A program made the translations under genes and the position numbers. Under the pieces are notes generated by a model. The model ran no database searches, had not been told where the DNA came from, and saw only the letters and a program-made list of their open reading frames with translations. From Solirubrobacteraceae bacterium (GTDB taxonomy: Bacteria; Actinomycetota; Thermoleophilia; Solirubrobacterales; Solirubrobacteraceae): a stretch of DNA of 37,830 bases. Numbering within the stretch: the stretch's first letter is position 1; each line of letters begins with the position of its first letter. Shown in pieces: positions 1-37,830 of this stretch. The stretch is from assembly GCA_030690545.1 (NCBI GenBank), contig JAUYGN010000076.1:1-37830 (forward strand), in the 5' to 3' direction.

Positions 1-406
1 CGCCGCGCCCGCCCGCCCACAGCGCGAGCTGGCCGCCGGCCGAGTGCCCGAGCAGCGTCACGCGGTCGAGGTCGACCGGGCCGGCGCGCAGCTCGTCGAG
101 ATGGTCGATCGCCGCGGCGACGTCGTCGAACGTCTGCGGCCAGCCGCCCCCGTCACGTCCCAGGCGGCGGTACTCGACGTTCCAGGCCGCCCAACCGCGC
201 CGAGCGAGATCGAGGCACAGCGGGCGCATGATCAGGCGCGTGTAGGGCGGCCGCCAGTAGCCGCCGTGCAGGACCACGACGACAGGATGGGGGCCGGGAC
301 CGGCCGGCAGATGCAGGTCGGCGACCTGCCGCGGGTGCGCGCCGTACCGATGGCGCGGCGGGCGGTGCAGCGCCGCGTGCGCGATCCGCAGCGCGAGCGA
401 GGTCAT
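1..406 (-). CDS. alpha/beta hydrolase, cut by the window edge
   Basis: Reading the minus strand from the ATG at 406 gives at least 135 residues that run off the window. The fragment has HGGYWR (an oxyanion-hole HGG motif of carboxylesterase/kynurenine-formamidase-like hydrolases) and, near its visible end, GHSAGG, the nucleophile elbow with the catalytic Ser. The acid and His of the triad lie outside the window. Its ATG overlaps the menC stop by four bases (ATGA), so it is translationally coupled to menC and probably last in the menB-menA-menC transcript. The HGG motif makes it look more like a small-molecule esterase than the menaquinone enzyme MenH. That distinction is inference; substrate unknown. 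Confidence 0.8.
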   Translation of the reverse strand, partial: MTSLALRIAHAALHRPPRHRYGAHPRQVADLHLPAGPGPHPVVVVLHGGYWRPPYTRLIMRPLCLDLARRGWAAWNVEYRRLGRDGGGWPQTFDDVAAAIDHLDELRAGPVDLDRVTLLGHSAGGQLALWAGGRG

Positions 407-1428
407 CCGAGCAGCCCCGGCCCGCGCGGCACCGCGATCGCTCCGTCGCGCACGGCGAACGGCCGCCGGCCCGCGAGGTCCTCGCCGACGAACAGGTCGA
501 GCGTCGCCAGGCCGCACGCCGCCTCGATCCGCAGCGCGGCGGCGGCGTGCAGCGCGGCGGCGATTCCGAGCGGGCCGTCGAACGTCGAGGCGACGTAGGG
601 CTCGGCGCCGGACGCGCGCACGAGCGACGCGCACGCCAGCAGTCCCGAGATGCCGCCGCAGCGCGCGAGCTTCAGGCAGACCGCGTCGGCGGCGCCCGAC
701 GCCAGCGCACCCGGCTCGGCGGCGGTCTCGTCCATCGCGATACGCACCGCGACGCGCTCACGCACGGCACGCAGCGCATCGAGGCCGTGGACCGGCTCCT
801 CGACGAGCTCGAGGCCGGCCGGCGCGAGCGTGCCGATCGTGCGCACGGCCTCGTCGACGCTCCAGGCGCCGTTGGCGTCGAGGCGCAGCAGCGGCGCCGG
901 GCCGAGCGCCGCGCGGACGGCGGCGACGCGGCCCGCGTCGTCGCCGGTACCCACCTTCAGCTTGACGCAGCGAAAGCCCGCCTCGACCGCCGCGCCGGCG
1001 CTTGCCGCCGCACCGGCGCGGTCGCCGGCGCCGATCGTCGCGTTGACGGGCACCGCGTCGAGCACGTCGTCGCTCAGCAGCCGCGCGACCGGCCGCCCGG
1101 CGCGGCGCGCGGCGCGTTCCCACAGCGCCATGTCGACGGCGGCGAGCGCCTGGGGGAGGTCGTCGGCGGCGCGGCAGGCGTCGAGCAGCTCGCCGCCGGT
1201 GAGCCCGTCGCCGTCCTCGAGGATCGGGCGGTAGGCCTCGAGCGCGATGCGCGCGCGCTCGTCGGGCACGTCGTCGTAGGCCTCAAGCGGCGCCGCCTCG
1301 CCGCGCCCGGACACGCCGTCGACCCCCGCGATCTGGAGCTCGAAGATCGTGCGTTGCGCGATCGCTCCGTAGGACGTCTGCAAGGGCGCGCGAAGGCGCA
1401 GGGAGCGCTGCTCGATCGTGACGCGCAC
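403..1428 (-). CDS. menC: o-succinylbenzoate synthase (enolase superfamily)
   Basis: 341 aa, normal length for the family. It dehydrates SHCHC to o-succinylbenzoate in menaquinone synthesis. The enolase-superfamily site is complete by eye: KLK (K156/K158) on the second barrel strand, metal ligands D184 (RLDANG), E210 (LVEEP) and D233 (AMDET), and the opposite Lys K253 in CLKLARCGG. The N-terminal capping domain spans about residues 1-100. L-Ala-D/L-Glu epimerases share this fold, so the choice of MenC rests on menA, menB and menE next door. It lies 43 bases downstream of menA on the same strand and overlaps the hydrolase by 4 bp. Confidence 0.85.
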   Translation of the reverse strand: MRVTIEQRSLRLRAPLQTSYGAIAQRTIFELQIAGVDGVSGRGEAAPLEAYDDVPDERARIALEAYRPILEDGDGLTGGELLDACRAADDLPQALAAVDMALWERAARRAGRPVARLLSDDVLDAVPVNATIGAGDRAGAAASAGAAVEAGFRCVKLKVGTGDDAGRVAAVRAALGPAPLLRLDANGAWSVDEAVRTIGTLAPAGLELVEEPVHGLDALRAVRERVAVRIAMDETAAEPGALASGAADAVCLKLARCGGISGLLACASLVRASGAEPYVASTFDGPLGIAAALHAAAALRIEAACGLATLDLFVGEDLAGRRPFAVRDGAIAVPRGPGLLG

Positions 1429-1471
1429 GGTCCGCTACCGCCTACCGCCGAGCGGCGCGCGGGCAAGCGCT

Positions 1472-2374
1472 CTAGCTCGCGACGACACCGGCGCTCAGCA
1501 GCAGGCAGAACGCCAGCTGCAGCATCCCGGTCCGTGCCAGTGCGTGGTTCAGCGTCGGCCCGTCGGCGTGCGTGCGCACCGTGCGCGCGAGGCGGACGGC
1601 GAAGGGCAGCGTCAGCCATGGCGCCAGCAGCCAGAACGAGAGCTCGCCGCCGAGCAGCCACGGCAGCGGCGCGACGAGGTAGGAGACGTACAGCATCAGC
1701 CCGTAGATCGTGCGCGCGCGCTCTCGCCCCAGGCGCACGGCGAGCGTGCGCTTGCCGGCACGCTTGTCGGAGTCCATGTCGCGCACGTTGTTGACGACGA
1801 GGATCGCCGCCGCGAGCAGGCCGACCGGCACGGCCAGCAGGAACGCGTCGCGCGGCCAGGCCTCGAGCTGGGCGAACGCCGAGCCCGTGACGGCGACGAG
1901 CCCGAAGAAGAGGAACACGAACACCTCGCCCAGCCCCTCGTAGCCATACGGCTTCGGTCCGCCCGTGTACAGCACGCCGGCGGCGATCGACAGCACCCCG
2001 AGGATCAGCAGCTCGATCCCCGCGACGAACACGAGGTAGACCCCGCACAGCGCCGCCAGGCCGAACGTCACGTAGGTCGCGATCAGCACCTGGCGCGGCG
2101 GCACGAGCCCGCCGGCGGTCACCCGCACCGGGCCGACGCGGTCCTCGGCGTCGGCCCCGCGGCGGGCATCGGAGTAGTCGTTGGCGAGGTTCGTGCCGAT
2201 CTGGATCAGGATCGAGCCCAGCAGCGCCGCGGCGAACGCGTCGGGCCGGAAGATGCCCTGCTGGACGGCGATCGCCGTGCCGACGAGGACCGGCGCGACC
2301 GCAGCCGGCAGCGTGCGGACGCGAGCCGCCATCAGCCAGATGTGCAGCGGACTGCTGGGGGCGGCGGCATCCAT
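1472..2374 (-). CDS. menA: 1,4-dihydroxy-2-naphthoate polyprenyltransferase
   Basis: 300 aa integral membrane UbiA-family prenyltransferase that attaches the polyprenyl tail to DHNA, giving demethylmenaquinone. Both Asp-rich motifs are present: [11 protein letters not shown] near residues 63-75 and [15 protein letters not shown] in the second half, which bind prenyl diphosphate through Mg2+. Hydrophobic segments fill the rest of the protein. The start is ATG at 2374, 11 bases after the menB stop; the open frame continues upstream through menB but that extension is a shadow. Order menB-menA-menC suggests one transcript. Confidence 0.92.
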
Positions 2375-2385
2375 GCCCAGAGAAC

Positions 2386-3261
2386 CTACGGCCTCTTGGG
2401 AAACCGCGAGAAGTCCGGTCGGCGCTTCTCGCGGTAGGCGTCGCGGCCCTCCTGCGCCTCGGCGTTCTCGTAGAACAGGAGGTTGGCGTCGTGCGCGAGC
2501 TGCTGGATGCCGCTGAAGCCGTCCTCCGACGCGTTGAAGCTCGCCTTGCAGAGCCGCAGGGCGAACGGCGACATCGCAAGCATCTCCTGACACCAGGCGA
2601 CCGTCTCGTCCTCCAGCGTGGCGAGCGGCACGACGGCGTTGACGAGCCCCATCGCGAGTGCCTCGCCGGCATCGTACTGGCGGCAGAGAAACCACATCTC
2701 CTTGGCCTTCTTGGGTCCCACGAGCGAGGCCAGCAGTCCGGCCCCGAAGCCACCGTCGAAGGAGCCGACGCGCGGCCCGACCTGGCCGAAGCGCGCGTTG
2801 TCGGCGGCGATCGACAGGTCGCAGACGAGGTGCAGCACGTGCCCGCCGCCGATCGCGTAGCCGGCGATCATCGCGACGACGGGCTTGGGCAGCCGGCGGA
2901 TCTGGACGTGCAGGTCGGTGACGTGGAAGCGCCCGACCGCGGGGCGGGCGGGGTCCGCCCCGTGGGCGGGGTCCGCCCGGTGGGTGGGGTCGGGCTCCAT
3001 CAGGTAGCCCGTGTCGCCGCGCACGTTCTGGTCGCCGCCCGAGCAGAAGGCCAGCTCGCCCGCCCCGGTCAGCACGATCACGCCGACCGACGTGTCCTCG
3101 CGGGCGCGCTCGAGCGCCGCCGAGATCTCGATGATCGTCTGCGGCCGGAAGGCGTTGCGCACCTCGGGCCGGTCGATCGTGATCTTCGCGATCCCGTCGC
3201 CGCTGAGCTCGTAGCGGATGTCGGTGTACGCGCCGGGACCCGGCGTCCACTCGGTCGGCAT
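2386..3261 (-). CDS. menB: 1,4-dihydroxy-2-naphthoyl-CoA synthase
   Basis: 291 aa crotonase-fold enzyme that cyclises o-succinylbenzoyl-CoA. Visible motifs: CSGGDQ, the oxyanion stretch [18 protein letters not shown], and the C-terminal [14 protein letters not shown]160 and G162 (FGQVG) match the Gln/Gly pair of bicarbonate-dependent type I MenB (E. coli type) and not the Asp of the mycobacterial type. The neighbouring Trp of E. coli (DGGWG) is Phe here. The loop before RFHVTD holds an inserted low-complexity stretch of DP-[TA]-[HR] repeats. The ATG at 3261 was chosen over a longer frame because a TAGCCT -10 box ends 7 nt before it. Confidence 0.95.
2941..2994. repeat. 18-bp tandem repeat inside menB
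   Basis: Two near-identical 18-bp units (2950-2967 and 2968-2985, both opening GGGGTCCGCCC) and a partial third unit at 2986. In frame they encode a hexapeptide-like repeat DP-[TA]-[HR]-x-A in the variable loop of MenB. A multiple of three keeps the frame, so copy-number change would be tolerated. Confidence 0.75.
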
Positions 3262-3268
3262 GCGGTGC

Positions 3269-3274
3269 AGGCTA
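3269..3274 (-). promoter_or_regulatory. -10 box of menB (leaderless)
   Basis: TAGCCT on the minus strand with 7 nt to the ATG at 3261, which would place the transcription start at or next to the start codon. No convincing -35. It lies in the 49-bp divergent gap between menB and menE. Confidence 0.5.
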
Positions 3275-3310
3275 CTTTCCCCTGGTGCTCGGACGGCAGA
3301 CGGAGAGCTA

Positions 3311-4597
3311 GTGCTCGTCGAATCCTGGCTGCGGCGCGCCGCGCGCACGCACCCCGACCGGATCGCGCTGCGCGCCGACGACGGCGTCCTGACCTATGCC
3401 GGGCTGCACGACGCGGCGACGCTCGCCGCCCAGCGCCTGAGCGCGCTCGGCGTCCGGCCGGGGGACCAGGTCGGGATCGCGCTGCCCGCGCGGCGCGCGT
3501 TCGCCGAGACGCTGCACGGCTGCCTGCTGCTCGGCGCGATCGCCGTGCCGGTCGACCTGCGCCAGAGGGCCGCCGAGCGCAGTGCTCGCACCGGCGGCTG
3601 CGCGACGGTCGTCGGCGAGCCGCTCGACGGGCTCGCCGACGCGAGCGCCCCGCTGACCGGCACCCATGACCTCGCCGCCGCCGCGATCGTCGTCCACACC
3701 TCGGGCACGACGAGCGGACCGCGGCCGGTCGCGCTGACCTACGGCAACTGGCTGTGGAGCGCGCTCGGCTCGGCGGTGGCGCTCGGGGTCCGCGACGACG
3801 ACGCCTGGCTGTGCGCGCTGCCGCTGTCGCATGTCGGTGGCCTGTCGATCCTCGTGCGCAGCACGATCTACGCGACGACGGTCGTCCTGCACGAGCGCTT
3901 CGACGCCGACGCCGCGGCCGACGAGATCGCCACCCGCGCGACGCTCGTCTCGGTCGTGCCGACGACGCTCGCGCGGCTGCTGGACGCCGGCCTGCGCCAT
4001 CCGCCGCGGCTGCGCGCCGCCCTCGTCGGCGGCGCGCCGGTCGCGCAGGCGCTGCTGCAACGTGCCGCCGGCGCCGGTCTACGGACCGTCAGCACGTACG
4101 GCCTGACGGAGGCCTGCTCGCAGGTCACGACCGGCGGGCCGGCGCTGTTCTGCACCCGCGTGCGGGTCGGCGCCCGACGCGAGATCCTCGTGCAGGGCCC
4201 GACGGTCGCGCCCGGATCCCTGTCGGCCGACGGCTGGCTGCACACCGGCGACGAGGGTGCGCTCGACGCCGATCGCACCCTGACCGTCACCGGACGGGCC
4301 GGCGACACGATCATCAGCGGCGGCGAGAACGTCGCCCCGGTCGAGGTCGAGGCGGTGCTCGAGAGCCATCCGGCGGTCGCCGAGGCGGCCGTCTACGGGC
4401 TGCCGGACCCTGCCTGGGGCGAGCGCGTCGTGGCCGCGATCGTGCTCCGCGGGGGGGGTTCGGCAACGGAGGAGGAGCTACGCGGTTATTGTCGTGTCCG
4501 ACTCGCCGGCTACAAGGTGCCCAGAGTCATCAGATTTATCCACGAGCTACCGAGAACGGTCTCAGGGAAGCTTATGCGCCGATCTTTGGAGGAATGA
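3311..4597 (+). CDS. menE: o-succinylbenzoate-CoA ligase
   Basis: 428 aa ANL-superfamily adenylating enzyme that makes o-succinylbenzoyl-CoA for MenB. Core motifs in order: P-loop TSGTTSGP (130-137), [30 protein letters not shown] at the domain hinge, and the catalytic Lys K420 in [11 protein letters not shown]. It is short, as MenE proteins usually are. The GTG at 3311 is preferred: GGAG sits 5 nt upstream, and the family similarity begins with [14 protein letters not shown] right after it; an upstream ATG at 3218 would overlap menB. It is divergent from menB. The next gene starts directly after its TGA. A generic acyl-CoA ligase is the alternative, but context favours MenE. Confidence 0.88.
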
Positions 4598-6400
4598 ATG
4601 TCACGCCCGGGCCGTCGTCGCTCGTTGACCCTTGTCGCTGCCGCGCTGGCGGTGCTCGTCGTCCCTGCTGCGGCGCACGCCGCGACCTACACCGTCAAGG
4701 CGGGCGACGGCCCCTGCGGCGGCGCCGATCTCGCCTGCGGCGGCCTCGTCGAGGCGGCCGCGATCGCCCAGCCGGGCGATGTCTTCAACCTTGCGACCGG
4801 CGTCTATCCGGCGCCGACGTTCACGGTCGGCGGCGTCACGATCAACGGCGACCTCGGAGCCGCGATCAACGGCACGATCGAGTTCGCCGGCGCGAGCGGC
4901 GGCCCGTCGGTGCTCTCGAAGGTCGCGGTCAGTCAGGGCACGAGCGCCGCGCCCGGCATCTACGTCAGCGGCCAGTCGGGCCTCATCCTCCAGGACTCGG
5001 TCGTCGTCAGCCGCGACGGCTTCGGCGTCCTCATCTCGGCCGGCGGCAACAAGATCGAGCGCTCTCTCGTCGCGACCGGCGGCCAGAGCACCGGCGCGAT
5101 CCAGGTCGAGTCCGGCCCCGGCACGGGCGGCAGCAAGTCGCCCGCGAAGGCGCTGACCGTCGACTCGTCGATCGTCTACGGCGGCGGCGCCGGCGTCCGA
5201 GCGATCACGCGCAACAACGAGGTCGAGGCGCTCGCCGGCAACGGCGCAGGCGACATCACGCTCGCGCTGCGCCACATCACGGCTGCCGGCTCGTCGAACG
5301 GCGTCGACATCGACTCCAGCAACGCGGTCAGCCTGCTCGGCAACAACATCGGCAGCATCCATGCGACGATCAGCGACTCGATCGCGTTCAGCAACCGCGT
5401 CGTGAACTTCAGCGGGACGCTCGGCCTGCCGCTGCTCGGTGCGAACACCGCGACGCTCACGCGGACGCGCACGCTCGAGTCCGGTGACCGCAACGCGCTC
5501 TTCCTCGACCCGGCGGGCGCGAACTTCCGCCTGCGACCCGACGCCGCGGCGGCGATCAACCAGGGCGGCGTCACCCCCGGTGAGTCGCCGACCGACATCG
5601 ACGGCGAGGATCGCTCGACGGCGCCGACCGATCTCGGCGCCGACGAGTACAACCCGGCGGCTCCGACCGCGGCGATCGCCGTCGCCACCGCGACACCACG
5701 CAACGCACAGCCCGTCACGTTCGACGGCCGCGCATCGAGCCACCGCGACGCCGCCGGTGGCGGCGGCATCGTCCAGTACCGCTGGCGCTTCAGCGACGGC
5801 AGGTCCGCGGTCACGACCGAGCCGTTCGTGCAGCACACGTTCGCCGAGGCCGGCGACGCTGCGGCCGCCCTCATCGTCGTCAGCGCGCAGGGCGCGGTGA
5901 GTCCCGAGGCCGTCGTCGTCTTCAAGCTGGCCGACGGCATTCCGCCGCGGGTCGGCATCGTCACGCCGCGGGCCAACCAGACGCTGCGCCTGTTCACGAC
6001 GAGGACGCGGACCGTGACTCGCAACGGACAGCGCACGAGGGTCAGGACGCGGACGCGCAACCGGGTCCGGATCGCCGGCCTGTCCCAGGACGCGTCGGGC
6101 GTCCAGCGGGTCGTGCTGACGATCCAGAAGATCACCGCCAGGACGACCGGCACACAGCGCTGCCACTACTACAACCCGACGCGCGGCTTCCGTCTGGTCA
6201 GCTGCTCGCGCCCGGCGCTGATCAATGCGCGGCTGACGCGAGACAGCGCCAACGGCGAATGGACGTACAACGTCCCGCTCGCGCGTCCGCTGTCGACCGG
6301 CAGCTACCGCGTGCGGGCGTTCGGCGTCGACCGGGCCGGGACCTTCGGCAACTCCGCCGACGCCCGGTCGCGGGTGATTCGCTTCACGATCCGGCGCTAG
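4598..6400 (+). CDS. secreted parallel beta-helix protein with PKD domain
   Basis: 600 aa. A signal peptide (RRR, a hydrophobic stretch, then AAHA before ATYTV, cleavage near residue 28) marks it as exported. Residues about 30-320 carry right-handed beta-helix type repeats (runs of short G/N-rich strands such as NGDLGAAINGTIEFAG), as in pectate-lyase-like surface proteins. A PKD/Ig-like domain follows (about 350-450, PVTFDGRASSHRDA...YRWRFSDG). The last part is a further beta-sandwich preceded by an odd Arg/Thr-rich segment (RTRTVTRNGQRTRVRTRT). No catalytic residues could be assigned. The ATG abuts the menE TGA (TGAATG), so it may be coupled to menE, but no functional link is evident. Confidence 0.8.
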   Translation: MSRPGRRRSLTLVAAALAVLVVPAAAHAATYTVKAGDGPCGGADLACGGLVEAAAIAQPGDVFNLATGVYPAPTFTVGGVTINGDLGAAINGTIEFAGASGGPSVLSKVAVSQGTSAAPGIYVSGQSGLILQDSVVVSRDGFGVLISAGGNKIERSLVATGGQSTGAIQVESGPGTGGSKSPAKALTVDSSIVYGGGAGVRAITRNNEVEALAGNGAGDITLALRHITAAGSSNGVDIDSSNAVSLLGNNIGSIHATISDSIAFSNRVVNFSGTLGLPLLGANTATLTRTRTLESGDRNALFLDPAGANFRLRPDAAAAINQGGVTPGESPTDIDGEDRSTAPTDLGADEYNPAAPTAAIAVATATPRNAQPVTFDGRASSHRDAAGGGGIVQYRWRFSDGRSAVTTEPFVQHTFAEAGDAAAALIVVSAQGAVSPEAVVVFKLADGIPPRVGIVTPRANQTLRLFTTRTRTVTRNGQRTRVRTRTRNRVRIAGLSQDASGVQRVVLTIQKITARTTGTQRCHYYNPTRGFRLVSCSRPALINARLTRDSANGEWTYNVPLARPLSTGSYRVRAFGVDRAGTFGNSADARSRVIRFTIRR

Positions 6401-6418
6401 CGCGCGCTGCCGATCGGC

Positions 6419-6499
6419 GTGCAAACGCAGCTCGTCCTCGCGGCCGTCGTGGTCGCCGCGCTCGCGGCGTCCACGGCGGTGGGGACGAGGACGGCCTAG
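6419..6499 (+). CDS. possible 26-aa hydrophobic peptide
   Basis: A GTG-started ORF encoding a signal-like peptide (MQTQLVLAAVVVAALAAS then TAVGTRTA). Its TAG shares one base with the GTG of the methyltransferase, the geometry of translational coupling. There is no clear ribosome-binding site. It could be chance in GC-rich DNA. Confidence 0.25.
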   Translation: MQTQLVLAAVVVAALAASTAVGTRTA

Positions 6500-7350
6500 T
6501 GGATCAAGATCCGGCGGAGTACCGCGCGACGAGCCGCGAGCACTGGGCGGCCGCGGCCGGCGCCTGGGGCGCGCACCGCGACGTCATCCAGTCCGCCGGC
6601 GAGCCCGTCTCGCAGTGGATGGTCGACGCGATCGATCCGCAGCCCGGCCATCGCGTCCTCGAGCTCGCCGCCGGCCCCGGCGACACGGGCTTTCTGGCCG
6701 CCGAGCTGATCGAGCCCGGTGGCCGGCTGATCAGCTCCGACGCCGTGCAGGAGATGGTCGACCAGGCGCGCGCCCGCGCCACCGAGCTGGGCGTCGCGAA
6801 CGTCGACTTCCGCACGATCGACGCCGAGTGGATCGATCTCGCGACGGCCGACCTCGACGGCGTGCTCGCCCGCTGGGGCTACATGCTGCTCGCCGATCCG
6901 GCGGCCGCGCTGCGCGAGACGCGCCGCGTCCTGCGGCCCGGCGGCCGCGTCGCGCTCGCCGCCTGGGCCGAGCCCGCCGAGAACCCGTGGGCGGCAGCAC
7001 CGGCGGCCGAGCTCGTCGCGCTCGGCGCGATCGAGCCGCCCGACCTCGACCAGGCGAACATGTTCGCCTTCCGCGACCCTGAGCGGATCGTCGACCTGCT
7101 CGAGCAGACGGGCTTTGCGGAGATCGTCGTCGAGCAGATCGCGATCAGCTTCCGCTACCCGAGCCTCGACGACTGGTGGGACACGCAGCTGGACCTGTCG
7201 ACGACGCTCGCGCGTCAGGTCGGCGCGATCAGCCCGGCGCAGCGCGACGACCTGCGCGACGCGCTCGACGCACGGCTTGCGCCGTACGTCGCGCAGGACG
7301 GCTCGGTCGCGCTGCCGGGCCTGACGCACGTCGCCGCAGCCGGCGCGTAG
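6499..7350 (+). CDS. class I SAM-dependent methyltransferase
   Basis: 283 aa. Motif I is [12 protein letters not shown], followed by the acidic strand end [12 protein letters not shown] and the post-motif III stretch [17 protein letters not shown], typical of UbiE/Methyltransf_11-type enzymes. The C-terminal half varies more and probably binds substrate ([11 protein letters not shown]). The GTG at 6499 is preferred to upstream in-frame codons because the frame above it overlaps the preceding gene and loses similarity. It might be taken for a menaquinone methyltransferase because men genes lie upstream, but the sequence is not typical of MenG/UbiE; substrate unknown. ilvC starts 22 bp downstream from its own promoter. 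Confidence 0.85.
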
Positions 7351-7358
7351 CGGCCCAC

Positions 7359-7364
7359 TAGGAT
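7359..7364 (+). promoter_or_regulatory. -10 box of ilvC (leaderless)
   Basis: TAGGAT, 8 nt before the ilvC ATG. No ribosome-binding site fits the remaining space, which supports leaderless initiation. Confidence 0.5.
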
Positions 7365-7372
7365 CCCGCGCC

Positions 7373-8368
7373 ATGTACTACGACGACGACGCAGACCTCA
7401 CCCTCCTCGACGGCAAGACCGTCGCGATCATCGGCTATGGCTCGCAGGGCCACGCCCACGCGCTCAACCTGAAGGACTCGGGCGTCGACGTCGTCGTCGG
7501 CCTGCGCGCGGGGTCGGCCTCCGCGAGCAAGGCGGCCGAGCACGGCCTCGAGGTGCTCGGCGTCGCCGATGCCGCCAGTCGCGGCGACCTCGTGATGATG
7601 CTCGTCCCCGACGAGCTCCACCGCGCCGTCTACGAAGGCGAGGTCCGCGACGGGATCGCCGAGGGCAACCTGCTGCTCTTCGGCCACGGCTTCTCGATCC
7701 ACTACGACGAGGTCCAGGCGCCCGCCGGCGTCGACGTCGCGCTCGTCGCGCCGAAGGGTCCGGGCCACCTCGTGCGCCGCCAGTACCTCGAGGGCTCCGG
7801 CGTCCCCGGCCTCGTCGCCGTCGAGCAGGATGCGACCGGCAACGCCCAGGCGCTCGCGCTCGCCTACGCGAAGGGGATCGGCTGCACGCGCGGCGGCGTC
7901 TTCGAGACGACCTTCCGCGAGGAGACGGAGACCGACCTGTTCGGCGAGCAGGCGGTCCTCTGCGGTGGCGCGTCCGAGCTCGTCCAGGCGGGCTTCGAGA
8001 CGCTCGTCGAGGCCGGCTACGACCCGCAGATGGCGTACTTCGAGTGCCTGCACGAGCTCAAGCTGATCGTCGACCTGATGTACGAGAAGGGCCTGGCGGG
8101 GATGCGCTACTCGATCTCCAACACGGCGGAGTACGGCGACTACACGCGCGGCAAGCGCGTCATCACCGACGAGACACGGGCCAACATGAAGCAGATCCTG
8201 ACCGAGATCCAGTCCGGCGACTTCGCCCGCGAGTGGATCGCCGAGAACCGTGCCGGCCAGGAGAACTTCAAGCGCATGCGCTCAGAGCAGGCGGCCTCGC
8301 AGGTCGAGTCGACCGGCAAGGAGCTGCGCTCGATGATGGACTGGATCGACACCGGGTTCAGCGAGTAG
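7373..8368 (+). CDS. ilvC: ketol-acid reductoisomerase (class I)
   Basis: 331 aa, usual length for class I KARI. It converts acetolactate or acetohydroxybutyrate to the dihydroxy acid in valine, leucine and isoleucine synthesis, using NADPH and Mg2+. The Rossmann motif GYGSQG is at 21-26; the loop after strand 2 ([11 protein letters not shown]) has the Arg and Ser residues expected for NADPH. The knotted C-terminal domain has ETDLFGEQ (metal-binding Asp and Glu) and [16 protein letters not shown]. It stands alone: ilvB, ilvN and ilvD are not in the window. Confidence 0.97.
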
Positions 8369-8428
8369 CCCGGCGTCCTGCGCACCGGTCGGCGCGGATG
8401 GCGTCTGCGCGAGCGGGCAGCGGTGCAC

Positions 8429-9684
<1,256 letters not shown>

Positions 9685-9685
<1 letters not shown>

Positions 9686-11292
9686 TGGCCGATCGCGTGC
9701 TCGTCGCCGAGGCCGTCGGCGACTCCGGACTGGACCTGCTGAGGATCGCGGGCTTCGACGTCGAGGTCGGCATCGGCTGGTCGCGCGAGCAGCTCGAGGA
9801 GCGCATCGCGGCCTTCGAGGGCATCCTCGTGCGCTCGGCGACGCAGGTCGACGCCGATCTCATCGCCCGTGCGCCGAACCTGCACGTGATCGCGCGCGCC
9901 GGCGTCGGCATCGACAACATCGACGTCACCGCCGCCACGAAGCGCGGCATCATCGTCGCCAACGCGCCGCGCTCGAACATCGTCACCGCGGCCGAGCACA
10001 CGCTCGCGCTGCTGCTCGCGCTGGCGCGCAACATCCCGCAGGCGCACGGCGCGCTGACCGCCGGGCGCTGGGAGCGCAAGAACTTCACCGGCACCGAGCT
10101 GATGGACAAGACGCTCGGCGTGCTCGGCTTCGGTCGCATCGGCCAGCTCGTCGCGGTCCGCGCGAAGGCCTTCGGGATGCGCGTCATCGCTTACGACCCC
10201 TACGTCGCCAGCGAGCGCTACCAGAACCTCGGCGTCGAGAAGTGCGACAGCTCCGACGCGCTCTACGCGCAGGCGGACTTCATCAGCGTGCATCTGCCCA
10301 ACACCGCCGAGACCGAGGGCTGGCTCGACGCGCAGGCGTTCGCGAAGATGCGCGACGGCGTGCGGATCCTCAACGTCGCGCGCGGATCGCTGATCGTCGA
10401 CGACGATCTCAAGGCGGCGCTCGACAGCGGCAAGGTCGCCGGCGCGGCGCTCGACGTCTTTCGCAGCGAGCCGATCACCGACCACCCGCTGTTCGGCTAT
10501 CCGAGCGTGATCGTCACGCCGCACCTCGGCGCCTCGACGGCCGAGGCCAACGACCGCGCCGGATATCAGGCGGCCGAGCAGATCGTCGCCGCGCTGCAGG
10601 GCGGCAGCGTGACGACGGCGATCAACGCGCCCTCGATCAAGCCCGAGGACATGGAGTTCCTCGGCCCGTTCCTGCCGCTCTGCCGTCACCTCGGCCGGCT
10701 CGGCACGGCGCTGGCGCTGTGCGGCTCGGTCGACGGCATCGAGGTCGAGTGCCACGGCAAGGTCGCCGAGCGCGACACGCGGCCGCTCGCAGTCGCCGCG
10801 CTGCTGGGGGCGCTGCAGGGCCACACCGAGGAGCACGTCAACGACGTCAACGCGCACGCGATCGCCGAGGAGCGCGGCATCCGCGTCACGGAGACCTCGA
10901 GCACGACCGCGCGCGACTTCACCGACCTGATCCGCGTCACCGTCGTCTGCGGCGACGGGCGCACGACGGTCGCCGGCACGACGATCGGCAACCGCAACCG
11001 CCCGCACCTGCTGCAGGCCTGGGGCCAGCGCTTCAACCTCCAGCTCGAGCCGCACCTGACGCTGTTTCGCTACGTCGACCGGCCCGGCGTGATCGGGCTC
11101 GTCGGGACGCTGTTCGGCGAGCGCGGCGTGAACATCGACTCGGCCGCCGTCGGTCACTCGCCCGACGACGGCGAGCAGCGCGACGCGGTGATGATCCTGA
11201 CGACCGACGCCGACGTCCCGCAGTCGCTGATCGACGAGATCATCGAGTCGTCGGAGTACTTCATCGACGGTCGCACGGTCGCGCTCGACTGA
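9685..11292 (+). CDS. serA: D-3-phosphoglycerate dehydrogenase (ACT-domain form)
   Basis: 535 aa, the long type with an intervening domain and a C-terminal ACT domain, as in Mycobacterium. First step of serine synthesis. NAD motif GFGRIG at 148-153; the catalytic Arg lies in NVARGSLIVDDD, Glu in FRSEPI and His in TPHLGAST. About residues 315-450 form the extra ASB domain; the ACT domain (FRYVDRPGVIGLVGTLFGERGVNID) closes the protein and in this family mediates serine feedback. The start ATG overlaps the serC TGA by one base. A long in-frame upstream extension is a shadow of serC. Confidence 0.96.
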
Positions 11293-11307
11293 AGCCCGAC
11301 CGAGCTC

Positions 11308-11335
11308 GCGGCGCGGCCTCGGGCCACCGCGCCGC
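11308..11335 (+). terminator. hairpin after serA
   Basis: Perfect 9-bp stem GCGGCGCGG/CCGCGCCGC with a 10-nt loop, 15 bases after the serA stop. There is no T-run, which is common in GC-rich actinobacteria. Confidence 0.5.
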
Positions 11336-11377
11336 CTCCGCCGGGCAACCTGGCGCATTTGGCGTGCATGCGGCACA

Positions 11378-11383
11378 TAGATT
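11378..11383 (+). promoter_or_regulatory. possible -10 box of the small membrane protein gene
   Basis: TAGATT in a locally AT-richer stretch. It would give a leader of about 60 nt that includes the Shine-Dalgarno sequence of the 36-aa ORF. No clear -35. Confidence 0.3.
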
Positions 11384-11450
11384 CAGGCCGCACGGCGCGG
11401 CGGGCTCGGCTGCTCGCGCTCGTCAACACTCACAAGGGAGAAGAGACCAC

Positions 11451-11561
11451 ATGGTGACCCCCGCGAAGATGTTCTTGGCGATCATCGCCTGCCTGCTGAT
11501 GCTCGGCGTGATCCTGGCGATGGCGATCATCCCGGAGAACACGCACCAGTACTACTTCTAG
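11451..11561 (+). CDS. 36-aa single-pass membrane protein
   Basis: Starts MVTPAKMFLAIIACLLMLG and ends in the polar tail PENTHQYYF: one hydrophobic helix (about residues 7-28) with a short, Tyr-rich C-terminus. A strong Shine-Dalgarno AAGGGAG (11433-11439) lies 11 nt before the ATG, and it has its own gap between the serA hairpin and the glucosidase, so I consider it a real gene. The composition differs from the surrounding GC-only shadow frames (Ile, Met, Asn and Tyr codons). I do not recognise the family; function unknown. Confidence 0.65.
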   Translation: MVTPAKMFLAIIACLLMLGVILAMAIIPENTHQYYF

Positions 11562-11630
11562 GCCGGTGGTCGCGCGGCTGGGTGGACGACGCCGGCCACC
11601 CACCCGGCGGTCCGCCTGATCGCCGCCGCG

Positions 11631-13160
11631 ATGCGCGAGCATGGGGAGGTGAGCGATCGGGCCGACAGCGGAGGACCCTGGTGGCGCGACGCCGTCGTGT
11701 ACCAGGTCTATCCGCGCTCCTTCCAGGACTCCGACGGCGACGGCGAGGGGGACCTGCGCGGCATCGCCGCGCGGCTGGAGCACGTCCGCCAGCTCGGCGC
11801 GGACGCGATCTGGCTGTCGCCGGTCTATCCGTCGCCGATGGCCGACGGCGGCTATGACGTCGCCGACTACGAGCAAGTCGATCCGCGCTTCGGCACGCTC
11901 GCCGACGCCGACGCGCTGATCGCCGCCGCGCACGAGCGCGGCCTGAGGCTGCTGATGGACGTCGTGCCCTGCCACACGTCGATCGAGCACCCGTGGTTCG
12001 CCGAGCATCCCGAGCGCTACGTCTGGTCGCCGCGCGACGACGGTCCTCCGAACAACTGGATCGCCTCCTTCGGGGGCCCCGCGTGGTCGCGCGATCCGCG
12101 CACCGGCCGCTGGTACCTGCACTCCTTCTATCCCGAGCAGCCCGATCTCGACTGGCGCCGCCAGGACGTGCGCGACGCGGTCGCCGGTGCCCTGCGCTTC
12201 TGGCTGGCGCGCGGCGTCGACGGCTTCCGGCTCGATGCGGTCGACCACCTGCTGAAGGACTCACAGCTGCGCGACGACCCGCCCGCGAGCGCGCCGCCGG
12301 TGCTGCCCGAGCACGCCGATGCCGAACGGCTCGAGCAGATCCACAGCCGCAACGCCCCCGACATCGGCGGCGCGCTCGCGGCGCTGCGCGAGGCCGCCGG
12401 CGACACGCTGCTCGCCGGCGAGGTCTACCTGCCGTGGCGGCAGCTGGCGCCCTACCTCGCGCACGTCGACTGCGCGTTCGCCTTCGAGCTGCTGCACGCG
12501 CCCTGGGAGGCGGCCGCGATCCGCGCCGCGATCGCTGCCGCGCTGCAGGACGACAGCAGCGGCGAGCAGGTCGCCTGGGTGCTGTCCAACCACGACTTCC
12601 CGCGCCTGCCCGACCGCGTCGGGGCGCGCAACGCGCGCGCCGCGGCGATGCTCTCGCTGACGCTGCCCGGCGCGGTCTTCGTCTACCAGGGCGACGAGCT
12701 CGGGATGGCCGACGGACCCGGTGGCGACCCGCCGCACGACCGGGCCGGCCGCGACCGCCACCGACACCCGATGCGCTGGGACGACGATCTCCCGCATGGC
12801 GACTTCACGGTGAGCGAGGCGCAGCCGTGGCTGCCCGCGATCGCGGTCGCCGGCGGCGGTGTCGCCCAGCAGCGCACCGACCCGGACTCGATCCTGCATC
12901 TGTACCGCGACCTGATCGCGCTGCGCCGCACGCTCGGCGCGGGCCTGACGTTCCTCGGCGAGGACGAGGGCGTCGCGGACGGCGTGCTCGCCTACCGGCG
13001 CGGCGACGAGCACCTCGTCGCGCTGAACCTCGGCGACGAGCCCCGGCCGGCTCCTTCGGCGGGCCGCGTTCTACGTCGGACGCACGCCGCTCGCACCCCC
13101 GCAGGGCTGGCTGCGCCCGTGCAGCTCTTGCCCGGCGAGGGATTCCTCGCCATGATCTGA
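11631..13160 (+). CDS. GH13 alpha-glucosidase / oligo-1,6-glucosidase
   Basis: 509 aa GH13 (alpha-amylase family) enzyme without signal peptide, so cytoplasmic. It starts with the typical WWRDAVVYQVYPRSFQDSDGDGEGD. The catalytic residues are in place: nucleophile D202 (GVDGFRLDAVDH), acid/base E264 (LLAGEVY) and transition-state stabiliser D322 (LSNHDFPR). It should release glucose from the non-reducing end of alpha-glucosides such as maltose, isomaltose or trehalose; the exact linkage cannot be read from sequence. The importer genes follow on the same strand. The start is uncertain: ATG 11631 lacks a clear ribosome-binding site, and the GTG at 11649 directly follows GGGGAG (too close). Confidence 0.9.
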   Translation: MREHGEVSDRADSGGPWWRDAVVYQVYPRSFQDSDGDGEGDLRGIAARLEHVRQLGADAIWLSPVYPSPMADGGYDVADYEQVDPRFGTLADADALIAAAHERGLRLLMDVVPCHTSIEHPWFAEHPERYVWSPRDDGPPNNWIASFGGPAWSRDPRTGRWYLHSFYPEQPDLDWRRQDVRDAVAGALRFWLARGVDGFRLDAVDHLLKDSQLRDDPPASAPPVLPEHADAERLEQIHSRNAPDIGGALAALREAAGDTLLAGEVYLPWRQLAPYLAHVDCAFAFELLHAPWEAAAIRAAIAAALQDDSSGEQVAWVLSNHDFPRLPDRVGARNARAAAMLSLTLPGAVFVYQGDELGMADGPGGDPPHDRAGRDRHRHPMRWDDDLPHGDFTVSEAQPWLPAIAVAGGGVAQQRTDPDSILHLYRDLIALRRTLGAGLTFLGEDEGVADGVLAYRRGDEHLVALNLGDEPRPAPSAGRVLRRTHAARTPAGLAAPVQLLPGEGFLAMI

Positions 13161-13203
13161 CATCGTGAGATTCGTGACGAGGTACGCGGGGTAGGGCGCG
13201 GCC

Positions 13204-14475
13204 ATGCGCAGGGGGATCGTGATCGCGCTGGCAATGGTCGTGTTCGCGGGCGGCCTCGTCGCCTGCGGCGCTGACGACGGCTCCGACGACGGCCCGGTGA
13301 CGCTGCGCTGGTTCATCTTCAACGAGCCCAGCGGCGGACCGCAGAAGATCGCCGAGCGCTGCTCGCAGCAGTCCGGCGGCCAGTACGAGATCGAGTTCGA
13401 GTACCTCCCGGCGGAGGCCGATCAGCAGCGCGAGCAGCTCGTCCGGCGGCTCGGCGCCGAGGACCCGTCGCTCGACCTGCTCGGCCTCGACGTCGTCTGG
13501 ACCGGCGAGTTCGCCAACGCCGGCTGGATCGCCCCGGTGCCGGCCAGCACCGCGCGGACGGTCAGCGCCAACGTCTTCTCGTCGGTCCTGCAGACGGCGC
13601 GCTTCGAGGGCCGTCTCTTCACGGTCCCGATCTGGTCCAACACGCAGCTGCTGTGGTATCGCAAGGACCTCGTGCCGACCGCCCCGGAGACCTGGGACGA
13701 GATGATCGACATGGCGGAGCGAATCGGCCCTGCCAGGGGTCGCATCCAGATCCAGGGCAACCGCTACGAAGGCCTCGTCGTGTGGGTCAACCAGCTGATC
13801 GAGTCGGCCGGCACGCAGGTGCTCGCAGGACCGACGGAGGTGCGCCTCGAGGAGGCGGCGACGAAGCGTGCGCTTGAGATCGTCGGCCGGCTGTCGCGCT
13901 CGCCGGTGGCGGCGCCGAACCTCACGACCTCCAACGAGGACAGCGCGCGGCTGGGGTTCGAGGCCGGCAACTCGGCGTTCCAGATCAACTACCCGTTCGT
14001 CCATCCGTCGGCGCGCAGCAACGCGCCGGAGATCTTCGAGCAGATGGCCGCCGCCCAGTTCCCGGCCGTCACCGCCGGCACGCCGGGCAGGCCCCCGATC
14101 GGCGGCATCAACATCGGCGTCTCGGCGTACTCCAGGCACCAGGCCGAGGCCTTCGCGGCGACCGAGTGCCTCGTCAAGGCCGAGAACCAGCTCGAGGTCG
14201 CGACGCTCGGCGGCCTGCCGCCGGTGCGTGAGGACCTCTACGACCAGCCCGCGATGAACGAGGAGGTCTATCCGGGCTACGCCGACGAGATCCGCGAGGC
14301 GATCCGCAACGGCGCCGCGCGCCCGTCGGAGTCGCCGGCCTACCAGGATCTGTCGCTGGCGATCCAGCGCGCGGTCCACCCGACGACGAAGATCGACCCG
14401 CGCAACCTCGACCCGGCCTACGAGGAGCTGCGCGACAACGTCGAGAAGGCGATCAAGCGCGAGGGGCTGCTGTGA
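13204..14475 (+). CDS. sugar ABC transporter substrate-binding lipoprotein (LpqY-like)
   Basis: 423 aa. N-terminal lipoprotein signal with lipobox LVAC (Cys21), then an acidic linker and a family 1 extracellular solute-binding fold (VTLRWFIFNEPSGG, FTVPIWSNTQLLWYRKDL, GGINIGVSAYSRHQAEAF). Order and type (binding protein, two permeases, ATPase) match the LpqY-SugA-SugB-SugC trehalose importer of mycobacteria, which fits the neighbouring alpha-glucosidase. Trehalose versus maltose is inference. The ATG at 13204 lies 43 bases after the glucosidase. Confidence 0.88.
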   Translation: MRRGIVIALAMVVFAGGLVACGADDGSDDGPVTLRWFIFNEPSGGPQKIAERCSQQSGGQYEIEFEYLPAEADQQREQLVRRLGAEDPSLDLLGLDVVWTGEFANAGWIAPVPASTARTVSANVFSSVLQTARFEGRLFTVPIWSNTQLLWYRKDLVPTAPETWDEMIDMAERIGPARGRIQIQGNRYEGLVVWVNQLIESAGTQVLAGPTEVRLEEAATKRALEIVGRLSRSPVAAPNLTTSNEDSARLGFEAGNSAFQINYPFVHPSARSNAPEIFEQMAAAQFPAVTAGTPGRPPIGGINIGVSAYSRHQAEAFAATECLVKAENQLEVATLGGLPPVREDLYDQPAMNEEVYPGYADEIREAIRNGAARPSESPAYQDLSLAIQRAVHPTTKIDPRNLDPAYEELRDNVEKAIKREGLL

Positions 14476-14521
14476 CCGGGCGCCACCGCTCGATCGTCGA
14501 GCCGGAACGCGGGTCCTCGCG

Positions 14522-15466
14522 ATGACCGCCGTCCCGGCTGGCCGCAAGGCATCGCGCAAGCGCGGCGGGCCGGCGAAGACGAGCGACCGCACGAAGGCCG
14601 AGCGCAAGCTCGCCTACATGCTGTGCGCGCCGGCGGTCATCGTGATGCTGCTCGTCACGGTCTATCCGATCCTCTACGCGATCGCGCTGTCGGTCCAGCG
14701 GGTCGACCTGCGCTTCCCCGAGGAGAGCGGCTTCGTCGGCCTCGACAACTACGTCGCCGTGCTGAGCTCGCCGCTGTGGTGGCAGGACGTCTTCAACACG
14801 ACGCTGATCACCGTCGTCTCGGTCTCGATCGAGCTCGTGCTCGGCCTGGCGCTCGCGCTGATCATGCACCGCGCGCTGTTCGGCCGCGGCCTGATCCGCA
14901 CCTCGGTGCTGATCCCGTACGGGATCGTCACCGTCGTCGCGGCCTTCGCCTGGTTCTTCGCCTTCGACCCGAGCAGCGGCTTCGTCAACAGCCTGCCCTT
15001 CATCGGCGAGGACAAGTCCTGGTTCGGCGATCGCGGCAGCGCGTTCAGCGTGATCATCATGACCGAGGTCTGGAAGACGACGCCCTTCATGGCGCTGCTG
15101 CTGCTCGCCGGCCTGGCGACGATCGACGAGGGCCTCTACGAAGCCGCCAAGGTCGACGGCGCGAACGCCTGGCAGCGCTTCGTGAAGATCACGCTGCCGC
15201 TGCTCAAGCCGGCGCTGCTCGTCGCCCTGCTGTTCCGCACGCTGGACGCCTTCCGCGTGTTCGACTCGATCTTCATCATGACGCGCGGCTCGCAGGACAC
15301 CGAGTCGGTCTCGATCCTCGCCTACAACCAGCTCATCTCGCGCCTGAACCTCGGCCTCGGCTCGGCCGTGTCGGTGCTGATCTTCATCATCGTGCTGCTG
15401 ATCGCGTTCGCCTTCGTGCGCGGCCTGGGGACCGCGGTCCCGGCATCGCAGGGGGAGAAGAAGTAG
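14522..15466 (+). CDS. sugar ABC transporter permease (SugA-like)
   Basis: 314 aa inner-membrane subunit, MalF-type. A Lys/Arg-rich cytoplasmic N-terminus precedes about six membrane helices (first at [23 protein letters not shown], about 31-53). The EAA loop that docks on the ATPase reads [20 protein letters not shown]. It starts 46 bases after the binding protein and is followed two bases later by the second permease, whose GGGGGAG ribosome site lies within its own last codons. Confidence 0.92.
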
Positions 15467-15468
15467 CG

Positions 15469-16311
15469 ATGCGCAACCGCAGCCCGCGCGCCTACCTCGC
15501 CTCGACGGCCGCGCTGCTGATCGTGCTCTTCTACGCGCTGATCCCGGTCCTCTGGCTGCTGTCGCTGTCGTTCAAGACGCCCGCCACGGTCAGCGACCGG
15601 AAGTTCATCCCGCAGGACGTCACGTTCGAGAACTACACGTCGCTGTTCGCGGGCGGCCTGGACTCGGCGCTGCTGCGGCCGCTGATCAACTCGATCTCGA
15701 TCGCGCTGATCGCGACCGTGATCGCGGTCACGCTGGCGGCGTTCACCGCCTACGCGATCGCGCGGCTGGACTTCCCCGGCAAGACGGTGATCCTCGCCGG
15801 CGCGCTGGCGATCGCGATGTTCCCGCCGATCTCCGTCGTCGGGCCGCTGTTCGACATGTGGCGCACGCTCGGCCTGTACGACACCTACGTCGGCCTGATC
15901 ATCCCGTACCTGACGTTCGCGCTGCCGCTGGCGATCTATACGCTCGTCGCGTTCTTCCGGGAGATCCCCTGGGAGCTCGAGCAGGCGGCCCAGGTCGACG
16001 GCGCGACGCCGTGGCAGGCGTTTCGCAAGATCATCCTGCCGCTCGCCGCGCCGGGCGTCTTCACCGCGGCGATCCTCGTCTTCATCTTCGCCTGGAACGA
16101 CTTCGTGTTCGCGATCACGCTGACGTCGTCGGACTCGGCGCGCACCGTGCCGGCGGCGCTCGCCTTCTTCACCGGCGACTCGCAGTTCACGGCCCCGACC
16201 GGCAACATCGCCGCCGCGGCCATCCTCGTGACGATCCCGATCATCGTCTTCGTGCTCATCTTCCAGCGCCGCATCGTCGCCGGGCTCACGGCGGGCGCCG
16301 TCAAGGGATAG
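15469..16311 (+). CDS. sugar ABC transporter permease (SugB-like)
   Basis: 280 aa, MalG-type permease with six predicted membrane helices, starting [20 protein letters not shown]. The EAA loop reads [21 protein letters not shown]. The ATG at 15469 is set by the Shine-Dalgarno GGGGGAG about 12 nt upstream and by the alignment of the first membrane helix; the frame is open further upstream but that is a shadow of the first permease. Pairs with it as the heterodimeric channel. Confidence 0.92.
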
Positions 16312-16325
16312 GGGGTTCATCTCGC

Positions 16326-17615
<1,290 letters not shown>

Positions 17616-17618
17616 CGT

Positions 17619-17634
17619 CATGCGGATCGCGGTC
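17619..17634 (+). repeat. 16-bp direct repeat, upstream copy
   Basis: CATGCGGATCGCGGTC here is identical to 17713-17728, the start-codon region of the next gene (ATGCGGATCGCGGTC encodes MRIAV). The two copies flank the palindrome at 17639-17689. It looks like a small duplication of the gene start. Confidence 0.7.
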
Positions 17635-17638
17635 GGCA

Positions 17639-17689
17639 GGGGGTGTGGCGGATCAGCCTCGGCCCGCAAGGCTGATCCGCCACACCCCC
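17639..17689. repeat. palindromic intergenic repeat, copy 1
   Basis: Perfect 21-bp inverted repeat: 17639-17659 (GGGGGTGTGGCGGATCAGCC plus T) pairs with 17669-17689 around the 9-nt loop CGGCCCGCA. A second copy with the same arms and a related loop is at 19930-19984. It follows the sugC-like stop codon and its right arm reaches the -35 area of the next gene. It may act as a terminator or be a REP-like dispersed element. Confidence 0.85.
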
Positions 17690-17699
17690 ACCGCTGGAG

Positions 17700-17705
17700 T
17701 ACCGT
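17700..17705 (+). promoter_or_regulatory. -10 box of the F420-reductase-like gene (leaderless)
   Basis: TACCGT, 8 nt before the ATG at 17714. The -35 position would fall inside the right arm of the palindrome. Confidence 0.4.
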
Positions 17706-17713
17706 TCTGGTGC

Positions 17714-18382
17714 ATGCGGATCGCGGTCCTCGGCACCGGCACCGTCGGTAGGACGCTCGGCAGCGCGCTGCTGCGAGGCGGCCACGAGGTGCGGCTCGGC
17801 TCGCGTGCCGCCGACAACGAGGCGGCGGTCGCCTGGGTGGCGGAGCACGGCGACCAGGCGAGCGCAGGCACGTTCGCCGACGCGGCCGGCTTCGGCGAGC
17901 TCGTCATCAACGCCACCGCCGGCGCGGCCTCGCTGGACGCGCTCGCGCTCGCGGGCGAGCAGCAGCTCGCCGGCAAGGTGCTGATCGACGTCGCCAACCC
18001 GCTCGACTTCTCGCGAGGGATGCCGCCGACGCTGACCGTCTGCAACGACGACTCGCTCGGCGAGCAGGTCCAGCGCGCATTCCCCGAGGCACGGGTTGTC
18101 AAGGCGCTGAACACCGTCACGGCGGCGGTGATGGTGCAGCCGTCGCTCGTGCCCGGTCAGCACACCGTCTTCGTCGCCGGCGACGACGCCGAGGCCAAGG
18201 CGACGGCGAGCGAGCTGCTCGGCGAGCTCGGCTGGCCCGCGTCGTCGATCCTCGACCTCGGTGACATCACGGCCGCCCGCGGGACCGAGATGTACATGGC
18301 GCTCTGGATCCGGCTCTGGGGCGCGCTCGGCAGCGCGGTGCTGAACATCGAGGTGCGCCCCGGCATGGCACCCGCCGGGTGA
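17714..18382 (+). CDS. NADPH-dependent F420 reductase-like oxidoreductase
   Basis: 222 aa. An N-terminal Rossmann motif MRIAVLGTGTVGRTLGSAL is followed by GHEVRLGSRAADN, where Ser-Arg after the second strand suits NADPH. The fold signature (INATAG, LIDVANPLDFSRGMPPTL, VVKALNTVTAAVM) is that of the F420_oxidored family, whose members reduce F420 or act as small NADP-binding reductases; actual F420 use is inference. It is the last gene before the gene-poor AT-richer patch. Confidence 0.8.
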   Translation: MRIAVLGTGTVGRTLGSALLRGGHEVRLGSRAADNEAAVAWVAEHGDQASAGTFADAAGFGELVINATAGAASLDALALAGEQQLAGKVLIDVANPLDFSRGMPPTLTVCNDDSLGEQVQRAFPEARVVKALNTVTAAVMVQPSLVPGQHTVFVAGDDAEAKATASELLGELGWPASSILDLGDITAARGTEMYMALWIRLWGALGSAVLNIEVRPGMAPAG

Positions 18383-18797
18383 CGCGCCTGGCGCTCGTCG
18401 CCGTTGCGTTCCTCGCCATCGCGGAGCGATCAGCGCGAGCGGCAGCAGTCCGCAGATCACGCGTGCCGCTGCGACGTAACCCTGCCGGGGCTCGCCGAGC
18501 GGCCAGCCTGATCGCCGCTCCTGGGTGGCTGCGGCTTGGGTAGCGGGCGAGCGCCTTCATCGCCGACACCGCGGGCTTCGGCGGCCTCTCGGTACGGGCC
18601 TATGCGGGGGCCGGGTGCGCTGTCCGCCGGCTGCCGCCGCGTCCACGTCGCGCAGGGGGCGGACACGGATCCGGGCGCGCATCCCGCGCGCCGGGAAGTG
18701 GACCACGTTGGACGCACGTACGCGCATCGTGACTTGCGCAGAGTCCTGGGGCCAAGGATCGGCTGCGACCGATGTCGCCCACCCGTAGAGTGGTGTC
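18383..18797. other. gene-poor stretch with possible coding relic
   Basis: No convincing gene in 415 bp. One minus-strand reading at about 18395-18505 looks protein-like (WPLGEPRQGYVAAAR, then VICGLLPLALIAPRW) and could be a remnant of a membrane protein, but it lacks a start and flanking similarity. The rest shows only GC-rich shadows. The -10 box of the broken gene lies at the right end. Confidence 0.3.
18786..18791 (+). promoter_or_regulatory. -10 box of the broken UDG-like gene
   Basis: TAGAGT, 6 nt before the ATG at 18798, the same leaderless arrangement as at several intact genes here. It supports 18798 as the original start. Confidence 0.4.
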
Positions 18798-19721
18798 ATG
18801 GAAGAGGAGTCGGTGAGGCAGATCCTGGCTGACCTTGATCCTTGGTGGGCCACCGAGCAGCGGGTGTCTTTGCTGTCGCGTCTGTCACGGTTATAGGAAG
18901 ACAACGACGTAGTTCGTGATGGCTTCGCATCGACGTTGCAGGACTGCTGTCCTTCAAGGGTTGCGTGCTGGGCCAACGCTAGGGATCGTCGGCAACCCGT
19001 CTTTCAGGCGGACTATGGGGCTGGCGAGAACGGCTCGATCTTCTGGCCGTTCATCGGCGATGAGTACGGGGAAGGCGGTCTCTGCGTCGTCTCGCTCAAC
19101 TTGAACAACGCCGCAGGGACGTGCTGGGGCGGTCTGCCCATCGAGTACCGCATCGCACGACGGGTCCTTGCTCGCTGGGCTGAAGGCAAGAAGGCCGTCT
19201 ATCACCGCAGCCTGTTCCACTGGCGGCTGATGGTGTCAGCGCGATGTGTCCTCTCGAGTCTGGATCAGGAAGAGCCAGAGTCGTCTCCGACGCTTGCGCA
19301 GACATCGGCTGCTCTACACCGCATAGCTCGGGTCCAAGCCGTCAAGTGCGCGCCACGGAATCGGCGCAGTTATCCCACGAGCACGATGCGCCGGGAGTGC
19401 CCAAGTCGTTTCGCGCGGCAAGAGCTAGACATCCTCTTACCATCGGCGCTCCTCGCCATGGGCAAGGACGCGGCGCGTGCGGTTCAAGAGCTTGGCCACG
19501 TGCAATGGACCGAGACTTCAGCCGTCTATAAGCGAGGCGTCATGCGAAGCGGTTCCGGTAGGCCGCTCGACGTCTTCCTCCTCCCGCATCCCAGTGCTCG
19601 TGGAAGCCTCTGGCGACAAGGTCAGGACCGGCACGTAGCGAGTCTTTGCGCAACAACCGCTGCGACGCTGATACCAGGTGGTTGCGTTGATTCGGGTGAT
19701 CCGGGTCAGATCGTCGCGTAG
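18798..19721 (+). pseudogene. uracil-DNA glycosylase-like protein, interrupted by TAG
   Basis: One reading frame runs from ATG 18798 to 19721 with a single in-frame TAG at 18894-18896. The first part codes 32 residues (MEEESVRQILADLDPWW...). The second codes about 270 residues with UDG-superfamily hallmarks: DYGAGENGSIFWPFIGDEYG, VKCAPRNRRSYPT followed by C and a helix, LLAMGKDAARAV, and the C-terminal LPHPSARGSLW. The only downstream restart is a TTG at 18936, so the protein is probably inactive or made as a shorter form. Codon and base use are clearly less GC-rich than the neighbours (AGG, TTG, TTA, GAA), suggesting horizontal acquisition. A sequencing error at the TAG is possible. Family assignment is by pattern only. 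Confidence 0.6.
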
Positions 19722-19929
19722 CCCGCAATCGGGTCACTGTCTGCGCGTGGCACCCATGGCAGCCAGGCCGTGGCCGGGTGCTCGGCCTGAACGCCATGTC
19801 ACGGCAGGAACCCGCTCCGGCCGAGACGCTTCGCGACGGTTCCAGGCACACTCTCTCGGGCACTACCGCCTTGGACGAAACGCAGTGCTCCCATATCGGG
19901 CCCGCATGAGCGCTTTCTCGCTCTCCGGG
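19722..19929. other. non-coding, AT-richer spacer
   Basis: No supportable gene. Its composition matches the broken UDG-like gene to its left, so it probably belongs to the same acquired patch, which ends at the palindromic repeat. Confidence 0.3.
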
Positions 19930-19984
19930 CCAGGGGTGGGGTGGATCAGCCTTGGCCGGCGAGGCTGATCCGCCACACCCCCGG
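19930..19984. repeat. palindromic intergenic repeat, copy 2
   Basis: Arms 19930-19952 and 19962-19984 (right arm AGGCTGATCCGCCACACCCC plus CGG) flank the loop TGGCCGGCG. The arms have two mismatches and one G-T pair; the right arm equals that of copy 1 over 21 bases. It lies between the convergent ends of the broken gene (+) and the ParB-domain gene (-), a place suited to a bidirectional terminator. Confidence 0.85.
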
Positions 19985-20032
19985 CCGTCTGCAGGGCTCG
20001 ACATGGCGTCGCTGCTCGACGATCCGAGCGCG

Positions 20033-20875
20033 CTACCGCTCGCGCCGCACGCGCTCGATCGCTTCGTCGCTCCACTCCTGCGTGCGCATGATCCGGTAGC
20101 GCTTGCCCGACAGCCGCAGGTAGGCGTCGGTCTCGGTCTCGCGGCGGCCGACGAGGTCGGCTTCGTGCAGGATGGCGACGACCGGGACGTACTCCTCCTC
20201 GAACCAGCGCAGCGCGGCCTGCGGGCGGTCGAGGTAGCGCTCGTCCTGCTGGACGAGGCGAAATCCCCACGCCTCGACGCCCTCGGCGAGCGTGCCGTAC
20301 TCGATCGGGTCGGTCAGCGCGATCCGCGCTCGCGCATCGGGCGGCAGCGGGACGCGTTCGTGGAAGAGGCGCTCGTGGCTCTTGCACGGCAGGTCGGCCA
20401 GGGTGAGCGAGCGGTCGGCCCCGAGGCGGGTCGTGACCTCGACGACGTGGGCGTCGATCGTGTCGCGGCCCTGCGATCGCGCGACCGCGACGCGGTGGTG
20501 GCCGTCGCGCACGAAGTGCAGCTCCCCGACGCGGTAGACGTCGATCGGCGGCAGCGAGGCGCCGCGCCGGGCGGCCTCCGCGATCCGCTCGAAGCGCACC
20601 CGCGCGCGCGACGACGTGGGGCGAAACTGGCGATCGAACTCCTTGCGTCGGTCGACCGTGCCGGCGATCGAATCGAGCGCGATCGACCGCACGCCGAGGT
20701 CGCGCTCGCCGGCGTGGCCGAGCGCGTCGATGACCTCGTCGAAGGACAGCATGACCTCGACGTCGCCGGGCTCCAGGCGCAGCAGCGCGCTGAGCCGCGC
20801 GAGCATCCGCCGCCGTCGCGCGCGCAGGAAGTCGTCCTGCGCGTCCTGGGCGGGGAATCCCGTGTCACGGGCCAT
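20033..20875 (-). CDS. ParB N-terminal-like domain protein
   Basis: 280 aa. The central part (about 60-150) is a ParB/sulfiredoxin-like fold: VRSIALDSIAGTVDRRKEFDRQFRPT, then PPIDVYRVGELHFVRDGHHRVAVARSQG, where DGHHR is the GxxR-type nucleotide-binding motif. It lacks a helix-turn-helix and is too short for a chromosome-partitioning ParB; similar actinobacterial proteins are of unknown role. The C-terminus (ALRWFEEEYVPVVAILHEADL...) is alpha-helical. The ATG at 20875 is favoured by a promoter ending 6 nt upstream. It follows leuA on the same strand with a 172-bp gap. Confidence 0.75.
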   Translation of the reverse strand: MARDTGFPAQDAQDDFLRARRRRMLARLSALLRLEPGDVEVMLSFDEVIDALGHAGERDLGVRSIALDSIAGTVDRRKEFDRQFRPTSSRARVRFERIAEAARRGASLPPIDVYRVGELHFVRDGHHRVAVARSQGRDTIDAHVVEVTTRLGADRSLTLADLPCKSHERLFHERVPLPPDARARIALTDPIEYGTLAEGVEAWGFRLVQQDERYLDRPQAALRWFEEEYVPVVAILHEADLVGRRETETDAYLRLSGKRYRIMRTQEWSDEAIERVRRER

Positions 20876-20881
20876 GCGCTC

Positions 20882-20912
20882 ATTGTGCCCCGTTTCGCCC
20901 CGCGGGCGTCAA
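20882..20912 (-). promoter_or_regulatory. promoter of the ParB-domain gene
   Basis: Minus strand TTGACG (20912-20907), 19-nt spacer, CACAAT (20887-20882), then 6 nt to the ATG. The spacer is a little long, but both boxes are good, and the transcript would be leaderless. Confidence 0.45.
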
Positions 20913-21009
20913 GGCCGCCCGCCCGCGCCGCGTCGCCGTTCGGGGCCGCGGTCAGCGCGCGCGCACGATCGCGCCCGTACGCGCGTCATACGCGTCCGGA
21001 GCCGCGGCA

Positions 21010-21026
21010 GACCGCTCGCGGCGGTC
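21010..21026 (-). terminator. weak hairpin after leuA
   Basis: GACCGC/GCGGTC with a 5-nt loop, about 20 bases downstream of the leuA stop; no T-run. Low confidence. Confidence 0.25.
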
Positions 21027-21047
21027 GGGCGACGCGTGCGACGCCGG

Positions 21048-23252
21048 CTACGAAGCGGCCGGCACGGGCGCCACCCGCGTCCACGCGCGCGGCACGCCGC
21101 TGACCGCGGTCAGGATCGCGTTGAAGTTCGCCGTCACCGTGTCGCTGTGCTCGTCGACGCCCAGCGAGGCCTCGCCGTCGACGGTCACCCACATGTAGGA
21201 GATCGCCCGCGCGGCCGTCCCCTCGCTGAGCGTCTGCTGCGAGTAGTCGCGCACCTCGATCTCGATCCCGAGCCACGTCACGAGCGCGTCGACGAAGGCC
21301 GAGACCGTCCCGTTGCCTTCGCCGGCGATTCGCTGCTCGCCGTCGCCGACCTGCAGCGTCGCCTCCAGCCGCCATGTCGTGCCGCTGTCGTCCGACGTGA
21401 CCCGGTGGTGGCGCACCGTGGCTCGTCGCCGCGCGCGCGTGTCGGCCCGGACCGTCCGCAGCAGGTCCTCCGGCGCGAGGTCCTCGTCGGAGTAGTAGCT
21501 CTCGACGGCCTTCTTGAAGGCGTCCTTGTGCGGATCGGCCTGCGCCGTCGTCGTGACCGGCTGCGCGTCGAGCCGCTCCCACGCCTGCGGAACCCGGCTG
21601 ACGGCGGAGAGGATCGCGTCGAAGCTCGCCTTCGCGGTGTCGGTGTCCTCGCCGACGCCCCAGGTCGTGTCGTCGCCGATGCTGAGCTTGACGTAGGAGA
21701 TCGCCTTGGCGTCCGTGCCGTCGCTCAGAGTCTGCTGGGCGAAGTCGCGCACCTTGATCCTGACCGCCAGCAGGCCTTCGAGCGCGTTCACGAAGGCCGA
21801 GATCGTGCCGTTGCCCGAGCCCTGGATCGCGACCGGCGTCCGGTGCTGATAGGCGAGCTTCGCCGTCAGCGCCGACAGGTGGTCGGCATCGTCGGAGACG
21901 ATCTTGTGGCTCACGAGCCGCACCATGCGCAGGTCCATGTACTCGCGCCGGAACAGCTTGATGAGCTGCTCGGCGGAGATCTCCTCGTTGGACTCGTCGA
22001 CCTCGCGCTGCACCGCGCGGGTGAACTCGATCTGCAGCAGCCGGGGGAGCTCGAGATCGTGCTCGGCGCGCATGATGTAGGCGACCCCGCCCTTGCCCGA
22101 CTGCGAGTTGACGCGGACGGCATCGTCGTAGTTGCGCCCGATGTCGACCGGATCGAACGGCAGGTAGGGGACGTCCCAGACGCCGTCGCCGTCGGTCGCC
22201 GACCGCAGCGCCTCCATGCCCTTCTTGATCGCGTCCTGGTGGGAGCCCGAGAAGGCCGTGTAGACGAGGTCGCCGACGTACGGATGGCGCTCGCCGACGG
22301 GCATCCGGTTGCAGTGCTCGACCTCCTTGCGCACGTGGTTGATGCGCGAGAAGTCCAGCCCGGGGTCGACGCCCTGCACCATCAGGTTCAACGCCAGCGT
22401 GACGAGGTCGACGTTGCCCGTCCGCTCGCCGTTGCCGAACAGCGTGCCCTCGACGCGGTCGGCGCCGGCCATCAGCGCGAGCTCCGTCGCCGCGACCGCG
22501 GTGCCGCGGTCGTTGTGCGGGTGCAGGCTGACGATGACCGAGTCGCGGCGCGAGACGCTGCGGCAGAACCACTCGATGACGTCGGCGTACAGGTTCGGCG
22601 TCGACAGCTCGACCGTCGCGGGCAGGTTGAGGATCAGCTTGCGCTCGGGCGTCGGCTCGAAGACGTCCATCACCGCCTCGCAGACCTCGAGCGCGTACTC
22701 GGGCTCGGTCGCGGTGAAGCTCTCCGGGCTGTACTCGAAGCGGATGTCCTGGTCGGGCCGCTGCTCGGCCAGCTCGCGGCAGCGCTTGGCGCCGTCGACG
22801 GCGATCTTCTTGATCCCCTCGCGATCCATCCGGAAGACGACGCGTCGCTGCGTCGCGGAGGTCGAGTTGTAGAGGTGGACGATCGCGCGCGGCAGGCCGT
22901 CGAGGCTCTCGAACGTCCTGTCGATGAGCTCCTTGCGGGCCTGCGTCAGGACCATGATCGTGACGTCGTCGGGCACGAGCTCGTCGGTCACGAGCATGCG
23001 CATGAAGTCGAACTCGGCCTTCGCCGCGGACGGGAAGCCGACCTCGATCTCCTTCAGGCCGACGTCGTGGACGAGCAGCTCGAACATCCTGCGCTTGCGC
23101 TTGACGTCCATCGGCGGGTCGAGCGCCTGGTTGCCGTCGCGCAGGTCGACGCTCGTCCAGATCGGAGCCGTCGTGATCCGCTTGTCGGGCCAGGTCCGGT
23201 CGGCCAGCTCGACGTTCGGATAGGGCCGGTACTTGTGAAACGGCATCGTCAT
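21048..23252 (-). CDS. leuA: 2-isopropylmalate synthase with two tandem regulatory domains
   Basis: 734 aa, well above the usual 560-645 of long-type IPMS. The N-terminal TIM barrel has the metal-binding D36-L-R38-D39-G-N-Q motif and H244-P-H246-N, and the LFGNGERTGNVDL loop. It condenses acetyl-CoA with 2-oxoisovalerate in leucine synthesis. The C-terminal LeuA dimer (leucine-sensing) domain occurs twice: GSGNGTISAFVNAL with N481 and GEGNGTVSAFVDAL with N647, each followed by QQTLS-[DE]-GT and a closing AILSAVSRVP or AILTAVSGVP block. Over 81 aligned residues I count 45 identities. The duplication includes part of the linker. Start ATG 23252 has AAGGA 10 nt upstream; it overlaps the end of a small ORF. 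Transcribed after leuS. Confidence 0.95.
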   Translation of the reverse strand: MTMPFHKYRPYPNVELADRTWPDKRITTAPIWTSVDLRDGNQALDPPMDVKRKRRMFELLVHDVGLKEIEVGFPSAAKAEFDFMRMLVTDELVPDDVTIMVLTQARKELIDRTFESLDGLPRAIVHLYNSTSATQRRVVFRMDREGIKKIAVDGAKRCRELAEQRPDQDIRFEYSPESFTATEPEYALEVCEAVMDVFEPTPERKLILNLPATVELSTPNLYADVIEWFCRSVSRRDSVIVSLHPHNDRGTAVAATELALMAGADRVEGTLFGNGERTGNVDLVTLALNLMVQGVDPGLDFSRINHVRKEVEHCNRMPVGERHPYVGDLVYTAFSGSHQDAIKKGMEALRSATDGDGVWDVPYLPFDPVDIGRNYDDAVRVNSQSGKGGVAYIMRAEHDLELPRLLQIEFTRAVQREVDESNEEISAEQLIKLFRREYMDLRMVRLVSHKIVSDDADHLSALTAKLAYQHRTPVAIQGSGNGTISAFVNALEGLLAVRIKVRDFAQQTLSDGTDAKAISYVKLSIGDDTTWGVGEDTDTAKASFDAILSAVSRVPQAWERLDAQPVTTTAQADPHKDAFKKAVESYYSDEDLAPEDLLRTVRADTRARRRATVRHHRVTSDDSGTTWRLEATLQVGDGEQRIAGEGNGTVSAFVDALVTWLGIEIEVRDYSQQTLSEGTAARAISYMWVTVDGEASLGVDEHSDTVTANFNAILTAVSGVPRAWTRVAPVPAAS

Positions 23253-23329
23253 GGTTGGTCGGTCCTTGCTGGTCTGGATGTTCGCTGCGGGCCGTCGGTC
23301 ATCGGGCGCATGTTCCTGGTCGCGGTCAT
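23249..23329 (-). CDS. 26-aa ORF bridging leuS and leuA
   Basis: Begins MTATRNMRPMTDGPQ; no leucine. Its ATG overlaps the leuS stop (TGATG) and its TGA overlaps the leuA start (ATGA), so ribosomes could pass from leuS to leuA without release. The exact fit of both overlaps is the evidence. It has no hydrophobic segment and no recognisable family, so it may serve only as a coupling ORF. Confidence 0.4.
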   Translation of the reverse strand: MTATRNMRPMTDGPQRTSRPARTDQP

Positions 23330-25794
23330 CAGAGCACGACGTTGACGAGCTTGCCCGGGACGACGATCGTCTTGCGCGGCTCTCGCCCGTCGATGTACGC
23401 GGCCATCTTCGGCGCGCTGAGGGCGAGCGCCACGAGCTCCTCGCGCGATGCCGTCGTCGGTGCCGGCACGCGGTCGCGGACCTTGCCGTCGACCTGGCAG
23501 ACGAGCTCGAACGTGTCGCTGGCGAGGAATGCCGGGTCGGCGACCGGCCAGGACTGCTCCCAGACGCGCTCGCCGGTCAGCCGGTGGTAGGCGTCGGCGC
23601 AGGTGTGCGGCGCGAAGCCGAACAGCAGCGACGTCGCCGTGCTGAGCGCGAAGCGCACCGACCCTGGCGCGGCGTCGCCGCGCTTGGCCGGCGTGCACTC
23701 GTTGAGCAGCTCCATCACGGCGGCGATCGCGGTGTTGAAGGCGAAGCGCTGGTCGATCGACGCCGTCGCCCGGTCGATCGCCCAGTGCGCCTTGCGCAGC
23801 AGCCGGTCGTCGTCGGCGCCCGGCTCATCCGGGACGGGGTCGTCGGGGAGCTCGTCGGCGGCGTCGGCGCAGGTGCGCCACAGCCGGCCGAGGAAGCGGT
23901 GCATGCCCTCGACGCCGGCATCGGACCAGTCGGCGTCCTGCTCGGGCGGGCCGATGAAGAGGATGTAGCAGCGCGCGGTGTCGACGCCGTAGCGCTCGAC
24001 GATCGTCGAGGGCGGCACGACGTTGCCCTTGGACTTCGACATCTTCGCGCCGTCGAGCGTGATCATGCCCTGCGTGAACAGCGCCGCGAACGGCTCCTGG
24101 ACGTCGGCCGGCAGGTGGCCGAGATCGGCGAGCGCCTTCGTGAAGAAGCGCGCGTACAGCAGATGCAGGATCGCGTGCTCGACGCCGCCGATGTACTGCA
24201 CGACCGGCATCCACTGCGCCACGGCCGCGGGGTCCCACGCCGCCGCGTCGTTGTTGGCGTCGCAGTAGCGCAGGAAGTACCACGACGAGTCGACGAAGGT
24301 GTCCATCGTGTCGGTCTCGCGCCTGGCCGGACCGGCACACTGCGGGCAGGCGACGGCGACCCAGTCCTCGGCCGCGGCCAGCGGCGACCTGCCCTTCGGC
24401 TGGTAGTCGTCGACATCGGGCAGCAGCACCGGGAGGTCGCTCTCGGGGACCGGCACGGCGCCGCAGTCGGGACAGTGGACGATCGGGATCGGCGTGCCCC
24501 AGTAGCGCTGGCGCGAGATCAGCCAGTCGCGCAGGCGGTAGTTGACGGCGGCGCTGCCCTTGCCCTTGTCCTCGAGCCAGCCGACGATCCGCCCGAGCGC
24601 CTCGCGATTGTCGACGCCGTCGAACTCCGGCGCCGAGCTCACGAGCGGGCCGTCGCCGGCGTAGGGCAGCTCGCCGCCGCCCTCGATCACGCGGCGGATC
24701 GGCAGGTCGTAGGCGCGAGCGAACGCGAAGTCGCGCTCGTCGTGGGCGGGCACGGCCATGATCGCGCCGGTGCCGTAGTCCATCAGCACGTAGTCGGCGA
24801 CGAAGACCGGCAGCTGCTCGCCGTTGACGGGGTTCGTGACGCTGCGGCCGAGCGCGACGCCCGTCTTCGGCTTGTCCGCGTCGCCGCGCAGCTGCTTGTC
24901 GGCGGTCAGCGCGCGCTGGACGTAGTCGCGGACCGCCGCCTCGTGGCCGGTGCCCTCGGCGAGCCGCTCGACGTCGGGGTGCTCCGGCGCCATGACGAAG
25001 AACGTCGCGCCGAAGAGCGTGTCCGGCCGGGTCGTGAAGACGGGGTAGTCGATCCCCAGCTCGTCGCAGCGAAAGACGACCTCGGCCCCTTCGGAGCGGC
25101 CGATCCAGTTGCGCTGCATCGTCTTGACGTGCTGCGGCCACTGGATCGTGTCGAGGTCGGCGAGCAGGCGGTCGGCGTAGTCGGTGATGCGAAAGAACCA
25201 CTGCGTGAGGTTGCGGACCTCGACGAGCGCCCCGGAGCGGTCGCCGCGTCCGTCCTTGACCTGCTCGTTGGCGAGCACGGTCTCCTCGACCGGATCCCAG
25301 TTGACCGCCGCCTCCTTCTGGTAGGCGAGCCCGCGCTCGAACAGCTGCAGGAAGATCCACTGCGTCCAGCGATAGATGCGCGGCTCGTGCGTGCCGAACT
25401 CACGCGTCCAGTCGATCGAGATGCCCCACTGGCGAAACTGGCGCTGGAACTCCGCGATCGCCTTGTCGGTCGACTCGCGCGGGTGCTGGCCGGTGGCGAT
25501 CGCGTGGTTCTCGGCCGGCAGCCCGAAGGCGTCGTAGCCCATCGGGTGCAGCACGCGGTGGCCCGTCCGGCGGTGGAAGTGCGCGACCGCGTCGCCGACC
25601 GCGTAGCACTTGAGGTGGCCGATGTGCGGCTCGCCGGAGGGATAGGGCAGCATCTCGAGCACATAGGACGTCGGGCGCGGGTCGGAGGCGTCGTTGTCGA
25701 CCTCCCACGTGCGCTCGCTCGTCCAGACGTCCTGCCAGACGTCCTGCAGACGCGCCGCGTCGTAGACCCGCTCCGTCGTCGGCGAGTCGCTCAT
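23329..25794 (-). CDS. leuS: leucyl-tRNA synthetase
   Basis: 821 aa class I aminoacyl-tRNA synthetase, normal bacterial length. HIGH motif as HIGH at 57-60 (PYPSGEPHIGHLK); KMSKS at 584-588; the CP1 editing domain includes the threonine-rich FTTRPDTLFGATF and the downstream MAVPAHDERD stretch. Zinc-type CPDC...CPQC pairs are present in the insert near 440-490. The ATG at 25794 is chosen because GAGGCGG lies about 8 nt upstream and similarity begins with ERVYDAARLQDVW; an upstream in-frame ATG is weaker. The gene is preceded by a Leu-rich leader peptide and followed by leuA, linking leucine charging and synthesis in one transcript. Confidence 0.97.
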   Translation of the reverse strand: MSDSPTTERVYDAARLQDVWQDVWTSERTWEVDNDASDPRPTSYVLEMLPYPSGEPHIGHLKCYAVGDAVAHFHRRTGHRVLHPMGYDAFGLPAENHAIATGQHPRESTDKAIAEFQRQFRQWGISIDWTREFGTHEPRIYRWTQWIFLQLFERGLAYQKEAAVNWDPVEETVLANEQVKDGRGDRSGALVEVRNLTQWFFRITDYADRLLADLDTIQWPQHVKTMQRNWIGRSEGAEVVFRCDELGIDYPVFTTRPDTLFGATFFVMAPEHPDVERLAEGTGHEAAVRDYVQRALTADKQLRGDADKPKTGVALGRSVTNPVNGEQLPVFVADYVLMDYGTGAIMAVPAHDERDFAFARAYDLPIRRVIEGGGELPYAGDGPLVSSAPEFDGVDNREALGRIVGWLEDKGKGSAAVNYRLRDWLISRQRYWGTPIPIVHCPDCGAVPVPESDLPVLLPDVDDYQPKGRSPLAAAEDWVAVACPQCAGPARRETDTMDTFVDSSWYFLRYCDANNDAAAWDPAAVAQWMPVVQYIGGVEHAILHLLYARFFTKALADLGHLPADVQEPFAALFTQGMITLDGAKMSKSKGNVVPPSTIVERYGVDTARCYILFIGPPEQDADWSDAGVEGMHRFLGRLWRTCADAADELPDDPVPDEPGADDDRLLRKAHWAIDRATASIDQRFAFNTAIAAVMELLNECTPAKRGDAAPGSVRFALSTATSLLFGFAPHTCADAYHRLTGERVWEQSWPVADPAFLASDTFELVCQVDGKVRDRVPAPTTASREELVALALSAPKMAAYIDGREPRKTIVVPGKLVNVVL

Positions 25795-25838
25795 CGTCGC
25801 GCCGCCTCGTTGCATCGTGCTGCCGTCGATCCCGTCAT
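25791..25838 (-). CDS. 15-aa upstream ORF coupled to leuS
   Basis: Encodes MTGSTAARCNEAARR; its TGA overlaps the leuS ATG (ATGA). CAGGAGC (25848-25842) provides a strong Shine-Dalgarno 4 nt before its ATG. The same CAGGAGC is complementary to GCTCCTG in the Leu codons of the leader (25942-25936), which could hide it. Possibly the entry point for leuS translation. Confidence 0.35.
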   Translation of the reverse strand: MTGSTAARCNEAARR

Positions 25839-25914
25839 GACGCTCCTGTCGCTCAAAGAACCCTTCGCTTCCGTCTCCTGTGCTGGTCTCGCGGCTACTG
25901 GCGGCCGCCACGCA

Positions 25915-25968
25915 TCATTCCCCCCGAGGGGGGAGCAGGAGCAGCGCTAGGGCGAGCAAGGGCGTCAC
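25915..25968 (-). CDS. leucine-rich leader peptide of leuS-leuA
   Basis: A GTG-started 17-aa peptide, MTPLLALALLLLPPRGE, with 7 Leu among residues 4-12. A TACCCT -10 box ends 8 nt before the GTG, so the mRNA would start on the peptide's first codon. Leu codons include TTG and CTA, which are rare in this GC-rich DNA and would sharpen sensing. CCCCCC-TC-GGGGGG at the peptide's end can form a hairpin. In attenuation systems, ribosome stalling at such codons under leucine shortage changes RNA folding to raise expression of the genes downstream. Here those are leuS and leuA. The mechanism is inference; the peptide and its position are seen directly. Confidence 0.7.
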   Translation of the reverse strand: MTPLLALALLLLPPRGE

Positions 25969-25976
25969 AGCCTCCA

Positions 25977-25982
25977 AGGGTA
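25977..25982 (-). promoter_or_regulatory. -10 box of the leuS-leuA leader transcript
   Basis: TACCCT on the minus strand, 8 nt before the GTG of the leader peptide. The -35 is weak. Confidence 0.45.
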
Positions 25983-26072
25983 CACCGCCGCCGTGGCGAC
26001 GGCGAGGAGGGCCATTACGACGTGGCCGACCGCGCAGGAGCGGCGAGCCGCCGTGAGCGGATCCCGTGGCGT

Positions 26073-26111
26073 GTGTCGAACGACTCGTGGCATGCGCGAA
26101 CGATTCGACAC
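26073..26111. promoter_or_regulatory. candidate operator upstream of hisC
   Basis: Outer arms GTGTCGAA (26073-26080) and TTCGACAC (26104-26111) form a dyad. Inside them CGAACGAYTCG occurs twice as a direct repeat (26077-26087, 26097-26107), 20 bp apart, about two helix turns. It lies 33 bp upstream of the hisC ATG, in the divergent leuS-hisC gap. Not a LexA box (no GAAC-N4-GTTC). The binding protein is unknown. Confidence 0.45.
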
Positions 26112-26131
26112 GCCCCAGCACGGCGATAGGC

Positions 26132-26137
26132 GACAAT
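26132..26137 (+). promoter_or_regulatory. -10 box of hisC
   Basis: GACAAT, 6 nt before the ATG at 26144; leaderless initiation is likely because no ribosome-binding site is present. Confidence 0.35.
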
Positions 26138-26143
26138 CTCCCG

Positions 26144-27223
26144 ATGGCGATCGAGTTCTCCGCGCGCGTGCGGCGCATGCCCGTCTATCCCGTCGCCGAC
26201 GGCTACTCGCTGCCCGACGACGTCGCGATGCTCGCCTCCAACGAGTCGCCCGACCCGCCGCTGCCGGCGGTCGTCGCCGCGGCGCAGCGAGCGCTGAGCG
26301 GGGTCAACCGCTATCCGGACCCCTCGAACGCGACGCTGAAGCGGGCGCTGAGCAACCGCTACGGCATCGCGCCGAGCCGGATCGCGATCGGCAACGGCTC
26401 CTGCGACGTCCTGCTGGCCGCCGGCGAGGCGCTGCTCGAGCCCGGCGCCGAGCTCGTCTACGCGTGGCCGTCGTTCAGCGTCTACCCGTACCTCGCGGCG
26501 GCCTCAGGCGCGCGCGCGATCACCGTGCCGCTGGACGACGACGACTACCACGACCTCGACGCGATGGCCGCCGAGATCACGGCCGCGACGCGCCTGGTGA
26601 TCGTCTGCAACCCGAACAACCCGACCTCGACGGCGCTGCCGTTCGCCGACATCGCCGCGTTCGCGCAGCGCGTCCCGCGCCACGTCGCGCTGATCGTCGA
26701 CGAGGCCTACTGCGAGTTCAACCTGCTCGACGACCCCGACACGACGCTCGACCTGCTCGACCGCCATCCGAACCTCGTGCTGCTGCGAACGTTCTCGAAG
26801 GTCTACGGCCTCTGCGGGCTGCGCGTCGGCTTCGCGCTGTGCGGCAGCGAGGACTTCGTGCGGGCCGTCGACGCCGTGCGCCAGCCGTTCTTCTGCAACG
26901 CCGCCGCCCAGGCCGCGGCGGTCGAGGCGCTCGCCCACCAGGACGCCGTCGCCGAGCGCGTCGAGCGCGCGATCGTCGCGCGCGTCGAGATCGCGTCCGG
27001 CCTGAGCGAGCTCGGCATCGAAGCGGCGCCCTCGCAGGCGAACTTCTGCTGGTTCGACCTGCCCGAGGAGAGCGACGAGCAGGCCGTCGTCAGGGGACTC
27101 GCCGAGCGCGGCGTGCTCGTGCGCGCCGGCACGGCGCTGGGGCGGGCAGGGGCGCTGCGTGTGACGTATGGCACACCTGGCCAGAACGTCCGTTTCCTCG
27201 ACGCGCTGCGCGAAGTCCTCTAA
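26144..27223 (+). CDS. hisC: histidinol-phosphate / aromatic aminotransferase
   Basis: 359 aa class I/II PLP aminotransferase of the HisC family: ASNESPDPPLP at the N-terminus, CNPNNPTST, DEAYCEFN, and the PLP lysine K219 in RTFSKVYGLCGLRVGF. HisC homologues next to shikimate-pathway genes often transaminate phenylpyruvate or hydroxyphenylpyruvate. Here the gene is followed by two DAHP synthases and tyrA, so an aromatic role, or a dual one, is plausible; no other his gene is nearby. The ATG at 26144 begins MAIEFSARVRRMPVYP; the upstream in-frame codons fall within the putative operator. Confidence 0.88.
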   Translation: MAIEFSARVRRMPVYPVADGYSLPDDVAMLASNESPDPPLPAVVAAAQRALSGVNRYPDPSNATLKRALSNRYGIAPSRIAIGNGSCDVLLAAGEALLEPGAELVYAWPSFSVYPYLAAASGARAITVPLDDDDYHDLDAMAAEITAATRLVIVCNPNNPTSTALPFADIAAFAQRVPRHVALIVDEAYCEFNLLDDPDTTLDLLDRHPNLVLLRTFSKVYGLCGLRVGFALCGSEDFVRAVDAVRQPFFCNAAAQAAAVEALAHQDAVAERVERAIVARVEIASGLSELGIEAAPSQANFCWFDLPEESDEQAVVRGLAERGVLVRAGTALGRAGALRVTYGTPGQNVRFLDALREVL

Positions 27224-27226
27224 GCT
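27198..27226 (+). promoter_or_regulatory. promoter of the aromatic leader transcript
   Basis: TCGACG (27198-27203), 17-nt spacer, TAAGCT (27221-27226). The -10 box contains the TAA stop codon of hisC. Eight nucleotides separate it from the ATG of the leader peptide. Confidence 0.5.
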
Positions 27227-27234
27227 CTCGCTCG

Positions 27235-27309
27235 ATGATCCGGTCCACCGACAGCGCCCGCAGCACGTTTGCCTTCGCGCGTCGGTATTTCGCCTGGCGA
27301 TTTACCTAG
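27235..27309 (+). CDS. aromatic-rich leader peptide of the DAHP synthase operon
   Basis: 24-aa peptide, MIRSTDSARS followed by TFAFARRYFAWRFT. Residues 12-23 hold four Phe, one Tyr and one Trp, six aromatics in twelve positions, directly upstream of the first enzyme of aromatic amino acid synthesis. Two Phe codons are TTT and the Tyr is TAT, codons rarely used by the neighbours. The predicted transcription start is at the ATG, so this is the first thing translated. Its stop codon TAG begins a long hairpin (27309-27357). This is the layout of a Phe/Tyr/Trp-sensing attenuator; the mechanism is inference. Confidence 0.72.
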   Translation: MIRSTDSARSTFAFARRYFAWRFT

Positions 27310-27357
27310 GCGCTCGGCTCACCGCACCCCTCTCTTTCCGCCCTTTCGCCGAGCGCC
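27309..27357 (+). promoter_or_regulatory. attenuator-type hairpin after the aromatic leader
   Basis: Perfect 10-bp stem GGCGCTCGGC (27309-27318) with GCCGAGCGCC (27348-27357). The 29-nt loop is pyrimidine-rich and includes CCTTTC (27342-27347), complementary to GAAAGG (27390-27395), the ribosome-binding site of the next gene. No T-run follows, so control of translation is more likely than classical termination. A ribosome at the leader stop codon would cover the 5' arm. Confidence 0.55.
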
Positions 27358-27408
27358 CGCAGCACCGCCAGCCAGGCGTTCAATCTTTCGAAAGGACCGT
27401 AGACCGAG

Positions 27409-28236
27409 ATGACCGAGATGAGAAGCAAGGCGCGAGCAGGCGAGCACAGCGTGCTGACGATCGGCGATGCGAAGCTCGGCGGCGAGCACTTCGCGCTGAT
27501 CGCGGGCCCCTGCACCGTCGAGTCGCGCGACCAGACGCTGGCGACGGCGCAGGTCGTCAAGGACGCCGGCGCGACGCTGCTGCGCGGCGGCGCCTACAAG
27601 CCGCGAACGAGCCCGTACGCCTTCCACGGCCTCGGTGAGGCAGGCCTGCGGATCCTCGCCGAGGCCAAGGCCGCCACCGGCCTGCCCGTCGTCACCGAGT
27701 TGATGGACGTGCGCGACCTCGGCGCGATCCTCGAGGTCGCGGACGTGATCCAGATCGGCGCGCGCAACATGCAGAACTACAGCCTGCTGACCGAGGTCGG
27801 CCGCACGCGCCGCCCGGTGATGATCAAGCGCGGGCTGTCGAGCACGATCGACGAGCTGCTGATGGCCGCCGAGTACGTCCTCAAGGAGGGCAACGAGCGG
27901 GTGATCCTCTGCGAGCGCGGGATCCGCACCTTCGAGACCGCCTACCGGTTCACGCTCGACCTCGCCGCCGTCGCGGTCCTCAAGCGGCTCACCCACCTGC
28001 CCGTGGTCGTCGACCCGAGCCACGCGGCCGGGCGGCGCGAGCTCGTCGAGCCGCTCGCGCTGGCGGCGGCCGCGGCCGGCGCCGACGGCGTCATGGTCGA
28101 GGTCCACCCGGCGCCCGACGAGGCGATCTGCGACGGCCCGCAGGCGCTCGCCTGCGAGGACCTCGCCGCGCTCGCCGCCAGGCTCGAGCAGGTCGTCGCG
28201 ATCACCGGCAAGCGGATCGCCACCGCGGTCGTCTGA
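27409..28236 (+). CDS. aroF: DAHP synthase, type I-beta
   Basis: 275 aa. Condenses phosphoenolpyruvate and erythrose-4-phosphate, first step of the shikimate pathway. Type I-beta/KDO8P-synthase-like motifs: [59 protein letters not shown] and [12 protein letters not shown] with the metal-binding residues. It lacks the N-terminal ferredoxin-like regulatory domain of Thermotoga-type enzymes, so direct feedback by that route is not expected. AAAGGA lies 12 nt before ATG 27409; a second ATG at 27418 is possible. It follows the aromatic leader peptide and is 2 bp from the second DAHP synthase. Confidence 0.93.
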
Positions 28237-28238
28237 GG

Positions 28239-29321
28239 ATGGCTCCCACGCGCGCAGAGCAGCTCGCCGGCATCCGCGACACGCGGATCGCGTCGGTCTC
28301 GCCGCTGACGACCCCGGCCGCCCTGCTCGATCGCCTGCCGCTCGAGGCCGAGCTGGCCGACGTCGTGCTGCGCGGCCGCGCCGTCGTGACGGCGATCCTC
28401 GACGGGACCGACGACCGGCTGCTCGTCGTCGTCGGGCCGTGCAGCGTGCACGACCCCGAGGCCGCGCTGGAGTACGCCCGCCTGCTGGCCGAGCAGGCCC
28501 AGCGCCACGAGGACGACCTCTGCGTCGCGATGCGCGTCTACTTCGAGAAGCCGCGCACGACGACCGGCTGGAAGGGGCTGATCAACGATCCCCATCTCGA
28601 CGGGTCGGGCGACGTCGACACCGGCGTGCGGACGGCGCGCGAGCTGCTGCTCGAGGTGCTGCGACTCGGCCTGCCGGTCGGCTGCGAGTTCCTCGACCCG
28701 ATCACGCCGCAGTACATCTCCGACGCGGTCTCGTGGGCGGCGATCGGCGCGCGCACGACGGAGAGCCAGATCCACCGCCAGCTCGGCTCGGGCCTGTCGA
28801 TGCCGGTCGGCTTCAAGAACCGCACCGACGGCAACGTCCAGGTCGCCGTCGACGCCGTCCGCGCGGCGGCCGCCAGGCACTCCTTCGCCGGCGTCGACCA
28901 CAGCGGCACGCCGGCGATCCTGCACACGACCGGCAACCCCGACGGGCACGTGATCCTGCGCGGCGGCTCGGGCGAGCCCAACCACGGTGCGGCCGGCGTC
29001 GGCGCAGCGCTCGGCAAGCTGCGCAAGGCGGGGCTCGCCGAGCGGCTCGTGATCGACGCCTCGCACGACAACAGTGCCAAGAACCACGAGCTTCAGCCCG
29101 CCGTGGCCGCGCAGATCGGCGCGCAGGTCGCGCGCGGCACGGGCGCGATCGTCGGCGTCATGCTCGAGTCCTTCCTCGTCGCCGGCCGCCAGGACGTCGC
29201 GGACGGCGCTTCGCTGACGTATGGGCAGTCGATCACGGACGCGTGCATGGACTGGGACGCGACCGTCGGCGTGCTCGGCGGGCTCGCCGCGGCGGTGCGC
29301 GCCCGGCGCAGCGTGTCGTGA
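28239..29321 (+). CDS. aroG: DAHP synthase, type I-alpha
   Basis: 360 aa, E. coli AroF/G/H class. Same reaction as the preceding enzyme but a different subclass. Motifs: [86 protein letters not shown] and [11 protein letters not shown]. The N-terminal extension (about 1-60) present in feedback-sensitive family members is retained, so Phe, Tyr or Trp inhibition is possible; specificity cannot be read. Its ATG is separated by two bases from the type I-beta stop. Having both subclasses side by side is unusual. Confidence 0.93.
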
Positions 29322-29352
29322 CGGTCGACGTGCGCCGGCCGCGTCGCGGGCG

Positions 29353-30408
29353 ATGAGGGTCGCGCTCGTCGGCGTCGGTCTGATCGGCGGCTCGATCGGC
29401 CTGGCCGCCCGCGGGCGGCTCGGCGCGCATGTCGTCGGATGCAACCGCAGCCCGCGGGCGCTGGAGATCGCGCTGCAGCGCGGCGCGATCGACGAGGCGG
29501 TCGGCAGCATCGCCGAGATCGGGACCGCCGACGTCGCGATCGCGGGCGTCGCGATCGATGCGCTGCCGGCGACGGTGCGGGCGCTGTGCGAGGCGCTGCC
29601 CGACGCCGTCGTGACCGACGTCGGGTCGACGAAGGCGGCGCTCGTCGGCGGGATCGAGCGGGCGAACTTCATCGGCGGCCATCCGCTGGCCGGGGCCGAG
29701 GCGACCGGCGTCGCGCACGCACGGGAGGACCTGTTCGAGGGCGCGACCTGGTACCTGACGCCGCGCGACGCGACGCCCGGCGTGCTCTACGAGCGCCTGG
29801 CGCGGTTCGTCGCCGGGCTCGGCGCGGTGCCGACGGCAATCGCGCCCGACGATCACGACCGCCTGATGGCGGTCGTCTCGCACCTGCCGCACGTCGTCGC
29901 CAACCTGCTCGTCGCGCAGGCCGCCGAGGCGCTCGGCGGCGAGACGCTGCCCGCGACCGGTCCGAGCTTTCGCGACGCGACGCGCGTCGCCGGTTCGAAC
30001 CCGGAGCTGTGGGCGCAGATCTACACCGCCAACCACGCCGCGCTCGGGGCCCAGATCGACGATCTCGTGCGGCGGCTGGGGGAGGTGCGCGGGCTGCTCG
30101 ACGCCCGCATCGCCAACGATCTCGCGGCCTGGCAGGACGTTGCCGCGCAGCAGCGCCGCGCACTGCTCGAGGTCGGGCTGGGAGCGGCGGGCGTCGACGT
30201 GCGGGAGGTCCGCGCCGTCGTGCCCAACAAGCCGGGCGTCGTCGCGCAGATCGCGCTCGCGCTCGGGCGTGCCGGGATCAACATCTCCGACATGTCGCTC
30301 GCGCCCGAGGCCGACAACCGCACCGGCATGATCGCGTTGTGGCTGAGCGCCGCCGACGCCGAGCGGGCGACCGGGCTGATCGCCGAGCTCGGCTACCCGG
30401 CGTCATGA
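29353..30408 (+). CDS. tyrA: prephenate dehydrogenase with ACT domain
   Basis: 351 aa. Oxidatively decarboxylates prephenate (or arogenate) on the way to tyrosine. NAD motif [10 protein letters not shown] at 7-16; the catalytic His lies in [13 protein letters not shown], and [11 protein letters not shown] holds another conserved His. The C-terminal 70-80 residues form an ACT domain ([20 protein letters not shown]), which in related enzymes binds the inhibiting amino acid. ATG 29353 starts right at the Rossmann strand. Its TGA overlaps the aroA ATG. A T-arm-like CCGGTTCGAACCCGG within it is coincidental coding sequence. Confidence 0.93.
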
Positions 30409-31709
30409 CGACCGCGTTCTTCGCACCCTCGCAAGCGCTGCGCGGCGAGGTCGTCGCACCGCCCGACAAATCGATCTCGCACCGCGCCGCGCTGCTCGGC
30501 GCGATGTCGACCGGGACCGTGCGGATCTCCAACTTCCTGCGCGCGGCCGACACGCTGTCGACGCTCGATGCGCTGCGCGCGATCGGCGCGCGAGTCGACG
30601 ACCACGGGGACGGCACGGTCGTCGTGCGCGGCTGCGGGCTGCGTGCGGCGCGCGAGCCGGGCGGTCCGATCGACGTCGGCAACGCCGGCACGCTGATGCG
30701 GCTGCTGCCGGGCTGGCTCGCCTCCCAGGAGGGACGCATCTTCGTGCTCGACGGCGACAGCTCGATCCGCCGCCGGCCGGTCGACCGGATCGCCGAGCCG
30801 CTGCGGCGGATGGGCGCCGACATCAGGACGACCGATGGCCGCTTCCCGCCGTTCGTCGTCTACGGCACGCCGCTTGCGGCGATCACCTACGAGCTGCCGG
30901 TCGCCAGCGCGCAGGTGAAGTCCTGCGTCCTGCTCGCCGGGCTCGGCGCCGAGGGCACGACGCGCGTCGTCGAGCCGGTGCCCAGTCGCGATCACACCGA
31001 GCGGATGCTGGCCGGGGCCGGCGTCGCGGTCGTGCGCGACGGACGCACCGTCTCGGTGCCCAGCAGCGCGGAGCTGGCAGCGCAGGACGTCGTCGTGCCC
31101 GGCGACCTGTCGTCGGCCGCGTTCATGATCGCCGCCGCCGTGCTTGTGCCCGGCTCGCGCATCGTCGTGCGCGACGTGGGGGTGAACTGGACGCGCACCG
31201 GCTTCCTGCGGATCCTCGCGCGGATGGGCGCGGTCGTCGGGGGCGAGCTGGAGGAGCCGTCGGCGGCGGTCGCCGCGAGCGAGCCGATCTGCGATCTCGA
31301 GGTCGGCGCCGGGCCATTGACCGGGACCGTCGTCGAGGCAGACGAGGTGCCGCTGGCGATCGACGAGCTGCCGCTCGTCGCGCTGCTGGGCTGCCTCGCC
31401 GAGGGCGAGACCGTCGTCCGCGGCGCGCAGGAGCTGCGCGTCAAGGAGTCCGACCGGATCGCCGGCGTCGTCGACGGGCTGCGCGATCTCGGCGCGACGA
31501 TCGAGGCGACCGACGACGGCTTCGTCGTCACCGGCACCGGCGGTCGCGGCCTGCGCGGCGGATCGATCGACGCCCGCGGCGATCACCGGATGGCGATGCT
31601 CGGCGCGATCGCGGGGCTGGCGTCGGCGGACGGCGTGCGGGTCGCCGGGATGGACGCCGCGGCCGTCTCCTATCCCTCGTTCGCGGAGGACCTGGCGCGG
31701 CTGGCGTAG
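30405..31709 (+). CDS. aroA: 5-enolpyruvylshikimate-3-phosphate synthase
   Basis: 434 aa, normal length. Sixth step of the shikimate pathway. Motifs: PPDKSISHRAAL (K22), GNAGTLMRLLPG (PEP site), SSIRRRPVDRI, SAQVKSCVLLAGL, and C-terminal ELRVKESDRI and GDHRMAMLGAIAG. It keeps Gly in NAGT, the position where some glyphosate-tolerant enzymes carry Ala, while the SAQVKS block resembles class II/Bacillus forms; sensitivity cannot be predicted. Start overlaps the tyrA stop (ATGA). Last gene of the aromatic operon; a 69-bp gap with no clear hairpin follows. Confidence 0.96.
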   Translation: MTTAFFAPSQALRGEVVAPPDKSISHRAALLGAMSTGTVRISNFLRAADTLSTLDALRAIGARVDDHGDGTVVVRGCGLRAAREPGGPIDVGNAGTLMRLLPGWLASQEGRIFVLDGDSSIRRRPVDRIAEPLRRMGADIRTTDGRFPPFVVYGTPLAAITYELPVASAQVKSCVLLAGLGAEGTTRVVEPVPSRDHTERMLAGAGVAVVRDGRTVSVPSSAELAAQDVVVPGDLSSAAFMIAAAVLVPGSRIVVRDVGVNWTRTGFLRILARMGAVVGGELEEPSAAVAASEPICDLEVGAGPLTGTVVEADEVPLAIDELPLVALLGCLAEGETVVRGAQELRVKESDRIAGVVDGLRDLGATIEATDDGFVVTGTGGRGLRGGSIDARGDHRMAMLGAIAGLASADGVRVAGMDAAAVSYPSFAEDLARLA

Positions 31710-31778
31710 GGAGGGGGTGAACTGCGTGTCGCCGCGGACTATGAAGAGCGATGGCCCACGGCAGGCGGGAGGTCTACG

Positions 31779-32342
31779 ATGAACGCGATGGCGGTTGCGC
31801 AGCGCATGACGGCGGACGAGTACCTGCAGCTGGGAGAGCGCTGGCCGCGGACCCAGCTCGTCGAGGGCGAGGTCGTCGTGAATGAGCCGCGATGGCGCCA
31901 TCAGCGCGTGCTGGCCGACCTCTCCTTCGCGCTCGAGGCGTGGGTGCGCGCGGCGCTCGGACGCGGCCGGCTGTCGCCGCCGGTCGACGTCGAGCTCGAC
32001 GAGCGCAACGTCTTCGCTCCCGACGCGCACTGGTACCGCGACGGGCGCGCTCCGAGCGACGCCGACGATCCGCCGTACCCGCTTGCCGATCTCGTCGTCG
32101 AGGTGCGCTCGCCGTCGACCTGGCGCCATGACATCGGCGCCAAGAAGTCGGCCTACGAGCGCGCCGGTCTGCCCGAGCTGTGGCTCGTCGACACGGCCGC
32201 CGAGGTGATCCTCGTCTTCCGGCGGTCCTCCGCCCGGGCCGCGACGTTCGACGTCTCGCTCGAGCAGAGCGTCGCGGACGAGCTGACGTCGCCGCTGCTG
32301 CCCGGCTTCGCGCTGGCGCTGCGCGAGCTGTTCGACGCGTAG
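31779..32342 (+). CDS. Uma2 family PD-(D/E)XK nuclease-fold protein
   Basis: 187 aa. The Uma2 (DUF820) restriction-endonuclease-like core is clear: DVELDERNVFAPDAHWY, then LADLVVEVRSPSTWRHDIGAKKSAYERAGLPELWLVD, with D104, E108 and K122 as the likely metal-site residues. These proteins are widespread in cyanobacteria and actinobacteria; their targets are unknown. GGGAGG (31767-31772) supports ATG 31779; TACGAT (31775-31780), 7 nt before an in-frame ATG at 31788, allows an alternative leaderless start. A decayed relative lies at 35691-35791. Confidence 0.85.
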   Translation: MNAMAVAQRMTADEYLQLGERWPRTQLVEGEVVVNEPRWRHQRVLADLSFALEAWVRAALGRGRLSPPVDVELDERNVFAPDAHWYRDGRAPSDADDPPYPLADLVVEVRSPSTWRHDIGAKKSAYERAGLPELWLVDTAAEVILVFRRSSARAATFDVSLEQSVADELTSPLLPGFALALRELFDA

Positions 32343-32393
32343 CCCGCGCCGCGCGCGGAGACGCACGCCCGCCGACGCCGCGCGGCCTGCTCC

Positions 32394-32399
32394 TATCCT
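32394..32399 (+). promoter_or_regulatory. -10 box of cmk (leaderless)
   Basis: TATCCT with 7 nt to the cmk ATG; no ribosome-binding site. Confidence 0.5.
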
Positions 32400-32406
32400 C
32401 ACCGGA

Positions 32407-33009
32407 ATGCTGATCGCCATCGACGGCCCCGCCGGGGCCGGCAAGTCGACGGTCGCGCGCGCGGTCGCCGACGCGCTCGGCTTCACGTACCTCGACAGCG
32501 GCGCGATGTACCGCTGCGTCGCGCTCGGCGAGCTGCGCGGCGCCGAGGACCCGCTCGCGGCGCAGATCGACCTCGGCGGTGGGCGAGTCACGCTCGACGG
32601 CGAGGACGTGACCGAGGCGATCCGCACGCCCGAGGTCTCCGAGCGTGCGTCCCAGGTCGCCGCGCGGCCCGAGGTCCGCGGCCATCTCGTCGCGCTGCAG
32701 CGGGCGATGGTCCGCGACGGCGACTACGTCGCCGAGGGCCGCGACATCGGCACGGTCGTCGCCCCCGATGCCGAGCTGAAGGTCTTTCTCACCGCCTCGC
32801 CCGAGGAGCGCGCGCGCCGCCGCGCCGCGCAGCTCGGAGTCGAGCCCGAGCAGGTCCTGCGCGAGCAGGCCGAGCGCGACACGCGCGACGCCACGCGCGC
32901 GCACTCGCCGCTGCAGCCGGCCTCCGACGCGCTGCGCGTCGACACGACCGGGCTCGGCATCGACGAGGTCGTCGCGAGGATCGCGCGGCTCGTGCAGGCC
33001 GTCCGATGA
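32407..33009 (+). CDS. cmk: cytidylate kinase
   Basis: 200 aa, slightly short for the family (about 220). Phosphorylates CMP and dCMP. P-loop GPAGAGKST near the N-terminus, [13 protein letters not shown], the nucleotide-specific block [21 protein letters not shown], and the LID Arg-rich segment [12 protein letters not shown]. The stop overlaps the der start (ATGA); cmk-der is a conserved bacterial pair. Confidence 0.96.
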
Positions 33010-34322
33010 AGGTCGCGGTCGTCGGCTACCCGAACGTCGGCAAGTCCTCGCTCGTCAACCGCCTGACGAACTCGCGCGAGGCGGTCGTCCACGAGCGCGC
33101 CGGCATCACGCGCGACCGCAAGGAGATCGCGACCGAGTGGAACGGCCGGCGCTTCACGCTGATCGACACCGGCGGGATGGACAACGAGGACTCCGACCCG
33201 ATCGCGGGCTCGATCCGCGACCAGGCGCGCGCCGCGCTCGCCGACGCGCAGGTCGCGCTGCTGGTCTTCGACGCCAAGGCCGGGCTGCGACCCGGCGACG
33301 ACGAGCTCGCCGACCTCCTGCGCCGCTCGCGGATGCCGGTCGTCGTGGCCGCCAACAAGTGCGACAGCGTGCGCGACATGTCGCTCGCCGTCGAGGCCCA
33401 CCGGCTCGGCTTCGGCGAGCCGATGGCGGTCTCCGCCGCGCAGGGGCTGGGCACCGGCGACCTGCTCGACCGCCTCGTCGAGCTGCTGCCCGAGGACGAT
33501 GCCGAGGTCGACGAGGACCTCGTCCGGCTCGCCGTCATCGGCCGGCCGAACGTCGGCAAGTCCTCGCTGATCAATCGCTTCGTCGGCTCCGATCGCGTGA
33601 TCGTGTCCGACGTCGCCGGCACGACGCGCGACGCGATCGACCTGCCGCTGCAGTTCGACGGCCGGCGGCTCGTCGTCGTCGACACGGCCGGGATCCGGCG
33701 CCAGTCGAAGGTCAGCGAGTCGGTCGAGTACTACACGACGCTGCGCTCCCAGCGGGCGGCCGAGCGCGCCGACGTGGCGCTCGTCGTCTGCGACGCGAAC
33801 GACGGCGTCACGGCGCAGGACCTGCGGATCGCCGACCTCGCGATGACGTCCGGCTGCGCGACGGCGATCGTGCTCAACAAGTGGGACGTGGCCGGGATGA
33901 CCGAGGCCGACCTCGACCACGAGCGCGCGCACGTCGCGCGCAAGCTGCGCCTGCGCCCGAAGGTGCTGACGGCCAGCGCGCTCACCGGCCGCAACGTCGA
34001 GCGGCTGCTGCGCGAGGTCGTCGCGCTCGGCGACCGCATGCAGGGACGCATCCCGACGCCGGAGCTCAACCGCTTCATCGGCGAGACGGTGCAGGCGCGC
34101 CAGCCGCCCGCCAAGCAGGGCCATCGCCTGAAGCTGCTGTACGCCGCGCAGATCGGCGAGCGCCCGCCGCGCTTCGCGATCCAGGTCAACTCGCGCCAGC
34201 GCGTGACGCGCGACTACGCCTACTTCGTCGAGAACCGGCTGCGCGCCCGCTTCGCGATGGACGGCATCCCGCTGATCATCGACTTCAACGAGCGCAAGGC
34301 CCGGCGCAGCGAGGCTCGATAG
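33006..34322 (+). CDS. der: ribosome-assembly GTPase Der (EngA)
   Basis: 438 aa. Two tandem G domains, the hallmark of Der: G1 as GYPNVGKSS (7-15) and GRPNVGKSS (179-187), each with DTGG or DTAG (G3) and NKCD or NKWD (G4). The C-terminal KH-like domain covers about 350-438 and ends [13 protein letters not shown]. Acts in 50S ribosomal subunit maturation. ATG overlaps the cmk stop. Its own TAG is part of the metK -10 box. Confidence 0.97.
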
Positions 34323-34325
34323 CGT
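34320..34325 (+). promoter_or_regulatory. -10 box of metK (leaderless)
   Basis: TAGCGT, 8 nt before the metK ATG; its TAG is the der stop codon. There is no room for an SAM riboswitch. Confidence 0.45.
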
Positions 34326-34333
34326 TCCCGCGC

Positions 34334-35548
34334 ATGACTACCTTCCAAGACGACGAGTACCTGTTTACCTCCGAGAGCGTGACCGAGGGCCATCCGGACA
34401 AGGTGTCCGACCAGATTTCCGACGGCGTGCTGGATGCGTGCCTGACGGACGATCCGCTGTCGCGCGTGGCCTGTGAGACGCTGGTGAACACGGGGCTGGT
34501 CGTCGTGTCGGGTGAGATCACGACCGAGACGTACGTCGACATCCAGGACGTCGTGCGCGAGACGATCCGGCGGATCGGCTACGTCGATGCCGACCTCGGC
34601 TTCAGCGCCGACTCGTGCGCGGTGCTCAACGCGATCGACAAGCAGTCGCCGGACATCGCCCAGGGCGTCGATCAGTCCTACGAGACGCAGAGCGATCCGA
34701 CCGACGACGACGAGCTCGACATCGCCGGTGCCGGCGACCAGGGGATGATGTTCGGCTACGCGACGAGCGAGACGCCCGAGCTCATGCCGCTGCCGATCTC
34801 GCTCGCTCACCGCCTTGCGAAGCAGCTCGCCGCGGTGCGCCACGACGGCTCGCTGGGCTACCTGCGTCCAGACGGCAAGACCCAGGTCTCCGTTCGCTAC
34901 AAGGGCGGCGTTCCGGTCGCGATCGAGAAGCTGCTGATCTCCACCCAGCACGCCGAGAGCGCCACGCGCGAGCAGATCACGGCCGACCTCTGGGAGCAGG
35001 TCGTGGTCCCGATCCTGCCGGCCGAGCTGTACGACGCGGACGCGCTGCGCAAGGACTTCCTCGTCAACCCGACGGGCCGCTTCGTGATCGGCGGCCCGGT
35101 CGGCGACGCGGGTCTGACCGGCCGCAAGATCATCGTCGACACGTACGGTGGCATGGCCCGTCACGGCGGCGGCGCGTTCTCCGGCAAGGACCCGTCGAAG
35201 GTCGATCGGTCGGCCGCCTATGCCGCCCGCTGGGTCGCGAAGAACCTCGTCGCGGCGGGGCTCGCCGATCGTGTCGAGGTGCAGGTGGCGTACGCGATCG
35301 GCGTGGCGCATCCGGTCAGCGTGATGGTCGAGGACTTCGGCACCGGCAAGGTCAGTCGCGCACGCTTGCAGGAGCTCGTCGACGAGCACTTCGACCTGCG
35401 TCCGGGCTCGTTTCGCCAGGAGCTCGACCTGCACAGGCCGATCTACCAGAAGACCGCCGCCTACGGCCATTTCGGTCGCGACGACCCGGACTTCACCTGG
35501 GAGCAGACGACGAAGGCCGACGCCCTGCGCGCAGCGGCCGGTCTGTAG
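34334..35548 (+). CDS. metK: S-adenosylmethionine synthetase
   Basis: 404 aa. Makes SAM from methionine and [21 protein letters not shown] (GHPDK 19-23), [13 protein letters not shown], and the phosphate-binding [16 protein letters not shown] are all intact; C-terminal [14 protein letters not shown] is typical. The ATG at 34334 fits the family start; upstream in-frame sequence is a shadow of der. Followed by a strong hairpin. Confidence 0.97.
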
Positions 35549-35564
35549 GACCTCGCGAGGCGAC

Positions 35565-35590
35565 GGGCGCGCCACGGTGGTGGCGCGCCC
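35565..35590 (+). terminator. terminator hairpin after metK
   Basis: Perfect 11-bp stem GGGCGCGCCAC/GTGGCGCGCCC with a GGTG loop, 16 bases after the stop. No T-run. Confidence 0.65.
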
Positions 35591-35690
35591 GGTCGGCGCG
35601 ACGTCGAGCAGCAGGGGGGGCGAATCTCACGCGCCCGGGGCCTCTATGGAGTAGTGGCCCCGGTGGAGCACGGCCGAGACAGGTCGAGGC

Positions 35691-35791
35691 GAGGCCTGGT
35701 GGTCGCTCGACGTGCGGATCGACGAACGCAACGTCTTCTCGCCCGCCTGCTCTGGTACGCCGACGGACGCTTGCCCGTGCCGGGGGACTGA
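35691..35791 (+). pseudogene. Uma2 family relic
   Basis: Translating 35691-35748 gives EAWWSLDVRIDERNVFSP; a shift of frame then gives LLWYADGRLPVPGD and a TGA at 35789. Compare the intact gene upstream: DVELDERNVFAPDAHWYRDGRAP. Only this short middle part is left, without start, catalytic core or end. The rest of the gap 35591-35861 shows nothing else except the promoter of the next gene. Confidence 0.6.
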
Positions 35792-35823
35792 AACGACGCG
35801 GCGGAGTCGCTGACGGTAGATCG

Positions 35824-35852
35824 TTGCGTCGGCGAGCGGGCGTGCGTAGCGT
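35824..35852 (+). promoter_or_regulatory. promoter of the RTX-like gene
   Basis: TTGCGT (35824-35829), 17-nt spacer, TAGCGT (35847-35852), then 9 nt to ATG 35862. Confidence 0.5.
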
Positions 35853-35861
35853 TCGCGTCGG

Positions 35862-36809
35862 ATGCGTGTCGGCAGACGGTCAGCGGCAGTCGCCGTCGCG
35901 CTCGCGATCGCCGCGGGCGCCGGTATGGTCGCGCCGGCACACGCGGGAACGGTCGGCGTGGAGACGATCGTCAGCGACGGCAGGAACGAGCAGTTCCTCG
36001 TCTACGAGGCGCGGCCCGGCGAGCGCAACGTCGTCACGGTCCGCTACCGGTCGGGCGGCCGTGTGCATCTGCGCGACAGCGCGGGTCTGCGGGTGCTGCA
36101 GGGCTGCGCGCGGGCGACGAGGCATGCCGCCAACTGTCGTGTCCGCGGGACCGAGTTCGGCGACCAGTTCGATCTCGGCGACCGCGACGATCGCCTGACG
36201 ATCACGGGTACTCGCGCGGGTGCCGCGGAGGGACCGACGATCCTCGACGGACCCGGCAACGACGTCGTCTACGGCAGTGCGGGGAACGACAGCTTCCACA
36301 TCGGTCCGGGTCGCGACCGGCTCTACGGTCGCGGCGGCGACGACGTCTTCTACAGCGGCCCCGGACCCGACACGATGTTCGGCGGCCCCGGAAACGACAC
36401 CGTCGACTACGACTCCCCGATCGGTCCTGCGCGCCGCGTGGGCGTGCGCGCCAACCTCGACGGTCGCGCCAACGACGGCGCGCCCGGTGAGCGCGACCGC
36501 ATCGGGACCGACGTCGAGAACCTCAGCGGGACCCGCTTCGCCGACGTGCTGATCGGCAACGCGCGCCGCAACGTCATCGACGGGCGCGCCGGACGCGACC
36601 GGCTCTACGGCAGGGCGGGCAACGATCTGATCATCGGCCTGCTCGGCACCGCGCTGATCGTGCCGGGAGCGGGCGTCGATCGCGTCGAGGGCGGGCGGCT
36701 CGTGCTCGCGCGCGACGGCCAGCGCGACCACATCTCCTCCTGCGGCAGGGCGGTCGTCGACCGTCGCGACGTCGTGCGCGGGTGCCGCACGGTCAGTCGC
36801 GGCAGGTAG
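35862..36809 (+). CDS. secreted RTX-like calcium-binding repeat protein
   Basis: 315 aa. A signal peptide with a basic start (MRVGRRSAAVAV) and cleavage after APAHA (near residue 29). From about residue 130 it carries degenerate RTX nonapeptides (GGxGxDxLx type): DGPGNDVVYGSAGNDSF, GRGGDDVFYSGPGPDTMFGG and RAGRDRLYGRAGNDLI, which fold as a calcium-bound beta-roll. The C-terminus has a Cys pair (SSCGRAVV...VVRGCRTV) that may form a disulfide. No enzymatic domain; surface or extracellular role unknown. Confidence 0.82.
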   Translation: MRVGRRSAAVAVALAIAAGAGMVAPAHAGTVGVETIVSDGRNEQFLVYEARPGERNVVTVRYRSGGRVHLRDSAGLRVLQGCARATRHAANCRVRGTEFGDQFDLGDRDDRLTITGTRAGAAEGPTILDGPGNDVVYGSAGNDSFHIGPGRDRLYGRGGDDVFYSGPGPDTMFGGPGNDTVDYDSPIGPARRVGVRANLDGRANDGAPGERDRIGTDVENLSGTRFADVLIGNARRNVIDGRAGRDRLYGRAGNDLIIGLLGTALIVPGAGVDRVEGGRLVLARDGQRDHISSCGRAVVDRRDVVRGCRTVSRGR

Positions 36810-36917
36810 TCGCGGCTCGCCCGCCCGCGTGGATCGCCCGCGCGCCCCGTCGGCGGGACGTCGCAGGCCGCGCCCTGCGAAGACGCTGCGCTGTCCCTGC
36901 GCAGAATCGTCACGATC

Positions 36918-36937
36918 CGCGTGCCCGCGGGCACGCG
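36918..36937. promoter_or_regulatory. 20-bp perfect palindrome at the comEA promoter
   Basis: CGCGTGCCCGCGGGCACGCG, perfectly self-complementary, ends 8 bp before the -10 box and covers the -35 position. A repressor site is likely (inference). The rest of the 148-bp gap holds a short inverted repeat CTGCGC/GCGCAG (36886-36904), possibly the end of the upstream transcript. Confidence 0.5.
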
Positions 36938-36945
36938 TCGCGTCA

Positions 36946-36951
36946 TAGCTT
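36946..36951 (+). promoter_or_regulatory. -10 box of comEA (leaderless)
   Basis: TAGCTT, 6 nt before the GTG at 36958. Confidence 0.45.
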
Positions 36952-36957
36952 GCGATC

Positions 36958-37638
36958 GTGCCCGATCTCGACCGTCCGCGGCTGGCGCTGTACGTCGTGC
37001 TGGCGCTCGCCGTCTGCCTGCTCGGCGCGCGCTACATCGTCGCGCAGGCATCCCCGCCGGCGCCCGCTCCGAACGGCCCGGAGGCGGCGGGCGCCGAGGT
37101 GGCGGGGAGCGGGGACGGCGACGCCTCGTCGGTGCGCGTGGAGCGAGCCGACGGCGGACGCCTGACGGTCCACGTCGCTGGCGCCGTACACCGACCCGGC
37201 GTCTACCGGCTGCGTGCCGGCGCGCGCGTCGACGACGCGCTGCGCAGCGCCGGCGGCGCTCGCGGTCGCGCCGACCTGACGGCGGTCAACCTCGCGGCGA
37301 GGCTCGAGGACGGCCGGCAGGTGCTCGTGCCCGAACGGGCGCCATCGCAGGGAGCGCCAGCCGCCGGCGGCCCGGGCGCGACAGCGGCGGCCGGTCGGCT
37401 GGCGAGTGGTGCGGACCCTGCGGCTGGCACGACCGTGGCGCCGGCGGCCCCGCTCAACCTCAACACGGCGACGCTCGAGCAGCTCCAGACGCTCGACGGC
37501 GTCGGGCCGGGCATCGCCCAGCGGATCCTCGACTACCGCGAACAGCAGGGCGGCTTCGGCCGCGTCGAGCAGCTGGGGGAGGTGCCCGGGATCGGCGTCA
37601 AGCGGCTCGCGACGCTGACGCCGCTCGTGACGGTGTGA
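36958..37638 (+). CDS. comEA: competence protein ComEA (SLBB + helix-hairpin-helix)
   Basis: 226 aa. One N-terminal membrane anchor (LALYVVLALAVCLLGARYIV), an Ala/Pro-rich linker, an SLBB domain (VHVAGAVHRPGVYRL), a second disordered linker, then two helix-hairpin-helix motifs for DNA binding (LNTATLEQLQTLDGVGPGIAQRI and GRVEQLGEVPGIGVKRL). It binds incoming DNA at the cell surface for uptake. The GTG start is fixed by the -10 box and by the position of the membrane anchor. comEC follows at once, as usual. Confidence 0.93.
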   Translation: MPDLDRPRLALYVVLALAVCLLGARYIVAQASPPAPAPNGPEAAGAEVAGSGDGDASSVRVERADGGRLTVHVAGAVHRPGVYRLRAGARVDDALRSAGGARGRADLTAVNLAARLEDGRQVLVPERAPSQGAPAAGGPGATAAAGRLASGADPAAGTTVAPAAPLNLNTATLEQLQTLDGVGPGIAQRILDYREQQGGFGRVEQLGEVPGIGVKRLATLTPLVTV

Positions 37639-37639
37639 G

Positions 37640-37830
37640 GTGCGCGCCGCGTACGGTGTCGCGCGCGACGACGCTCGTGCCGCGCTCGCCGGCCATCCCC
37701 GGCACGTGCTGCTGGCAGCGCTCGTCGCCGGCCTGCTCTGCGGTCCGCGCTGGCCGGCGGCGCTCGCGCTCGTCGTCGTCCTCGTGCCGCTCGGCGTCCG
37801 CGCCGGGCCGCTCGCCGCCGGCGCGATCGT
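37640..37830 (+). CDS. comEC: competence channel protein ComEC, N-terminal fragment
   Basis: GTG at 37640, one base after the comEA stop, opens 63 codons to the window edge. After a short polar start (MRAAYGVARDDARAA) the residues form membrane helices (VLLAALVAGLLCG, ALALVVVLVPLG), as at the N-terminus of the DNA-uptake channel ComEC. Identification rests on comEA next door and hydrophobicity. Confidence 0.75.
   Translation, partial: MRAAYGVARDDARAALAGHPRHVLLAALVAGLLCGPRWPAALALVVVLVPLGVRAGPLAAGAI

What the first reader, a model, noticed from the sequence alone, without database searches (positions are those of the whole stretch)
27235..27309. Aromatic-rich leader peptide upstream of tandem DAHP synthases
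Seen: a 24-codon ORF with six aromatic residues (4 Phe, 1 Tyr, 1 Trp) in twelve positions, a promoter at its ATG, and a perfect 10-bp hairpin starting at its stop codon, all in the 185-bp gap before aroF. Known: pheA and trp operons of proteobacteria use such leaders. Inference: one leader here reads all three aromatic amino acids to control the shikimate entry step, on a leaderless mRNA, in an actinobacterial lineage where I know of no such description.
Basis: partly seen in the sequence, partly recalled or inferred. Interest (0 to 1): 0.87.

Follow-up and report, generated by a model that had tools for sequence, protein, structure and literature searches.

The report
Aromatic amino acid leader-peptide switch
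A tiny gene rich in phenylalanine, tyrosine and tryptophan codons sits in front of the first enzymes of aromatic amino acid synthesis and very probably lets the ribosome switch them on when these amino acids run short; the same element is conserved across a whole order of soil bacteria and resembles a switch known from Corynebacterium.

Summary
The 24-codon ORF (27235-27309), the 10-bp hairpin starting at its stop codon and the tandem DAHP synthases are real, and the ORF is not chance. The same leader lies between hisC and a DAHP synthase throughout Solirubrobacterales: 104 distinct loci, plus 105 records in an independent scan that overlaps them. Of 67 non-redundant leaders, 66 encode F, Y and W; aromatics are in-frame only (2.81 per 11 codons against 0.10 and 0.54 in the other frames). 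The hairpin covaries. A -10-like hexamer precedes most start codons by 7-10 nt, fitting a near-leaderless mRNA. A 15-nt core, CGAUUUANYUAGGCG, spanning the last codons, stop codon and first hairpin arm, is almost invariant.

The likeliest explanation is ribosome-mediated attenuation, a lineage-specific variant of a known kind: Corynebacterium glutamicum aroR (Phe-Tyr-Phe leader) controls aroF, and Corynebacterium-like and Mycobacteriaceae-like DAHP synthase leaders share W-R-F (TGGCGNTTT) followed by a matching hairpin. The Solirubrobacterales version lacks the intrinsic terminator that many relatives carry (2 of 103) and also precedes AroF of another subfamily. Whether the read-out is translational or Rho-dependent is unresolved; the SD-sequestering switch predicted for the window is not supported across its genus.

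The parts
26066..27223 (+). hisC (histidinol-phosphate aminotransferase; exact start uncertain), the constant upstream neighbour of the leader
   Evidence: TIGR01141 283.7 bits; hisC lies upstream of every in-order element whose flank was long enough to check
27221..27226 (+). -10-like hexamer TAAGCT overlapping the hisC stop codon
   Evidence: sequence; -10-like hexamers at the same place in 47 of 67 relatives
27235..27309 (+). leader peptide ORF MIRSTDSARSTFAFARRYFAWRFT*
   Evidence: conserved in frame across Solirubrobacterales
27295..27312 (+). near-invariant core TGG CGA TTT ACC TAG GCG (W-R-F-x-stop plus first hairpin bases)
   Evidence: 15-nt part found with at most 1 mismatch in all 80 loci located with up to 2 mismatches allowed; invariant columns in alignment A1; whole-genome searches
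27309..27318 (+). hairpin P1, 5' arm GGCGCTCGGC (starts on the last base of the stop codon)
   Evidence: covariation: 6 of 11 pairs with changes on both sides, 37 cells
27348..27357 (+). hairpin P1, 3' arm GCCGAGCGCC
27291..27298 (+). long-range helix P0, 5' strand CGCCUGGC (overlaps the Ala and Trp codons of the leader)
   Evidence: minimum-energy fold of the window; comparable leader/pre-SD complementarity in part of the relatives
27371..27378 (+). long-range helix P0, 3' strand GCCAGGCG, just upstream of the aroF Shine-Dalgarno
27342..27357 (+). 5' side of a possible alternative SD-sequestering stem (CCUUUCG plus GAGCGCC)
   Evidence: predicted fold with a ribosome at the leader stop codon; switch not reproduced by folding in most same-genus relatives
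27375..27395 (+). 3' side of that stem (GGCGUUC plus CGAAAGG, covering the SD)
27391..27396 (+). Shine-Dalgarno AAAGGA of aroF
   Evidence: sequence
27409..28236 (+). aroF, DAHP synthase of the TIGR01361 subfamily, without the N-terminal ferredoxin-like domain of its relatives
28239..29321 (+). second DAHP synthase, TIGR00034 (aroFGH) subfamily
29353..30408 (+). prephenate dehydrogenase (tyrA), next gene in the same direction
30408..31709 (+). aroA, 3-phosphoshikimate 1-carboxyvinyltransferase, next gene in the same direction

Best explanation
This is a ribosome-mediated attenuator of the shikimate entry step. A short mRNA starts at or within a few bases of the leader ATG, and a ribosome translates the leader. 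If Phe, Tyr or Trp is scarce it stalls on the cluster of aromatic codons before the stop, leaving hairpin P1 free to form; P1 keeps downstream RNA out of a repressive fold and the DAHP synthase genes are expressed. If all three are plentiful the ribosome reaches the stop codon, whose last base is the first base of P1, covers the 5' arm, and the repressive fold forms. Shown: leader, frame, aromatic enrichment, P1 covariation, genomic position, resemblance to actinobacterial aroR-type leaders, lack of an intrinsic terminator. Inferred: sensing by stalling, the direction of control, and that in this lineage the off state acts on translation initiation of aroF (about 50%) rather than through Rho.
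For: Conserved in-frame aromatic leader between hisC and DAHP synthase over the order. All three aromatic residues in 66 of 67 leaders, rising in density toward the stop. P1 covariation. Near-leaderless promoter spacing. One site only in the genome, and in-order matches sit before a DAHP synthase. Aromatic leaders with the same general anatomy before TIGR00034-type DAHP synthases in other actinobacterial families, many with intrinsic terminators. In the window, predicted SD accessibility is 0.66 for stalls up to W21 and 0.18-0.24 beyond (1 of 150 shuffles as large). Independent precedent: aroR/aroF in C. glutamicum.
Against: No transcript, ribosome-profiling or expression data. No intrinsic terminator. 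The stall-versus-stop change in SD accessibility is not general: over 101 loci 0.495 versus 0.465, p = 0.12, and four of the five same-genus relatives show none (L094 weakly positive, 13 of 150 shuffles as large). Complementarity of P1 loop and 3' arm to the SD is weak overall (mean z -0.26 +/- 0.12). Near-invariance of the core down to synonymous positions is not explained by plain attenuation.
Confidence: 0.82

Rival explanations
1. The leader acts mainly as an arrest peptide: the nascent chain ending W-R-F-x-stop pauses the ribosome at termination in response to an aromatic amino acid or metabolite, as TnaC does, rather than through codon starvation.
For: R-F is invariant and W is 63 of 67 at fixed distance from the stop. 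W-R-F also recurs in Corynebacterium-like and Mycobacteriaceae-like leaders.
Against: Synonymous positions are fixed too (CGA, TTT, TAG), which points to RNA rather than peptide. Many aromatic codons upstream vary in position, as expected for codon sensing. One group has W-F without R and two loci have W-R-R-F.
Confidence: 0.1
2. The near-invariant core is a protein- or ligand-binding RNA site (riboswitch-like), and the ORF only overlaps it.
For: 15 nt almost without variation, including bases not paired in P1. No Rfam match, so not a described one.
Against: The strong in-frame aromatic enrichment upstream of the core needs translation. Other families keep only TGGCGNTTT and the hairpin.
Confidence: 0.06
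3. Same sensing, but the read-out is Rho-dependent transcription termination in the untranslated stretch after the leader stop. This is a sub-case of the best explanation, not exclusive of it.
For: No U-tract terminator and a pyrimidine-rich P1 loop in the window (27320-27347).
Against: No systematic test of rut-like composition was made; the loop composition differs in other genera.
Confidence: 0.3
4. The ORF is a by-product of a conserved DNA or RNA element with no coding role.
For: The core is conserved at nucleotide level.
Against: Aromatic codons upstream of the core change in sequence and position but stay in frame; the other frames are poor in them.
Confidence: 0.02

Closest known systems
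aroR leader of aroF in Corynebacterium glutamicum (Neshat 2014; PMC4046766; PMC11802643)
   Same: Leader peptide with aromatic codons before a DAHP synthase. Corynebacterium-like genomes read here (L355, L356) have MRNWRFYF / MRMWRFYF with TGGCGATTT and a hairpin GGCTCCGG/CCGGAGCC before a homologue of the window's second DAHP synthase, so the W-R-F core is shared.
   Different: In the window the leader stops right after W-R-F-x, the stop codon's last base is the first base of the hairpin, Phe, Tyr and Trp codons are all clustered before the stop, a TIGR01361 aroF stands between leader and the TIGR00034 gene, and no intrinsic terminator was found. C. glutamicum itself was not read here.
trpL / pheL attenuators of enterobacteria and actinobacterial trpL
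   Same: Short leader with regulatory codons followed by a hairpin that can compete with other folds.
   Different: Three amino acids in one leader, DAHP synthase target, no terminator with U-tract here.
LEU element before leuA in Actinobacteria (PMC1262725)
   Same: Leader codons that can pair at or close to the Shine-Dalgarno of the controlled gene, no obvious terminator.
   Different: Leucine codons and a proposed pseudoknot. The conserved core found here was not compared with LEU element sequences.
Polycysteine leaderless ORFs of mycobacteria (Canestrari 2020, PMC8764745; known here only through its citation in PMC13236596)
   Same: Leaderless short ORF controlling its operon, cited as translational attenuation.
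   Different: Cysteine codons; no relation in sequence was tested.

Membership tests
aroR-type DAHP synthase leader (Actinobacteria) | Short ORF with clustered aromatic codons directly upstream of a DAHP synthase | tested here: met
aroR-type DAHP synthase leader (Actinobacteria) | W-R-F core followed by a hairpin, as in the Corynebacterium-like loci | tested here: met
   pattern TGGCGNTTTANCNAGGC in 296 genomes hit 6 in-order genomes and 2 others, both others at a DAHP synthase leader; alignment A2; covariance model E 0.019 on L203
aroR-type DAHP synthase leader (Actinobacteria) | Near-leaderless transcript | tested here: inconclusive
   -10-like hexamer spacing only; no 5'-end data
aroR-type DAHP synthase leader (Actinobacteria) | Expression rises under aromatic amino acid limitation | not testable with these tools
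   needs experiment
Classical transcription attenuator with intrinsic terminator | Leader ORF followed by a conserved hairpin that a terminating ribosome would cover | tested here: met
   P1
Classical transcription attenuator with intrinsic terminator | GC-rich hairpin with U-tract before the structural gene | tested here: not met
   window 0; 2 of 103 Solirubrobacterales loci
T-box or other described RNA family | Match to a curated Rfam model | tested here: not met
   only matches far below the gathering scores
LEU element | Leader codons pairing with the downstream Shine-Dalgarno region | tested here: inconclusive
   P0 in the window fold; leader/SD duplex mean z -0.49 +/- 0.13 over 93 loci

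The most novel reading that the evidence does not exclude
The near-invariant 15-nt core that contains the penultimate Phe codon, the stop codon and the first bases of the hairpin is itself a functional signal of an undescribed type (a stop-codon-embedded RNA switch, or a combined RNA and nascent-peptide signal) that integrates Phe, Tyr and Trp supply without any terminator.
Probability: 0.25. Interest if true: 0.72.

Novelty: new variant of a known kind. Interest (0 to 1): 0.55.

Why it matters
It gives an order of little-studied soil bacteria a testable control point for the shikimate pathway, ties it to a described actinobacterial case (aroR), and suggests that one leader senses three amino acids in front of two DAHP synthase subfamilies. 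The near-invariant core is a concrete, unexplained target for mutational tests. The papers searched here did not describe the Solirubrobacterales element; a search of one open-access library cannot establish that no description exists.

Tried and rejected
Rfam search of the gap: nothing above threshold. The first passes on loci L002-L030 missed minus-strand hits because loci are not reoriented; corrected. Thermodynamic test of SD access in stalled, stop and free states over 101 loci: stalled versus stop not significant, so a general SD-sequestor was dropped; some start codons in that test were assigned wrongly, which adds noise. Duplex test of P1 interior against SD: weak. Stall scan in six same-genus loci: strong in the window, weak in L094, absent in the other four. 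Intrinsic terminator: rejected. Exact-core matches outside the order, apart from G416, lie beside neither hisC nor a DAHP synthase and were treated as chance. TIGR01361 loci of other families in the same class showed no comparable conserved leader except G416. Canestrari 2020 could not be read.

Full report
What was checked. The 24-codon ORF 27235-27309 reads MIRSTDSARSTFAFARRYFAWRFT*. The hairpin GGCGCTCGGC/GCCGAGCGCC (27309-27318 and 27348-27357) begins on the last base of the TAG stop codon. Upstream is hisC; downstream are two DAHP synthases of different subfamilies (TIGR01361, then TIGR00034), followed by tyrA and aroA.

Conservation. DAHP synthase loci were collected from 201 genomes and their upstream DNA fetched. 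After correcting strand orientation, 80 loci carry CGATTTANCTAGGCG with at most one mismatch although two were allowed, as the end of an open frame that mostly reads ...WRF[STI]*. Searches of whole genomes found the exact core in 132 of 399 genomes of the class and 23 of 396 of the phylum draw, with few control hits. Of the loci read around these hits, every in-order one has a DAHP synthase downstream and hisC upstream, except one whose contig was too short to show hisC; the out-of-order hits, apart from G416, lie beside neither. A separate scan of GTDB contigs with a 23-base pattern gave 105 records (80 listed), titled as Solirubrobacterales, Thermoleophilia or unclassified Actinomycetota, including Solirubrobacter soli, S. 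deserti, S. taibaiensis, S. phytolaccae and Conexibacter arvalis, one apparently mislabelled; all 105 encode a frame ending WRF[STI]*, though the pattern itself largely fixes those last letters. Many of these are the same genomes as in the first set, so the two counts are not additive.

Coding signal. In 67 non-redundant leaders the eleven codons before the W contain 2.81 aromatic codons in frame, 0.10 and 0.54 in the other frames and 0.73 +/- 0.095 after shuffling; density rises toward the stop; 66 of 67 contain F, Y and W, counting the fixed F and W of the core. Phe occurs upstream of the core in 35 of 67. A -10-like hexamer (mostly TACAAA/TACAAC) lies 4-13 nt before an in-frame ATG or GTG in 47 of 67, against 7.8 +/- 2.4 with shuffled upstream sequence. 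The hexamer list was chosen after looking at the sequences, so this comparison is somewhat favourable.

Structure. On an alignment of 50 selected sequences P1 has 11 pairs, 6 of them with changes on both sides and 37 double-change cells; at most 2 of 500 shuffles reach the observed value on any measure, and values fall when the partner is slid. The 3' arm had been located by complementarity to the 5' arm, so the percentage paired is partly circular; the U-A/C-G alternation at columns 23-88 is the stronger evidence. The core CGAUUU and UAGGCG are invariant in that alignment, whose members were chosen through that core; the search with two mismatches allowed is the fairer test. TTT occurs 0 of 23 times among Phe codons of the neighbouring genes.

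Read-out. No intrinsic terminator is present in the window and only 2 of 103 Solirubrobacterales loci have one, while it is found in many loci of other families (names such as Mycobacteriaceae-like and Rubrobacter-like are my inference from genome size and protein similarity). In the window the minimum-energy fold joins the leader's CGCCUGGC to GCCAGGCG before the SD, enclosing P1, and a ribosome at the stop codon lets CCUUUCG/GAGCGCC pair with GGCGUUC/CGAAAGG over the SD, dropping SD accessibility from about 0.66 to about 0.2. This is attractive but not general: of five same-genus relatives only L094 shows a weak trend, and 101 loci show no significant stall-versus-stop difference. Leader to pre-SD complementarity is better than swapped partners in part of the loci (own mean 17.5 versus 15.9, 57 of 97 higher) and leader/SD duplexes are modestly stronger than shuffled. 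I therefore rate the sensing part as likely and the read-out as open.

Relation to known systems. C. glutamicum aroR, a leader with Phe-Tyr-Phe before aroF, was predicted in PMC4046766 and reported by Neshat 2014, which I know only through PMC11802643; a 2005 survey found no Phe/Tyr elements in Actinobacteria (PMC1262725). Here, TIGR00034-type DAHP synthases of other actinobacterial families carry aromatic leaders with -10 hexamers close to the start. Two loci that look like Corynebacterium (protein start similar to the C. glutamicum aroF primer in PMC7356990) encode MRNWRFYFEWGSGR and MRMWRFYFSKAPEAETS with TGGCGATTT and a hairpin. The relaxed pattern TGGCGNTTTANCNAGGC in 296 genomes hit only in-order loci and two Mycobacteriaceae-like genomes, both at the DAHP synthase leader. 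The Phe codon after W or W-R was TTT in 30 of 30 matches in such leaders. I infer common descent, but convergence on W-R-F cannot be excluded from so short a sequence.

Verdict. A real, order-wide attenuator leader of the aroR kind with lineage-specific anatomy: new variant of a known kind. What remains strange is the near-invariant core across the stop codon.

Noticed in passing
27409-28236: The window's AroF lacks the N-terminal ferredoxin-like domain (PF18152) that relatives' AroF proteins carry, so it may be free of that feedback control.
   Followed up: partly
L093-L097 (G001-G004, G006): In same-genus genomes the leader lies directly before the TIGR00034-type DAHP synthase with no aroF in between; the window's aroF may have been inserted between leader and an older target, or lost in the others.
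   Followed up: partly
L325-L354, L195-L204, L184-L192: Aromatic-rich leaders with -10 hexamers close to the start, some with U-tract terminators, before DAHP synthases in several other actinobacterial families (YWRFIEAPGG, YFWFSRPAPGG, WYAYF, FYYRF).
   Followed up: partly
L283 (CAMCUD010000075.1): A record titled Bifidobacterium breve carries the Solirubrobacterales leader and is probably a mislabelled metagenome bin.
   Followed up: no
L153 / L104 (G416): One genome placed outside the order by the handle table carries the full element between hisC and aroF.
   Followed up: no
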